Of a DNA stretch of 64,000 bases, positions 1-64,000 are shown piece after piece. The notes under the pieces are model-generated. The model worked only from the letters and a program-made list of their open reading frames with translations. It ran no database searches and was not told the DNA's origin. The stretch is from positions 6,881,001 to 6,945,000 of the forward strand of contig NZ_FNTD01000004.1 of the NCBI RefSeq assembly GCF_900104815.1. The letters are read 5' to 3'. Position 1 is the stretch's first letter. Each line of letters opens with the position of its first letter. Origin of the DNA: Streptomyces misionensis. Its GTDB lineage: Bacteria > Actinomycetota > Actinomycetes > Streptomycetales > Streptomycetaceae. A program made the position numbers and the translations under genes.

Positions 1-1874
1 CGTTCGCCCGCCGCCTCCACCAGCGGCAGCCGCGCCTCCGCCCCCGGGTGCGCGAGCCGCCGCAGCCCCGCCTGCACGTACTCGGCCTCGGCCACCGCCT
101 CCGCGAGCGGCCCGGCCGCGAACCGCCGCACCCTGCCCTGCCCGCACAGCAGCACATGCACCCGCCCCCCGACCACGGCGAGTTCCACCAGCCGGCCGTC
201 GCCGAGCCGGTCCAGCAGCCGGGACACGTCGAAGCGGCTGCCCTCGTGCGGGGCGGAGCCGCGGATATGGCGGGTGCGCGAGCGGATCTCCCGCTCCAGG
301 CGCCGCTGTTCCCGCTCCAGCGCCGGGACCGGACGGCCCTCCATCCGGGCCTCCTCCGCGCGGGCCGCGATCTCCCGGTAGGCGGTCAGGCCGCTGAGCA
401 GCGCCGGGTCGGCGGGCGGCCGGGTCGGCGGCGCGGACAGCACGGTCGCCCGCCACCGCTCGCTCCACTCCAGCAGCCGCCGGGGACCGCCGTGGGTGAG
501 GCTCACCTCCTGGGCCAGCGCCGCCAGTTCGGCGCCCTGCGCGGTCACGTGGGCGCGCAGCTCCGAGGCGCCCAGCGTCATCCGGTGGTCGTCCAGCACG
601 TCCAGACCGCGCCGGCAGGCCTCCAGGACGCCCCGCCGGGAACCGGCCGCGCGGGCCCGCAGCGCCTGCGCCGCCCAGCCGGTCATCCGGGCCGGCGCCG
701 GACCCGCGTGCCGGCCGCGGGCCGCCACCGCCAGATGCCGCTCCGCGTCCGCCGTCCAGCCGAGCGCCAGCGCGATCCGGCCGGCCAGCAGCGAGGCCTC
801 GGGCGCTGCGGGGGAACCGAAGGAGGCCAGCCGTTCGGCCACCGCCGCCGCGTCCCCGACCAGCCGCCCCGAGCGGCGCCCGTCCGCCACCCGCGCCTCG
901 ATCAGCACCAGCCGGGCGTGCGTCTCCCACCACAGCCGCCGCTGCGCCGCGAACAGCCGTACCGCGACGGCCGCGCGGGCGATCGCGGTGGGCGCGTCCC
1001 CGGCCGAGCGGGCCGCCCGCGCGGCGGCCAGCAGCAGTTCGGCCTTGCGGGTGGACTGCCCGCCGATCCGGTCGAGCAGGGCGATCGCCGCGTCCGCCTC
1101 GGCCAGCGCCTCCGGGGCGAGGCCGGCGGCCATCAGCACCTCACAGCGCCGGATGGACAGCATGTAGGTGGGCGTGCCGAGCTTCGCGTACCGTTCCTCC
1201 GCCTCGTCCAGCAGCCGCAGCGCCGCCGGGACGTCCCCGGAGCGGAAGGCGGCCAGCCCCCGGCTCTCCACCGCGTCCGCCTTGTCGTGCTCCTGGCCCG
1301 TGGTGCCCCACAGCCGCTCCGCCGCCGTGAAGTCCGCGTCGGCCCGCTCGACCGCGCCGAGCGCCAGGTGCACGGTGGCCCGCAGGGTCAGCGCCCGCGC
1401 GGTCCAGATGTCGTCGCCCAGCTGCCGCAGCACCGGCAGGGCCCGCCGTACGTCCTCCAGCGCCTCCCGGTGGTGCCCCAGCACCCACCAGACGTAGGCC
1501 CGCCGGTAGAGCACCCGGGCCCGGGTGTGGCCGGTGCCGCGCGCGACCCCCCGCTCGAAGGAGGCGAGCCCCTGCCGCGTGCGCCCCGCGTGCACCAGTG
1601 CGACCCCCAGCGTCGCCAGCACATCCGCCTCGCGGTCCGCCGAATCGGCGCGCGCGGCCAGGTCCCGAGCCCGCCGCAGATGCCGCAGCGCGACGCGCAG
1701 ATCGCCGAAGTCCCGCTGCCAGATGCCGAGCACCTGGTGGGCGATGCTGGCGGCCAGCGGCGCCGGGGCGGCTTCGAGCACCAGCTCGGCGCGCGCCCTG
1801 GCCTCGCCGGGGTCGGCGAACACCATGGGCAGCAGTTCGAGGACCGGCTCGCTTCCCGCTGTCACGCCTCGCAT
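1..1874 (-). CDS. TPR-repeat, probable CHAT-domain protein (partial, C-terminus outside window)
   Basis: Visible are 624 codons from an ATG at 1874 running off the window edge. The first ~540 residues are Ala/Leu/Arg-rich helical repeats of TPR type (for example LYRRAYVWWVLGHHREALED). From about residue 560 a beta-rich stretch beginning LVELAVVGGRVHVLL resembles the start of a CHAT (caspase-like) domain, but the catalytic His and Cys would lie beyond the edge, so CHAT is inferred. It is divergent from an S8 protease with only 73 bp between, followed by an ECF sigma factor, which suggests a shared regulatory cassette. A plus-strand frame across the same DNA is also open but has no recognisable product. 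Confidence 0.75.
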   Translation of the reverse strand, partial: MRGVTAGSEPVLELLPMVFADPGEARARAELVLEAAPAPLAASIAHQVLGIWQRDFGDLRVALRHLRRARDLAARADSADREADVLATLGVALVHAGRTRQGLASFERGVARGTGHTRARVLYRRAYVWWVLGHHREALEDVRRALPVLRQLGDDIWTARALTLRATVHLALGAVERADADFTAAERLWGTTGQEHDKADAVESRGLAAFRSGDVPAALRLLDEAEERYAKLGTPTYMLSIRRCEVLMAAGLAPEALAEADAAIALLDRIGGQSTRKAELLLAAARAARSAGDAPTAIARAAVAVRLFAAQRRLWWETHARLVLIEARVADGRRSGRLVGDAAAVAERLASFGSPAAPEASLLAGRIALALGWTADAERHLAVAARGRHAGPAPARMTGWAAQALRARAAGSRRGVLEACRRGLDVLDDHRMTLGASELRAHVTAQGAELAALAQEVSLTHGGPRRLLEWSERWRATVLSAPPTRPPADPALLSGLTAYREIAARAEEARMEGRPVPALEREQRRLEREIRSRTRHIRGSAPHEGSRFDVSRLLDRLGDGRLVELAVVGGRVHVLLCGQGRVRRFAAGPLAEAVAEAEYVQAGLRRLAHPGAEARLPLVEAAGE

Positions 1875-1947
1875 CGTAGTGGCCTGTATCAGATGGCGGA
1901 CCGGCGGCTCTCACTCTCGTAGACCGTCTTCAGGGGGATGACACGGC

Positions 1948-3372
1948 ATGGCACCTCAGCGATTTCGTGAGCAGTTCGACCACATCCAGCGCTCGATGCC
2001 CGATGTGCCGCTGGCCATGGGCGCGGACGACGACGCCCGTCCGCTGTACGAGAAGGGGGTCGTCCTCGCCCGGTCCGGTGAGGAGGCCCGGGTGGTGGAG
2101 GACACCGTGCGCGCCCACTTCGCCGAGACCCGGGGCCTGCTGCCCGACCACGTGCGCCGCGACGGTCCGGAGCGGGGCCGCGGCGGCGTCACCCGGATCA
2201 GGGTCGGCGACCCGGCCCTCGGCGAGGACACGGTGCCGCACGCGCTGGGTGCCCTGCGGGCGGCCGAGGACCGGCACGGCCGCCGGCTGGTGAGCCGCAA
2301 CCACGTGGTGCACATCGCGGTGAACGCCTGCCCGGGCGACGAGCCGGTGCCCATCGCCCGCTCCGGATCGCCCAACCCCGCCGCCGCCGGGACCGGTCAC
2401 GACCCGCGGACCGCCGTCCGGGTGCTGGTGGTGGACACCGGACTGGTGAGCGACCACCGCGCCTACCCGCTGCTCGCCCACACCAGCGGCGACACCCAGG
2501 CGACCGAGACGGACGACGGGGGAGTGCTGCGCCAGTACGTCGGCCACGGCACCTTCATCGCCGGGATCCTCGCCGCCGTCGCACCCAACACCGACATCAC
2601 CGTCCGCGGCAGCCTCAACGACGCCGGCGCGGTGCTGGAGTGCGAGTTCGGCAGCAAGCTGTTCGAGGCCGTCGAGCAGGACGGCTGGCCCGACGTCATC
2701 AGCCTGTCGGCGGGCAGCCCCGCCGCCGGACTGCACGGGCTGCTCGGACTCGAGGCGTTCATGCGCGAACTGCGCGCCCACCGCACCCTGTTGGTCGCCG
2801 CCGCCGGGAACAACGGGAGCGACGTCCCGTTCTGGCCCGCCGCCTACGCGGCCCTGCCCGAGTACGCGGACAGCGTGCTGTCGGTCGGCGCGCTGCGCTC
2901 GGACGGCGAGGGCCCCGCCTGCTTCAGCAACCACGGCCGCTGGGTGCGGGTCTACGCCCCCGGCGAGCGGCTCACCAGCGCCCTCACCGGCTTCGCCGCC
3001 CCCGTGCCCTACCTCTACCAGCACTCCACCTACGACGACTGCCGGTTCGGCTTCGACTACTCCTGCACCTGCCGCTACCCGCGCCACACCGGGGTGCTGA
3101 GCGAGGACCGGGAGAGCACCGGCGGCAAGCCGGACCAGGTGATGTTCGACGGACTCGCGCAGTGGAGCGGCACCTCCTTCGCCACACCGGTCGCGGCCGG
3201 ACTCGTCGCCGCGCTGATGACGGCCGACGGGGAGCGCGACCCGCGCAGGGCGGGCCGCCGGCTGCTGGCGCGGGCCACCGACCGCACCGACGTGCGCGGG
3301 GTGCGGATGCCCGCGCTGCGCCCGCCGACCTGGCGCCCCGTCCCCGTACCGGCCCCGGCGCTGCCCGCGTGA
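1948..3372 (+). CDS. S8 (subtilisin-like) serine peptidase, cytoplasmic
   Basis: 474 residues. The catalytic triad is visible: Asp163 in VVDTGL, His200 in GHGTFIAG and Ser410 in GTSFATPVAAG, with an AAAGNNG oxyanion segment between. There is no signal peptide or membrane anchor, which is unusual for Streptomyces subtilases and points to an intracellular regulatory protease. A Cys-rich insertion (YDDCRF...YSCTCRY, about residues 363-375) precedes the Ser. The first ~150 residues are not typical propeptide and may be a recognition domain. The ATG at 1948 has GGGGG about 10 bp upstream. The sigma-factor gene follows after 59 bp. Confidence 0.88.
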   Translation: MAPQRFREQFDHIQRSMPDVPLAMGADDDARPLYEKGVVLARSGEEARVVEDTVRAHFAETRGLLPDHVRRDGPERGRGGVTRIRVGDPALGEDTVPHALGALRAAEDRHGRRLVSRNHVVHIAVNACPGDEPVPIARSGSPNPAAAGTGHDPRTAVRVLVVDTGLVSDHRAYPLLAHTSGDTQATETDDGGVLRQYVGHGTFIAGILAAVAPNTDITVRGSLNDAGAVLECEFGSKLFEAVEQDGWPDVISLSAGSPAAGLHGLLGLEAFMRELRAHRTLLVAAAGNNGSDVPFWPAAYAALPEYADSVLSVGALRSDGEGPACFSNHGRWVRVYAPGERLTSALTGFAAPVPYLYQHSTYDDCRFGFDYSCTCRYPRHTGVLSEDRESTGGKPDQVMFDGLAQWSGTSFATPVAAGLVAALMTADGERDPRRAGRRLLARATDRTDVRGVRMPALRPPTWRPVPVPAPALPA

Positions 3373-3431
3373 CGGCCGGAACCCTCCGCTCCACGGCGTA
3401 CCATGACGAGCCGTACACGAGGGGTGGAGCC

Positions 3432-4007
3432 GTGGACCGAACAGAGGTCGGCGCGCTCGTCCGGTCCGCCGTCGACGGGGACGCCGCGGCCTGGAAAGCG
3501 CTGGTGGAAGGCATGAGTCCGCTGGTCTGGTCGGTGGTGCGCAGCCACCGGCTCTCCGAGGCGGACGGGCGCGACGTCTACCAGACGGTGTGGTTCCGCT
3601 TCGCCCAGCACCTGGGGCGCATCCGGGAACCCGACAAGACCGGTGCCTGGCTGGCCAGTACCGCCCGCCACGAGTGCCTGAAGGTGCTCAGGGGCAACAC
3701 GCGGCTCACCCTGACGGACGACCCGCAGGTCCTGGACCGGGCCAGCGAGGACCGTACGCCGGAACAGACACTGATCGACTCCGAAGAGGCGGCGGACCGG
3801 GCCGAGCGGGCCCGCCGGCTGTGGCAGGAGCTGGACGAACTGGGCGAGCGCTGCCGGCAGTTGCTGCGCGTGCTGGTGGCCTCGCCGCCGCCCAGCTATG
3901 TGGAGATCTCGGCCGCGCTCGGCATCGCGGTCGGCAGCATCGGCCCCCTGCGCCAGCGCTGTCTGCGCCGGCTGCGGGACCGGATGGACCAACGGGGTGC
4001 GGCGTGA
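3432..4007 (+). CDS. ECF-family RNA polymerase sigma factor
   Basis: 191 residues from GTG 3432, preceded by GGGGTGGAG. Sigma region 2 covers roughly residues 20-95, including DVYQTVWFRFAQHLGRIREP and the WLASTARHECLK helix. Region 4 covers roughly 130-185 and ends in the helix-turn-helix SYVEISAALGIAVGSIGPLRQRCLRRLR. It would direct RNA polymerase to a small private regulon. No transmembrane anti-sigma gene is adjacent. Instead a small gene overlaps its stop codon by 4 bp (GTGA), so the partner controlling it may be that small protein or the two nearby proteases. Confidence 0.88.
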   Translation: MDRTEVGALVRSAVDGDAAAWKALVEGMSPLVWSVVRSHRLSEADGRDVYQTVWFRFAQHLGRIREPDKTGAWLASTARHECLKVLRGNTRLTLTDDPQVLDRASEDRTPEQTLIDSEEAADRAERARRLWQELDELGERCRQLLRVLVASPPPSYVEISAALGIAVGSIGPLRQRCLRRLRDRMDQRGAA

Positions 4008-4492
4008 ACGGTGAGACGAACGGTGCCGGGGGATCTCCCCGCGGGGACGACAAAGGCGAGGCGCAGGACGCGCTGCTGGAGGAGGAGCTGCGGCAGGCGG
4101 CGGCCGTCCTGGACCCCGTCCCCGACGCCCTGCGCCAACTGGCCGTCGACGCCTACGCGTTGCACGACCTGGACGCGAAGATCGCCGAGCTGACCTTCGA
4201 CTCGCTGGTGGACGCGCTGCCGGTGCGCGGGGTCACCGACGCCCCGCGCATGCTGACGTTCCGCGCGGGCCCGGTCACCGTCGACGTCGAGGTCACCGGG
4301 GACGGACTGATGGGCCAGGTGATGCCGCCCGGCTCGGCGCGGATCGAGGTGCTCGGCGGTCCGGGCGCCGCCCGCCCGGTCCCCGTCGACACCCTCGGCC
4401 GCTTCACCAGCGAGGACCCGCCGTCCGGGCCGTTCGCGCTGCGGCTGCGCACCGGCACCGAGGTGATCGTCACCGAGTGGCTGCGGGCCTGA
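4004..4492 (+). CDS. small conserved-looking protein coupled to the sigma factor
   Basis: 162 residues, starting GTG within the sigma stop (GTGA overlap), so translation is coupled. I do not recognise a family. The N-terminal ~75 residues are acidic and helical (DALLEEELRQAAAVLDPVPDALRQL). The C-terminal half is predicted beta-rich (FRAGPVTVDVEVTGDGLMGQV...), ending TEVIVTEWLRA. There is no signal peptide or membrane segment. The position suggests a sigma partner, anti-sigma or effector, which is inference from context only. Its 3' end is 9 bp from a convergent P450 gene. Confidence 0.75.
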   Translation: MNGETNGAGGSPRGDDKGEAQDALLEEELRQAAAVLDPVPDALRQLAVDAYALHDLDAKIAELTFDSLVDALPVRGVTDAPRMLTFRAGPVTVDVEVTGDGLMGQVMPPGSARIEVLGGPGAARPVPVDTLGRFTSEDPPSGPFALRLRTGTEVIVTEWLRA

Positions 4493-4501
4493 CCGGACGC
4501 C

Positions 4502-5728
4502 TCACCAGGTGACCGGCAGGGTGCGCGGCCCGCGGATCATCGTCTGCTGCCGCCACCGCACCTCCTCGGGCGGTACGGCCAGCCGCAGCCCCGGCAGCCG
4601 GTCCAGCAGCGTGTCCACCAGCAGTTCGAGCTGGAGACGGGCCAGGACCGCGCCGGTGCAGTAGTGGTGGCCGTTGCCGAAGGCGACGTGCGGGTTGGGG
4701 TCCCGGTCCGGCATGATGCGGTCCGGGTCCTCGAACAGCGCGGGGTCGCGGTTGGCGGCCAGATAGGAGACGTACACCGGCTCGCCCGCGGCGATCCGGT
4801 GCCCGGCGATCTCCACGTCCTCCAGGGCGATCCGGGCGAGCCCGACGGTGCTGCGGTGCGGGATCCAGCGCAGCAGCTCGTCCAGGACCGGGCCGCGCTC
4901 CGCGGGCCGCGCGCGCATCCGCTCCATCAACTCGGGCCGCGTCAGCATGAGATACAGCATCTGCCCGCAGTTGTGGGTGACCGCCTCGCCGCCGATCTGG
5001 AGCGGGCCGGCGAGTCCGACGGCCTCCTCCTCACCGATCTCGCCGCGCGCCACGGCACCGGCGAGCATCGAGTAGACGTCCTCGCCCGCACTGCGCGCCC
5101 GCGCCCGGACGATGGCGGTGATCCAGCCGTACAGGCCGTTCTTGGCCCGGTCGGCGGCCGCGGCGCCCCCGGTCAGGGAGATGATCTGCCGGGTCCAGGC
5201 GTGCACCTGCTCCCGGTCGGTCTCCGGTACGCCCATCACCTCGCTGACGACGTACAGCGGGAACGGCTCCAGCACCCGCTCGACCAGGTCGGCGGGCGGG
5301 CCCTCGCGGACGATCCCGTCGACCAGCTCGTCCAGGATCTCCTGGGCGCGGGGCCGCAGCCGCTTCATCGCGCCGACGGTGAAGGCACCGGCGATGGGCT
5401 TGCGCAGCCGGTTGTGGTCCGGCTGGTCGGCCCAGGCCAGCGAGCCGGGCCGGGGCGCGAAGTTCGGGGCCAGCCGGGTGACCCGGCCGCGCGCGACCTC
5501 CGCGCGGCTGAACCGCGGGTCGTTGGTGATCAGCTTCACGTGCTCGTACCGGGTGGCCAGCCAGGCCCACCCCTCGCCGAACGGCAGCCGGATCCGCGTC
5601 AACGGCCCCTCGCGCACCAGACCCGCGAGCACCGGGTCGAACTCCGTGCCCTCCAGATCGATCACGGGCCACTCCCGGACGGGCGGCGGCTCCTGTCCGG
5701 TGGACGTGCTCGTCTCGATGGTCGTCAT
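4502..5728 (-). CDS. cytochrome P450
   Basis: 408 residues from ATG 5728; the open frame continues upstream but without a sensible start. Family landmarks are ExxR in DELLRW and the heme loop FGNGHHYCTG with Cys357. The I-helix reads GGEAVT rather than the usual AG(D/E)TT, so the acid is present and a Thr lies one residue later. No ferredoxin or reductase is next to it, so it would draw electrons from elsewhere (for example the pair at 35383-36937). Its substrate cannot be told from sequence. It is convergent with the sigma cassette and not clearly part of it. Confidence 0.92.
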   Translation of the reverse strand: MTTIETSTSTGQEPPPVREWPVIDLEGTEFDPVLAGLVREGPLTRIRLPFGEGWAWLATRYEHVKLITNDPRFSRAEVARGRVTRLAPNFAPRPGSLAWADQPDHNRLRKPIAGAFTVGAMKRLRPRAQEILDELVDGIVREGPPADLVERVLEPFPLYVVSEVMGVPETDREQVHAWTRQIISLTGGAAAADRAKNGLYGWITAIVRARARSAGEDVYSMLAGAVARGEIGEEEAVGLAGPLQIGGEAVTHNCGQMLYLMLTRPELMERMRARPAERGPVLDELLRWIPHRSTVGLARIALEDVEIAGHRIAAGEPVYVSYLAANRDPALFEDPDRIMPDRDPNPHVAFGNGHHYCTGAVLARLQLELLVDTLLDRLPGLRLAVPPEEVRWRQQTMIRGPRTLPVTW

Positions 5729-5799
5729 GCCCTCCACGATGGGGCGGGGCGCGAACGGTGTCGTGCGGGGTTGCTCCGGGCGGGTGGGGCCTTGGCCGG

Positions 5800-5839
5800 G
5801 GCGCTCGCGGGAGACGGGGCGGGCGCGGCCGCGAGCGCC
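5800..5839 (-). terminator. hairpin downstream of the N-formylglutamate amidohydrolase gene
   Basis: Perfect 11-bp inverted repeat (5800-5810 against 5829-5839) with an 18-nt loop, 14 bp past the stop codon of the minus-strand gene and before the P450 start. There is no T-tract, as is usual for Streptomyces terminators. Confidence 0.55.
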
Positions 5840-5853
5840 GGGCCGCGGCACCG

Positions 5854-6633
5854 TCACACGGCGTCCACCAACGCGGCCAGTGCCGCGGCGAGTCGATCGA
5901 GGCCCGGGCCCGCCGGGCCGCCCGGTTCGCGCATGTACGTGTCCCGGCGGACCTCGATCATCAGTGCCTCGACCCGGGCATCGGTGCCGTAGTACTCCAG
6001 CGGTACGTAGGTCCCGCTGAACGGGCTGTCCAGACCCGTGGGTCCGCATCCGGCGAACGCCTCGCGGGCCGCGTCGGTCAGCCGGGGCGGGGTGTGGAAG
6101 GGGTCCGTGCCCAGGCAGACCGGCGGGCGCGGGCCGTCGCCGTGGAGTTCGTAGGGCAGCGCCTCGGCCGGATACGAGTGCACGTCGATCACCACGGCCC
6201 GCCCGGTCCCGGCCAGCCGCGCCGCCACGGCCCGCGTCATCGCCTCCGCGTACGGCCGGAAGTACCGCTCGACCAGCGGCTTCGGATCGCTTTCCGCGGG
6301 CCGCAGCTCTTCGCGGTGGGTGGTCCGCGTGTACACCGCGCCCATGCCGACGGCACGCATCTCCTCCCGCTCGTCCGGGAACCGCTCCGGATCCACGACC
6401 AGCCGGGACAGCCGGTTCACCAGCCGCCACGGCCGTACCCGGGCAAGCCCCGCGGCCCGCTCGGCCAGCTCCGCGGTGTGGGCGTCCGTGATGTGGTCCA
6501 GCTCCCGCCGAAGCGCGGCGTCGTCCAGCACGATCCCCCGGCGCACGTCCCCGGGAATCGCCCGCGCCGAGTGCGGCACGTGCAGCAGCACGGCCGACTC
6601 CGGCGCGCCGGGGAGGAGTTCGAACGACGGCAT
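5854..6633 (-). CDS. N-formylglutamate amidohydrolase family protein
   Basis: 259 residues. The N-terminal VLLHVPHSARAIP, the NRLSRLVVDPERFPDE stretch and the later IDVHSYP segment are characteristic of the FGase family, which hydrolyses N-formylglutamate to glutamate and formate in histidine catabolism and related amide hydrolyses. No hut genes are adjacent, so the physiological substrate is uncertain. Release of formate would feed the one-carbon pool, but no link to the formyltransferase 50 kb away is implied. It is transcribed alone, with its own hairpin downstream. Confidence 0.85.
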   Translation of the reverse strand: MPSFELLPGAPESAVLLHVPHSARAIPGDVRRGIVLDDAALRRELDHITDAHTAELAERAAGLARVRPWRLVNRLSRLVVDPERFPDEREEMRAVGMGAVYTRTTHREELRPAESDPKPLVERYFRPYAEAMTRAVAARLAGTGRAVVIDVHSYPAEALPYELHGDGPRPPVCLGTDPFHTPPRLTDAAREAFAGCGPTGLDSPFSGTYVPLEYYGTDARVEALMIEVRRDTYMREPGGPAGPGLDRLAAALAALVDAV

Positions 6634-6708
6634 GGGCGGCTCCCTACGGGACGGGTACGGCGTGGACCAGGGCCGGGCGGTCCCGTCCGCATCCGTGCGT
6701 GCCGCCCC

Positions 6709-7845
6709 TCAGCCCAGCAACTCGCGGACGAGGGACCCCACTTGCTCCGACTCGATCAGGAAGCCGTCATGGCCGTACGGCGATTCCAGCACCCGCGGGC
6801 GGTCCGCGCCAGGGATCAGCGACGCCAGCTCCCGCTGCTGGGCGAGCGGGTAGAGGCGGTCGGAGTCGACGCCGGCCACCAGGGCGGGGCAGGTGACGCG
6901 GGCGAGGGCCGCGCGCGGACCGCCCCGGCCCCGGCCCACGTCATGGGCGTTCATCGCCTCCGTGAGGGTGACGTAGCTCGCCGCGTCGAAGCGCCGTACC
7001 AGCTTGGCCGCGTGATGGTCCAGATAGGAGTCGACCTGGTAGCGGCCACCGCGCCAGGGGTCCTCCGCGCCCTGGGGAGCCCGGCCGAAGCGGGTGGCCA
7101 GTTCCGGCTCGCTGCGGTAGGTGATGTGGGCCAGCCGGCGGGCGAGGCCCAGGCCGGTCGCCGGGCCCCGGCCCGAGTCGTGGTAGTCGCCGCCCTGCCA
7201 GCCGGGGTCCGAGCGGATCGCGCGCAGCTGGACGCCGGCCCAGGCGATCTGCTCCGCGCTCGCCGCCGCCGTCGTGGCGAGCAGCAGCAGCGCCCCGGTG
7301 CGCTCCGGGTACGACACCGCCCACTCCACCGCCCGCATGCCGCCCATCGAGCCGCCCACCACCAGCGCCCAGCGTTCGACGCCGAGCGCGTCCGCGAGCC
7401 CCGCCTCCGCCGCGACCTGGTCCCGCTGGGTGAGGAAGGGGAACGCGCCGCCCCAGGCCCGGCCGTCCGGGCGCGTCGAGGCCGGCCCGGTGCTGCCCTG
7501 GCAGCCGCCCAGCACATTGGGCGCGACGACGAACCAGCGGTCGGTGTCCAGCGCGCGCCCGGGCCCGACCAGCGGATCCCACCAGCCCGGCGTGGGGTGC
7601 CCGGGCCCGGCCGGACCGGCGACATGGCTGTCGCCGGTCAGCGCGTGCAGCACCAGCACCGCGTTGGACGCGTCCGGCGCGAGCCGCCCCCAGGTCTCGA
7701 ACGCCAGCCGGACGCCGGGCAGTTCACCGCCCGCCTCCAGCGGCAGCGGCCGTCCGGCCGGGTGCCACCGGCGGCGGCCCGGCGGGTCCCCCTCCCGCCA
7801 GGCCCCGGTGACCGGCAGCCGTTCCGTGGCCGTGACCGGGTTCAC
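6709..7845 (-). CDS. metX: homoserine O-acetyltransferase
   Basis: 378 residues, GTG start directly abutting the metY stop. Alpha/beta-hydrolase fold with the nucleophile motif GGSMGGMRAVEW, an acid around VAGVDSDRLYPL and the catalytic His in SPYGHDGFL near the C-terminus. It acetylates L-homoserine from acetyl-CoA, the first step of methionine synthesis by direct sulfhydrylation. It shares an operon with metY, so product and consumer are made together. Length is normal for the family. Confidence 0.95.
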   Translation of the reverse strand: MNPVTATERLPVTGAWREGDPPGRRRWHPAGRPLPLEAGGELPGVRLAFETWGRLAPDASNAVLVLHALTGDSHVAGPAGPGHPTPGWWDPLVGPGRALDTDRWFVVAPNVLGGCQGSTGPASTRPDGRAWGGAFPFLTQRDQVAAEAGLADALGVERWALVVGGSMGGMRAVEWAVSYPERTGALLLLATTAAASAEQIAWAGVQLRAIRSDPGWQGGDYHDSGRGPATGLGLARRLAHITYRSEPELATRFGRAPQGAEDPWRGGRYQVDSYLDHHAAKLVRRFDAASYVTLTEAMNAHDVGRGRGGPRAALARVTCPALVAGVDSDRLYPLAQQRELASLIPGADRPRVLESPYGHDGFLIESEQVGSLVRELLG

Positions 7846-9156
7846 CTACGCGCCCTTGGCCGCGCGGAAGCCGGCCTCCAGATCCGCCTTGAGGTCGGCC
7901 AGGTTCTCGATGCCGACGGACAGCCGCACCAGCCCCGGCGTGGTGCCGGAGGCCGCCGCGGCCTCCTCGGTGAGCTGGCTGTGCGTGGTGGACGCCGGAT
8001 GGATGATCAGACTGCGTACGTCGCCGATGTTGGCGAGGTGGCTGAACAGCTCCACCCCGTCCACGAACCGCTTGCCCGCCTCGACGCCGCCGCGCAGCTC
8101 GAAGGAGACGATCGCGCCCGCCCCGCGCGGCAGGTACCGCCGCGCCGCCTCGTACCACGGGCTGGACTCCAGGCCCGCGTAGTGGACGGTCTCCACCTCG
8201 TCGCGCCGCTCCAGCCACTCGGCGATCGCCTGTGCGTTGGCGGTGTGCCGCTCCAGCCGCAGGCTCAGCGTCTCCACCCCCTGGAGCAGCAGGAACGCCG
8301 AGTGCGGGGCGAGCGCCGGGCCGAGGTCGCGCAGCAGCTGCACCCGCAGCTTCACCCCGAACGCGCCGGGGCCGAGGGCCGGCCAGTAGCGCAGGCCGTG
8401 GTAGCTCGCGTCCGGCTCGCTGAAGTCCGGGAACCGGTCCGGGTGCGCGCCGAAGTCGAAGGTGCCGCCGTCCACCACCACGCCCGCGATCGCGGTGCCG
8501 TGCCCGCCGAGGAACTTGGTCGCCGAGTGCACCACGACGTCCGCGCCGTGCTCGATCGGCCGCAGCAGGTACGGGGTGGCCACCGTGTTGTCCACGATCA
8601 GCGGCACCCCGGCCGCGTGCGCCACGTCCGCCACCGCCCGCACGTCGAGGACGTTGCCGCGCGGGTTGCCCAGCGCCTCGGCGAACAGCGCCTTGGTGTT
8701 CGGCCGGATCGCCGCCCGCCAGGCCTGGGCGTCGTCCGGGTCGTCCACGAAGGAGACCTCGATGCCCAGCCGGGCCAGCGTGTGCCGGAACAGGTTGTAC
8801 GTGCCGCCGTACAGCGCGGCACCGGCGACGACGTGGTCGCCGGCGCCCGCCAGGTTCAGGATCGCCAGGGTCTCCGCCGCCTGTCCCGAGGCCAGCGCGA
8901 CCGCCCCGACGCCGCCCTCCAGCGCGGCGATCCGCTGCTCGAACACGTCGGTGGTGGGGTTGTGGATCCGGGTGTAGATGTTGCCGGGCTCGGCCAGCGA
9001 GAACAGGTCGGCGGCGTGCCGGGTGTCCCGGAAGACGAACGAGGTGGTCTGGTAGACGGGGGTGGCCCGGGCGCCGGTCGTGGGGTCGGGGACCGCCCCG
9101 GCGTGGATCTGCTTCGTCTCGAACGACCAGGCGGCGGAGTCGGGCTGCGTGCTCAT
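7846..9156 (-). CDS. metY: O-acetylhomoserine aminocarboxypropyltransferase (sulfhydrylase)
   Basis: 436 residues. PLP-dependent Cys/Met metabolism enzyme with [10 protein letters not shown] near the start, [14 protein letters not shown] in the cofactor domain and the PLP lysine in [11 protein letters not shown]. The ~430-residue length and inserts fit MetY rather than the ~390-residue MetB/MetC. It converts O-acetylhomoserine and sulfide to homocysteine. metX follows with no gap. The 261 bp upstream to the next gene should hold the promoter; I found no convincing SAM riboswitch there. Confidence 0.93.
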
Positions 9157-9417
9157 GGTGCGTGCTCCTCGTGCGGGGCAGGGCGGTGACGTGGCACGAG
9201 GTAAGCACGCGCGAGCACCGTCCGACAGGCACGGCGAGCAGCCGCCACGAGGACGTCATGGACGACAACACGGGCGCAACGTCCGCGACACACACGGCCG
9301 TTGTCCCGGCCGTGTGCCGGTTGTCACCGTCCCGTCACAGCCGGCGGCGGGTGAAACGCGGGCCGGTGCAGGACGCTCTCCCCGGGTGTCAGCAGCTCGT
9401 CACAGCAGAGGACGCCC

Positions 9418-9873
9418 ATGAACCACCGTCATGTCTCCGCCGCCGTCGTCCTGGCCTCCGCCGCCGCGCTCCTCGCCACCACGTGCGGGTCGGCCGGCGC
9501 CAGCCCGAACGCCCCGGTGCGCACCGCGAAGGCCACGGCCTGGAAGCCGTGTCACCTGCCCACCGGGTACCAGCGCTTCGTCGAACTGGACTCCGCCAAA
9601 ACCGTCAAGGGCGGCACCGTCGTGCGCGTCACCCCGCAGACCTGCAAGGTGAACAAGGCGAACGACGAGGACGTCGTCTACACCCCGAGCGGCGCCGCCC
9701 GGTCGGTCGGCTTCGCGTCGGGCGCCTCCGTCGAGGTCCTGCGCGACACCACGACCGTGAAGGTCGCCCCGCAGTGGCTGGTGAAGCACAAGCTCGCCAA
9801 CAGCCCGTACTTCTACTTCCGCGTCGACGGCAAGGGGCGGATCACCGCCATGCAGGAGATCTACCACCCGTAA
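9418..9873 (+). CDS. small secreted protein of unknown function
   Basis: 151 residues. A signal peptide is clear: [20 protein letters not shown] followed by a likely Ala-X-Ala cleavage near GSAGAS. The Cys at position 23 is preceded by ATT, a poor lipobox, so secretion is likelier than lipidation. The mature part (~120 residues) has two further Cys (PCHLP and QTCKV) that could form a disulfide, and ends in [22 protein letters not shown] recognise no domain. A strong hairpin follows the stop. Confidence 0.8.
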
Positions 9874-9880
9874 AACGGGA

Positions 9881-9916
9881 CGGCGCTCCGCCCACCGCGC
9901 GGTGGGCGGAGCGCCG
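9881..9916. terminator. bidirectional terminator between convergent genes
   Basis: A perfect 36-nt palindrome (18-bp arms 9881-9898 and 9899-9916, no loop) sits between the stop of the secreted-protein gene and the stop of the idh gene. It would serve both strands. Confidence 0.85.
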
Positions 9917-9929
9917 CCATGAGTCCGGA

Positions 9930-13794
<3,865 letters not shown>

Positions 13795-13882
13795 CGGTCA
13801 CCTCCGCCGCGCCGGGTCCCTGCGGAGCGCCGTATGTGAGGTCTCGTCACGTTGTCACCTGCTCGATGTGCGGGATGTCGAA

Positions 13883-13915
13883 CGTGCCGGTCCCGGAACT
13901 CCGGTGACCGGCACG
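13883..13915 (-). terminator. hairpin downstream of the APC permease gene
   Basis: 10-bp perfect arms (13883-13892 and 13906-13915) enclose a 13-nt loop that itself can pair (CCGGA/TCCGG). It lies ~70 bp past the permease stop on the minus strand and upstream of the MscS gene. Confidence 0.6.
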
Positions 13916-13983
13916 AGCGTTCATCCTGCCGTATCCGGAACACGACATACCACCGGGGCGGCTTGCCCCCGCGCGGCCCCGGA

Positions 13984-15513
13984 TCAGATGATGCCCTCCG
14001 CGAGTTCGGCCTGGTCGCGGTCGCTGCCGTAGGCCGCGGTGGGGGTGCCGTAGGAGCGGCGGGCGACGTACCACCAGACGCTGGCCAGCAGGAGGACGGC
14101 GGCCAGGGCCACCGCCGCGTAGTTCATCGTGCCGGCGGTGACCGGCGAGGACTGCGGCAGACAGAACAGCACCGTCACGCACGCCACCCAGACCACCGCG
14201 ACCCAGCCGACGGGCCTGCTCCACCGGCCCAGGTGCCAGGGTCCCGGCCGGAACCGGTCCCCGGCCCGCAGCCGCAGCAGCACCGGGATGGCGTAGGCGG
14301 GGGTGATGCCGATGACGTTGATGGCGGTGACCGCGTTGTACGCCGTCGCCGAGTACAGCGACGGCAGCGCGAGAACCCCGGCCACGCCGACCGACAGCCA
14401 GACGGCGGCCACCGGGGTCTGGGTGCGCCGGCTGACCGTGCGCCACAGCCGGGAGCCGGGCAGCGCGCCGTCCCGGCTGAACGCGAACACCATCCGGCTG
14501 GCCGCGGCGACCTCCGCGTTCCCGCAGAACAGCTGGGCCGCGATCACCACCAGCAGCAGCGCCTTGGCGCCGCCCGCGCCGAGGCCGTCCAGCAGGATCT
14601 GGGCCGGCGGCACCCCGGTGGCGGTGGTGCGGGTCGCGTCGTAGTCCTGGATGGCGAAGGTCAGCCCGGCCAGCAGCACGAATCCGGCCAGCCAGGACAC
14701 CCAGATGGCCCGGACGATGCCCTTGGCCGCGGACACCGAGGCGCGCGAGGTCTCCTCCGACAGGTGCGCGGAGGCGTCGTAGCCGGAGAAGGTGTACTGG
14801 GCGAGCAGCAGTCCGATCGCCGCCACGTACAACGGGTTCGACCAGCCGGTCTCGTTGACGAAGGTGGTGAACACGAAGGACGGCGAGCGGTGGTGGTCGG
14901 GCACGATCGCGAGCGCGCCGACGATGAGCGCGACACCCGCCAGGTGCCACCAGACGCTGACCGAGTTGAGCAGGCTGACCACGCGGACCCCGAACAGGTT
15001 CAGCACCGCGTGCAGCAGGAGGATGGCGCCGAAGATCAGCATCGTCCTGCCGGGCGTCGGGGTGAAGCCCCACTGGAGATGGGCGAACGCACCGGTGAAC
15101 AGGGCGGCGCCGTAGTCGATCCCGGCGATCGCGCCGAGCAGGCCGAGCAGGTTCAGCCAGCCCGTGTACCAGCCCCAGCGGCGCCCGCCGAGCCGGTCGG
15201 CCATGTAGTAGAGGGCGCCCGAGGTCGGATAGGCGCTGGTGACCTCGGCGAGCGCGAGCCCGACGCAGAGCACGAACAGGCCCACGCCCGCCCAGCCCCA
15301 CAGCATCACGGCGGGACCACCGGTGTTCAGCCCGAAGCCGTACAGGGTCATGCAGCCGGACAGGATCGAGATCACCGAGAAGCTGATGGCGAAGTTGCCG
15401 AACCCGCCCATCCGGCGGGCCAGCACCGGCCGGTAGCCGAGTTCGCGCAGCCGCCGCTCCTCGTCCTGCTGCGGCAGCCCCGCGGCGGCGGACGGCTCGG
15501 GAGTGGGAGACAT
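13984..15513 (-). CDS. APC-superfamily amino acid/GABA permease
   Basis: 509 residues from ATG 15513 with about twelve hydrophobic segments. The N-terminal RRMGGFGNFAISFSVISILSG and the ALAEVTSAYPTSGALYYMA stretch are typical of the GABA/choline/amino-acid branch of the APC superfamily; FSGYDASAHLSEET is another recurrent family segment. It would import an amino acid or amine by cation symport across the cytoplasmic membrane. The substrate is not determinable from sequence. The next gene upstream on the same strand encodes an unrelated-looking repeat protein. Confidence 0.9.
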   Translation of the reverse strand: MSPTPEPSAAAGLPQQDEERRLRELGYRPVLARRMGGFGNFAISFSVISILSGCMTLYGFGLNTGGPAVMLWGWAGVGLFVLCVGLALAEVTSAYPTSGALYYMADRLGGRRWGWYTGWLNLLGLLGAIAGIDYGAALFTGAFAHLQWGFTPTPGRTMLIFGAILLLHAVLNLFGVRVVSLLNSVSVWWHLAGVALIVGALAIVPDHHRSPSFVFTTFVNETGWSNPLYVAAIGLLLAQYTFSGYDASAHLSEETSRASVSAAKGIVRAIWVSWLAGFVLLAGLTFAIQDYDATRTTATGVPPAQILLDGLGAGGAKALLLVVIAAQLFCGNAEVAAASRMVFAFSRDGALPGSRLWRTVSRRTQTPVAAVWLSVGVAGVLALPSLYSATAYNAVTAINVIGITPAYAIPVLLRLRAGDRFRPGPWHLGRWSRPVGWVAVVWVACVTVLFCLPQSSPVTAGTMNYAAVALAAVLLLASVWWYVARRSYGTPTAAYGSDRDQAELAEGII

Positions 15514-15617
15514 GCGCGGACCTCCGGAGATCGAGTGGGCTCGGACGGGGTGTTCGGACGGGATGCCCGGGGAGGGGCTGCGGACTCGGGGGACGTGGTC
15601 GTGGGCTCGCGGGGGGC

Positions 15618-16898
15618 TCAGGTGGTGCGGGTGGGGCCGGTGGCGATCCGGCAGCGGTCGCGGGCCGCGGTGAACACGTCCACGGCACGGTCGCGGCCCC
15701 GGGCGCGGTACAGCCACGGCGGCGGGGTGAAGTACGGGCCGATCGCCTCGAACACCGCCGCCGCGGCGGCGTACTGCCCGGTGCTCCACAGGGCGTGGGC
15801 CAGGTGGTTGAGGTCCGGCTGGGCCCGCCGGTCGGCCGGCGCCTGCTCGAACCAGGAGGTCAGGGCGGTGCGCGCCTCCCGGGCGGCGGTCTCGGTCGTC
15901 CAGCGCGCCTGCCGTTCGCCCAGGCGGCGGTGGCGTTCGACGCGGACGTACAGGGGCAGCAGGTGCAGGGCGGAGCCGGTCGGGGCCTGGCCGGCGGCCC
16001 ACCGGGCGTAGCCGGAGGCCTCGTCGAGGCGCCGCTGGAGACCGGTGGGCTCGTCGGCTCCGGTACGGGGACGACCGGGGGCCCCGTCGGGACCGGCTCC
16101 GGTACGGGGGCGACCGGCGGCCGCCTCGCTCCCGGCGCCGGTACGGCGCGCGGCCTCCGTGAGCCCGGCAACCGGGCGAACGGCGGCCTCGGTGACCCCG
16201 GCGCCCGGGTGACCGGCCGGCTCCGTGACTCCCGGGCCCGGCCGGCCGCCCGCCTCCTGGAGCCCGGCACCGAGGCGGCCGGCGGTCTCCGCGACCCCGG
16301 AGCGTGCCGTGCCGGCGGCCGCCGCGGGCCCCTCGCGGCCGCCGTCGCGTGCGTACAGGAACTGGAGCACCCGGTGGTGGGCCTCACGGTTGTACGGGTC
16401 GCGCGCTGCGGCCTCGGCCAGCAGCTCCCAGGGGCCCGGCGGCAGCGGCGGCGCGGGCGGGTCGGCCCGGTGCTCCGCCCACCGCTGCCCGGGGTCCAGC
16501 TGGGCCAGGGCCAGCAGGCAGATCCAGGGCACGGGGTCGCGCGGCGCGAGCCCGGTCGCGGTCTGGGCGGCGTCCCAGGCCTCGATCCACAACTCATGGG
16601 CCCGCAGGTGCCGTTCGCGGCGCGCCCGCAGCGCCCGCTCCACGCCCACCCGGGCCCGCATCACCGCCGCGTGGGCACAGTCCGGCTCCTCGGCCAGCCA
16701 GGCGCGCACCACATCGCTGCCCGCGGCCGCCGCCGCGAGGATCTGGGTGCGCTGGGTCCACCGCCACGCCTCGGTGGTCTCGGCCAGCAGGGTGCGCATG
16801 GCCATCCAGCGGCCGGTGCGCAGATCCTGGAGCACGGCGCGCAGGGCGTGGTCGGGTCCGGCGGGGTCGTAGCAGGGCCTCGCTGCTTCTCGTGCCAT
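15618..16898 (-). CDS. uncharacterised protein with a degenerate 11-residue repeat region
   Basis: 426 residues, no family recognised. Residues ~1-190 are helical, with features like APRDPVPWICLLALAQLD and RDPYNREAHHRVLQFLYAR that recall TPR-like proteins. Residues ~199-290 consist of roughly eight imperfect 11-residue units (pattern GxxEAxGRPGA). The last ~135 residues are again helical and Trp/Arg-rich (HALWSTGQYAAAAAVFEAIGPYFTPPPWLYRARGR). There is no signal or membrane segment. The middle looks like a flexible linker that has expanded by slippage. It is divergent from the polyol operon. Confidence 0.75.
   Translation of the reverse strand: MAREAARPCYDPAGPDHALRAVLQDLRTGRWMAMRTLLAETTEAWRWTQRTQILAAAAAGSDVVRAWLAEEPDCAHAAVMRARVGVERALRARRERHLRAHELWIEAWDAAQTATGLAPRDPVPWICLLALAQLDPGQRWAEHRADPPAPPLPPGPWELLAEAAARDPYNREAHHRVLQFLYARDGGREGPAAAAGTARSGVAETAGRLGAGLQEAGGRPGPGVTEPAGHPGAGVTEAAVRPVAGLTEAARRTGAGSEAAAGRPRTGAGPDGAPGRPRTGADEPTGLQRRLDEASGYARWAAGQAPTGSALHLLPLYVRVERHRRLGERQARWTTETAAREARTALTSWFEQAPADRRAQPDLNHLAHALWSTGQYAAAAAVFEAIGPYFTPPPWLYRARGRDRAVDVFTAARDRCRIATGPTRTT
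16045..16300 (-). repeat. degenerate 33-bp tandem repeat inside a coding region
   Basis: About eight units of 33 bp, each coding for an 11-residue Gly/Ala/Arg/Pro motif such as GVTEPAGHPGA and GLTEAARRTGA. The units diverge in sequence but keep the frame. Confidence 0.6.
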
Positions 16899-17214
16899 CA
16901 GCCGAGGCCCCGGGGCCGGACGGGCACGGGCGAGGCGGCGCAGTGAGGTGGCAACAGCCCTCCCCTGGGCGGTGATCGGTCGTTCGCGGAGCGTTGTGGT
17001 CGGTGGTCAGACGTCCTGGGCTGCGCTCGAACGACGTGGTCGGCGGTCACTATAGAGGCGGCCATTACCCCTCACCATTGTTGCCAACTCAATGAGCCGA
17101 ACAGGGGGATTGGCCGATTATCGGCGTGGGTTGACGCGGACCGCGGGCGGCGGCAGGCTGGCGCGGTGATCTCTGCTGCGGGTGCGGGAGGGTACGGATG
17201 ACGGGACCGGCGCG
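16899..17214. other. divergent intergenic region with a repeat pair and a palindrome
   Basis: 316 bp without a supported gene, between the repeat protein (minus) and the FGGY kinase (plus). It holds two copies of GTGGTCGG(T/C)GGTCA (16996-17009 and 17036-17049), an A/T-richer stretch near 17060-17100, the palindrome at 17113-17125, and TTGACG at 17131 that could be a -35 element for the kinase operon. Confidence 0.5.
17113..17125. promoter_or_regulatory. 13-bp perfect palindrome upstream of the polyol operon
   Basis: GCCGATTATCGGC, a perfect dyad around a central T, lies 90 bp before the kinase start and just upstream of a possible -35 TTGACG. It is a candidate operator. Confidence 0.4.
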
Positions 17215-18645
17215 ATGACCGGACCGGTGCTCGCCGTCGACCAGGGCACCTCCGGCACCAAGGCCCTCGTGGTCTGCCCTGAGCGCGGTGTCCTCGGCAC
17301 CGGATACGCCGAGGTCCGCCCCCGTCACCGCCCCGGCGGACTGGTCGAGGCGGACCCGGAGGAGCTGTACGGCTCGGTGCTCGCCGCCGGGCAGCGCGCA
17401 CTCGCCGAGGCGGGAACGGGCGTCGTGGCGCTGGGGCTGGCCAACCAGGGCGAGACCGTCCTCGCCTGGGACCCGGCCACCGGCCGCCCGCTCACCGACG
17501 CCCTGGTCTGGCAGGACCGCCGCGCCGAGACCGTCTGCGCCGAACTGGGCGACCATGCCGAGGAGTTGCGGCAGCTGACCGGACTGCCCCTGGACCCGTA
17601 CTTCGCCGCGCCCAAGATGGCCTGGATCCGCCGTCACCTCACCCGCGAGGGCGTCGTCACCACCTCGGACGCCTGGCTGGTGCACCGCCTTACCGGCGCC
17701 TTCGTCACCGACGCCGCCACCGCCGGCCGCACCCAGCTCCTCGACCTCGACCGCGTCCGGTGGTCGTCCCGCGCCCTCGACCTGTACGGCCTGGCCGGCG
17801 AACGCCTCCCGGAGATCACCGACGTCGCCCAACCCGTCGGAACCACCCGGGCGTTCGGCCCGGAGATCCCCCTCACCGGACTGATCGTGGACCAGCAGGC
17901 CGCCCTGCTCGCCCAGCGCCTCACCGCCCCCGGCGCCGCCAAGTGCACCTACGGCACCGGTGCCTTCCTGCTCGCCCACACGGGCGAACGCCCCCGGCGC
18001 GGCGGCTCGGGCCTGGTCAGCTGCGTGGCCTGGCGGCTCGCCGGCACCACCAGCTACTGCCTGGACGGCCAGGTGTACACGGCCGCCTCCGCCGTCCGCT
18101 GGCTCGCCGGTCTCGGCGTCATCGGCTCCGCCGCCGACCTGGACCCGGTCGGCGGCACCGTCCCCGACAGCGGCGGCGTCACCTTCGTGCCCGCCCTCGC
18201 CGGACTCGCCGCCCCCTGGTGGCGCGGCGAGCTGCGCGGCTCGCTGACCGGGCTCGGCCTCGACACCACGGCGGGCCACCTGGTGCGCGCCCTGTGCGAG
18301 GGCATCGCCGCCCAGGTCGCCGAACTCGCCGACGCGGCCGCCGCCGACCTCGGCACCCCCCTGACCGCCCTGCGCGTCGACGGCGGCCTCACCCGCTCCG
18401 CGCTGCTCATGCAGACCCAGGCCGACCTGCTGCAACGCCCCGTCGAGGTGTCCGCGCTGCCCGACGCCACGGCGCTCGGCGCCGCCGCCCTCGCCCGCCT
18501 CGGCACCGACCCCGCGCTCGGTGCCGACCAGGCCCTGCCGGAATGGAGACCCGCCGCGGTGTACGAGCCCCGCATCCCGGCCGGCCGGGCGGCCGAGCAC
18601 CGCGCCCGTTTCCGCGCCGCCGTCGCCGCCCTGCCCGGCTCATGA
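17215..18645 (+). CDS. FGGY-family carbohydrate kinase (glycerol/polyol kinase-like)
   Basis: 476 residues; ATG 17215 gives the canonical phosphate-binding N-terminus LAVDQGTSGTKALV. Further FGGY landmarks are WQDRRAE, the YGTGAFLLAHTG loop and VDGGLTRSALLMQTQADLL near the C-terminus. It phosphorylates a sugar alcohol or sugar with ATP. It overlaps by 4 bp (ATGA) with a glycerol-3-phosphate-dehydrogenase-like flavoprotein, which favours glycerol or a related polyol as substrate, but the exact substrate is inference. Confidence 0.88.
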   Translation: MTGPVLAVDQGTSGTKALVVCPERGVLGTGYAEVRPRHRPGGLVEADPEELYGSVLAAGQRALAEAGTGVVALGLANQGETVLAWDPATGRPLTDALVWQDRRAETVCAELGDHAEELRQLTGLPLDPYFAAPKMAWIRRHLTREGVVTTSDAWLVHRLTGAFVTDAATAGRTQLLDLDRVRWSSRALDLYGLAGERLPEITDVAQPVGTTRAFGPEIPLTGLIVDQQAALLAQRLTAPGAAKCTYGTGAFLLAHTGERPRRGGSGLVSCVAWRLAGTTSYCLDGQVYTAASAVRWLAGLGVIGSAADLDPVGGTVPDSGGVTFVPALAGLAAPWWRGELRGSLTGLGLDTTAGHLVRALCEGIAAQVAELADAAAADLGTPLTALRVDGGLTRSALLMQTQADLLQRPVEVSALPDATALGAAALARLGTDPALGADQALPEWRPAAVYEPRIPAGRAAEHRARFRAAVAALPGS

Positions 18646-20174
18646 GAGGCACCGGGAACGGACCGCGGCCCGCGCGGCCGGTGCGCGGGGACCGGGAACC
18701 ACGGCCGGGGGCCGACGCCGACGCCCCGCCGCCGACGGTGGCCGCCTCGGGTCCGCCGCCGACGGTCACCGCCGAAGGCCCGCTGCCCCGGCGGTCGTAC
18801 GACGTCGTGGTCGTCGGCGCCGGAGTCGTCGGCTGCGCCATCGCCCGCGAACTCGCCCGCCACCCACGTCCGAGCGTCGCCCTGGTCGAGGCGCAGGACG
18901 ACGTGGGCCAGGGCACCTCCAAGGCCAACACGGCGATCCTGCACACCGGTTTCGACGCCGTCCCCGGCACCCTGGAGGCCCGGCTGGTGCGTGCGGGCCG
19001 GGCCCGGCTGGCCTCCTACGCCGCCGAGTCCGGCATCCCCGTCGAACACGTCGGCGCGCTGCTCGTCGCCTGGGACGAGGAGCAACTGGCCGCCCTGCCC
19101 CGGCTGGCCGAGAAGGCCGGACTCAACTCGTACACGGACGCCCGCCGGCTGGACCGGGCGGAGCTGTACGCCCGCGAACCGCGCCTCGGCCCCGGCGCGC
19201 TGGGCGCCCTGCACATTCCCGGCGAGAGCGTCATCTGCCCCTGGACCACCACCCTGGCCTACGCCACCCAGGCCGTCCGCGCCGGTGTCGAACTCCATCT
19301 GAACACCGCTGTCGGGCAGGTCGGCCGGGACGAGGAAGGCCACCTCCTGCACACCTCGCGCGGCACCCTGCGCGCCCGCCACCTCGTCAACGCGGCCGGA
19401 CTGGGCGCCGACACCCTCGACCGGCGGCTCGGCCGCGACGACTTCACCGTCACCCCGCGCCGCGGCCAGCTCCTCGTCTTCGACAAGTTCGCCCGCCCGC
19501 TGGTCCGGCACATCCTGCTGCCGGTGCCCACCGCACGCGGCAAGGGGGTGCTGGTCGCGCCCACCGTCCACGGCAACGTGCTGCTCGGCCCCACCGCCGA
19601 GGACCTGGACGACAAGCGGGACACCGGCTCCACCGCCGAGGGCATCGCCCTGCTCCGGGAGAAGGGCCGCCGCATCCTGCCCGACCTCCTCGACGAGGAG
19701 GTCACCGCCGTGTATGCCGGGCTGCGCGCGGCCACCGGACAGGAGGACTACCGGATCGCCGCCCACCCCGAACTCTCGTACGTCACCGTCGGTGGCATCC
19801 GCTCCACCGGACTGACCGCCTCCCTGGCGATCGCCGCCCATGTCACCGGCCTGCTCGCCGCGTGTGGGCTCGACCTCGGACCCGAGCGGGAGCTCGACCC
19901 GGTGCGCATGCCCGACCTCGGCGAGACCCTCCCGCGCCCCCACCAGCGCGCCGGCCTCGTCGCCGCCGACCCCGCCTACGGCACCCTCGTCTGCCACTGC
20001 GAGCGGGTCTCCCTCGGCGAGATCCGCGACGCCCTCGCCGGCCCCCTGCCGCCGCGCACCCGGGAGGCCCTGCGCCGCCGCACCCGGGCCGGGGCGGGCC
20101 GCTGCCAGGGCTTCTACTGCGGAGCGGCCGTCCGGGAGCTGCTGGAGCGGCGGTGGAAAGGGGAACGCGCATGA
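18642..20174 (+). CDS. FAD-dependent dehydrogenase with C-terminal BFD-type [2Fe-2S] domain (GlpA-like)
   Basis: 510 residues. After a ~50-residue Pro/Arg-rich leader comes the FAD-binding VVVVGAGVVGCAIARELARH, then a DAO-fold dehydrogenase (residues ~55-420). The C-terminal ~60 residues are a BFD/Fer2-like domain with four Cys, LVCHCERVSLGEI and GAGRCQGFYCG. This is the layout of the GlpA subunit of anaerobic glycerol-3-phosphate dehydrogenase. It would oxidise the phosphorylated product of the upstream kinase. ATGA overlaps on both sides show tight coupling. Confidence 0.86.
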   Translation: MRGTGNGPRPARPVRGDREPRPGADADAPPPTVAASGPPPTVTAEGPLPRRSYDVVVVGAGVVGCAIARELARHPRPSVALVEAQDDVGQGTSKANTAILHTGFDAVPGTLEARLVRAGRARLASYAAESGIPVEHVGALLVAWDEEQLAALPRLAEKAGLNSYTDARRLDRAELYAREPRLGPGALGALHIPGESVICPWTTTLAYATQAVRAGVELHLNTAVGQVGRDEEGHLLHTSRGTLRARHLVNAAGLGADTLDRRLGRDDFTVTPRRGQLLVFDKFARPLVRHILLPVPTARGKGVLVAPTVHGNVLLGPTAEDLDDKRDTGSTAEGIALLREKGRRILPDLLDEEVTAVYAGLRAATGQEDYRIAAHPELSYVTVGGIRSTGLTASLAIAAHVTGLLAACGLDLGPERELDPVRMPDLGETLPRPHQRAGLVAADPAYGTLVCHCERVSLGEIRDALAGPLPPRTREALRRRTRAGAGRCQGFYCGAAVRELLERRWKGERA

Positions 20175-21403
20175 CGGACGCCCGACGCGTCGACGTCCTC
20201 GTGGTCGGGGCCGGGCCCGCCGGTCTCGCCGCGGCGGCCCGGCTCGCCGCCGCCGGGGCCGGCCGGGTCGAGGTGCTGGAGCGGGAGGCGATGCCCGGGG
20301 GAGCGCCCCGGTACTGCGCCCACGGCGGCTTCGGCACCTGGGGCCGCCCGCTGACCGGCCCCGCGTACGCCCGCCTGCTCACCCGGGCGGCCCGGCGGTC
20401 GGGCGCCGTGCTCCGCACCCAAGTGAGCGTGCTCGACTGGGCGGACGGCGAGAACGTCCTGCTGACCGTGGGGCCCGGGGGACCGGAGGCCGTCGCGGCC
20501 CGCGCCGTCGTCCTGGCCACCGGGGCCCGCGAACGCCCCCGCGCGGCCCGCCTGGTGCCCGGCACCCGGCCCGCCGGCGTCTACACCACCGGCGAACTCC
20601 ACCAGGCCGTGCACCTGTTCGGGCAGCACATCGGAACCCGCGCGGTGGTGGTCGGCGCGCAGGACGTCTCCTACGCGGCGGCCGGGACGGTCCGCGCGGC
20701 CGGTGCCGAGGTCGTCGCCCTGGTCACCGAGGACCCCCGCGCCCGCACCCGGCGCGCCCGCGCGCGGACGGTCCGGCCGGCCCCCCGCATCCCCCTGCTC
20801 ACCGGCACCACCGTCACCGAACTCCTCGGCCACGGACGGCTGTCGGGCGTCCGCGTCCGCCACCGGGACGGCCGCACCGCCGTACTGACCTGCGACACCG
20901 TGGTGTTCACCGGCGACTTCGTCCCGGACCACGAACTCGCCCGGCGCGGCGCCCTCGACCTCGACCCCGGCACCCGCGGGCCGGCCGTCGGCACCGCCCT
21001 GCACACCTCGCGCCCCGGCGTCTTCGCCGCCGGGAACCTCCTGCACGCCGTGGAGCCCGCCGCGACCGCCGCCCGCGAGGGGGCCAGGGCGGCCGGTGCC
21101 GTCCTCGGCTTCCTGGCGGGCGCCCCCTGGCCGGGGCCCGGCATCCCGGTCACCGTCGAGGCGCCGCTGCGCTGGATCGCCCCCAACCGCCTCACCCCCG
21201 GCGCCCGGTCCGCGCCCCATGTGCTGCGCACCGACGCCCCGTTGCCCCGCCCCGTCCTCCACGTCCACCAGGACGGCCGCCTGCTGCACCGGGCCCGCCT
21301 CGGCCCCGGCACCGCCCGGCCCCACCGCACCCTGAAGCTCGGCACCGGCTGGCACGAGCGCGTCGACCCCGGCGGCGGTCCGGTACGGGTGAGCGCCGGC
21401 TGA
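20171..21403 (+). CDS. FAD/NAD(P)-dependent oxidoreductase (GlpB/HcnB-like)
   Basis: 410 residues. N-terminal dinucleotide fold VLVVGAGPAGLAAAARLAAAG, the ATGARERPR segment, and a second nucleotide-binding region RAVVVGAQDVSYAAAGTV. It resembles the flavoprotein subunits partnering BFD-domain proteins in opine oxidase, HcnB and GlpB-type complexes. It has no Cys-rich domain itself, so the iron-sulfur cluster is supplied by the preceding subunit, whose stop codon it overlaps by 4 bp. The two probably form one complex passing electrons to quinone or NAD(P). Confidence 0.82.
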   Translation: MTDARRVDVLVVGAGPAGLAAAARLAAAGAGRVEVLEREAMPGGAPRYCAHGGFGTWGRPLTGPAYARLLTRAARRSGAVLRTQVSVLDWADGENVLLTVGPGGPEAVAARAVVLATGARERPRAARLVPGTRPAGVYTTGELHQAVHLFGQHIGTRAVVVGAQDVSYAAAGTVRAAGAEVVALVTEDPRARTRRARARTVRPAPRIPLLTGTTVTELLGHGRLSGVRVRHRDGRTAVLTCDTVVFTGDFVPDHELARRGALDLDPGTRGPAVGTALHTSRPGVFAAGNLLHAVEPAATAAREGARAAGAVLGFLAGAPWPGPGIPVTVEAPLRWIAPNRLTPGARSAPHVLRTDAPLPRPVLHVHQDGRLLHRARLGPGTARPHRTLKLGTGWHERVDPGGGPVRVSAG

Positions 21404-21442
21404 GCCGGACCCGTTGTCGGTGCCGTGTGCGACAGTTCCGGC

Positions 21443-22732
21443 GTGACCGAGATCAACACCGCACCGTCCGGCCTCGACACCGTCGACTGGTCCGCGCTGA
21501 CACACGCCTACGGCCCCGCCGACGACCTGCCCGGACTGCTGCGCGACCTGTGCTCCGCGGACGCGCGGCAGCGCCACAAGGCCCTGCACGAGCTGTACGG
21601 CAACATCTTCCACCAGGGCAGCCGGTACCCGGCGACGGCCGCCGCGGTGCCGTTCCTGGCCCGCATGGCGGCGGACCCCGCGCTGCCCGACCGGGCCGCG
21701 CTCCTGGAACTGCTGGCCGCCCTCGCCATCGGCTACGACGAGGCGCATCTGCCCGGCGGCGTCGCGGTGGCCGACTGGCGGGCCGAGGCCGAGAAGGCCC
21801 GCGCACAGGACCCGGCGGCGGTCCGCGCCGAGTACGACGCCTGGGTCGAGGCGGCGACCGACGACAAGGACCGGCGGATGCGCGAGTTCCGCCGGGACAT
21901 GTACGACCACGACGGGCACCTGGCGGCCATGACGGCGGAACTGGCCGCCTACGACGCGGTACGCGGCGAGATACCGGCGCTGCTCCCCCTGCTGAGCGAT
22001 ACGGACCCGGCCCTGCGGGCGGCCACGGCGTATCTGTCGGCCTGGTTCCCGGAGGCGGCCGGGGACAGCCTGCCGCGACTGCTGGCGCTGCTGGACGAGG
22101 AGGACGAGCCCGCGGTCCTGGCCACCGCCCTGGTCGCCGTCGGACTGCTCGGCGACGGCGACCACGCCGGCGATCGTGACCGCGAGGGCGCGCGCGGGGC
22201 GGAGGCGGTGGCCCGGCTGCGGCCGTTCCTCACCGCCGGCGAACCGGTGGTGCGCTGGGCCGCGGCCACGGCGCTGGCCCGGCTCGGCGCCACGGGGGCC
22301 GAGGGCGCGGTGTGCCCGCGGGTGCCGGCCGAACTCGCCGCCGTCGCCGAGGAGTCGGGGACCGACATGCCGCACGTGCCCTTCCACGAGGGCGACCTGC
22401 GCGGCTACTCCGCCGCCTCCCTCACCCTGCTCGCCGACCGCTTCCCGACCGAGGCCCTGGACGCGGTGACCGGCGCCCTCGCCGCCACCACCGGCCCGGC
22501 GAGCTTCGCCGTCGCCTCGGCCGCGCTGCGGCTGGCCTTCGGCGAACCCGGCCCGGACGGCCCCGGCGCCTTCGCCGAGCTGACCGAGCCCCAGCGCCGC
22601 CTGGTCCGGGCCCTCGCCGGGCTCGACAAGGACACCTGGCAGTGGGCGAACCTCTGGAGCATCGTCCGCTCCTGGGGGCTGCCCGTGCCGCGCGACGCGC
22701 TGCGGGCCTACGCCGGGCTCCCCGAGGAGTGA
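21443..22732 (+). CDS. HEAT-repeat protein
   Basis: 429 residues from GTG 21443 (VTEINTAPSGLDTVDWSAL); an in-frame GTG at 21425 is the alternative, and neither has a strong RBS. Helical repeats of HEAT type run through the protein: IPALLPLLSDTDPALRAATAYLSAWF, LPRLLALLDEEDEPAVLATALVAVGLLG and LRPFLTAGEPVVRWAAATALARLG. Such proteins are scaffolds or protein-binding modules; the partner is unknown. It is downstream of the polyol operon by 39 bp but unlikely to share its function. Confidence 0.82.
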   Translation: MTEINTAPSGLDTVDWSALTHAYGPADDLPGLLRDLCSADARQRHKALHELYGNIFHQGSRYPATAAAVPFLARMAADPALPDRAALLELLAALAIGYDEAHLPGGVAVADWRAEAEKARAQDPAAVRAEYDAWVEAATDDKDRRMREFRRDMYDHDGHLAAMTAELAAYDAVRGEIPALLPLLSDTDPALRAATAYLSAWFPEAAGDSLPRLLALLDEEDEPAVLATALVAVGLLGDGDHAGDRDREGARGAEAVARLRPFLTAGEPVVRWAAATALARLGATGAEGAVCPRVPAELAAVAEESGTDMPHVPFHEGDLRGYSAASLTLLADRFPTEALDAVTGALAATTGPASFAVASAALRLAFGEPGPDGPGAFAELTEPQRRLVRALAGLDKDTWQWANLWSIVRSWGLPVPRDALRAYAGLPEE

Positions 22733-22759
22733 CCCAAAATGGGGGCGCGGGCGGGGCGC

Positions 22760-23527
22760 TCAGCCGAACGAACCGTGCCGCCCCGCCCCCGACGCGAACC
22801 GGGCGGCGCCCTCCACGCCCTCGGCCAGCACGCCCGTGCCGTGCCGCAGTTCGGCGCGCAGCGCCGCCTCCTCGGACAGGCCCTCCTGGTCGAGGACCGA
22901 GGCGCGGTCGCCGCGCAGACACGGCTGCGGGAAGCGGGCGATCCCGGCGGCCAGCGCCTCCGCCTCGGCGCGGGCGGTACCGGCCGGCACCACCCGGTTG
23001 GCGAGCCCCATCGCGTACGCCTCGTGGGCCGGCACCGCACGGCCGGTCAGGATCATGTCCATGGCCCGGCTGGTGCCGACCAGCCGGGGCAGCCGCACGG
23101 TGCCGCCGTCGATCAGCGGCACGCCCCAGCGGCGGCAGAACACGCCGAACACCGCGTCCTCCTCGGCCACCCGCAGATCGCACCACAGGGCGAGCTCCAG
23201 ACCGCCCGCCACCGCGTGCCCGGCGACGGCCGCGATCACCGGCTTGGACAGTCGCAGCCGGGTCGGACCCATCGGCCCGTCGCCGTCCTCGGCCACCCGG
23301 TTGCCCCGCTCGGTGCCGATCGCCTTCAGATCGGCACCCGCGCAGAACGTGCCGCCCTCACCCCACAGCACCGCGACCCGCGCGTCCTCGTCCGCCTCGA
23401 ACTCCCGGAAGGCGTCGGCTAGTTCGGCGGCCGTGGGGCCGTCCACCGCGTTGCGGGCCTCGGGCCGGGACAGGACGACGGTGGTGACGTACTCCTTGCG
23501 CTCCACGCGGACCGGCACGGCGGGCAC
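22760..23527 (-). CDS. enoyl-CoA hydratase/isomerase (crotonase) family protein
   Basis: 255 residues, GTG start. Crotonase fold with the CoA oxyanion segments GTFCAGADLKAIG and HAVAGGLELALWCDLRVA. The Glu in GGLELA corresponds to the first catalytic Glu of enoyl-CoA hydratase, but the second catalytic Glu position (normally in a PE motif before the Gly-Gly loop) reads CRRWGVPLIDGG, so simple hydratase activity is doubtful and isomerase or another crotonase reaction is likelier. It is a stand-alone gene, convergent with the HEAT gene by 27 bp. Confidence 0.85.
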   Translation of the reverse strand: MPAVPVRVERKEYVTTVVLSRPEARNAVDGPTAAELADAFREFEADEDARVAVLWGEGGTFCAGADLKAIGTERGNRVAEDGDGPMGPTRLRLSKPVIAAVAGHAVAGGLELALWCDLRVAEEDAVFGVFCRRWGVPLIDGGTVRLPRLVGTSRAMDMILTGRAVPAHEAYAMGLANRVVPAGTARAEAEALAAGIARFPQPCLRGDRASVLDQEGLSEEAALRAELRHGTGVLAEGVEGAARFASGAGRHGSFG

Positions 23528-23561
23528 TCCCTCTCCAGGCGGCTGGGAGGGTCACTCTGCC

Positions 23562-24545
23562 TCAGATGACCTTCAGCCGCACCAGCGCCGCCAGCGTGAG
23601 CGCCCCCGGCAGCAGCGGCAGCCACACGGTGATGATCCGGTAGGCCAGCACCACCGCCGTGGCCAGGGCCGCCGGACCGCCGACCGCGACCAGGGCCACG
23701 ATCAGCGCCGCCTCGACCGAGCCGATCCCGCCCGGGGTGGGCACCAGGGCGACCGCGACCGTCGCCGCGAGGTAGGCGAGCGCGATGTGGGCGGGCGGCA
23801 CCGGCAGCCGCAGCGCCTGCCCGACCGCCGCGAGCCCCACCGCCTGGAGCGCGGGGAAGGCCAGCGAGCCACCCCACAGGGCGAGCGCACGGGCCGGCCG
23901 GGCGTGCACCGAACGCGCCTCGTCCAGGGCGTCCCGGAGGTACGCGGACACGCGGGCGCGCACCGGCCGTACCAGCGCGCCCGCCGCCACCGCCGCGACC
24001 AGCGCCCCGGCCGCGGCCCACAGCAGCGGCGGCGCCGAACCGTCCGGCAGCAGCGGGCGCAGGCGCAGCGCGTGCGGGAAGACCAGCAGCAGGACGGCCA
24101 GCAGAGCGAGCCGGCCCGCGCCCTCCGCGAGCAGATACAGCGCGAGCGCCGCCGAGGAGCGGGCCGGAGGCACCCCGCACACGGTCATGAACCGCAGGTT
24201 CACCGCGCCCGCGCCGAGCCCGGTGGGCAGCAGGTGATTGGCCGAGGCCGCCGCGAACTGGGTGGCCAGCAACCGGCCCTTCGGCAGCGGCTGGACCACC
24301 GCGCCCTGCCGGGTGACGGCCGCCGCCACCCAGGTCAGACAGGTGGCGCCGGCCGCCGCCAGCAGCCAGGGCCAGGACGCGGTGCGCAGTTGGCGCAGGC
24401 CCTCGGCGAGCAGCGCGCGGTCGCGCACGGCGGCCGGCACGACGAGCAGCAGCGGGACCACGCACAGCAGCCGGCGCACGGGCACCCGGCGCGGGAGCCG
24501 TACCCGGGACGGCCGGGGAGTCGGGGGGAGCGGAACGGCGGTCAC
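23562..24545 (-). CDS. lysylphosphatidylglycerol-synthase-type membrane protein (UPF0104 family)
   Basis: 327 residues from GTG 24545. Roughly seven or eight hydrophobic segments after a short basic N-terminus. The family segments AAASANHLLPTGLGAGAVNLRFM and VALVPTPGGIGSVEAALIVAL mark the flippase-like transmembrane domain found in MprF and in many stand-alone actinobacterial proteins. There is no aminoacyl-transferase domain, so it is a transmembrane-only member, probably moving or sensing a lipid. It is divergent from the SoxR-controlled ABC transporter. Confidence 0.85.
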   Translation of the reverse strand: MTAVPLPPTPRPSRVRLPRRVPVRRLLCVVPLLLVVPAAVRDRALLAEGLRQLRTASWPWLLAAAGATCLTWVAAAVTRQGAVVQPLPKGRLLATQFAAASANHLLPTGLGAGAVNLRFMTVCGVPPARSSAALALYLLAEGAGRLALLAVLLLVFPHALRLRPLLPDGSAPPLLWAAAGALVAAVAAGALVRPVRARVSAYLRDALDEARSVHARPARALALWGGSLAFPALQAVGLAAVGQALRLPVPPAHIALAYLAATVAVALVPTPGGIGSVEAALIVALVAVGGPAALATAVVLAYRIITVWLPLLPGALTLAALVRLKVI

Positions 24546-24673
24546 ATCGGCACAGGTTCGCCCGGCCGCCCCAACGGCGGGTGGCGCCGTCGCGGACGGC
24601 GGCTTACCGGGTGTGGTCGCCGAGGTCCGCGCGGGCCGTCGCCGCGGTCGGTACGGGTGAAAAGCCGCGGACA

Positions 24674-24704
24674 TTGACCTCAATGAAGCTTGAGGTTCTA
24701 CGTT
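24674..24704 (+). promoter_or_regulatory. SoxR-type (MerR-class) promoter and operator
   Basis: A 20-bp dyad at 24677-24696 has perfect 7-bp arms ACCTCAA and TTGAGGT, matching the SoxR box. It lies between a -35 TTGACC (24674-24679) and a -10 TACGTT (24699-24704) separated by 19 bp, the over-long spacer that MerR-family activators such as SoxR require. The next ATG is 7 bp after the -10. Confidence 0.85.
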
Positions 24705-24710
24705 TTCCTC

Positions 24711-26603
24711 ATGAGCATGGAGACCACCGCATGGACCCAGCTGCACAGCGTGATGTACGCGCAGGCGGACCGCCGTCCCCTCGCCCGCGCCACGCTGCGC
24801 CGCATCGCCGCCTTCGCCCGGCCGCACCGCGCCGGCATCGTCCGGTTCGTGCTGCTCGGGGTGGTGACCGCGCTGCTCGCGGTGGCGACCCCGGTGCTCG
24901 CCGGCCGCGTCGTCGACGCGATCGTGTCCGGGCACGACCCGGGCACCGTCGTCCGTCTCTCCCTGCTGATCGCGCTGGTCGCCGTCGCCGAGGCCGGGCT
25001 CGGCATCCTCGGCCGGCGGCTGTCGGCGACGCTCGGCGAGGGACTCATCCTCGACCTCAGGACGGCGGTGTTCGACCATGTGCAGCGCATGCCCGTCGCC
25101 TTCTTCACCCGCACCCGCACCGGAGCGCTCGTCAGCCGCCTCAACAACGATGTGATCGGCGCCCAGCGGGCCTTCGCCAACACCCTCTCCGGCGTGGTCA
25201 CCAACCTGGTCACCCTGCTGCTCACGCTCGCCGTCATGCTCACCCTGTCCTGGCAGATCACCCTGCTCGCGCTGGTGCTGCTGCCCGTCTTCGTGCTGCC
25301 AGCCCGCCGGATGGGCGGCCGGATGGCCCGGATGCAGCGCGAGGCGGCGGCGCTGAACGCGGCCATGGGCACCCGGATGACCGAACGGTTCTCCGCGCCC
25401 GGCGCCACCCTAATCAAGCTGTTCGGCCGGCCGCAGGAGGAGTCGGCGGAGTTCGCCGCCCGCGCCGCCCGGGTCCGCGACATCGGGGTGCGCACCGCCA
25501 CCGCCCAGTCGGTGTTCATCACCTCCCTCACCCTCGTCTCCGCCCTCGCCCTGGCCCTGGTCTACGGGCTCGGCGGATGGTTCGCGCTGCGCGGCACCCT
25601 GGAGCCCGGCGCGATCGTCTCGCTGGCCCTGCTGCTGACCCGGCTCTACGCCCCGCTCACCGCGCTCGCCGGGGCCCGGGTGGAGGTGATGAGCGCGCTC
25701 GTCAGCTTCGAGCGGGTCTTCGAGGTGCTCGACCTCAAGCCGCTGATCGAGGAGCGCCCGGACGCTGTCGAGGTCCCCGAGGGCCCGGTCGCCGTCGAGT
25801 TCGACGCGGTCCGCTTCGCCTACCCGGCCGCCGACCAGGTCTCCCTCGCCTCCCTGGAGGAGGTCGCCGCACTCGACACCCGCGGCGGCACCGAGGTCCT
25901 GCACGGCATCTCCTTCCGCGCCGAACCCGGCCAGACCGTCGCCCTGGTCGGCTCCTCCGGCGCCGGGAAGTCCACCATCGCCCAGCTGCTGCCGCGCCTG
26001 TACGACGTCGACGCGGGCGCCGTCCGGGTCGGCGGGGTGGACGTGCGCGACCTGACGGCGGCCTCGCTGCGGGCCACCCTCGGCATGGTCACCCAGGACG
26101 GCCACCTCTTCCACGACACCGTTCGCGCCAACCTGCTGCTGGCCCGGCCGGACGCCGGGGACGACGAGCTGTGGGACGCCCTCGGCCGCGCCCGCCTCGC
26201 CGAGGTCGTACGGACCCTGCCGGACGGCCTGGACACGGTGGTCGGCGAACGCGGCTACCGGCTCTCCGGAGGCGAGCGCCAGCGGATGACCATCGCCCGG
26301 CTGCTGCTGGCCCGCCAGCGCGTCGTCATCCTCGACGAGGCCACCGCCCACCTGGACAACACCTCCGAGGCGGCCGTCCAGGAGGCGCTGACCGAGGCCC
26401 TGGAAGGCCGTACCGCCGTGGTCATCGCCCACCGGCTGTCCACGGTCCGCGCCGCCGACCAGATCCTGGTGATCGAGTCCGGCACCGTCGTCGAACGCGG
26501 CACCCACGACCAGCTCCTCGCCGCGGACGGCCGGTACGCCGAGCTGTACCGCACCCAGTTCGCCCAGCGCGACGACGAGGGGACCCCGGTGGGCGCGGCC
26601 TGA
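24711..26603 (+). CDS. ABC exporter, fused permease and ATPase
   Basis: 630 residues from ATG 24711. Six transmembrane helices in residues ~35-330, then an ATPase with Walker A LVGSSGAGKST, signature LSGGERQRM, Walker B RVVILDEATAHLD and a switch His in VIAHRLSTV. It is a half-transporter that would work as a homodimer exporting a small molecule. A SoxR-type promoter directly precedes it, as I recall for an ABC transporter in the Streptomyces coelicolor SoxR regulon, so the likely inducer is a redox-cycling metabolite. The start is set by the promoter: an ATG at the expected +1 implies a leaderless mRNA. Confidence 0.9.
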   Translation: MSMETTAWTQLHSVMYAQADRRPLARATLRRIAAFARPHRAGIVRFVLLGVVTALLAVATPVLAGRVVDAIVSGHDPGTVVRLSLLIALVAVAEAGLGILGRRLSATLGEGLILDLRTAVFDHVQRMPVAFFTRTRTGALVSRLNNDVIGAQRAFANTLSGVVTNLVTLLLTLAVMLTLSWQITLLALVLLPVFVLPARRMGGRMARMQREAAALNAAMGTRMTERFSAPGATLIKLFGRPQEESAEFAARAARVRDIGVRTATAQSVFITSLTLVSALALALVYGLGGWFALRGTLEPGAIVSLALLLTRLYAPLTALAGARVEVMSALVSFERVFEVLDLKPLIEERPDAVEVPEGPVAVEFDAVRFAYPAADQVSLASLEEVAALDTRGGTEVLHGISFRAEPGQTVALVGSSGAGKSTIAQLLPRLYDVDAGAVRVGGVDVRDLTAASLRATLGMVTQDGHLFHDTVRANLLLARPDAGDDELWDALGRARLAEVVRTLPDGLDTVVGERGYRLSGGERQRMTIARLLLARQRVVILDEATAHLDNTSEAAVQEALTEALEGRTAVVIAHRLSTVRAADQILVIESGTVVERGTHDQLLAADGRYAELYRTQFAQRDDEGTPVGAA

Positions 26604-26731
26604 CCGCCACCGCCCTCGGCGGCGGCCGGCCGGACAACCGCCGGGTCCGTACGTGTGAGGCGCCGCGAACCTGGATACGCGGACCCCACGGCATCACCCG
26701 GCAGCACGGCCCGTCCGGAAGGCCCCACGTC

Positions 26732-27267
26732 ATGACCAGCGAAAACGCAACGGCTCCGGGATCGGAGATCACCCTTCGGGTGAACGGCAAGCCCCACACC
26801 CTGTACGTCGACCACCGCCGCGTCCTGCTGGACCTGCTCCGCGAGGACCTGGATCTCACCGGCGCCAAGAAGGGCTGCGACCACGGGCAGTGCGGGGCCT
26901 GCACCGTGCTGGTCGACGGACGCCGCCTCAACAGCTGCCTGCTGCTCGCGGTGAGCCTCGACGGCGGCGAGGTCACCACCGTGGAGGGGCTGGGCGGCGA
27001 CGGCGAGGAACCCCACCCGTTGCAGCGGGCCTTCCTCGACCGCGACGCCTTCCAGTGCGGCTACTGCACCCCCGGCCAGCTCTGCTCCGCCGTCGGCATG
27101 CTCGCCGAGGCCGCGGCCGGCCACCCCTCCCACGTCACCGACCCCGCGGCCCCCTCCGGCCGCCCGGTGCCGCTGGACCGGCCCGAGATCCGCGAGCGCA
27201 TGAGCGGCAACCTGTGCCGCTGCGGCGCCTACCCGGGCATCGTCGAGGCGGTGGAGGACGTGATCCG

Positions 27268-27271
<4 letters not shown>
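26732..27271 (+). CDS. molybdenum hydroxylase, [2Fe-2S] small subunit (YagT/PaoA-like)
   Basis: 179 residues. Plant-type ferredoxin cluster ligands Cys49, Cys54, Cys57 and Cys69 (GCDHGQCGAC...NSC), then the second helical cluster domain with QCGYCTPGQ and GNLCRCGAYPGI. It passes electrons between the molybdopterin site and FAD. There is no twin-arginine signal, so unlike E. coli PaoA the enzyme should be cytoplasmic. Its stop overlaps the next gene by 4 bp (GTGA). Confidence 0.92.
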
Positions 27272-28263
<992 letters not shown>

Positions 28264-28296
28264 CCCGCCCGCCACCGGTTATCAGGAGGAGACCCC

Positions 28297-30402
28297 ATGC
28301 CCCGCACCGGCACCGTCCTCGGCGCCCCCGCCGAGCGCCTGGAGGGGCGGCAGAAGGTCACCGGCGCCGCCCGCTACGCCGCCGAGCACCCGCTGTCCGG
28401 CCGCGCCCACGCCTGGCCCGTGCCCGCGGCCGTGGCCCGCGGCCGGGTCACCGCCGTGGACACCTCCGCCGCCCGCGCCGAGCCCGGCGTCCTCGCCGTC
28501 CTCACCCCCGGCGACGCGCCCCGGCTCGCCGAACCCGAGGACGCCACCCTCGCCGTGCTCCAGGACCCGAACGTGCCGCACCGCGGCTGGTGCGTCGCCC
28601 TCGTCGTCGCCGAGACCCTGGAGACCGCCCGGGCCGCCGCCCGGCTGGTGCGCGTCGACTACGACGCCGAGCCCGCCGACCTCACCCTCACCATGGACCA
28701 CCCGGAGAGCTACGAGCCGGAGGAGGCCAACGCGGGCCAGCCCGGCCGCGTCGAACACGGCGACCCGGAGGGCGCCTTCGCCGCCGCCGGCACCGGCGTC
28801 GACGTCGTCTACCGGGTGCCGCCGCTGCACAACCACCCCATGGAGCCGCACACCACCACCGCCCGGTGGGACGACGACCGGCTCACCGTGTACACCTCCA
28901 CCCAGGGCGGCACGACGGCACGGTCCGTGCTCGCCCAGCTCTTCGAACTGCCCGAGGACCGGGTCACGGTGGTCAGCGAGCACGTCGGCGGCGGCTTCGG
29001 CTCCAAGGGCACCCCGCGCCCCGACCTCGTCCTCGCCGCGATGGCCGCCCTGCGCACCGCCCGCCCGGTCACCCTCGCCTACCCCCGCCGGTACCTGCCC
29101 ACCGTCGTCGGCCACCGCGCCCCCACCCTGCACCGGCTGCGCCTGGCCGCCGACCCCGACGGCCGGCTCACCGCGCTGCTGCACGAGGTGACCACCCACA
29201 CCTCGCGGGTGAGGGAGTTCGTGGAGCAGGCCGCGGTGCCCGCCCGCGTCATGTACGCCACCCCCAACCTGCTCACCGTGCACCGCGCGGTGGCGCTCGA
29301 CGTGCCGAGCCCGTCCTGGATGCGGGCCCCCGGCGAGTCGCCCGGCATGTACGCCCTGGAGTCCGCGATGGACGAACTCGCCGGGGCGCTGGACATGGAC
29401 CCGGTCCAGCTGCGCATCCGCAACGAACCCGAGCACGAGCCGGGCACCGGCAGGCCGTTCAGCAGCCGGCACCTGGTGCAGTGCCTGCGCGAGGGCGCCC
29501 GCCGGTTCGGCTGGGACGAGCGCGACCCGCGCCCGCGCGCCCGCCGCGAGGGGCCCTGGCTGCTCGGCACCGGAGTCGCCGCCGCCACCTACCCCGCCTC
29601 CGCCGGCCCGGCCACCGCAACCGCCCGCGCCCTGCCCGACGGCACCTTCACCGTGCGGACCAACGCCACCGACATCGGGACTGGGGCCCGCACCGTCCTC
29701 GCCCAGGTGGCCGCCGACGCCCTCGGCACCGCGCTGGAGCGGGTCCGCGTCGAGATCGGGCACAGCGACCTGCCCCCGGCCCCGCTGGCGGGCGGCTCCA
29801 TGGGCACCGCCTCCTGGGGCTGGGCCGTGCACGACGCGTGCGCCGACCTCGCGGCCCGACTCGCCGCGCACACCGGCCCGTTGCCCGCCGAAGGCATCGA
29901 AGCCCGCGCCGACACCACGGGCCGGGCCGACGCCGAGGTCCCCTACGCCCGGCACGCGTTCGGCGCCCACTTCGCCGAGGTCGCCGTCGACACCGTCACC
30001 GGCGAGGCCCGGGTGCGCCGGCTGCTCGGCGTCTTCGCCGCCGGCCACATCCTCAACGCCCGCACCGCGCGCTCCCAGTTCACCGGCGCCATGATCATGG
30101 GTCTGGGCATGGCCCTCACCGAACACAGCACCCTGGACCCCGCGTTCGGCGACTTCCCCGAGTCCGACCTCGCCTCCTACCACGTGCCCGCGAACGCCGA
30201 CGTGCCCGCCGTCGAGGCCCACTGGATCGACGAGGACGACACCCACCTCAACCCCATGGGCAGCAAGGGCATCGGCGAGATCGGCATCGTCGGCACCGCC
30301 GCCGCCATCGGCAACGCCGTCCACCACGCCACCGGCGTCCGCTGCCGCGAACTGCCCCTCACCCCCGACCGGATCCTCCCCGGCCTGCTGTCCGCGGGGT
30401 GA
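28297..30402 (+). CDS. molybdenum hydroxylase, molybdopterin-binding large subunit (YagR/PaoC-like)
   Basis: 701 residues, ATG with AGGAGG upstream. Mo-cofactor binding loops STQGGTTAR and HVGGGFGSKG; the catalytic base Glu661 lies in GSKGIGEIG. The length and Pao-like partners indicate an aldehyde oxidoreductase giving carboxylates; the aldehyde is unknown. The stop codon overlaps the GH65 gene by 4 bp. No XdhC/PaoD-type cofactor-insertion gene is present nearby, so maturation depends on a chaperone encoded elsewhere. Confidence 0.9.
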   Translation: MPRTGTVLGAPAERLEGRQKVTGAARYAAEHPLSGRAHAWPVPAAVARGRVTAVDTSAARAEPGVLAVLTPGDAPRLAEPEDATLAVLQDPNVPHRGWCVALVVAETLETARAAARLVRVDYDAEPADLTLTMDHPESYEPEEANAGQPGRVEHGDPEGAFAAAGTGVDVVYRVPPLHNHPMEPHTTTARWDDDRLTVYTSTQGGTTARSVLAQLFELPEDRVTVVSEHVGGGFGSKGTPRPDLVLAAMAALRTARPVTLAYPRRYLPTVVGHRAPTLHRLRLAADPDGRLTALLHEVTTHTSRVREFVEQAAVPARVMYATPNLLTVHRAVALDVPSPSWMRAPGESPGMYALESAMDELAGALDMDPVQLRIRNEPEHEPGTGRPFSSRHLVQCLREGARRFGWDERDPRPRARREGPWLLGTGVAAATYPASAGPATATARALPDGTFTVRTNATDIGTGARTVLAQVAADALGTALERVRVEIGHSDLPPAPLAGGSMGTASWGWAVHDACADLAARLAAHTGPLPAEGIEARADTTGRADAEVPYARHAFGAHFAEVAVDTVTGEARVRRLLGVFAAGHILNARTARSQFTGAMIMGLGMALTEHSTLDPAFGDFPESDLASYHVPANADVPAVEAHWIDEDDTHLNPMGSKGIGEIGIVGTAAAIGNAVHHATGVRCRELPLTPDRILPGLLSAG

Positions 30403-32795
30403 CGGTGGCCGGGGCGACCTGGGAGTACGACGGCTACCAGCCTGCGGGGGAACGCCTGCGGGAGTCCCTGTGCGCCCTGGGCAACGGCTACTTCGCCACC
30501 CGGGGGGCGCTGCCCGAGTGCGCCGCCGACGACGTCCACTACCCCGGTACCTACGCGGCCGGCTGCTACAACCGGCTCACCTCCGAGGTCGCGGGCCGCC
30601 GCGTCGAGAACGAGGACATGGTCAACCTGCCCAACTGGCTGCCGCTGCGCTTCCGTCCGTGCGCCCGGCCGGCGGACGGCGTGGAGGGCTGGCTCACCCC
30701 CGACACCACCCCGGTCGCCGAACACCACCTGACCCTGCACCTCGGTCCCGGCCTGCTGGAGCGCCGCACCCGCTACCCGCTGGTCCCGAGCGGCTCCCTC
30801 GTCGTGCGCCAGCTGCGGCTGGTCCACCTGGGCGACCCCCACCTCGCCGCGCTGCGCACGGAGTTCACCGTCGAGGGCGAGGCGGGCACGGAACTGGAGG
30901 TCGAGGCCGCGCTCGACGGGGACGTCACCAACCGCGGCGTCGCCCGCTACCGCGACCTCGACGGCCGCCACCTCACCGAGGTGCGCACCGGCACGGACAC
31001 CCGGGACACCGTGTGGCTGGACTGCCGTACCCGCACCTCGGACATCCGGATCGCCCTCGCCGGTCGGCTCACCGCGAACGCCCCGGCGAGGGCCGCCGCC
31101 GAACCCCGGCGCGCGGTGCAGACGGTGCGGCTCACCTGCCCGCCCGGCCGCACCCGCACCATCGACAAGACCGTCGCCCTGCACACCTCCCACGACCCTG
31201 CCATCGGCGACCCGCTGCGCGCGGCCCTCGACCGGCTGGCCACCGCCCCCGCCTTCGACGCCCTGCTCGGCTCCCACCGGGCCGCCTGGGGCCGGCTGTG
31301 GCGGCGCACCCTGCTCGACGTGCCCGGCGAGGCCGGGACCATCCTGCGCCTGCACCTCTTCCACGTGCTCCAGACGCTCTCGCCGCACACCGCGGACCTG
31401 GACGTCGGGGTCCCCGCGCGCGGACTGCACGGCGAGGCCTACCGCGGCCATGTCTTCTGGGACGAACTCTTCGTCCTGCCCTACCTCGACCTGCACCTGC
31501 CCGAGGTCTCCCGGGGCCTGCTGCGCTACCGGCACCGCCGGCTGGACGCGGCCCGGCGCGAGGCGGCCCGCCTCGGCCGGCGCGGCGCCTGCTACCCCTG
31601 GCAGAGCGGCAGCGACGGCCACGAGGAGACCCAGCGGCTCCACCTCAACCCCCGCTCGGGCCGCTGGCTGCCCGACAACTCCCGCCTCCAGCACCACGTC
31701 GGCTCCGCGGTGGCGTACAACGTGTGGCGGTACTGCGAGGCCACCGGCGACACCGCCTTCCGCGACGGCGAGGGCGCCGAGATGCTGCTCCAGATCGCCC
31801 GCTTCTGGGCCGACTCGGCCAAGTACGACGACCACCTCGGCCGGCACCGCATCCGGGGCGTCGTCGGCCCCGACGAGTACCACGACGCCTATCCCGGCGC
31901 GGATCGGCCCGGCCTGGACGACAACACGTACACCAACGTCACCGCGGCCTGGGTACTCGCCCGCGCCCTGGACCTGCTGCGTGTGCTGCCCGAGCCGCGC
32001 CGCCGCGAACTCACCGAGCGCCTCGCCCTCGACGCCGACGAGACGGCGCGCTGGGACGAGGTCTCGCGCACCCTCCACGTGCCCCGCCACGAGGGGGTGA
32101 TCAGCCAGTTCGAGGGCTACGGCGACCTCGCCGAACTCGACTGGGGCGCCTACCGCGAACGGTACGGCGACATCCGGCGCCTGGACCGCATCCTGGAGGC
32201 CGAGGGCGACACCCCCAACCGGTACCGGGCCTCCAAGCAGGCCGACGTCCTGATGCTCGGCTACCTCTTCGCACCCCGCGAACTCGCCGCCCTCTTCGCA
32301 CGGTTGGGGCAGCGCGTCGACGAAACCACCTGGTCCGCGACCGTCGACCACTACCTGGGCCGCACCAGCCACGGCTCCACCCTCAGCGGCCTCGTCCACG
32401 GCTGGATCCTGGCCCGCGCCCGCCGCGCCGACGCGTGGCGGTTCGTCCAGGAGACGCTGCGCGGCGACATCGCCGACGTCCAGGGCGGCACCACCGGCGA
32501 GGGCATCCACCTCGGCGCGATGGCGGGCACCCTCGACCTCGTGCAGCGCGCACTGACCGGCCTGGAGACCCGCCACGGCGCCCTCTGGCTGGACCCCGTG
32601 CCGCTCCCGCCGGTCTCCTCCTACGGCTTCTCGATCCGCTACCTCGGCCACTGGGGGATCGGCGTCCGGCTGACCCGCGGGCACCTGGAGATCGCCGTGC
32701 CCGACTCCGGCGGCGAGCCCGTCGACGTGCGGCTGCCGGACCGGGTGGTGACCGTGCAACCGGGGCGGACGGTGCGGCTGGTGCTGCCGGAGTGA
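30399..32795 (+). CDS. glycoside hydrolase family 65 protein (disaccharide phosphorylase type)
   Basis: 798 residues from GTG 30399, overlapping the previous stop (GTGA). GH65 hallmarks: WEYDGYQPAGERLRESLCALGNGYFATRG near the start, HVFWDELFVLPYL, CYPWQSGSDGHEE, and the catalytic acid Glu493 in VGPDEYHDAY followed by NTYTNVTAAWVL; SHGSTLSGLVHGW is also typical. Family members phosphorolyse maltose, trehalose, kojibiose or nigerose. No beta-phosphoglucomutase gene follows, though one often accompanies these enzymes, so hydrolase activity cannot be excluded. Confidence 0.9.
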   Translation: MTVAGATWEYDGYQPAGERLRESLCALGNGYFATRGALPECAADDVHYPGTYAAGCYNRLTSEVAGRRVENEDMVNLPNWLPLRFRPCARPADGVEGWLTPDTTPVAEHHLTLHLGPGLLERRTRYPLVPSGSLVVRQLRLVHLGDPHLAALRTEFTVEGEAGTELEVEAALDGDVTNRGVARYRDLDGRHLTEVRTGTDTRDTVWLDCRTRTSDIRIALAGRLTANAPARAAAEPRRAVQTVRLTCPPGRTRTIDKTVALHTSHDPAIGDPLRAALDRLATAPAFDALLGSHRAAWGRLWRRTLLDVPGEAGTILRLHLFHVLQTLSPHTADLDVGVPARGLHGEAYRGHVFWDELFVLPYLDLHLPEVSRGLLRYRHRRLDAARREAARLGRRGACYPWQSGSDGHEETQRLHLNPRSGRWLPDNSRLQHHVGSAVAYNVWRYCEATGDTAFRDGEGAEMLLQIARFWADSAKYDDHLGRHRIRGVVGPDEYHDAYPGADRPGLDDNTYTNVTAAWVLARALDLLRVLPEPRRRELTERLALDADETARWDEVSRTLHVPRHEGVISQFEGYGDLAELDWGAYRERYGDIRRLDRILEAEGDTPNRYRASKQADVLMLGYLFAPRELAALFARLGQRVDETTWSATVDHYLGRTSHGSTLSGLVHGWILARARRADAWRFVQETLRGDIADVQGGTTGEGIHLGAMAGTLDLVQRALTGLETRHGALWLDPVPLPPVSSYGFSIRYLGHWGIGVRLTRGHLEIAVPDSGGEPVDVRLPDRVVTVQPGRTVRLVLPE

Positions 32796-32893
32796 GCGGC
32801 GGGCGCACCGTGGTCCGCGGGGTCGTATCCGTGCCGGAAGCTGTGTAAGTTCGCCTCCGTTACCGTTGGGTCGGTGCTGGAGGTGGGTGGGCC

Positions 32894-33322
32894 GTGCTGA
32901 TGACCGGCAAGGTGCTGCGTTTCGACGAGGTCCGCGGATACGGGTTCATCGCCCCGGCCGAGCCCGGCGAGGACGTCTTCATGCACGCCAACGACCTGCT
33001 CGACGAGAAGTACCTCTACCACGAGGGCAGCGAGGTCGAGTTCCACCTGGAGATGGGCGAGAAGGGCCCGAAGGCCTCCCAGATCCGGCTGATCCACCAG
33101 CCCTCGCCGCACCGCCTCCCCGGCCGCCCCGTCTTCTCCGACGGCACCACCGCCGAACGCACCGGCGCACCGGCCGGCGAGGGCACCGGCGCCGCCCGCT
33201 TCCGCACCGAACTCACGGAGCTGCTGGTCACGTCGGTCGACTCCCTCACGGCAGCGCAGATCCGCCAGGTCCGGGAGCGGGTGGTCGAACTGGCCCGGGC
33301 CAAGGGGTGGTTGACGACCTGA
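32894..33322 (+). CDS. cold-shock-domain protein with C-terminal extension
   Basis: 142 residues. The first ~70 form a cold-shock domain (TGKVLRFDEVRGYGFIAPAEPGEDVFMHANDL) with the RNP1-like GYGFI and RNP2-like VFMHA strands. After a Pro/Thr-rich linker comes a helical tail of ~50 residues (FRTELTELLVTSVDSLTAAQIRQVRERVVELARAKGWL) not found in the ~67-residue Csp proteins. It is probably a nucleic-acid chaperone. GTG 32894 is favoured over ATG 32900 because GGAGG ends 10 bp before it. Confidence 0.88.
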   Translation: MLMTGKVLRFDEVRGYGFIAPAEPGEDVFMHANDLLDEKYLYHEGSEVEFHLEMGEKGPKASQIRLIHQPSPHRLPGRPVFSDGTTAERTGAPAGEGTGAARFRTELTELLVTSVDSLTAAQIRQVRERVVELARAKGWLTT

Positions 33323-33393
33323 CCGCGGGGCCGCATGATCGCAGACGGCGCGTCGGCGCCCCCGTCCGGTATCGACGAACCCTGGATGACGCC

Positions 33394-34131
33394 ATGACGA
33401 CAGCCTTCCCGACCGGCGACCTGTGGGTGCGCCGCTTCCACCCCGCACCGCCCACGTCCGCCCGGCTGGTGTGCTTCCCGCACGCCGGCGGCTCGGCGAC
33501 CTTCTACTTCCCCCTGGCCACCGCACTGCGCGGCGCGGCGGACGTGCTCGTGCTCCAGTACCCGGGCCGGCAGGACCGGTACGAGGAGAAGGGCATCGAG
33601 ACCATCGCCGAGCTGGCGGACCAGGCGTACGAGGCGCTGCGGCCCTATGCGGACCGTCCGCTGACCTTCTTCGGGCACAGCATGGGGTCCATCGTCGCCT
33701 TCGAGGTCGCCCGCCGCTTCGAACGCGACGGCGAGGGCCCCGCGCACCTCTTCGCCTCCGCGCGGCGCGCCCCCTCCGCGTACGCCTGCGAGAACGTGCA
33801 CCTGCGCGACGACGACGGCCTCATCGAGGAGATGCGCAAACTGAGCGGCACGGACCCGCGGTTGCTGGGCGACGAGGACCTGCTGCGGATGATCCTGCCG
33901 GCCCTGCGCAGCGACTACACCGCCATCGAGACCTACCGGGCCCCCGCCGACGCCGTCGTCGAGGCCCCCCTGACGGTCCTCACCGGGGACCGCGACCCGC
34001 GGGTCACCCCCGAGGAGGCCCACGCCTGGCGCGAACACACCACCGGCCCCTTCGACCTCAAGGTCTTCTCCGGCGGCCACTTCTACCTCACGGACCACAT
34101 CGTCGAACTGTCCGAGATCCTCACGGGCTGA
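33394..34131 (+). CDS. type II thioesterase
   Basis: 245 residues. Alpha/beta-hydrolase with LVCFPHAGGSATFYFPLA near the N-terminus, the nucleophile Ser96 in GHSMGS, an acid in TGDRDPRV and His in FSGGHFYLTDH. This is the discrete editing thioesterase (TEII) of PKS/NRPS clusters, which clears mis-primed carrier proteins. It lies 11 kb upstream of the lactacystin-type genes, and a TEII also accompanies the related salinosporamide cluster, so it may serve that assembly line; the intervening genes make this uncertain. Confidence 0.9.
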   Translation: MTTAFPTGDLWVRRFHPAPPTSARLVCFPHAGGSATFYFPLATALRGAADVLVLQYPGRQDRYEEKGIETIAELADQAYEALRPYADRPLTFFGHSMGSIVAFEVARRFERDGEGPAHLFASARRAPSAYACENVHLRDDDGLIEEMRKLSGTDPRLLGDEDLLRMILPALRSDYTAIETYRAPADAVVEAPLTVLTGDRDPRVTPEEAHAWREHTTGPFDLKVFSGGHFYLTDHIVELSEILTG

Positions 34132-34175
34132 GCGGCGGCGACGGCCGGGGCCGCCCCCGCGCCGCGCTCCTGCCG

Positions 34176-35357
34176 TCAGAGCCTGAGCGGGAGGTGGCGC
34201 GGGCCCCGCAGCATCGCGTTCTGCCGGTACGGCGGCGGGTCCTCGACCAGCTGGGCCGTGGCCAGGCGGGGGAGCAGGGCGGACAGGGCCGAGTGGGCCT
34301 CGATGCGGGCGAGCGGGGCGCCGTAGCAGAGGTGGATGCCCGTGCCGAAGCCGAGGTGCTGGTTGTCGGGGCGCGCCGGGTCGAACCGGTCGGGGTCGGT
34401 GAAGCGGCGGGGGTCGCGGTTGCCGGAGGCCAGGGCCAGGAACACCGAGGAGCCCTGCGGCAGGGTCGTGCCGGCGACGGCGAGGTCGACCAGCGGTATG
34501 CGTTCGCGCATGTGGACCGGGGGCTCGTAGCGCAGGAGTTCCTCGATCGCCCGGGGCAGCAGACCGGGCGTGCGGCGCAGCCGGTCCAGTTCCTCGGGGT
34601 GGCGCAGCAAGGTCAGCACCCCGTTGGTGATGAGGTTGACCGTCGTCTCGTGCCCGGCGATCAGCAGCAGCACCGCGGTCTCCGCGAGTTCCTCCCGGGT
34701 GAGCCGCTGCCCCGGGTCGGGCTCGTTGACGAACGCGGACAGCAGGTCGCCGGTGGGCTGGTCGCGGCGCTGCTCGGCCAGGCCCACCAGGTACCCGCCC
34801 ATGTCCGCACGGGCCTTCTCGGCCTCCTCGCGGGGCGCCTGGCCCGCGTCCGGCCGTACGTCGGCCGACGCGACCAGCGTGTCCGACCAGGCCCGGAAGA
34901 GCGGCTCGTCCTCGCGCGGCACCCCGAGCAGCCGGCAGATCACGGTGACCGGCAGGGGGTAGGCGAAGTCGTCCACGAGGTCGAACCGCCCGCCCGCCTC
35001 GAAGGGTTCCAGCAGCTCCGCCGTGATCCGGTCGATCTCGGCACGCATGCCGTCCACCCGGTGCGGGCTGTGCGGCGGGCCGAACGGCCGCATGGCGAGG
35101 GTGCGCAGCCGATGGTGCTCGGGATCGTCCAGGCGCAGGAACGGCGGCTTGGCCGTCTCCAGACCGCGGGTGCGCGGATCGGCGCTGAGCCGGGGGTCGT
35201 GCAGCAGCGCGGCGACCTCGTGGTAGCCGCCGACCAGCAGGCTGCCGTCCTCCTGCGGGACGACGGGCCCGGCCGCGCGCAGCTCCGCGTACAGCGGGTA
35301 GGGGTCGGGACGGCTGGCGTAGTCGGTGATCCTCGCCAGCAGGGTGCCGGGGTCCAT
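34176..35357 (-). CDS. cytochrome P450, third gene of a class I P450 operon
   Basis: 393 residues. I-helix LIAGHETTVNLI with the normal acid-alcohol pair, ExxR in EELLRYEPP, and the heme loop GFGTGIHLCYGAPLAR. It is preceded on the same strand by a ferredoxin-reductase gene (25 bp gap) and a ferredoxin gene, forming a self-sufficient electron-transfer set: NAD(P)H to reductase to ferredoxin to P450. The substrate is unknown. It could be a tailoring enzyme or a xenobiotic/lipid hydroxylase. Confidence 0.93.
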   Translation of the reverse strand: MDPGTLLARITDYASRPDPYPLYAELRAAGPVVPQEDGSLLVGGYHEVAALLHDPRLSADPRTRGLETAKPPFLRLDDPEHHRLRTLAMRPFGPPHSPHRVDGMRAEIDRITAELLEPFEAGGRFDLVDDFAYPLPVTVICRLLGVPREDEPLFRAWSDTLVASADVRPDAGQAPREEAEKARADMGGYLVGLAEQRRDQPTGDLLSAFVNEPDPGQRLTREELAETAVLLLIAGHETTVNLITNGVLTLLRHPEELDRLRRTPGLLPRAIEELLRYEPPVHMRERIPLVDLAVAGTTLPQGSSVFLALASGNRDPRRFTDPDRFDPARPDNQHLGFGTGIHLCYGAPLARIEAHSALSALLPRLATAQLVEDPPPYRQNAMLRGPRHLPLRL

Positions 35358-35382
35358 GGCGGCTCCTCGAAGTAGGGGCGTG

Positions 35383-36738
35383 CTACACCACCGTCAGCCG
35401 GCGGTCCGGGGCATAGCCGGTGAGCGCGACCGTCGGCCCGTGGGACAGCACCGAGGGGTCCGGTACGTCGGACGGGATCGGGATCTCGGCCGCGAGGGCC
35501 CGGTCGGCGGCGCCCGGCGGGGGCGGGAACGGCGCGGCCGTCTCGATCAGGTGCTGGTAGTACTCCAGCACCTTGGCCATGTCGACGGTGACCGCGGCCG
35601 TCACCCGGCCCCGGTAGCCGTACACCATCGCCAGCCGCCGCGCCTCCAGGGAACCCTGGGCGATGACCACGTGGTCGGAGTAGGTGGGCACCCCCACCGA
35701 CTTGATGTTCAGCCCGAACTGGGTCGACCAGAACGTCGGCAGGGACAGGTGCGGGCGGCGCAGCGGCCCCGGGGAGATCATGTTGTGCGCGGCCACCTCG
35801 GCCTGCGTGACCGCGTTGCCCCAGTGCTCCAGGGACAGCAGCTGGTAGCCGAAGAGCGGGTGCGGGAAGCGGGAGACGTCCCCGGCCACGAAGACGTCGT
35901 CGGTGACGATGCCGTACATGGTGAAGGCCCGGCACCCGGCGTCGCACGCCAGCCCGCGCGGGCCCGCCGCCAGACCGGACTGCGCCAGCCACTCCACGTT
36001 GCGGATCGCGCCCAGCGCCACCACGCACACGTCCGCGTCCACCCGGCTGCCGTCGGACAGCTCCGCGCCGGTGAAGCGCCCGTCGCCGAGCAGCCTGGTG
36101 ACCGTCGCCCCGGTGCGCAGGTCCACACCGTGGTTGCGCTGCATCACCGCCGCGAGCTTGGACAGCGTCCCGCCGAGCGCGCCGACCAGCGGCGCGGGGC
36201 CGCGCTCGGTGACGGTGACCGCGAGGCCCCGCTCCCGGCAGGCCGAGGCGATCTCCGAGCCGGTGAACCCGCCGCCGATCACCAGCACCCGCTCCGGCCC
36301 CGCGTCGAGGCGCTCCGCGAGCCCCGCGGCGTCCTCACGGGTGCGCAGGGTGAACACCCCGTCCAACGCGGCCTCCGCCGGGTTCGGCCAGGGCCGGGCG
36401 CGGGTTCCGGTGGCGATCAGCACCCGGTCGTACGGCAGTGACTCCCCGCCGTCGAGCAGCACCCGCCGGGCCAGCGGGTCCAGACCCGTGGCCCGGACCC
36501 CGAGCAGCCACTCGGCCTTCGGGTCCTGGCGCATCGGCAGGCCCGTGGAGTCGGCCGGGGCGATGCCCAGCAGCACCTGCTTGGACAGCGGCGGCCGGTC
36601 GTAGGGCGGGTGGGGCTCGTCGCCGACCACCGTCAGCGAGCCGGTGAAGCCGTTCGCGCGCAGCGCCTCCGCGGCCCGCAGCCCGGCCAGCGAGGCGCCC
36701 ACGATCACGATGCGGCCGTCCGTGAACTCACCGTGCAC
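35383..36738 (-). CDS. ferredoxin reductase (FAD, NAD(P)H-dependent)
   Basis: 451 residues. FAD-binding GRIVIVGASLAGLRAAEAL, the DRPPLSK segment and a second NAD(P)H fold VLVIGGGFTGSEIASACRERG identify a putidaredoxin-reductase-type enzyme. The C-terminal part is somewhat longer than usual. Its GTG start overlaps the ferredoxin stop by 11 bp, so the two redox partners are translationally coupled. The pair could also serve the P450s at 4502 and 54831, which lack partners of their own. Confidence 0.92.
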   Translation of the reverse strand: MHGEFTDGRIVIVGASLAGLRAAEALRANGFTGSLTVVGDEPHPPYDRPPLSKQVLLGIAPADSTGLPMRQDPKAEWLLGVRATGLDPLARRVLLDGGESLPYDRVLIATGTRARPWPNPAEAALDGVFTLRTREDAAGLAERLDAGPERVLVIGGGFTGSEIASACRERGLAVTVTERGPAPLVGALGGTLSKLAAVMQRNHGVDLRTGATVTRLLGDGRFTGAELSDGSRVDADVCVVALGAIRNVEWLAQSGLAAGPRGLACDAGCRAFTMYGIVTDDVFVAGDVSRFPHPLFGYQLLSLEHWGNAVTQAEVAAHNMISPGPLRRPHLSLPTFWSTQFGLNIKSVGVPTYSDHVVIAQGSLEARRLAMVYGYRGRVTAAVTVDMAKVLEYYQHLIETAAPFPPPPGAADRALAAEIPIPSDVPDPSVLSHGPTVALTGYAPDRRLTVV

Positions 36739-36937
36739 CGCCGCTCACCTCCTCGCCGAGGAGGATGGCCTGCACCGGGCAGGCCGCGGCGGCCTGGCGC
36801 ACCCGTTCGACCTGGTCGTCGGGGACGGCCGGGGCGTACAGCAGGCCCTCCTCTCCGTGCAGCCGGAACACGTCCGGCGCGAGGAACACACACTGTGCGT
36901 AGCCCTGGCAGCGCGTGAGGTCGACAACGGTCCGCAT
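36728..36937 (-). CDS. small ferredoxin of P450 type, probably [3Fe-4S]
   Basis: 69 residues. Cluster ligands Cys10, Cys16 and Cys53 (RCQGYAQC...CPVQAI). The position that is Cys in [4Fe-4S] ferredoxins (13) is Tyr, giving the CxxYxxC...CP pattern of variant actinobacterial P450 ferredoxins. ATG 36937 is preceded by AGGAGGAAG. It is the first gene of the ferredoxin-reductase-P450 operon and divergent from a GntR regulator. Confidence 0.9.
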   Translation of the reverse strand: MRTVVDLTRCQGYAQCVFLAPDVFRLHGEEGLLYAPAVPDDQVERVRQAAAACPVQAILLGEEVSGGAR

Positions 36938-37135
36938 CGTCACCACTTCCTCCTCCGCCGTCCCGTCCCGGCGAACGGGGGCACCGGGTCTCACGTCCAG
37001 CATGGGGGGAGACCGGGAGGCTCGCACGGGCACGCGGGCCGTGGCGCGCGAAGGCGGGCCCAACTCCCGTCAGGTGGGCGCGGGTTGACGGATCCGGACG
37101 AACGCCGACATCCGACCGGCCCGGCACGGAAATAT

Positions 37136-37146
37136 TGGTCCAACCA
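37136..37146. promoter_or_regulatory. probable GntR/FadR-type operator
   Basis: TGGTCCAACCA fits the FadR-subfamily operator pattern TNGTNNNACNA exactly. It lies 38 bp upstream of a GntR/FCD regulator gene and in the shared divergent region with the ferredoxin operon, so autoregulation and control of the P450 operon are both plausible. Confidence 0.6.
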
Positions 37147-37183
37147 GTTGACCACTGCACGAGCTGCGTCCACCCTGATCGCC

Positions 37184-37906
37184 ATGGCTGAGGGACACAT
37201 ACGGCGTGCGGCGGTCTCCGACCAGCTCTTCGCCCTGCTGCGGGACAGGATTCTCGGGGGCGAGCTGCCGGCCGGCGCCGCGCTCACCCCCGAGCGGGAA
37301 CTGGCGGCCGGTTTCGGGGTGAACCGGCACGCCGTACGGGAGGCCGTCAAACGCCTCCAGCAGGCACGGCTGGTCGAGGTCAGCCACGGTGGCCGGACCC
37401 AGGTGCTGGACTGGCGCCGCACCGCCGGGCTCGACCTCGCCGTGGGCATCGCCGCGGCCGACACCGGGCCCACCGTGCAGGACATCGCCCGCGACGCCCT
37501 GGAGATGCGGGCCTGCATCGGCGCCGACGCGGCCCGGCTGTGCGCCCTGCGCTGCTCCCCGGACACCGCCGCGGAGATCACCGCGGCCGCCGAGCGGCAC
37601 GCGCGCACCGGCCCCGATCTGACCGAGCTGGACGACACCTATGTCGCCTGGTGGCGGCTGATCATCGAGGGCTCCGGCAACATCGCCTATCTGCTGGCCT
37701 TCAACAGCCTGGTGGACGGCATGATCCCGGTCGCGGACGTGCCCGCCGACCTCGGGGCCGCGGAGATCCTCGACGTCGAGGCCCACCGGCGGCTGGCCGC
37801 GCACATCGCGGCCCGCGAGGCCGCGGCGGCCGAGGAACTGGCGCGCGAACTGCTGACCCGCAGCGTGCCCAGCGCGCCGCGCGGGTGCGAGGGGGTACGG
37901 CGATGA
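37184..37906 (+). CDS. GntR-family transcriptional regulator, FCD (FadR) type
   Basis: 240 residues. Winged helix at residues ~5-70 (LRDRILGGELPAGAALTPERELAAGFGVNRHAVREAVKRL), then an all-helical FCD-like effector domain. FadR relatives sense acyl-CoA or carboxylic acids. The stop overlaps the sterol-desaturase start (ATGA), making a two-gene operon, and the upstream region is shared with the ferredoxin-reductase-P450 operon; together they look like a regulated lipid- or acid-modifying unit. Confidence 0.9.
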   Translation: MAEGHIRRAAVSDQLFALLRDRILGGELPAGAALTPERELAAGFGVNRHAVREAVKRLQQARLVEVSHGGRTQVLDWRRTAGLDLAVGIAAADTGPTVQDIARDALEMRACIGADAARLCALRCSPDTAAEITAAAERHARTGPDLTELDDTYVAWWRLIIEGSGNIAYLLAFNSLVDGMIPVADVPADLGAAEILDVEAHRRLAAHIAAREAAAAEELARELLTRSVPSAPRGCEGVRR

Positions 37907-38736
37907 TCCCGGCCGTGGTCTACGCGATACCGGCGTTCGTGCTGCTGGTCGCCGTCGAGGCGCTGTCCTACCGCTTCCTGCCGGACGACGACGAGCGCGG
38001 CTACGAGCTGCGCGACACCGTCACCAGCATGTCCATGGGCGCCGGCAGCCAGGTCATCGCGGTGCCGTGGAAGGTGGCGACGATCGTGGTGTACGCCGCC
38101 GCGTACACCGTGGCCCCCTGGCACCTCTCGCCCGCCTCCGGCTGGACGTGGCTGCTGCTGTTCTTCGGCGACGACCTGGCCTACTACGCCTACCACCGGG
38201 CCCATCACCGGGTGCGGGTGCTGTGGGCGAGCCATGTGGTGCACCACTCCAGTCTCCGCTTCAACCTCTCCACCGCCCTGCGCCAGACCTGGACGCCGAT
38301 GACCGGCCTGCCGTTCTGGCTGCCGCTGGCGCTGCTCGGCGTGCCGCCCTGGATGATCCTGATCGAGCAGGCCGTCAGCCTCGTCTACCAGTTCTTCCTG
38401 CACACCGAGCGGGTGGACAGGCTGTGGCGGCCGGTGGAGTGGTTCTTCAACACGCCGTCCCACCACCGGGTCCACCACGGCTCCAACAACGTGTACCTGG
38501 ACCGCAACTACGGCGGCATCCTCATCGTCTGGGACCGGCTCCTCGGCACCTTCGAACCGGAGGGCGTGCGCGTGGTGTACGGCCTGACCAAGAACATCGC
38601 CACCCACAACCCGCTGCGGGTGGCCTTCCACGAGTACGCGGCCGCCTGGCGGGACGTCCGCCGGGCCCGCCGCTGGCGCGACCGCGCGGGGTACCTCTTC
38701 GGGCCGCCGGGGTGGGCACCCGGCGTGAAAGGGTAG
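37903..38736 (+). CDS. sterol desaturase / fatty acid hydroxylase family membrane protein
   Basis: 277 residues, about four hydrophobic segments. The di-iron His boxes are intact: HRAHH (after DDLAYYAY), HVVHHSS and HHRVHHGS. Such enzymes hydroxylate or desaturate sterols, carotenoids or fatty acids using O2. ATGA overlap with the GntR/FCD gene makes regulation by a lipid-derived ligand likely. The electron donor may be the nearby ferredoxin system. The actual substrate is not known. Confidence 0.9.
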   Translation: MIPAVVYAIPAFVLLVAVEALSYRFLPDDDERGYELRDTVTSMSMGAGSQVIAVPWKVATIVVYAAAYTVAPWHLSPASGWTWLLLFFGDDLAYYAYHRAHHRVRVLWASHVVHHSSLRFNLSTALRQTWTPMTGLPFWLPLALLGVPPWMILIEQAVSLVYQFFLHTERVDRLWRPVEWFFNTPSHHRVHHGSNNVYLDRNYGGILIVWDRLLGTFEPEGVRVVYGLTKNIATHNPLRVAFHEYAAAWRDVRRARRWRDRAGYLFGPPGWAPGVKG

Positions 38737-38742
38737 CCGCGA

Positions 38743-38775
38743 GGGCGCGGGAGGATCACAGGTGGCCCCGCGCCC
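38743..38775 (+). terminator. hairpin after the sterol desaturase gene
   Basis: Perfect 9-bp arms (38743-38751 and 38767-38775) with a 15-nt loop begin 7 bp past the desaturase stop codon. A tiny ORF with its own RBS starts 24 bp further on. Confidence 0.5.
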
Positions 38776-38799
38776 CCGGAACCCGGAAGGAACCAGATC

Positions 38800-38844
38800 A
38801 TGTACGACATCGCGGCCCGCGACCTGACGGAGGCCACCGGATGA
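38800..38844 (+). CDS. possible 14-residue leader peptide coupled to the next gene
   Basis: ATG 38800 with GGAAGGA 9 bp upstream encodes MYDIAARDLTEATG and stops in an ATGA overlap with the hydrolase start at 38841. It could be a translated coupling leader or the remnant of a lost gene; chance is also possible for so short an ORF. Confidence 0.3.
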   Translation: MYDIAARDLTEATG

Positions 38845-39896
38845 GCGGCACCGAGGCACCCGTGCTGCTGCGCACCGCCGGCCGGGCCGCGCACATCGTC
38901 CTCAACCGGCCCAGGGCGCTCAACGCCCTCGACCACGCGATGGTGCGGCGCATCGACGCGGCGCTCGCCGCCTGGCAGCACGATCCCGGCGTCGAGACGG
39001 TGGTCCTGTCCGGCGCCGGGGAGCGCGGGCTGTGCGCGGGCGGCGACATCCGCGCCATCCACGACGACGCCCGGGACGGCGACGGCAGCGCCTCGGCCGC
39101 GTTCTGGCGGGACGAGTACCGTCTCAACGCCCGCATCGCCCGTTACCCCAAGCCGTACGTCGCCCTCATGGACGGCATCGTGATGGGCGGCGGTGTCGGT
39201 CTCTCCGCGCACGGCGGAGTCCGGATCGTCACCGAGCGTTCACGGATCGCCATGCCGGAGACGGGCATCGGTTTCGTGCCGGACGTCGGCGGCACCCATC
39301 TGCTCGCACGGGCCCCCGGCGAACTGGGCACTCACCTCGCGCTGACAGGGGATCAGATCGGCGCCGCCGACGCCGTGTCGTGCGGCCTCGCCGATCACCA
39401 CGTGCCCGCCGCGGCCCTCGCCGGCCTGGTGGACGACCTGGCGGTGATGCCCGTGTCCGACGCCCTGGCCCGGCACGTACGGCCGTCGCCGCCGGGGGAG
39501 TTGGCCGAGCAGCGGGAGTGGATCGACGCCTGCTACGCCGCCGGTACGGTCGAGGAGATCATCGGGCGGCTGCTCGACCACGGCAGCCCCGAGGCGAAGG
39601 AGGCGGCGCAGACCCTGTGCACCCGGTCGCCCCTCGCCCTCAAGGTCACCCTGGCCGCCGTGCGCCGCGCCCGGCGGCTCGGGTCCCTGGAGGCCGTCCT
39701 CGACCAGGAGTTCCGGGTCTCCTGCGCCGCCCTGGGCAGTCACGACCTGGTGGAGGGCGTGCGCGCCCGGATCATCGACAAGGACCGCGACCCCCGCTGG
39801 TCGCCGGCGACGCTCGCCGAGGTCGCCGACGCCGACGTGGAGCGCTTCTTCGCCCCGCTCGGCGAGCGGGAACTCGGGCTCGCCGCACCGGAGTAG
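38841..39896 (+). CDS. 3-hydroxyisobutyryl-CoA hydrolase-like crotonase
   Basis: 351 residues, the length of HIBCH proteins rather than the ~260 of hydratases. LCAGGDIRAIH, GIVMGGGVGLSAHGGVRIVTE and MPETGIGFVPDVGGTHLLAR are diagnostic of the family, with the catalytic Glu in PETGIG and Asp in PDVGG. It hydrolyses 3-hydroxyisobutyryl-CoA in valine catabolism, a route to methylmalonate semialdehyde and methylmalonyl-CoA. That could help supply the extender for the cluster downstream, but this is only a contextual idea. A 20-bp tandem duplication spans its stop codon. Confidence 0.88.
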   Translation: MSGTEAPVLLRTAGRAAHIVLNRPRALNALDHAMVRRIDAALAAWQHDPGVETVVLSGAGERGLCAGGDIRAIHDDARDGDGSASAAFWRDEYRLNARIARYPKPYVALMDGIVMGGGVGLSAHGGVRIVTERSRIAMPETGIGFVPDVGGTHLLARAPGELGTHLALTGDQIGAADAVSCGLADHHVPAAALAGLVDDLAVMPVSDALARHVRPSPPGELAEQREWIDACYAAGTVEEIIGRLLDHGSPEAKEAAQTLCTRSPLALKVTLAAVRRARRLGSLEAVLDQEFRVSCAALGSHDLVEGVRARIIDKDRDPRWSPATLAEVADADVERFFAPLGERELGLAAPE

Positions 39897-39915
39897 GGCT
39901 CGCCGCACCGGAGTA
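39876..39915 (+). repeat. exact 20-bp tandem duplication across a stop codon
   Basis: The 20-bp unit at 39876-39895 is repeated exactly at 39896-39915. The first copy includes the last codons of the hydrolase gene, whose TAG stop spans the junction; the second is a non-coding echo. Confidence 0.9.
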
Positions 39916-39961
39916 GGGAGCCCGTGCACCCGAGCGGGTGTCCACGTCCGGCGGGGCGGTC

Positions 39962-40519
39962 TCAGCCCCCGCCGGGCAGCGCGGTACGGCCGGCCGGAAG
40001 GTCCCGCGCCGGATCGACGACCCAGTGGTTGGTCGTGAGGACACGGTCGGCGAAGGCGGTGCGGGTCCGGCCGAGCAAGCGGAAGCCGGCCGAGCGGCAG
40101 ATGCCGTTCGACGCGGCGTTGCCGGTCGCCGGGAAGGCGTGCACGAGGCCCCAGCGGTCCTGGTCGCGGGCCTGTTCCAGCAGGGCGCGGACAGCGCGTT
40201 TGCCCAGCCCCCGGCCCTGGAACTCGGGCAGGACCATCCACCCGATCTCCGACATGGGCCCGTCACCGGCGTCGTGGGTCCACAGGGTCACCGTCCCCGC
40301 CACCACATCGGGCCGGTCCGGATCGGGCACGATCATCTTCAGCCACGCGCGGTCCGCCGCGGCCTCCGCGGCGTCCCGGCGCACCTTGTCCGCCATCCCC
40401 GCCCGCGGCAGCGGACCGCCGAGGTCGGCCATCATGACGGGATCGCACCGCATGCGGACATAGGCGTCGACGTCGTCCGGCGAGACGTCGCGCAGCCACC
40501 CGGGGCCCGGCCGGCTCAC
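39962..40519 (-). CDS. GNAT-family N-acetyltransferase
   Basis: 185 residues. The acetyl-CoA pyrophosphate loop is visible in LPEFQGRGLGKRAVRALLEQA, and ATGNAASNGICRSAGFRLLG is the typical C-terminal GNAT strand-helix. It resembles the RimJ/RimL-like acetyltransferases that modify proteins or small amines. Its GTG/ATG region overlaps the stop of the MOSC gene by 4 bp, so they form an operon. The acceptor is unknown. Confidence 0.88.
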   Translation of the reverse strand: MSRPGPGWLRDVSPDDVDAYVRMRCDPVMMADLGGPLPRAGMADKVRRDAAEAAADRAWLKMIVPDPDRPDVVAGTVTLWTHDAGDGPMSEIGWMVLPEFQGRGLGKRAVRALLEQARDQDRWGLVHAFPATGNAASNGICRSAGFRLLGRTRTAFADRVLTTNHWVVDPARDLPAGRTALPGGG

Positions 40520-41058
40520 ACCCGGTCCAGCGGGCGGTGCGGACCCTCGGGGAGTTCCACCTCCACCGGGTCGCCGGGGCGGACGACGCCGCCCGCCCTG
40601 ACGACGCCCATGATCCCGGCCCGGCGCACGACATTGCCGAGGTCGTCGCGGCCGACCACCTGCTTGAGCAGGCCGCCTTGGAAGTGGTCGATCTGCAGGC
40701 AGGGATTGCGCAGGCCGGTCACCTCGACCACGGCCTCGGCGCCGAGGCGCAGCAGGGTCCCCACCGGCAGGCCGAGCAGGTCGAGGCCGCGGGTGGTGAC
40801 GTTCTCGCCGAGTTCGCCCGGGGCGACCTCGAAGCCCGCCGCGCGCACCTCGTCGAAGAGTTCCTCGTGGATGAGGTGGACCTGGCGCAGGTTCGGCTGC
40901 GTCGGGTCCTGCGCCACGCGTGAGCGGTGCTTGACCGTGACGCCCGCGTGCACGTCGCCCTCGACGCCCAGCCCGGCGAGCAGGGTGATGCTCGCCCGGT
41001 TCGGCTTCGAGAACGAGTACGTGCCGTTGCTGCTGACCGCCGTGACCGATCCGCCCAT
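40516..41058 (-). CDS. MOSC-domain protein
   Basis: 180 residues. The MOSC segments GVEGDVHAG, RQVHLIHEELFDEV and GELGENVTTRGLDLLGLPVG are present, with a single conserved Cys in GLRNPCLQID as expected for sulfur-carrier MOSC domains of the YiiM/molybdenum-cofactor-sulfurase type. It likely handles sulfur or Mo-cofactor-bound substrates. It could relate functionally to the molybdenum hydroxylase 10 kb away, without direct evidence. First gene of a two-gene operon. Confidence 0.88.
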   Translation of the reverse strand: MGGSVTAVSSNGTYSFSKPNRASITLLAGLGVEGDVHAGVTVKHRSRVAQDPTQPNLRQVHLIHEELFDEVRAAGFEVAPGELGENVTTRGLDLLGLPVGTLLRLGAEAVVEVTGLRNPCLQIDHFQGGLLKQVVGRDDLGNVVRRAGIMGVVRAGGVVRPGDPVEVELPEGPHRPLDRV

Positions 41059-41192
41059 GTGCGGTCCTCCTCCTCGCCGGGGTACTTCACGAGCCTAACG
41101 GATGCCGCGACCCGCGACGGCGCCGATCCCGGACACCGGCCCGCACACGTGGACTCCCCCGTGCGGGCGAGGAGTTCGCGCCCGACGGGGTC

Positions 41193-41269
41193 CGGCGGTG
41201 CGCCGCGCATCCGGACGCACCGCCGAACCGGCGGTCTGCGGGCCTCCCGAACCGGTGGCCCGCAACCGC
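41193..41269 (-). terminator. double hairpin at the end of the FAAL-KAS III operon
   Basis: Two adjacent stem-loops lie just past the KAS III stop (41278). The proximal one pairs 41231-41244 with 41257-41269, with a small internal bulge. The distal one has perfect 10-bp arms, 41193-41202 and 41216-41225. Together they make a strong terminator for the minus-strand operon. Confidence 0.7.
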
Positions 41270-41277
41270 GTGCCCGG

Positions 41278-42276
41278 TCAGGGCAGCGTCACCACCTGTG
41301 CCGCATGGGCCAGTCCCGCGCCGAAGCCGACCAGCAGGGCCGGGTCGCCGCCGGCGAGCCTACCCTGGGCCAGCAACTCCTCCATGGCCAGCGGGATGGA
41401 CGCGGCCGAGGTGTTGCCCGAGGTGACCACGTCCCTGGCCACCACCGTGTGCGGGGCGAGCCCCAGGGACTTCGCGGCCACGTCGACGATCCGGGCGTTG
41501 GCCTGGTGCGGGATGAACGCGGCCAGGTCGGCGACGCCGAGGCCCGCCCGGCGCAGTGCCTCACGGGACACCTCCGGCATCACCCGCGTCGCCCAGCGGA
41601 ACACCTCCGGCCCCGCCATCCGCAGCGCGGCACCCGCCCGGGGCGTCTCGCCCACCGGGGGCCAGGCGCGGTCGTGCGCGATCATGTGGTGCCGGGACCC
41701 CTCGGAGCCCCACACCACCGGACCGATGCCCGGGGTCTCGGACCGGCCGACCACCACCGCCCCCGCGCCGTCGCCGAACAGGAAGGCGGTGCCGCGGTCC
41801 CGCGGGTCCACGATGTCGCTCATCCGCTCCGAGCCGACCACCACCACCGCGCGCGCGTCCCCGGAGCGGACCAGGGAGTCGGCGAGCCCCAGCGCGTAGC
41901 AGAACCCGGAGCAGGCGGCACCGATGTCCAGGCTGCCCGCCGCCCGTGCGCCCAGCTGATGGGCGACACGGGGCGCGGCGGCCGGGGACTGCTCCAGGAA
42001 GGACATGGTGGCCACCAGCACCATGCCGATCTCGTCCGGATCGGTGCCGGCCTGCGCCATCGCCTTGCGCGCCGCCTCCACGGCCATCGTGATCACGGTC
42101 TCGTCCGGGCCCGCGAAACGCCTGCTGACGATTCCGGAGCGCCGCCGGATCCACTCGTCGCTGGAGTCGATGCGGGCGCAGATCTCCTCGTTGGTCACCA
42201 CCCGCGACGGCCGGTAGACACCGATGCCGAGGATCCGGGAGCCGGGGTGCGGATCGGGAAGCCGCAGCCGGGCCAT
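41278..42276 (-). CDS. 3-oxoacyl-ACP synthase III (KAS III/FabH-like)
   Basis: 332 residues. Catalytic Cys122 in IGAACSGFCYALG, His in FIPHQANARI and Asn in TSGNTSAASIP form the KAS III triad. ATG 42276 overlaps the FAAL stop by one base. It would condense an acyl-CoA or acyl starter with a malonyl-ACP, or transfer an acyl group as some cluster-borne KAS III enzymes do. Together with the fatty acyl-AMP ligase it forms an acyl-priming pair transcribed away from the PKS-NRPS; the lactacystin scaffold has no fatty acid, so its role here is open. Confidence 0.9.
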   Translation of the reverse strand: MARLRLPDPHPGSRILGIGVYRPSRVVTNEEICARIDSSDEWIRRRSGIVSRRFAGPDETVITMAVEAARKAMAQAGTDPDEIGMVLVATMSFLEQSPAAAPRVAHQLGARAAGSLDIGAACSGFCYALGLADSLVRSGDARAVVVVGSERMSDIVDPRDRGTAFLFGDGAGAVVVGRSETPGIGPVVWGSEGSRHHMIAHDRAWPPVGETPRAGAALRMAGPEVFRWATRVMPEVSREALRRAGLGVADLAAFIPHQANARIVDVAAKSLGLAPHTVVARDVVTSGNTSAASIPLAMEELLAQGRLAGGDPALLVGFGAGLAHAAQVVTLP

Positions 42277-44057
42277 CACGCCTCCCGCCCACGGGCGGCG
42301 GTCGCCGGCGTCCGCCCGGCCGCCAGGGCGGCCAGCTCGCCGTTGAGATAGCGCGCCCGGCACGCCCGCCGCTGCACCTTGCCGCTCGACGTCCGGGACA
42401 GCGCGCCGCGCCGGACGAGCAGCACCTCGTCGGCCGTCAGCCGGTGGTCCTCCCGGACCGCGGCGCCGATCCGCTCCCGCAGGGCGTCCGCCCCCGGCGA
42501 GCGCAGCACCCGCCCGTCCGCCTCCAGGACGACGACGAGCCGCTCCCGCACGCCGTCGTCCACGGAGAACGCGGCGGCGCAGTTCGGGTGCAGCCCGGGC
42601 ACGGCCCGTTCGGCGGACAGCTCGATGTCCTGCGGGTAGTGGTTGCGGCCCTGGCGGATGATGACGTCCTTGAGCCGCCCGGTGACGTACAGGTCGCCCT
42701 CGTACAGGAAGCCGAGGTCGCCGGTGCGCAGATGGGGCCGGGCGTCCCCGCCCTCGACGCGGGCCCGGAAGGTGGCCTCGCTCTCCTCGGGCCGGTCGCG
42801 GTAACCACCCGCCACACAGGGCCCGTCGACCCAGATCTCGCCGACCTCGCCGGGCGGCCGGGGTAGCCGGGAGTCCGGGTCCACGATCCGCACCCGGGTG
42901 GTGCCGACCGTGCTCCCGCTGCTCACCAGCGGCAGCGCGTCCCCGGCGGTGTCGGCGACCCGCCGTACGGTGCCCTCGCGCAGCGCCCCGGCGTCGACCC
43001 ACAGCACGGTGGGCTCCCGGTCCTGGTTGTCGCCCGTCACCTTCAGGGTGTTCTCGGCCAGCCCGTAGCCCGGGCACATGGCGGCGGCCCGGAAGCCGTG
43101 CGGCGCGAAGGCGGCGGTGAAGGCCCGGATCGTGGGCCAGCGCACCGGTTCGGCGCCGTTGGCGGCCACCCGCCAGCGGGAGAGGTCGCCGACGCCGCTC
43201 GTCGCACCGTCGGCGGCGGCGCGGGCGCACAGCTCGTAGGCGAAGCTGGGCGCCGCGGCGTGGGTGCCGCCGAACCGGGCGATGGCCTCCAGCCAGCGGG
43301 CCGGCCGGCGGATGAAGGACTCGGGCGCCATCAGGTACGACGGGATGCCCGACCACAGCGGCAGCACGACACCGAAGAGCATGCCCATGTCGTGGAAGAG
43401 CGGCAGCCAGTTCACCACCGTGCCGTCGGGCTCGCAGGGCCACAGCTCGTCCGTCTCGGCCACGTTCGCCAGGAAGTTGGCGTGGCTGACCATGACGCCC
43501 TTGGGGTCGCCGGTGGAGCCCGAGGTGTACTGGAGCAGCGCGATGTCCTCGGGTCCGGGCGGCTCGGGCAGGACGCCCGGCCCGGGCGCCGGGTCCGGGG
43601 CGTCGGTGGCCAGCAGGGTCAGCCCGGCCAGGTCCGGCAGGTCGCCGAAGCGCTCGTACATCTCCGCACGGACCCCGGTGGTGGTCAGCACGGTGGTGGT
43701 GCCCGCGTCGTCGGCGATGCGCCGCAGCCGCCGGACGGCCTCGCGGCGCCGGGGGACCTGCACGGGCGCGCCGGCCACCCGGCCGTACATGCAGCCCAGC
43801 AGGGTGCGGATGAACTCCAGCCCGGACGGGTACAGCAGCACGGCCCGGCCGCCGGACAGCCCGGCCGCGACCAGGCGGGCGGCCCTGGCGCGGGCGGCCT
43901 CGTGCAACGCGCGGTAGGTGAGCGCGGACTCCGGCTCCTCGCCGTCGCGCAGGAAGACGTAGGCGGTCTCGTCGGGCTGCTTGGCGCTGCGCAGCCGCAG
44001 GGCGTCGGGCAGGGTGCGCACCTCATCCGCGTGCGGATCGAGTCCGGTGGTGTTCAC
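42276..44057 (-). CDS. fatty acyl-AMP ligase (FAAL)
   Basis: 593 residues, GTG start. ANL-superfamily motifs: YTSGSTGDPKGVMVSHAN (P-loop), NWLPLFHDMGMLFGV, and GYGLAENTLKVTG, the last two being the FAAL pattern that separates it from acyl-CoA ligases; LRTGDLGFLYEGDLYVTGRLKD continues the set. It activates a fatty acid as acyl-AMP for transfer to an acyl carrier protein. The AAGGAGAT RBS lies inside the end of the small upstream ORF. No dedicated ACP is nearby except those within LctA. Confidence 0.92.
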   Translation of the reverse strand: MNTTGLDPHADEVRTLPDALRLRSAKQPDETAYVFLRDGEEPESALTYRALHEAARARAARLVAAGLSGGRAVLLYPSGLEFIRTLLGCMYGRVAGAPVQVPRRREAVRRLRRIADDAGTTTVLTTTGVRAEMYERFGDLPDLAGLTLLATDAPDPAPGPGVLPEPPGPEDIALLQYTSGSTGDPKGVMVSHANFLANVAETDELWPCEPDGTVVNWLPLFHDMGMLFGVVLPLWSGIPSYLMAPESFIRRPARWLEAIARFGGTHAAAPSFAYELCARAAADGATSGVGDLSRWRVAANGAEPVRWPTIRAFTAAFAPHGFRAAAMCPGYGLAENTLKVTGDNQDREPTVLWVDAGALREGTVRRVADTAGDALPLVSSGSTVGTTRVRIVDPDSRLPRPPGEVGEIWVDGPCVAGGYRDRPEESEATFRARVEGGDARPHLRTGDLGFLYEGDLYVTGRLKDVIIRQGRNHYPQDIELSAERAVPGLHPNCAAAFSVDDGVRERLVVVLEADGRVLRSPGADALRERIGAAVREDHRLTADEVLLVRRGALSRTSSGKVQRRACRARYLNGELAALAAGRTPATAARGREA

Positions 44058-44060
44058 GTG

Positions 44061-44285
44061 TCATATCTCCTTGTGCGGCCCGGAATTCACCCTGGGCGGG
44101 CATGTCGTCGCGGTGAGGGGGGCGGAATGCGCGGAGAAAGGGGTGAGAACCGCGGCCAGCAGTTCCGGGATGCTCGGAACCGGCTGCGGGTGGCATTCCG
44201 GATCGCGGTACGGCCCGGCGGGACGCGACGGGTGTTCCAGGTCCATGGTCACGAGCGGCCATGACGCACGCGTTCGACGGTCCAT
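44061..44285 (-). CDS. small ORF upstream of and coupled to the FAAL gene
   Basis: 74 residues from ATG 44285 with GAAAGGA 6-8 bp upstream; its stop lies 3 bp before the FAAL start, and the FAAL ribosome-binding site is within its last codons. The product is Pro/Thr/Ser-rich with two Cys (DPECHPQP and TTCPPRV) and matches no family I know. Good RBS placement and tight spacing argue that it is translated; the function is unknown. Confidence 0.45.
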   Translation of the reverse strand: MDRRTRASWPLVTMDLEHPSRPAGPYRDPECHPQPVPSIPELLAAVLTPFSAHSAPLTATTCPPRVNSGPHKEI

Positions 44286-44555
44286 GACGTGTCCTTTCCG
44301 TGGAAATTTCCCCGGGACTTCCCTGGAGTGCGCGAGAAGCGACCGGACCGCGGCGGTCGAAGTTGCCGTCACATCGACTGTATCCACGGTCATTTGGTGA
44401 AATTACTAGGGAGATAAGGGAATTGTCCGCCCATAATGGGAAAAGGCGGAGCGTCGGTGTCGTTGGTTTCGCGCCGACGTCAAAGGGTGGGGCGATATAT
44501 CCGGTTGTACGAACTTCCGCCGACCCGGAGCCGGCCGCCGGCGGCCGCCTGCCGG

Positions 44556-44595
44556 TGGCAAGCGAACGGCAAGCAGTCGGCAAGCCACCGACAAG
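44556..44595 (+). promoter_or_regulatory. SARP-type activator site: four heptamers at 11-bp period
   Basis: TGGCAAG (44556), CGGCAAG (44567), CGGCAAG (44578) and CGACAAG (44589), each separated by exactly 4 bp. Direct heptamers one helical turn apart are the known recognition mode of Streptomyces antibiotic regulatory proteins, and CGGCAAG is the heptamer I recall for the PimR class. A clear -10 at the usual distance is not seen on either strand, so which arm it drives is undecided. Confidence 0.7.
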
Positions 44596-44809
44596 AGCGA
44601 ACCGGCCACAGGGGCATCAATTCTTGCCAGTGCACCTGTGGTCCGCCCGGTCACTCTTGTCTCGCCCTTCACAGGATGGCAGTCTGACGTTCGCCGATCG
44701 GGCGAGCACCTCGTAATCCGATCCGTCTGGGTATGGCGGATCCTCGCGCCCGTCGGCAGTGGCCGTGACAGGAGACGGACGACGTACTCGGCGGGTGGAC
44801 TGCCGGGCA

Positions 44810-44839
44810 GTGATTCCGAATCAGTACGTCAGGTGATTC
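44810..44839. promoter_or_regulatory. dyad and direct repeat upstream of lctA
   Basis: Perfect 11-bp dyad GATTCCGAATC (44812-44822), with GTGATTC repeated at 44810-44816 and 44833-44839 (23 bp apart). It is a candidate regulator site within the lctA upstream region. Confidence 0.35.
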
Positions 44840-45066
44840 GGTCAGGATGACTCAACGAGGGCAGTCACATTGCAATCATGGGTATTCCGGCAGTCGCGCC
44901 TTCACTCGGGTGCCGTTTCTCGGCGTCAAGAGCAACAGCTTTGACCTCTGCGTGGTGAGCCATTCCCCGGCCGGTCCCTTCGGGCTCTGACCGGCCTTCT
45001 CCCGGGCGCCGCCGACCCCGGCCGCGCTGACCGGCGCCGCCGCACGCGTGCGCCGCATCACCCCGT

Positions 45067-45077
45067 CCCCCCCCCCC
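45067..45077 (+). repeat. homopolymeric C11 tract in the lctA upstream region
   Basis: Eleven consecutive C residues about 80 bp before the lctA start, directly after a 12-bp palindrome CGCACGCGTGCG (45041-45052). It is slippage-prone and also prone to sequencing error. Confidence 0.85.
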
Positions 45078-45158
45078 GCCGTTTCGCGTGCCCGGACCGC
45101 CGATCCGACGACGGCGCCGTCCGCCGGCCCCTTCCATCCGCCCTGCCGAGGAGGCGAA

Positions 45159-48100
45159 ATGCCCCATGAGCGCGGAGCGCTCACTGCGCGCGCCGTCACA
45201 GACTTCCTGCTTTCTCGCGTCGTCGAGCTGCTGGACGTGTCCAAGGACGCGGTGGACCGCTGGGCCCCGATGCACCAGTACGGCCTGGAGTCGGTGAAAG
45301 CCGCGGCGCTCGCCGCCTCGCTCTCCGAGTTCCTCGGCTGGAAGGTCCCCGTCACCTGGATGTGGCAGTACCCGACCATCGACGAACTGAGCCGTGCGCT
45401 CGTCGACGGTCCCCGGACCACACAGACCACCGCACCGGTCACCGACCGCCGCACGGCGGCGCGGGAGCCGGTCGCGATCGTCGGCATCGGCTGCCGCTTC
45501 CCGGGCGGCCCGGACCCGGACGCGTTCTGGCGGCTGCTGACCGAGGGCCGCGACGCCGTCGGACCGGTGCCGGCCGAGCGCCGCGCACTCCTGCGCGACA
45601 GCGTGCGCTGGGGCGGGTTCATCGACGGCATCGACCGGTTCGACCCGCTGTTCTTCGGCATCTCGCCCCGGGAAGCCGTCCAGATGGACCCGCAGCAGCG
45701 ACTGGTGCTCGAGCTGGCCTGGGAGGCGCTGGAGGACGCGGGGATCGCGCCCCGGGGCCTCGTCGGCAGCGACACCGGCGTCTTCATGGCCTCCTGCTGG
45801 GGCGACTACGCGGCACTCGCGCACTATCGCGGCCCCGACAGCCAGATCACCCCGCACACCGCGACCGGCATGCACGACGGCATCATCGCCAACCGCGTCT
45901 CCTACGTCCTCGGACTCCAGGGCCCGAGCATGGCCATCGACGCCGCCTGCGCCGGATCGCTGGTCTCGGTGCACCTGGGCTGCCAGTCGATCTGGATGGG
46001 CGAGAGCGAACTGGTGCTGGCCGGCGGCGTCAACCTGAGCTTCGTCTCCGACTACTACACCGCCATGGACCGGATGGGCGCGCTCGCCCCGGACGGCCGC
46101 TGCAAGACCTTCGACGCCCGCGCCGACGGCTACGTCCGCGGCGAGGGCGCCGGTGTCGTCGTACTCGCCCCGCTGAGCGTGGCGCTCGAACGCGAACTCC
46201 CCGTGTACTGCCTGATCAAGGGCAGCTCGGCCAACAACGACGGGGCCAGCAACGGCATGACCGCGCCCAACCCGCAGGCGCAGGAGCTGATGCTCCGTAC
46301 CGCCTACCGGCGGGCCGGCATCGCGCCGTCCCTCGTGGACTACATCGAGTGCCACGGCTCCGCGACCCCGCTCGGCGACCCCATCGAGGCCAACGCCATC
46401 GGCGCGGTCTTGGGCGGTGACCGCCCGGTGCCGCTGCGGCTCGGTTCCGTGAAGTCCAACGTCGGTCACCTGGAGGCCGCGGCCGGCATCGTCGGCCTGG
46501 TCAAGCTCGCGCTGTCGATCCGCAACGGGGTGCTGCCCCCGAGCCTGCACTACGCCACCCCCAACCCGCAGATCCTCTTCGACGAGTACGGCCTCACCAT
46601 CCAGGACCGGCTGACGCCGTGGCCGCGACGGTCCGACGCGCGCCGCGGGGGAGTCAGCTCGTTCGGCTTCGGCGGCGCCATCTGCCACGTCGTCGCCGAG
46701 GAACTGCCGCGCCCCGAGGGCTCCCTCGTCCTGCTGGCCGAGGACTCGCCGCAGGCGCTGGCCGAGCGCGCCCGGGCGCTGCGCGACGAGCACGACCTGC
46801 GCGCGATCAGCGGCCGGCCGCCCGGCGACGGCGGCTTCCGGCTCGCGGCCGCCGCCCGCGACATGACCGAGCTGAGGGCGCAGCTGGACGCGTTCGCCGA
46901 CGGTACGGCGGCGCCCGGGCTGAGCGTCGGCCGGCGGGGCGACCGCAGGCCCAGGGTGGCGTTCCTGTTCTCCGGAAACGGCTCGCAGTGGGTCGGCATG
47001 GGCAGGCAACTGCTCGCCGGGATGCCGGTGTTCCGCCGCTCCATGATGCGCTCCGACAAACGGATGCGGGAGCTGCTGGGCTTCTCGCTGGTCGACCAGC
47101 TGCTGGCGCCCGACGGGCGGCTCGACGACATGGACGTCTTCCAGCCGCTGCTGTTCTGCATGCAGGTGGCGCTGGCCGACGCCTGGCGCTCGCTGGGCGT
47201 GGAGCCCGACGTGGTCGTCGGACAGAGCGTCGGCGAGTTCGCCGCCTCCCACATCGCCGGGGCCCTCGACTTCGAGGACGCCTCCCGGCTGGCCGCCTGC
47301 CACGGCCGGCTCCTCCAGCAACTGGCCGTCGGGCGCGGCGAGGGCATCGTGGTCACCACCGGCGCCGACGCCGTCAGGCGGTACCTGACCGGGCAGCTCA
47401 CGGTGTCCGGCCACAACGGCCCGAACTCCACGCTGGTCACCGGCACCCCGCAGGAGATCGACGACCTCGTCCGGCGGCTGACCGAGGAGGGCCTGACGAC
47501 CCACCGGGTGCGGATGGGCCACGCCCCGCACTCCCCGCTGGTCGACCACGTCCTCGCCCCGCTCAAGGCCGAACTCGCCGGCCTCACGCCCCGGACCACC
47601 CGGATCCCGATGATCTCCACGGTCACCGGCGAACGCGTCGACGGCGCCGAACTCGGACCGCAGTACTGGGCGGACAACCTGCGCCGGGAGATCCGGGTCG
47701 TCGACGCCCTGACCACCCTGCGCGACCACGACATCGACGCGGTGATCGAACTCAGCCCGCACCCCGTGCTGCTCAAGTCGGTCACGGAGATCCTCGGCGC
47801 CGCCACCCTGCCCTCGCTGCGCCGCGGCACCGACGAGGCCTGGACCCTGCTGGGTTCCCTCGGCGCGCTGTTCGCCGCCGGGCACCCCGTCACCGCGAGC
47901 CCGTTCCTCGCGGGCGACCGGGGACGCCACGCCACCCCCCGCCAGGGCGCCCCCGCGACCGACGAACGGCCGCACCTCGTGCCCGTCACGGCGCACTCGG
48001 CCGCCGCGCTGGCCGACACCTGCCGGGAACTGTCCAACCACGTCGAACGCGACCCGGGCCTGCGGGTGTCCGACCTCGCCTACACCCTGGCGACCAGGCG

Positions 48101-51100
48101 TTCCCCGCAGAACCACCGGGTGGCGCTGTTCGCCCGCGACCGGCAGGAGGTCCTGGACGGCCTCGCCCGGGTCGCCGCCGGCCGGCCGCACCCGGACGTC
48201 GTCACCGGCACGGTCACCGGCACCGGCGACCGGCGCGTGGTGCTGGTGTTCTCCGGCGGCGGCACCCACTGGGTCGGCATGGGCCGTGAACTCATGCGCA
48301 CCCACGACGGATTCCGCACCTGGATGCGGGCCTGCGACAGCGCGGTACGCGCGGCCGGCGGCTGCTCCGTCCTCGAACAGCTCGACGCGCCGCAGGAGTC
48401 GGCCCGGTTCGAGGAGATGGACTTCCAGCAACCCGTCCTGTTCGCCCTCCAGGTCTCGCTGGCCAAGGTCTGGCTCGGGCTCGGGGTACAGCCGGCCGCC
48501 GTCGTCGGGCACAGCCTCGGGGAGGTCGCGGCCGCGTGCGTGGCCGGATCGCTGTCCCTTAAGGACGCCGCCCGCGTCGTGGTCGCCCGCTCGCACCTGC
48601 TCGAACGCAAGGCCGCACCCGGCGCGATGATCTCCGTCGACCTGCCCGAGCGCGACCTGCTGCCGTGGCTCGTCCCCTACGCGAAGCACGCCGCGATCGC
48701 CGTGGTCAACAGCCCCACCAGCGCGGCCGTCTCCGGCTCGCCCGAAGCCGTCCGCGCCCTGGAGGCCGAGCTGCGGCGGGCGGGGGTCTCCACCAGGAAC
48801 ATCCGGGTCGAACGACCGGTGCACAGCCCCGGCATGGACCCGCTGATCGAGCCGCTGCGCGAACGCATCGCCGGCATCACCCCGGCCGCCGGCACCATCG
48901 ACTTCCACTCCACCGCCCTGGCCGACACGGTGAACCCGGTCGTCGACGTCGACTACTGGGTGCACAACCTGCGCAACCAGGTCCGGTTCGCCGAGACGAT
49001 CGGCGCGCTGGTCGCGGACGGCGTCGGCACCTTCGTGGAGATCGGCCCGCACGAGACGCTGCGCGGCGCGGTCGAGGAGATCGCGCTGAGCCGCGGCACC
49101 CCCGTGCACGCGGTCAACTCGCTGCGGCGCGGCGAGAGCGACCTGCGCTGCCTGCTGGGGGCCGCCGCGTCGCTGTTCGTCAGGGGCATCCCGCTGACCT
49201 TCGACTCGCTGTTCGCCGACGACGTCGAGGTCGTGGAGACCCCGCTCGTGCAGTGGCAGAAGGAACGTTTCTGGTTGGACGTCGAGCCGCATGCCGACGC
49301 GGCGCCCGAGGCGGTCGCGGCCCCGGCCCCGGCACCGGCGGCACAGACCGCGGCCACGCCCGCGACCGCCCCCGCCGACACCAGGCCGCCCGAGGAGGTA
49401 CTCGTCGGCGAGATCGCCGACGTGCTCGGCGTCGACGAGCACAGGCTCGACGCGGACTCGCGGCTGCGCGACTTCGGCCTCGACTCCATGCTGGCGATCC
49501 GCCTGGTCAACAAGGTGCAGTCGCTGTTCGGGCAGCGGGTGTCGCCGGTGGTGTTCCTGGACGGGCGCACCATCGGGGAGATCGTCGCCCACCTCACCGA
49601 GGCCACCCGGGAACCGGCCGCGACCGCGACGGCCGAGCCGCCCCCGCCCGCCCCGTCCGCCGCGCCCGCCCCGCCGGCTCCGGCCCCCCGGCCGGAGCCG
49701 GCACCCGGGCCCGGGCGCGCGGCGGCCCTCCCCGACGGGCTGTCCGAGATCGACGCCGGGGAACTGGTCGAGGAACTGGCCGTGCGCGGCCTGCTGGAAC
49801 CCACCGACGCCCCGGCACTCGACCAACTGCGCGCCGACGGCCTCGGCTTCCGCATCGCCCCGGCCTCGCACGGCCAGGCCTCCCTGTGGTTCATGCAGCA
49901 GATCGCGCCGGACGCCGTGCCCTACAACTTCATGGTGGCCGCCCGGATCCGCACCGAGGTGGACGAACAGGCCCTGGAAGGCGCCGTGTCCGCCGTGATC
50001 GAGCGGCATCCCGCGCTGCGCACCGTCTTCGTGGAGGCGGGCGGCAGCCCCTACCAGGTCATCCTCGACGACCCGGAGTACGAGTTCGTCGTCCTGGACG
50101 GCCCGGACCTGGACGAGGAAGAGGCCCGCGAGGAACTGGCCGTCCAGGGCCACCTGCCCATGGACCTGGACAACGGGCCACTGGTGCGCGTTGTGCTGCT
50201 CACCCGCGGCCCCGCCGACCACTACCTGCTGGTCCTGGTGCACCACATCGCCTCGGACGCGGCCTCGGCCGACGTGATGATCCGCGAACTCCAGGAGTTC
50301 TACGCGGGCGCCGACCCCGCCGACCGCGAACCGGCCGCCCCCTACACGGAGTTCGTGGAGTGGGAACGGCAGTGGCTGGCCGGCCCGGCCGCCGACGCCG
50401 CCCTCGACTGGTGGGCCGAGCGGCTGGCCGACCCGCCCGCCCGCCTCGACCTGTCCCCCGGACAGCGCCCGCCCGGCGTCACCTACGAGGGCCGCGACCT
50501 CACCTTCCGCTGGAGCACGGAAGAGACCCGCGTCCTGCGGGAGTTCGCGGTGCGCGAGGGCGTGTCGATCAGCACCGTGGCACTGGCCGGCTTCTTCGCC
50601 ACCCTCAACCGCGCGGCCGGCGTCGAGGACTCCGTGCTCGCCACCGCCATCGCCCAACGCGGCGAGCCCGGCTGGGAGTCGGCCATCGGCTACTACCTGA
50701 ACACGGTGCTGGTGCGCGCGAAACCGGCGGGCGACCGCTCCTTCCGGGAGCTGCTGCACGAGGTCCACGCGTTCTCGCTCGGCCTGCTGGAGCACATGAA
50801 CTACCCCCTCGACCTGCTGGCGTCCACCCTGAAGCCACCGCGGACCGAGGGCCGCTCCCCGTGGTTCGACGTCGTGCTCAACTGGCTGTCCGCGGACGCC
50901 TTCCCGCGCTCCGTCAAGCTCTTCCACGGCATCGGCGACACCATCGCACCCGACGGCGCCCTGCCGCTCGAACCGCTGCCCGTCCGCAGGCACCTCGCCA
51001 AGTTCGACCTGGAGATCTCCATGGCCGAGATCTCCGGCGAAGTGGTCGGCCATGTCCAGTACAAACCGAGCTACCTGGAGAAGCAGACCGTGACGGCACT

Positions 51101-51203
51101 GCTCAGCCTCTACCGCACCGTGCTCTTCGACTCGATCGCCCGACCCGACCTGGCACTGGACGCCATCGCGCCGGCCGGCCTGTCCGAGGGGACGGACCAG
51201 TGA
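45159..51203 (+). CDS. lctA: hybrid PKS-NRPS, ACP-KS-AT-AT-ACP-C (LctA-type)
   Basis: 2014 residues from ATG 45159 with GAGGAGG upstream. Domains in order: loading ACP (~1-90, Ser45 in GLESV); KS (~100-525, Cys264, His399, His437); AT1 (~600-880, Ser690 in GQSVGE, but His715 where the carboxylate-binding Arg belongs); AT2 (~1025-1320, Ser1119 in GHSLGE, Arg1144 kept); ACP (~1405-1480, Ser1443); Pro/Ala linker; condensation domain (~1570-2000, His1695-His1696 and Asp1700 in HHIASDAAS). No KR, DH or ER. This fits formyl loading by AT1, methylmalonyl by AT2, KS condensation to methylmalonyl-semialdehyde-ACP and transfer by C to leucine on the next protein, as I recall reported for lactacystin. 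Confidence 0.88.
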   Translation: MPHERGALTARAVTDFLLSRVVELLDVSKDAVDRWAPMHQYGLESVKAAALAASLSEFLGWKVPVTWMWQYPTIDELSRALVDGPRTTQTTAPVTDRRTAAREPVAIVGIGCRFPGGPDPDAFWRLLTEGRDAVGPVPAERRALLRDSVRWGGFIDGIDRFDPLFFGISPREAVQMDPQQRLVLELAWEALEDAGIAPRGLVGSDTGVFMASCWGDYAALAHYRGPDSQITPHTATGMHDGIIANRVSYVLGLQGPSMAIDAACAGSLVSVHLGCQSIWMGESELVLAGGVNLSFVSDYYTAMDRMGALAPDGRCKTFDARADGYVRGEGAGVVVLAPLSVALERELPVYCLIKGSSANNDGASNGMTAPNPQAQELMLRTAYRRAGIAPSLVDYIECHGSATPLGDPIEANAIGAVLGGDRPVPLRLGSVKSNVGHLEAAAGIVGLVKLALSIRNGVLPPSLHYATPNPQILFDEYGLTIQDRLTPWPRRSDARRGGVSSFGFGGAICHVVAEELPRPEGSLVLLAEDSPQALAERARALRDEHDLRAISGRPPGDGGFRLAAAARDMTELRAQLDAFADGTAAPGLSVGRRGDRRPRVAFLFSGNGSQWVGMGRQLLAGMPVFRRSMMRSDKRMRELLGFSLVDQLLAPDGRLDDMDVFQPLLFCMQVALADAWRSLGVEPDVVVGQSVGEFAASHIAGALDFEDASRLAACHGRLLQQLAVGRGEGIVVTTGADAVRRYLTGQLTVSGHNGPNSTLVTGTPQEIDDLVRRLTEEGLTTHRVRMGHAPHSPLVDHVLAPLKAELAGLTPRTTRIPMISTVTGERVDGAELGPQYWADNLRREIRVVDALTTLRDHDIDAVIELSPHPVLLKSVTEILGAATLPSLRRGTDEAWTLLGSLGALFAAGHPVTASPFLAGDRGRHATPRQGAPATDERPHLVPVTAHSAAALADTCRELSNHVERDPGLRVSDLAYTLATRRSPQNHRVALFARDRQEVLDGLARVAAGRPHPDVVTGTVTGTGDRRVVLVFSGGGTHWVGMGRELMRTHDGFRTWMRACDSAVRAAGGCSVLEQLDAPQESARFEEMDFQQPVLFALQVSLAKVWLGLGVQPAAVVGHSLGEVAAACVAGSLSLKDAARVVVARSHLLERKAAPGAMISVDLPERDLLPWLVPYAKHAAIAVVNSPTSAAVSGSPEAVRALEAELRRAGVSTRNIRVERPVHSPGMDPLIEPLRERIAGITPAAGTIDFHSTALADTVNPVVDVDYWVHNLRNQVRFAETIGALVADGVGTFVEIGPHETLRGAVEEIALSRGTPVHAVNSLRRGESDLRCLLGAAASLFVRGIPLTFDSLFADDVEVVETPLVQWQKERFWLDVEPHADAAPEAVAAPAPAPAAQTAATPATAPADTRPPEEVLVGEIADVLGVDEHRLDADSRLRDFGLDSMLAIRLVNKVQSLFGQRVSPVVFLDGRTIGEIVAHLTEATREPAATATAEPPPPAPSAAPAPPAPAPRPEPAPGPGRAAALPDGLSEIDAGELVEELAVRGLLEPTDAPALDQLRADGLGFRIAPASHGQASLWFMQQIAPDAVPYNFMVAARIRTEVDEQALEGAVSAVIERHPALRTVFVEAGGSPYQVILDDPEYEFVVLDGPDLDEEEAREELAVQGHLPMDLDNGPLVRVVLLTRGPADHYLLVLVHHIASDAASADVMIRELQEFYAGADPADREPAAPYTEFVEWERQWLAGPAADAALDWWAERLADPPARLDLSPGQRPPGVTYEGRDLTFRWSTEETRVLREFAVREGVSISTVALAGFFATLNRAAGVEDSVLATAIAQRGEPGWESAIGYYLNTVLVRAKPAGDRSFRELLHEVHAFSLGLLEHMNYPLDLLASTLKPPRTEGRSPWFDVVLNWLSADAFPRSVKLFHGIGDTIAPDGALPLEPLPVRRHLAKFDLEISMAEISGEVVGHVQYKPSYLEKQTVTALLSLYRTVLFDSIARPDLALDAIAPAGLSEGTDQ

Positions 51204-53020
51204 CCCAGACCCTGCACGCGCAGTTCGCCGAACAGGCCGCCCGGACCCCGGACGCCACCGCGGTCTACGCCGACGCCGGCGTCGTCACCTACCGCGAGCT
51301 GGACGAGCGGTCCCGCCGGCTCGCCGAACGGCTCACCGCCGAGGGCGCCGGTCCCGGCGTCCCGGTCGGCGTCTGCGTCGAGCGCACGCCCGACCTGCTC
51401 GCCGGCATCCTGGCCGTCCTGCGCACCGGCTCCTGCTACGTCCCGCTGGACCCCCGGTACCCCGCCGAGCGGCTGGCCTTCATGGTCCGCGACAGCGGAA
51501 CCCGCCTGCTGCTGACCACGCCCGCCTCCCGCGCCAACTGCCCGGCCGGACCGACCATGGTGGTGCTGGACGGGACCGTGACGACCGAGCCCGGCGAGAA
51601 GCCCGTACCGGTCGTGCCCGGCGACACCGCCTACGTGATCTACACCTCGGGCTCCACCGGGCGGCCCAAGGGCGTGGCCGTACGGCACGGCGGCTGCGTC
51701 GCCATGCTGTCCGCGATGGACCGGGTCCTGGCCGGCTGCGACCTCAGCGGCGTCTCCGCGGCCAGCTCCATCTGCTTCGACATGTCCGTGATGGAGATCT
51801 TCCCCGCGCTGTGCCGCGGCGGCGCCGTCGTGCTCGTGGAGAGCGCCGTCCACCTCCCCGAGAGCCCGCACGTCGACCGCATCACCCACCTGCACGCCAT
51901 CCCCTCCGTGATGAACACCCTGCTGGACGCCGGCGGCCTGCCCCCGAACCTGCGCACGGTCGTGTTCGGCGGCGAACCCCTGCGGCGCAAGCTGGTCGAC
52001 CGGGTGTACCAGGAGACCGGCGCCGACCGGGTCTTCAACGCCTACGGGCCCACCGAGGGCACCGTCTTCTGCACCTTCGGACCGGTGCCCGAGAACGGCA
52101 CCGACGAGCCCACCATCGGCCCGCCCACCGACGGCGCCCGGGTCTACGTGCTCGACGAGAACCTGAAGCCGCTGCCGCCCGGCGTGCCCGGCGAGCTGTA
52201 CCTCGGCGGCGCCGGCCTCACCCACGGCTACGTCAACCGGCCGCGCACCACCGCCGAACGGTTCGTCCCCGACCCGTTCCGGGACGGCGAGCGCATGTAC
52301 CGCACCGGCGACGTCGTCCGGCTGACCGACAGCGGCGAACTCGAGTTCGTCGGCCGCACCGACAACCAGGTCAAGGTGCGCGGCCACCGCATCGAACTGG
52401 AGGAGGTCGAGGCCCGGCTGACCGGCTGCCCCGAGGTCCGGGAGGCCGCCGCCGTCGTACGGGGCCGCAGGCTCCTCGGGTACGTCGTGCCCGAGGGCGA
52501 GGCGCCCGACGGCGTCCGGGTGGACGCCGCGCTCCAGGCCACCGTCACCGGCAAGCTCGCCACCGAGCTGCCCGACTACATGATCCCCTCGGCGATCGTC
52601 CTGCTGCCCGCGCTCCCGCTGACGCCGGGCGGGAAGCTCGACCGCGCCGCGCTCCCCGAGCCGCCGGCCGCCGGCACCGGGCGCCCGGTGACGCCGGCCG
52701 GCACCCCGACCGAGGTGGCGCTGGCGGAGATCTGGGGCCAGCTGCTCGACCTCGAACCGGCGAGCATCGACGTCCGGGCCGCCTTCTACGACCTCGGCGG
52801 CGACTCGCTGCTGCTGGTCCGGCTGGCCCGGCTGATGACCCGGCGGTTCGACCGCCGGGTCCGCGTGCCCGACCTGTTCAGCTTCCGTGACATCCACTCG
52901 CTCGGCCGCTGGCTGGACGACGAGAGCGGCGCCACCCCCGAGGCCGTGCAGTCGGCCCGCCGCCGGGCCACCGTCCGCCGCGCCGCGCTGCGCGGCCGCG
53001 CCGCCTCCGGCGGCAACTGA
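51200..53020 (+). CDS. lctB: NRPS module, adenylation-PCP (LctB-type)
   Basis: 606 residues, GTG within the lctA stop (GTGA overlap). Adenylation core motifs YTSGSTGRPKG, NAYGPTEGT, YRTGD and TPGGKLDR; PCP with Ser536 in GGDSLLL. Reading the pocket by eye gives Asp at the first position (CFDMSVME) and mostly hydrophobic residues (Met, Met, Gly, Ala, Val, Phe), compatible with leucine, though I could not align it formally. There is no C domain (supplied by LctA) and no thioesterase, so product release must come from another protein. A basic tail (SARRRATVRRAALRGR) ends the protein and may dock to LctC. Confidence 0.88.
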   Translation: MTQTLHAQFAEQAARTPDATAVYADAGVVTYRELDERSRRLAERLTAEGAGPGVPVGVCVERTPDLLAGILAVLRTGSCYVPLDPRYPAERLAFMVRDSGTRLLLTTPASRANCPAGPTMVVLDGTVTTEPGEKPVPVVPGDTAYVIYTSGSTGRPKGVAVRHGGCVAMLSAMDRVLAGCDLSGVSAASSICFDMSVMEIFPALCRGGAVVLVESAVHLPESPHVDRITHLHAIPSVMNTLLDAGGLPPNLRTVVFGGEPLRRKLVDRVYQETGADRVFNAYGPTEGTVFCTFGPVPENGTDEPTIGPPTDGARVYVLDENLKPLPPGVPGELYLGGAGLTHGYVNRPRTTAERFVPDPFRDGERMYRTGDVVRLTDSGELEFVGRTDNQVKVRGHRIELEEVEARLTGCPEVREAAAVVRGRRLLGYVVPEGEAPDGVRVDAALQATVTGKLATELPDYMIPSAIVLLPALPLTPGGKLDRAALPEPPAAGTGRPVTPAGTPTEVALAEIWGQLLDLEPASIDVRAAFYDLGGDSLLLVRLARLMTRRFDRRVRVPDLFSFRDIHSLGRWLDDESGATPEAVQSARRRATVRRAALRGRAASGGN

Positions 53021-53052
53021 GTCCCCCGACCCGACCCGAGCAGGAGCCTTTC

Positions 53053-54834
53053 ATGTCCGACAGTCCAGAGCAGGACTACGACCCGGGCGACGTGGCCGTC
53101 ATCGGCATCTCGTGCCGGGCCCCCGGCGCCCGCACCAAGGAACAGTTCTGGGACAACCTCGTGCACGGCAGGGAGTCCGTGACGTTCCTCGCCAAGGACG
53201 AGATCACGGTCGACGAGACCCTGATCAACAACCCCTATTACGTACGGGCCTGCGGCATCCTCGAAGGGTACGACGCGTTCGATCCGTCGGTGTTCGGCAT
53301 CAGCGACCGGATGGCCGCCGTGATGACCCCGGAGAACCGGCTCTTCGTGGAGAGCGCCTGGGAGGCGCTGGAGGACGGCGGCTACGACCCCGACCGGATC
53401 ACGGGCGAGGTGGGCATCTACGGCGCCAACAACCCGCAGACCGCCGCCCTGTACAGCTCCCCGCCGGACCGGGTGTCGGTCGGGCCCGAGGCGATCGAGC
53501 ACGGCCTGGCGTGGTCGCCGGACACCATGACGTCCAACGCCCTCTACTACATCGGGCTGACCGGCGAGGCCGTCACCGTCACCACCGCCTGCGCCGGCTT
53601 CCACTACGCGGTGCACCTGGCCTGCCAGTCCCTGCTGCTCGGCCAGACCGACCTGGCGATCGCCGGCGGCGCCATGGTCCGGCTGCCGCAGCCCCGGGGC
53701 CATCTGTGGGAGGAGGGCCGCATCCTGTCCCGGGACGGCCACTGCCGCCCCTTCGACGCGGGCGGCACCGGCGCCGCCCTGTCCAGCGGCGTCGCCACCC
53801 TGCTGCTCAAACCACTGGCCGAGGCGGTCGCCGACCGCGACCACATCTACGCCGTGATCAAGGGCTCGGCCATCAACAACAACGGCGTCAGCGCGATGGC
53901 GTACGGACTGGCCCAGCCCGAGCGGCTCAGCGCCTGCATCGCGGGCGCCATGCAGGTCGGCGGCGTCACCCCGGAGACGGTCTCCATGTACGAGGCCAAC
54001 GGTCTCGGACTGCCGATGACCGACCAGCTCGAAGTGCACGCGGTGAGCATGGCGTTCGGCAAGCAGACCGGCACCTGCTCGATCGGCTCGGTCAAGAGCA
54101 ACGTCGGCCACGGCGGCGTGGTCGCGGGCGGCTTCGGCGCCGTGAAGGCCGCGCTGGCCCTGTACCACCGGACGCTGGCGCCGACGATCAACCTGACCGA
54201 CGTCGACCCGGACATCGACTTCCCCAGCACCCCGTTCGTGCCGCAGCTGGAGGCGGCCGACTGGGAGCCGGAGGCCGGCGTCCGCCGCGCGGGCATCACC
54301 GCGATCGGCGGCGGCGGATACAACGCGCACCTGGTCCTGGAGGAACCGCCGGCCCTCGCCGAGCGGGCCCCCGAGACCGCCGGACCGCGACTGGCCACCC
54401 TGTCCGCCCTGGACGACGAGGCACTGGCCGACCGGCGCGCCCGGCTGCGGGACTGGCTGGTCGCCAACCCCGAACTGCGCCTGGACGACGTGTGCTTCAG
54501 CCTCAACCTGGGCCGCCGGGCGATGGACCGCCGGTGGGCGGCCGTGGTCCGCAGCCGCGAGGAACTGATCGAGGCGCTGTCCGCCGACGCGCCCCGCGGC
54601 CTGGTCACCACGACGGCCGCCGCGCCCCGGGTGGACGAGGACTCGCTGCGCCACGACGACCGCGGGATCGTGCCGTCCGGCCAGGACGCACCGGCCCTGT
54701 TCGACGTCGCCGCGGCCTGGGTGACCGGCCGCCGGGTGGACTTCGACGCCCTGCACCGGGGCGAGACCAGCCACCGGGTGCCGCTGCCCACCTACCCGTT
54801 CCGGCCGCGCCGCCTCTGGCGGACGGACTGGTGA
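53053..54834 (+). CDS. lctC: stand-alone ketosynthase-like bicyclisation enzyme (LctC/SalC-type)
   Basis: 593 residues. KS fold (~1-430) with nucleophile Cys180 in TTACAGFHYAV and His353 in KSNVGH, but the first catalytic His (normally EAHGTGT) is Asn316 in YEANGLGLPMTD. A Cys-Asn-His triad is not that of a chain-elongating KS and agrees with SalC, shown to act as intramolecular aldolase and beta-lactone synthase. The last ~160 residues resemble a KS-AT linker joined directly to a post-AT tail (HRVPLPTYPFRPRRLW), as if an AT had been excised from a modular PKS. It should take the aldehyde-leucyl chain from LctB, close the gamma-lactam and release the beta-lactone. GTGA overlap with lctD. Confidence 0.9.
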   Translation: MSDSPEQDYDPGDVAVIGISCRAPGARTKEQFWDNLVHGRESVTFLAKDEITVDETLINNPYYVRACGILEGYDAFDPSVFGISDRMAAVMTPENRLFVESAWEALEDGGYDPDRITGEVGIYGANNPQTAALYSSPPDRVSVGPEAIEHGLAWSPDTMTSNALYYIGLTGEAVTVTTACAGFHYAVHLACQSLLLGQTDLAIAGGAMVRLPQPRGHLWEEGRILSRDGHCRPFDAGGTGAALSSGVATLLLKPLAEAVADRDHIYAVIKGSAINNNGVSAMAYGLAQPERLSACIAGAMQVGGVTPETVSMYEANGLGLPMTDQLEVHAVSMAFGKQTGTCSIGSVKSNVGHGGVVAGGFGAVKAALALYHRTLAPTINLTDVDPDIDFPSTPFVPQLEAADWEPEAGVRRAGITAIGGGGYNAHLVLEEPPALAERAPETAGPRLATLSALDDEALADRRARLRDWLVANPELRLDDVCFSLNLGRRAMDRRWAAVVRSREELIEALSADAPRGLVTTTAAAPRVDEDSLRHDDRGIVPSGQDAPALFDVAAAWVTGRRVDFDALHRGETSHRVPLPTYPFRPRRLWRTDW

Positions 54835-56072
54835 GCGTGCGCGCGCCGGCCCCGGAGACCGTCGACCTGGGCGACCCCGGCACCTTCGCGGACCACGACC
54901 TCGACGCGTTCTGGCGCACCCTGCGCGACACCGCGCCGGTGCACTGGAACCCGCCGGCCGACGGCCGCCCGGGGTTCTGGGTGGTCTCCCGCCACGACGA
55001 CATCATGGCCGCCTACCGGGACGACGAGCACTTCACGTCCGAGCGCGGCAACGTGCTCGTCACCCTGCTGGGCGGCGGGGACGCCGGGGCCGGCCGGATG
55101 CTGGCCGTCACCGACGGGCACCGGCACCACGAGCTGCGCAAGATCCTCCAGCGGGTGCTGTCGCCGCGGGTGCTCAGCGACGTCGCGGCGGCGGTGCGGG
55201 CCAACACCCGGCAGCTGATCCGCGAGGCGGTCGAGAGCGGCGGCTGCGACTTCGCCGAGCAGATCGCCGCCCGCATCCCGATGACCACGATCTCCAACCT
55301 GCTCGGCGTGCCCGAGCAGGACCGCGACTACCTGCTCGAACAGACCAAGGCCGCGCTGTCGGCCGACACCGAGGACGTCGACGAGGTCGACTCCGAGATG
55401 GCCCGCAACGAGATCCTGCTGTACTTCATGGACATGGTCGAGGAGCGGCGCGAGACGCCCGGCGACGACGTGATCAGCATGCTGATCGCCAGCTCCATCG
55501 ACGGGGTGCCGCTGTCCGACGAGGACATCGTGCTCAACTGCTACAGCCTGATCATCGGCGGCGACGAGACCAGCCGGCTGACGATGATCGACGGCGTGCA
55601 CACCCTCGCGGCCCGCCCGGACCAGTGGCGGCGGCTCAAACACGGCGAGGTCGCGATCGACACCGCCGTGGACGAGGTGCTGCGCTGGGCGTCGCCCACC
55701 ATGCACTTCGGGCGCACGGTCGTCCGCGAGACCGAGCTGCACGGCGTACCGCTGCGGCCGGGCGAGATCGTCACGCTCTGGCACGCCTCCGGCAACCGGG
55801 ACGAGCGGGTCTTCGACCGGCCCGGCGAGTACGACCTCGGCCGCACCCCCAACAAGCACCTGGCCTTCGGCTACGGCCCGCACTTCTGCCTCGGCTCCTA
55901 CCTGGCCAAGGTGGAGATCGCCGAACTCCTCATGGCCTTGCGGGACTTCACGACCGGGTTCGAGCAGACCGGCGAGGCGTTGCGCATCCGGTCCAACTTC
56001 CTGACCGGGTTCTCCACGCTGCCGGTGCGGTTCTGGCCCGACGACTCCGGAATGAAAGAGGTCGACCGATGA
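54831..56072 (+). CDS. lctD: cytochrome P450, probable leucyl-PCP beta-hydroxylase (LctD-type)
   Basis: 413 residues, GTG in the lctC stop. I-helix IIGGDETSRLTM, ExxR in DEVLRWASP, heme loop FGYGPHFCLG with Cys353. The GGDETSR form of the I-helix recurs, as I recall, in P450s that hydroxylate amino acids tethered to carrier proteins. Lactacystin carries a hydroxyl on the leucine-derived side chain, and this is the natural candidate for adding it. Redox partners are not in the operon; the ferredoxin pair at 35383-36937 could serve. ATGA overlap with lctE. Confidence 0.88.
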   Translation: MSVRAPAPETVDLGDPGTFADHDLDAFWRTLRDTAPVHWNPPADGRPGFWVVSRHDDIMAAYRDDEHFTSERGNVLVTLLGGGDAGAGRMLAVTDGHRHHELRKILQRVLSPRVLSDVAAAVRANTRQLIREAVESGGCDFAEQIAARIPMTTISNLLGVPEQDRDYLLEQTKAALSADTEDVDEVDSEMARNEILLYFMDMVEERRETPGDDVISMLIASSIDGVPLSDEDIVLNCYSLIIGGDETSRLTMIDGVHTLAARPDQWRRLKHGEVAIDTAVDEVLRWASPTMHFGRTVVRETELHGVPLRPGEIVTLWHASGNRDERVFDRPGEYDLGRTPNKHLAFGYGPHFCLGSYLAKVEIAELLMALRDFTTGFEQTGEALRIRSNFLTGFSTLPVRFWPDDSGMKEVDR

Positions 56073-56266
56073 GCGGCAACCCCTTCGACGGCGGTGAGGG
56101 CGACTGGCTGGTGGTGGCGAACGAGGCCGGACAGCACGCGCTGTGGCGGCCGTATCTGGAGCTGCCGAAGGGCTGGCGGATCGTCCACCGCGGCCCCCGC
56201 CGCGACGACGCCCTCGACTACGCCGAACAGAACTTCACGGCTCCGGTGGACACGCCGACGGCCTGA
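56069..56266 (+). CDS. lctE: MbtH-like protein (LctE-type)
   Basis: 65 residues. NPFD at the start, WLVVANEAGQHALW, LPKGWRIVH and the C-terminal ALDYAEQNFT match the MbtH family, small chaperones that bind and activate NRPS adenylation domains. The usual LWP reads LWR, a minor variation. Its only A-domain partner in the window is LctB, three genes upstream. ATG overlaps the lctD stop by 4 bp. The equivalent gene in the salinosporamide cluster is salE. Confidence 0.93.
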   Translation: MSGNPFDGGEGDWLVVANEAGQHALWRPYLELPKGWRIVHRGPRRDDALDYAEQNFTAPVDTPTA

Positions 56267-56300
56267 ACAGGTACCCGACCAGCGAGCGCCGGGAGCGCGA

Positions 56301-56996
56301 GTGAACATCTACATTTCAGGGCAGGGGGCGTTCGCGGTGCAGGTCGCGGACGCCCTGTGGGACGAAGGACACCGGATCGCGGGCGTGGCCGCCCCCCGGC
56401 TGCGCAAGGGGCACTGCGACGAGAGCAACGCGATGTCCTGGGACCGGCTGCGCTCCTGGGCGTACCCCAGGAGCGTCCCGTGGACGGACTCGGCCGAACT
56501 GCGCGCGATGCACGTGCCGGACGGGGTGGACATCATCGTCGCCGCGCACTCGCACGCCTTCATCGGCCGCCGAACGCGCGCCCGCGCCGCCGTCGCGGCC
56601 ATCGGCTACCACCCCAGCCTGCTGCCCCTGCACCGGGGGCGGGACGCGATCCGCTGGACGATCCGCGACGGGGACAAGGTGACCGGCGGCAGCGTCTACC
56701 ACCTCACGGAGCGCACCGACGGCGGCCCGATCGCCGCGCAGGAGCACCTGTTCGTGCCCCCGGGCTCGACCCCGCAGAGCCTGTGGCGCGAGCATCTGGC
56801 GCCGCTCGGGGTGCGGTTGCTGGTGCGGGTGGTCGCCGACCTCGCCGAGGGCCGGCGCATCGAGGTCCCCCAGGACGAGAAGCTGGCGACCTGGGAGCCC
56901 GCGATGGACGCGCAACCGCTGTTCAAACCCGAACTCATCGCGCTGCCCGGAACGGCACTCGTCGACGGCAGCAAGTGGGCCCTGCACGCCCGGTGA
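56301..56996 (+). CDS. lctF: formyltransferase (LctF-type)
   Basis: 231 residues from GTG 56301 (GGGAG upstream). The tetrahydrofolate-formyltransferase core is recognisable: IVAAHSHAFIGRRTRARA, the catalytic-loop HPSLLPLHRGRDAIRW and TGGSVYHLTERTDGGPI with the catalytic Asp. It lacks the C-terminal domain of methionyl-tRNA formyltransferase (~310 residues), so it acts on something other than tRNA. In the lactacystin pathway, as I recall it, this enzyme moves the formyl group of 10-formyl-tetrahydrofolate to CoA, giving formyl-CoA for the first AT of LctA. That explains a starter unit of one carbon. Confidence 0.88.
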   Translation: MNIYISGQGAFAVQVADALWDEGHRIAGVAAPRLRKGHCDESNAMSWDRLRSWAYPRSVPWTDSAELRAMHVPDGVDIIVAAHSHAFIGRRTRARAAVAAIGYHPSLLPLHRGRDAIRWTIRDGDKVTGGSVYHLTERTDGGPIAAQEHLFVPPGSTPQSLWREHLAPLGVRLLVRVVADLAEGRRIEVPQDEKLATWEPAMDAQPLFKPELIALPGTALVDGSKWALHAR

Positions 56997-57151
56997 GCCG
57001 ACGGCGTCCGCCCTGTTCACACGGGGCGTGCGCGGCGAACTACACGTCGTTTCCGGCCAGTTGGGAAGCAATCGATTGACCTGGGCGGGGCGCGGTGATC
57101 GGCTTGTGGGGTTCGTACGCAACCCGCCTGGGGAGAGGAAGCAACACCGCC

Positions 57152-57268
57152 ATGCACAACGGATCATCACGGGGACGGGCCCGCCCGGCCGCGGACGGCC
57201 GGCAGCCGGGCTTCGGCGGCCGGCGCCCGTCGGACGGCCGCGGCGTGTTCCCCGGCAGGCCCGCATGA
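57152..57268 (+). CDS. possible 38-residue Gly/Arg-rich leader ORF before the exporter
   Basis: ATG 57152 with GGGGAGAGGAAG upstream; it stops in an ATGA overlap with the exporter start at 57265. The product is dominated by Gly, Arg and Pro (GRQPGFGGRRPSDGRG). It may be a coupling leader peptide, or an upstream extension of noncoding DNA open by chance. Confidence 0.3.
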   Translation: MHNGSSRGRARPAADGRQPGFGGRRPSDGRGVFPGRPA

Positions 57269-58611
57269 CCAGCGTCGCGACGACGTCGCAGCAGAGGTCG
57301 GGTCTGGCGCTCGGAGTGCTGGCCGGGGCGCTCGCACTGGATCTGAGCGGAATGGCCGTACTGAACGCGGCCCTGCCGTCCGTCGGCGCGCGCTTCGGCC
57401 TGGCCGACACCACCCTCCAGTGGGTGATGACGGCCTACTCCGTCACGTTCGCCGGCTTCCTGCTGGTGGGCGGCCGGCTGGCCGATGTGTTCGGCAGGCG
57501 GCGGGTGTTCGAGGCCGGGGTCGCCCTGTTCACGGCGGCTGCGCTGGTCGGGGCCCTGGCACCGGACGGCGCGGTGCTGCTCGGCGCGCGGGGCGTCCAG
57601 GGCATCGGCGCGGCCCTGTCCGGCCCGGCCGCCCTCGCCCTGCTGACCGAGGTGTTCCCGGAGGGGCCGGAGCGCGGTCGCGCGCTCGGCGTGTACGCCG
57701 CGGTCGGCGCGGCCAGCTTCAGCGGCGGCATGCTGCTGGGCGGCGTGCTGACCGAGTTCCTCGGCTGGCGGTCGGTGCTGTGGTTCTCCGTGCTGCTCGG
57801 CGTGCTCGTGCTCGCGGTCACCCGGGCCGGGCTGCCCGACGGGACGGGCCGCAGGGGGCCGGTGGACATGGCCGGCGCGGTCTTCGGCACCCTCGGTCTC
57901 GCGCTGCTCGTCGTCGGCGTGAGCCTCGGCGGGACGTGGGCCTGGGCCCTGGTGGCCGGCGCGGTGCTCTTCCTGGTGCTCTTCGTCGTCCGCGAACGCG
58001 GCACCGCCGACCCGCTGCTGCCGCTCGGCCTGTTCCGGGTCCCGTCGGTACGGCTGGCGACCGCGGCGGCGTTCCTCCAGTACACGGCGTCGGTCGGCAT
58101 CGTGTTCTTCGCGCCCCTGTACCTCCAGGGGATGCTGGGGTACTCCCCGGTCGAATCGGGTCTCTCCCTGGTGCCGATGTCGCTGACGGTGTTCCTCACC
58201 GCCAGCTTCGTCACCGGACGGCTGCTGACCAGGTTCAGCCCGCGGACCCTGATGGTCACCGGGCTGGTGCTGATCGGCGCGGGCACGGCGCTGTGGGTCA
58301 CCACCCCGCACCACGGCGACTACCTGCTGCACGTGATGCCCGGACTGGTGATCAGCGGCCTCGGTCAGGGCCTGAACTTCCCGGCGATGACCACGGCCGG
58401 CCTGGGCGGCGTGCCGCCGCACCAGCACGCGGTCGCCGGCGCGGTGAACGTCGTCGCCCAGCAGATCGGCTCCAGCGCCGGAGTCGCGGCCCTGGTCCTG
58501 GTCGCGGCGACCGCGAACGACCGGCTGTCGGGCTACCACCTGGCCTATCTCGTGGCCGGCGTGGCGTGCGTGGCAGGTGCCGCGGGCGTCGCCGCGACAC
58601 GGCGCAGCTGA
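57265..58611 (+). CDS. MFS drug exporter (DHA2-like)
   Basis: 448 residues with about twelve to fourteen hydrophobic segments. The first helix LALDLSGMAVLNAALPSVGARFGL and the loop GGRLADVFGRRRVF are characteristic of proton-driven multidrug exporters; RGVQGIGAALSGPAALALL is the antiporter-type helix. Directly downstream of lctF, it is the likely exporter of the cluster product and may contribute self-resistance. A strong terminator follows, so it probably closes the cluster. Confidence 0.9.
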   Translation: MTSVATTSQQRSGLALGVLAGALALDLSGMAVLNAALPSVGARFGLADTTLQWVMTAYSVTFAGFLLVGGRLADVFGRRRVFEAGVALFTAAALVGALAPDGAVLLGARGVQGIGAALSGPAALALLTEVFPEGPERGRALGVYAAVGAASFSGGMLLGGVLTEFLGWRSVLWFSVLLGVLVLAVTRAGLPDGTGRRGPVDMAGAVFGTLGLALLVVGVSLGGTWAWALVAGAVLFLVLFVVRERGTADPLLPLGLFRVPSVRLATAAAFLQYTASVGIVFFAPLYLQGMLGYSPVESGLSLVPMSLTVFLTASFVTGRLLTRFSPRTLMVTGLVLIGAGTALWVTTPHHGDYLLHVMPGLVISGLGQGLNFPAMTTAGLGGVPPHQHAVAGAVNVVAQQIGSSAGVAALVLVAATANDRLSGYHLAYLVAGVACVAGAAGVAATRRS

Positions 58612-58629
58612 GCGCCCGCGGCCTCGCCG

Positions 58630-58664
58630 GGCGGGCGGGAACCGGCCGCCGGTTCCCGCCCGCC
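58630..58664 (+). terminator. terminator after the exporter gene
   Basis: Perfect 16-bp inverted repeat (58630-58645 and 58649-58664) with a 3-nt loop, 18 bp past the exporter stop. It marks the 3' boundary of the lct transcription unit. Confidence 0.8.
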
Positions 58665-58784
58665 GGCCGGTATGGGAGCCGTATAGGGCGACCGCGGAGG
58701 ATCTTCGTGCCTGTTTGCGCAAGCGTCGACGGCAGGCCGAGTCCCCCCACGGACACACTGCCCAGACCCCAGGAGACGCACTCG

Positions 58785-59906
58785 ATGACGAAGACCGGCG
58801 TCCGGCGCCTGATCGGCTCCGCGCTGACCGTACTGGTCGCATCCGCCACGGCGGCGGCGGTGTCCGCCGCGCCGGCCGCGGCGGCCGTGACCGTGGCCTG
58901 GCAGAAGATCGACTACCCGCTCGCCGACGAGGTATGGAGCTTCACCCCGCTCGCCGACTCGACGTACACGGCGACGACCAGGTCGGGCGGGGGACCGTTC
59001 TGCGACCCCTGCAACGTCACCTACCAGCTGTGGCAGAAGCAGGCCGGCCAGGCGTGGAAGGACATCTCGCCCCCCGGCAAGGAGATCGTCGACTCGACCA
59101 CGGGCACGGCCGCCGACGACGTGTGGGCGTTCAAGAACGACAACGGCCTGATGGGGTATCACTGGGACGGAACCGCCTGGACGGAGAACTCTCCCGACAA
59201 GGCACATTTCGACACGAAGGACAGCAAGGCGCTCTCGCGCGACGACGTGTGGGCGGCCGGCACCTACCAGGTCACCACCGCGCAGTGGGTGCCCGCCGTG
59301 GCGCACTTCGACGGCCGGGGCTGGAACGTCACCAAGCTGCCGGACTCCATGCAGAAGGCCACGCTCAACACCATGAGCGTGAACGCGGACAACGACATCT
59401 GGGTGGCCGGCTTCAAGGACAAGGGCACCATCAGCGGCGACGCCTACCAGCCCTTCGCGGCGCACTGGAACGGCACCCAGTGGACCGAGTCGGCGCTGCC
59501 CTCGTCCAGCCCCAACAGCACCCTCCTGTACGCCGTCGTCGCCAAGAGCCCGAACGACGTGTGGCTCGGCGGCAACCTGTACAACCTCCAGGGCGACGTG
59601 AAGGGCGGCAAGACCGGCGGCTACGTCCTGCACTGGGACGGCAGCACCTGGAAGCGGGCGGACGTGCCGGGCACGGACATCCACTGGGTCAGCGACTTCG
59701 CCTACCACGACGGCCGGCTCTGGGCCGGACTGACGTCCGACACCGGCAAGCCGGCGGCCCGCTGGACCGGCACGTCCTGGGAGTTCGTCACCGGCCCCAA
59801 CGGCACCCTGTCCAAGGAAGGCCAGCTGTCCGCCTCACCCGACGGGTCCCTGTACGTGAACGACTACTCGACCCTCGCCCGGCTGGCCCCGCAGTCCCTG
59901 CGGTGA
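58785..59906 (+). CDS. secreted beta-propeller-like repeat protein
   Basis: 373 residues. Signal peptide with basic start MTKTGVRRLIGSA and cleavage after APAAAA. The mature part has at least five repeats with an Asp-Val/Ile-Trp strand (DDVWAF, DDVWAAG, NDIWVAG, NDVWLGG) and a matching HWDG...W or HWNG...W element, typical of six- or seven-bladed propellers in exported actinobacterial proteins. Two Cys (CDPC) occur near the start of the mature chain. Binding partner unknown. It is flanked by terminators on both sides, so an independent unit. Confidence 0.82.
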   Translation: MTKTGVRRLIGSALTVLVASATAAAVSAAPAAAAVTVAWQKIDYPLADEVWSFTPLADSTYTATTRSGGGPFCDPCNVTYQLWQKQAGQAWKDISPPGKEIVDSTTGTAADDVWAFKNDNGLMGYHWDGTAWTENSPDKAHFDTKDSKALSRDDVWAAGTYQVTTAQWVPAVAHFDGRGWNVTKLPDSMQKATLNTMSVNADNDIWVAGFKDKGTISGDAYQPFAAHWNGTQWTESALPSSSPNSTLLYAVVAKSPNDVWLGGNLYNLQGDVKGGKTGGYVLHWDGSTWKRADVPGTDIHWVSDFAYHDGRLWAGLTSDTGKPAARWTGTSWEFVTGPNGTLSKEGQLSASPDGSLYVNDYSTLARLAPQSLR

Positions 59907-59931
59907 CGTGACACGGCCCCACCGGCACCAC

Positions 59932-59967
59932 CCGGCCCGGCACGCGGACGACCGCGTGCCGGGCCGG
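59932..59967. terminator. bidirectional terminator between convergent genes
   Basis: 16-bp perfect arms (59932-59947 and 59952-59967) with a 4-nt loop, between the propeller gene (plus) and the CoA-transferase operon (minus). Confidence 0.85.
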
Positions 59968-59982
59968 CGGCGTCCGGGACCG

Positions 59983-60627
59983 TCAGTCCTCCCCGACGAG
60001 AAGCCGGGCCCCGGTCGCGGCCACCACCTCCCGCACGCCGACACCCGGAGCGGTCTCGACCAGCCGCAGCCCCTCGGGGGTGACGTCGATGACACCCAGA
60101 TCGGTGACGATCCGGTCCACCACCCGGCGACCCGTGGCGGGCAGCCCCAACTCCTCGACGATCTTCGGGCTGCCGTCCCTGGCCACGTGCTCCATCACCA
60201 CCACCACCCGCCGGGCGCCGTGGACCAGGTCCATCGCACCGCCCATCCCCTTGACCATCTTGCCGGGGATCATCCAGTTGGCCAGGTCGCCGTGGGCCGA
60301 CACCTGCATGGCGCCGAGCACCGAGACGTCGATCCGGCCGGCCCGCACCATGCCGAAGGAGAGGGCCGAATCGAAGCAGGCGCTGCCGGCGACGGTGGTC
60401 ACCGTCTCCTTCCCGGCGTTGATCAGATCGGGGTCCTCCTCGCCGTCGTACGGGTAGGGGCCCACGCCCAGAACGCCGTTCTCGGAGTGCAGCACCACGT
60501 GCACCCCGTCCGGCAGATGGCCGGGGATCAGGGTGGGCAGGCCGATGCCCAGGTTGACGTACTGGCCGTCGCGCAGTTCCCGGGCGGCGCGGGCGGCGAG
60601 CTGATCACGGTCGAGCGGCACGGTCAC
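59983..60627 (-). CDS. scoB: 3-oxoacid CoA-transferase, subunit B
   Basis: 214 residues, GTG overlapping the subunit A stop by 4 bp. Subunit B landmarks are [13 protein letters not shown], the catalytic Glu in [12 protein letters not shown], and [24 protein letters not shown]. With subunit A it transfers CoA between succinate and a 3-oxoacid such as acetoacetate or 3-oxoadipate. Which 3-oxoacid is used cannot be told; no pca genes are nearby. Confidence 0.9.
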
Positions 60628-61424
60628 TTCTCCTCGGACGCGGTACGCGGGACGGTCGTGCCGGCGCCGGTGCGCGCCGGACGCGTGGTGCGGCGCTCGA
60701 CCCGTTTGCCCAGCGACGTGTCGGCGGCGACCACGCGGTCCACGTACACGCCCGGCAAGTGCACGGCGTCCGGGGGAAGTTCACCCGCCTCGACGACGCG
60801 TTCGGCCTCCACCACGGTCACCCGTCCCGCCATCGCGCAGAGCGGGTTGAAGTTGCGTGCCGCCGCGTGGAAGACGCAGTTGCCGTGCCGGTCGGCGACC
60901 GCGGCCCGGACCAGGGCGAAGTCCGTGGTGATGGCCTCCTCCAGCAGATGGCGGCGGCCGCCGAACTCCCGTGTCTCCTTGGGCGGCGAGGCCACCGCGA
61001 CGGCGCCGTCCGCGGTGTGCCGCCAGGGCAGGCCGCCCTCCTCGACCTGGGTGCCCACCCCCGCCGGGGTGTAGAAGGCGGGAATGCCGGTGCCGCCGGC
61101 CCGCAGCCGCTCGGCGAGCGTGCCCTGCGGCGTCAGCTCCACCTCCAGCTCGCCGGACAGGTACTGGCGGGCGAACTCCTTGTTCTCGCCGACGTAGGAG
61201 GAGGTCATCCGGGCGATCCGGCCCGCCCGCAGCAGCAGCCCCAGACCCCAGTCGTCCACACCGCAGTTGTTGGACACGACCCGCAGCCCGGCCGCGCCGG
61301 TCTCCGCCAGCGCGGCGATCAGCGTCGACGGGATGCCGCACAGGCCGAACCCGCCGACCGCGAGCGACGCACCGTCAGGGATGTCCGCCACTGCCTGCGC
61401 GGCCGCGGCCACCACTTTGTCCAT
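60624..61424 (-). CDS. scoA: 3-oxoacid CoA-transferase, subunit A
   Basis: 266 residues from ATG 61424. The family glycine-rich segment [30 protein letters not shown] and SYVGENKEF identify subunit A. The C-terminal 30 residues are a basic extension ([17 protein letters not shown]). It forms a coupled two-gene operon with subunit B and is divergent from a substrate-binding protein gene, so both might belong to uptake and activation of one organic acid or amino acid. Confidence 0.9.
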
Positions 61425-61649
61425 GCCGTTTCCTTCCCGCCGGGGTCCGTTCCGTTCGTCGCCCCGGCCCGCCGCCGTCTCGCGACCGGGCCGGGTGCTC
61501 CTCACCTTTGCCCGGACCGGCGGTCGCGGGCCATGTGTGCCGGTGCCATGACCGGGCCGCGAAGAGCGGTGACCGGCAACATGCCGACCGTTCGGCGGCG
61601 CTCCTAGGGTTCCGGCCATCACGCACCGCACTGTCAGGAGTCGATCGCC

Positions 61650-62885
61650 ATGCGTTCCAGCCTCACGGACCCCTTCAGAAGCAGAACCCTCCGCGCGCTC
61701 ACCCTCGTCGCCATCGGCGCCCTGGTCGCGGGCTGCTCCTCGGCCGGCACCGCCGGCACCGCGTCCGCCGGTTCCGGCGGCAAGGCCGCCCCGGTGAAGG
61801 TGGGGCTGGTGTACTCGCGCAGCGGACTCCTGGCCGCCTACGGCAAGCAGTACGAGGAGGGCTTCAAGGCGGGACTGGCCTACGCCACGCACGGGACGAA
61901 CAAGGCGGGCGGCCATCCGATCGAGGTCACCGAGCAGGACGACGCGGGCGACCCGGCGAAGGCCGTCGCCGCGGCCAAGTCCCTGGTCGGCAAGGGCTGC
62001 AAGGTCCTCGCCGGCACCACCGACTCCGGTGTGGCGCTCCAGATGGCGCCGCTGGCCGCGCAGAACAAGGTGCTGTACGTCAGCGGTCCGGCCGCCGCCG
62101 ACGCGGTCACCGGCGTCAACGCCTACACCTTCCGCTCGGGCCGGCAGTCGTACCAGGACATACTCGCCGCCGGGGCGCTGCTCGGCGACGCCCGCGGCAA
62201 GAAGGTCACCGTGCTCGCCCAGAACTCCGCGTTCGGACAGGCCAACGTGGCCGCGGTGAAGGCGGTCCTCGGCACGAAGGGAGCGCACGTCGGCTCCGTG
62301 CTGGCCCCGCCGAGCGCCACCGACCTCACGCCCTTCGCCCGCCAGACCCGGGCCGGCAAGCCGGACCTGGTGTTCGTCGCCTGGGCGGGTGCCGGCGCAC
62401 CGGCGCTGTGGACCGCGCTCGACCAGCAGGGCGTGCTGGACACCAGCAAGGTCGTCACCGGCCTCGCGGGCACCGCCTCGTACCCGGTCTTCGGGAAGGC
62501 CGGCTCCAAGATCGCCTTCCTCGCGCACTACTTCCCGGGCGCCGGGGGCGGCAACCCGGTGGAGAAGGCCATGCTCGACGGCATCACCAAGGCCGGCGGC
62601 ACCCCCGACCTGTTCAGCCCGGACGGCTTCACCGCCGCCCAGATGATCGTGCACGCGATCGAGTCCGGCAGCGCCACCGACACCACGGCCATGGCCAAGG
62701 CGCTGGAGGGCTGGAGCTTCGACGGCCCCAAGGGCGCGGAACGCGTCCGCGCGAAGGACCACGCCCTGCTCCAGCCGATGTTCACGGCACGGCTCAGGGG
62801 CAGCGGCGACACCGCCCGGCCCGAACTGATCGACAGCATCCCGATGACGGCGGTCGCGCCGCCGGCCGCGGGGACGGCGGGCTGA
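61650..62885 (+). CDS. ABC transporter substrate-binding lipoprotein (LivJ-type)
   Basis: 411 residues. Lipoprotein signal with lipobox LVAGC (Cys about residue 29), ATG preceded by CAGGAG. Periplasmic-binding fold of the branched-chain amino acid/amide class: [51 protein letters not shown], and [19 protein letters not shown]. It captures a ligand for import by the ATPases that follow. The permease subunits expected for this transporter (LivH/LivM types) are not in the window and presumably lie downstream. Confidence 0.9.
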
Positions 62886-63697
62886 TGTCCTCCTCGAACA
62901 CGACCTCGCAGAGCACCGCGGAGACCCCGGGCGACCGGGCGGCGGCCGCCTTCCCGGCGCCGGTGCTCCGACTGCGCGACATCGGCTGGACGGTCGGCGG
63001 CGCGACCATCGTCGACGCCGTCTCCTTCGACGTCCACGAGGGCGAGTTCCTCGCCTTCATCGGCCCCAACGGAGCGGGCAAGACCTCCCTGTTCAACCTG
63101 GTCAGCGGGGTCAGCCCGGTCTCCCGCGGCATCATCGAACTGGACGGCCGCGACATCACCGCCGAGGCCGCCTACGCCAGGGCCCGGCGCGGCCTCGGGC
63201 GCACCTTCCAGACCTCCAGCCTCTGGCCCGGCATGACGGTCGCCGACCACGTCGGGCTCGCGGCCCAGGCGGCCGACGGCGGCTCGTACCGGGTCTGGCG
63301 CCGCGCCGACCCCTACCCCGCGCTCGTCGACCGGGTCCTGGCGCGCACTCAACTCGCGCACCGCGCCGGAACCTGCGCCGACGCCCTCTCGCACGGCGAG
63401 AAACGCAAGCTCGAACTCGCCGTACTGCTCGTCGGCGAGCCCCGGCTGATGCTGCTGGACGAGCCGATGGCGGGCGTGAGCGCCGAGGAGGTGCCCGCGC
63501 TGACCGAGCTCATCCGGTCGCTGCACAAGGAAGAGGGACGCACCGTGCTGATGGTCGAACACCACATGGACGTACTGCTGGGTTTGGCCGACCGGGTGGC
63601 CGTGATGCACCACGGCACGCTGCTGGCGCTGGACACCCCGCGGGCCGTGATGGCCGACCCCACCGTGCAACAGGCCTACCTCGGGGAGGAGTTGTGA
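62885..63697 (+). CDS. ABC transporter ATP-binding protein (LivG-type)
   Basis: 270 residues; ATG overlaps the preceding stop by one base (TGATG). Walker [13 protein letters not shown], the LivG-type segment [19 protein letters not shown], signature [10 protein letters not shown] (LSHGE rather than LSGGQ), Walker [12 protein letters not shown] and the switch His in MVEHHMDVL. Energises the branched-chain-type importer. Coupled by GTGA to the next ATPase. Confidence 0.92.
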
Positions 63698-64000
63698 CCG
63701 CCGCCCCGCCTCCCCTGCTGACCGTGCGCGACCTGCGGGTGGTGATCGGCGGCAGGCACATCCTGCACGGCGTCGACCTCACCGTGGCCGCCTCCGGCAC
63801 CACCGCCCTGCTGGGCCGCAACGGGGCCGGCAAGACCACCACCGTGCGCGGCGTCCTCGGCCTGGTGCCACGCACCGGCAGCGTGCTGCTGGCCGGAGAG
63901 GAGACGGTCCGCCTGGCCACCCACGTCCTGGTGCGCCGGGGCATCGGCTACGCCCCCGAGGACCGCGGCGTCTTCGCCGCCCTCAGCGTGGCCGAGAACC
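63694..64000 (+). CDS. ABC transporter ATP-binding protein (LivF-type), partial
   Basis: 102 codons to the window edge from GTG 63694, overlapping the LivG-type stop. Walker A LLGRNGAGKTTT and the LivF-like GIGYAPEDRGVFAALSV are visible; the rest is outside the window. Paired LivG/LivF ATPases are the rule for this transporter class. Confidence 0.9.
   Translation, partial: MTAAPPPLLTVRDLRVVIGGRHILHGVDLTVAASGTTALLGRNGAGKTTTVRGVLGLVPRTGSVLLAGEETVRLATHVLVRRGIGYAPEDRGVFAALSVAEN

Follow-up and report, generated by a model that had tools for sequence, protein, structure and literature searches.

Does a run of six genes in the 8.47-Mb genome of Streptomyces misionensis encode a pathway to a lactacystin-type γ-lactam-β-lactone, and what would supply the starter of its polyketide chain? 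The window, which is the whole 64,000-nt stretch of DNA analysed (own-genome position C4:6881001-6945000), holds these genes on its forward strand between 45159 and 56996, and all six reading frames are open. The comparisons below make it highly likely that they form a lactacystin-type cluster in which a formyl start, a probable methylmalonyl extender and leucine would be combined. Judged from its sequence, the product of the cluster is very probably lactacystin, an inhibitor of the proteasome, or a close relative. The six genes and the transporter gene that follows them are:

45159–51203 (+): PKS-NRPS of the LctA/SalA type, 2014 aa, ACP1-KS-AT1-AT2-ACP2-C
51200–53020 (+): stand-alone NRPS module A-PCP of the LctB/SalB type, with a hydrophobic pocket, probably for leucine
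53053–54834 (+): stand-alone ketosynthase-like bicyclisation enzyme (KS) of the LctC/SalC type, Cys180-Asn316-His353, best PDB match SalC
54831–56072 (+): cytochrome P450 of the LctD type, probable β-hydroxylase of a carrier-bound amino acid
56069–56266 (+): MbtH-like helper protein of the LctE/SalE type (Pfam MbtH)
56301–56996 (+): formyltransferase (FT) of the 10-formyl-THF and LctF type, 231 aa, His104-Ser106-Asp140, lacking the Asn found in amine-directed relatives
57190–58611 (+): MFS transporter (Pfam), probable exporter, a neighbour in related loci

Gene layout and related loci

Pfam searches, all matches being above the cut-offs, find two PP-binding domains, a ketoacyl-synthase, two Acyl_transf_1 domains and a Condensation domain in the PKS-NRPS. 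The remaining five proteins match AMP-binding plus PP-binding, ketoacyl-synthase, p450, MbtH and Formyl_trans_N, respectively. Together with the open frames, these domains bear out the order ACP-KS-AT-AT-ACP-C, A-PCP, KS, P450, MbtH and FT given by the first-pass annotation. The 4-bp couplings that it placed between the genes hold at three of the five junctions (PKS/A-PCP, KS/P450 and P450/MbtH), whereas the A-PCP/KS and MbtH/FT junctions have intergenic gaps of 32 bp and 34 bp. No resistance gene was recognised inside the cluster.

A scan for related loci listed the best 80 of 556 relatives, records very close to the window's own being perhaps excluded. Among the 80 are 28 loci (L005-L032, in 26 genomes) with a KS 77–98% identical to that of the window; the other 52, at 36–43%, were left out of the counts, and L127 and L129 were left out of the analysis. 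The genes for the PKS, A-PCP, KS, P450 and FT occur together in 28/28 of these listed loci at 60–99% identity, which argues that the six-gene set is not a product of chance, and in every one of the 28 FT lies near the KS. The PKS gene is 78–94% identical across them, contig ends cutting L007, L009 and L024, and MbtH was found in 11. Gene order in L032 differs from that of the window. An MFS gene lies by the cluster in 23 of the 28 loci, and in 22 of these it runs opposite to the PKS gene; the five without it are the three loci cut inside the PKS, L012 with a 30% match only, and L032, where the gene lies further along the contig.

Two further features of the region were noted. About 1.1 kb upstream of the PKS gene and divergent from it, the reverse strand of the window (41278–44057) encodes a ketosynthase of the KASIII type and an AMP-ligase whose C-terminus is DIP2-like. 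Of the 28 listed loci, in which the stretches compared reach about 2–4 kb upstream, L005 alone matches the reading frame containing the KASIII, and only partially. In one S. alfalfae assembly, three contigs carry letter-identical 21.8-kb cluster regions (L020, L021 and L022), which represent either a recent triplication or an assembly duplicate. They belong to one genome; all three enter the 28-locus count and the counts of 29 and 32 rows used below, and one enters the 26-genome count.

The linkage extends to whole genomes. Across 199 Streptomyces genomes the KS (E ≤ 1e-180) occurs in six, and FT (E ≤ 1e-50) occurs in the same six and in 0/193 others. At the level of the class, two of 394 genomes have the KS, the window's own and the Streptomyces genome G570, and one, the window's own, has FT (E ≤ 1e-70).

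The amino acid half and the extender unit

The pocket of the adenylation domain, read by hand, gives the hydrophobic code D-M-M-A-V-G-A-V-F-K, which is not known to match any leucine code exactly. At the position read as 278, the FT-bearing rows of the alignment have 17 Val, 13 Ala, 1 Met and 1 Ser, and the other pocket positions show little variation among them. The position read as 322 is Ala in 31/32 FT-bearing rows and Gly in L032 and G570, a hybrid and an FT-free cluster described below, a hint that the pocket of these two would accommodate a bulkier side chain. As a whole, the code hints weakly at a domain that probably activates leucine.

The closest solved relative of the P450 over the full length is 4l0e (514 bits, the second match reaching 310 bits), labelled only 'P450 monooxygenase' in the PDB, which we take to be P450sky, the β-hydroxylase of skyllamycin. 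The skyllamycin P450 Sky32 has been reported to β-hydroxylate PCP-bound Phe, O-methyl-Tyr and Leu. Both the P450 and, to a weak degree, the pocket of the adenylation domain support leucine, one of the building blocks named by the first-pass annotation.

The extender is addressed by the two AT domains of the PKS-NRPS. Both have erythromycin-type (EryA) ATs among their nearest solved relatives, and neither has YASH, the methylmalonyl-AT signature. The AT1 motif is HAPHS in 29/29 FT-bearing rows versus YASHS in G570, and the AT2 motif of the window PKS is PVHS. The EryA-type relatives make methylmalonate a plausible extender. The unusual AT motifs, along with the variation at position 278 among FT-bearing rows, leave room for the proposal that lactacystin-type enzymes here make a new analogue, with another side chain or extender, and not lactacystin itself. 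We regard this as unlikely, given that the other pocket positions are nearly constant and that the P450 belongs to a kind able to act on leucine.

The formyltransferase and the polyketide half

In single-sequence and profile searches of the PDB, FT finds its best matches in N-terminal domains of 10-formyl-THF dehydrogenase (FDH), with which it has the motif YHPSLLPxHRG in common. His104-Ser106-Asp140 of FT matches the FDH triad, reported as His106-Ser108-Asp142, and is invariant in the 34 sequences aligned (the window FT and 33 picked from 120 homologues listed). The residue two before the His is Gly in FT and Ile in FDH, and Asn in three other members of the family from the same genome, which are read as PurN-, Fmt- and PurU-like; in a fifth, weak member of the own genome (L186) no motif was readable. 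Since a His-Ser-Asp triad is described as common to FMT and ArnA as well, only the missing Asn sets the thiol-directed type apart. The fold was given little weight because the AlphaFold model of FT is weak (mean pLDDT 65.5, with residues 106-151, over the active site, below 50) and because Foldseek, run on this low-confidence model, placed FDH on top with Fmt close behind. FDH (ALDH1L1) is reported to pass formyl to a 4'-phosphopantetheine arm, and the N-domain of HypX has been proposed to move formyl to CoA. The likeness to FDH points to FT as an FDH-like, thiol-directed formyltransferase whose acceptor would be CoA (most likely) or ACP1. Among the matches listed, homologues of FT at 70–79% identity come from Micromonospora, Actinokineospora, Actinophytocola, Jatrophihabitans and Actinocrinis (P0062, P0072, P0074, P0093 and P0116).

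The megasynthase that this enzyme would serve is well kept. The active residues of ACP1, KS, AT1, AT2 and ACP2 are retained in 29/29 FT-bearing rows that cover them, three rows being cut off, and those of the C domain and the PCP in 32/32. All 29 rows read DAACAGS at the KS motif of the PKS, where G570 has DTACSAS. Two intact ATs kept beside FT would fit a route that leads from FT through formyl-CoA to loading by an AT. In a 2025 paper, LctF reportedly formylates CoA and an LctA AT loads ACP1.

A comparison with a cluster that does without FT is informative, its FT-free side being one cluster, that of G570 (L166, L167). This salinosporamide-like core is 60–74% identical to the window (MbtH 53%), and FT has no match in the 36 kb around it, nor genome-wide at E ≤ 1e-70. 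A proteasome β-subunit gene (Phe45/Val49) lies 6.7 kb from its PKS gene, and OCD, PhzF and zinc-ADH genes are close by. A natural hybrid, L032/L128 in Streptomyces sp. SID12501, joins the two kinds. Its PKS, KS and FT are 79, 75 and 82% identical to those of the window, versus 63%, 65% and absent for G570; its A-PCP, P450 and MbtH are 75, 82 and 67% identical to those of G570, versus 61, 69 and 53% for the window. These identities come from stop-to-stop frames and are slightly lower than tblastn values. In this one hybrid, therefore, FT travels with the polyketide half. The activity of the hybrid is in doubt, since its SalC-type KS has Asn for the catalytic His. The next 19 kb of the hybrid hold genes for a β-subunit (Phe45/Val49), zinc-ADH, 3HCDH, KASIII, aminotransferase IV, OCD, PhzF and MFS proteins, as well as a prephenate-dehydratase-like gene below the Pfam cut-off.

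Formate as a building block, also proposed in the first-pass annotation, is backed by the closest relatives of FT and by its linkage to the PKS/KS pair. Under another reading, methylmalonyl semialdehyde would instead arrive ready-made from valine or isobutyrate breakdown, with FT acting elsewhere, for example in N-formylating an amino acid. Many enzymes of the FT family formylate amines, and in older feeding work isobutyrate and valine reportedly label lactacystin, both of which speak for such an origin. This reading is at odds with the segregation of FT with the PKS and KS, not with the A-PCP and P450, in the natural hybrid, and with the lack in FT, as in FDH, of the Asn carried by the three family members of the same genome. 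It is also hard to square with the unbroken retention of PKS active residues in the 29 covering rows, and we consider this origin improbable.

The lactacystin-type reading draws further support from the stand-alone KS. Searched against PDB sequences, it finds SalC (7s2x) at 956 bits over its full length, the runner-up reaching 566 bits. Alignment with SalC, part of the comparison suggested earlier, gives an end-to-end match with Cys, Asn and His at identical places, and the Cys-Asn-His claimed for the enzyme is found as Cys180, Asn316 and His353. Among its homologues (the best 120 of 1735), Cys is present in 120, Asn in 104 and His in 116, and 31/32 FT-bearing rows keep all three, the exception being L032. 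A KS tree built from 46 rows gathers all 30 FT-bearing sequences into a single clade (support 100/99) and places G570 elsewhere; the S. alfalfae copies are counted once, and 15 added homologues (P rows) carry no FT assignment. The KS of Salinispora fenicalii, among the matches listed, is 68% identical to that of the window. Relatives of the KS also occur on replicons filed as Streptomyces plasmids (NZ_CP081497.1:252431-254212, 87.5%; NZ_CP118575.1:118554-120341, 68.3%).

The SalC-like KS, the shared core order and the identities of the core genes to G570 could also be read as signs of a cluster of the salinosporamide/cinnabaramide type that starts from acetyl and takes up an amino acid that is bulky or unusual, FT being incidental. 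An incidental FT is hard to reconcile with its presence in all 28 listed loci and in the same 6/199 genomes as the KS, and the window KS belongs to a supported clade apart from G570. Neither OCD, PhzF, prephenate-dehydratase nor zinc-ADH was found among the 30 window ORFs run through Pfam; OCD, PhzF and ADH-type genes are present in G570 and the hybrid instead. Clusters of the salinosporamide/cinnabaramide type would have no FT and a cluster-borne β-subunit, whereas here FT is present and the gene for the extra β-subunit of the genome lies about 657 kb off. Such a cluster is very improbable. Each enzyme named fits a cluster of the FT-bearing branch, which is distinct from the FT-free salinosporamide-like cluster, in agreement with the γ-lactam-β-lactone reading of the first-pass annotation. 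That the cluster is a degenerate remnant is scarcely credible, with six open frames, every active residue read kept and the same cluster at 94–99% identity (MbtH 91%) in Streptomyces misionensis strain 66, its nearest named relative among the matches listed.

Predicted pathway and known systems

The chemistry that we infer for the lactacystin-type cluster would run as follows. With 10-formyl-tetrahydrofolate as donor, FT would pass formyl to the thiol of a phosphopantetheine arm, most likely that of CoA, from which one of the two ATs would load ACP1, or possibly that of ACP1 directly. Methylmalonyl-semialdehyde-ACP2 would arise as the KS of the PKS condenses formyl with the extender, which is probably methylmalonyl, on ACP2, and the C domain would link the methylmalonyl semialdehyde to leucine activated by A-PCP with the help of MbtH. 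The P450 would hydroxylate the β-carbon of leucine on the carrier. The SalC-type KS would then take the chain, perform an aldol reaction of the leucine α-carbon onto the aldehyde followed by β-lactonisation, and clasto-lactacystin β-lactone (omuralide) would be released. The MFS protein would export omuralide, which a cysteine thiol would trap to form lactacystin.

A producer of such an inhibitor could be shielded by a spare proteasome subunit. The own genome encodes an extra β-subunit at C4:7595146-7595997 (L086, L126), about 657 kb from the cluster, with Phe45/Val49 versus the housekeeping Val45/Ala49; Phe45 and Val49 are presumably the substitutions of SalI. This extra β-subunit occurs in 34/199 Streptomyces genomes, the own included, with Phe45/Val49 in 30/30 copies compared, and, among the matches listed, in 6/26 related genomes. 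It is found in 4/6 cluster-bearing versus 30/193 other Streptomyces genomes (Fisher p 0.008; 0.034 once the own genome is left out; kinship ignored in both). Judging from identical coordinates, the sets of 26 and 199 genomes share at least two members (G029 = G024 and G173 = G018). As a self-resistance part of the cluster, the spare β-subunit was set aside, kinship being uncorrected and the genome sets overlapping. A tentative proposal, on which we keep some reserve, combines two ideas: that these clusters consist of two exchangeable halves (PKS, cyclase and FT; A-PCP, P450 and MbtH) that have recombined into hybrids such as that of Streptomyces sp. SID12501, and that the window's producer is shielded by the unlinked Phe45/Val49 β-subunit, with which the genus would be lastingly protected from such inhibitors.

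The window adds an intact lactacystin-type cluster for a sequenced Streptomyces, and the related loci show that genomes of this branch bear the labels Streptomyces, Kitasatospora and Streptantibioticus. Linkage and the hybrid together provide an independent comparative argument that FT feeds the polyketide half, and FDH-like formyl transfer onto a thiol is indicated as the PKS's source of its one-carbon starter.

A comparison with known systems sets this cluster in context. The genes lctA-lctF, as we take them to be arranged, encode a PKS/NRPS, an NRPS, a KS-like cyclase, a P450, an MbtH protein and a formyltransferase in the same order as the window; a literature search found no paper on the lct genes. 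The salinosporamide core order salA-salE is also that of the window. Lactacystin is described as an NRP-PK product of Streptomyces lactacystinicus/lactacystinaeus OM-6519 that was made heterologously in S. avermitilis SUKA22. Since the lactacystin cluster appears from that description to have been expressed heterologously before, the kind is already known and the window cluster is one more member. Its likeness to the OM-6519 cluster is one of gene content, and the host species is apparently different. The sal cluster of Salinispora tropica has a SalC-type KS with the same Cys-Asn-His, but of the two only the window cluster has FT, and it has no proteasome subunit, unlike the sal cluster, within which the SalI subunit gene is reported to be located. 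The window P450, unlike P450sky, would serve a single A-PCP module. Finally, FT resembles the N-terminal domain of FDH/ALDH1L1 in lacking the Asn and having His-Ser-Asp, and differs from it in standing alone as a protein of 231 aa and in its low identity overall.
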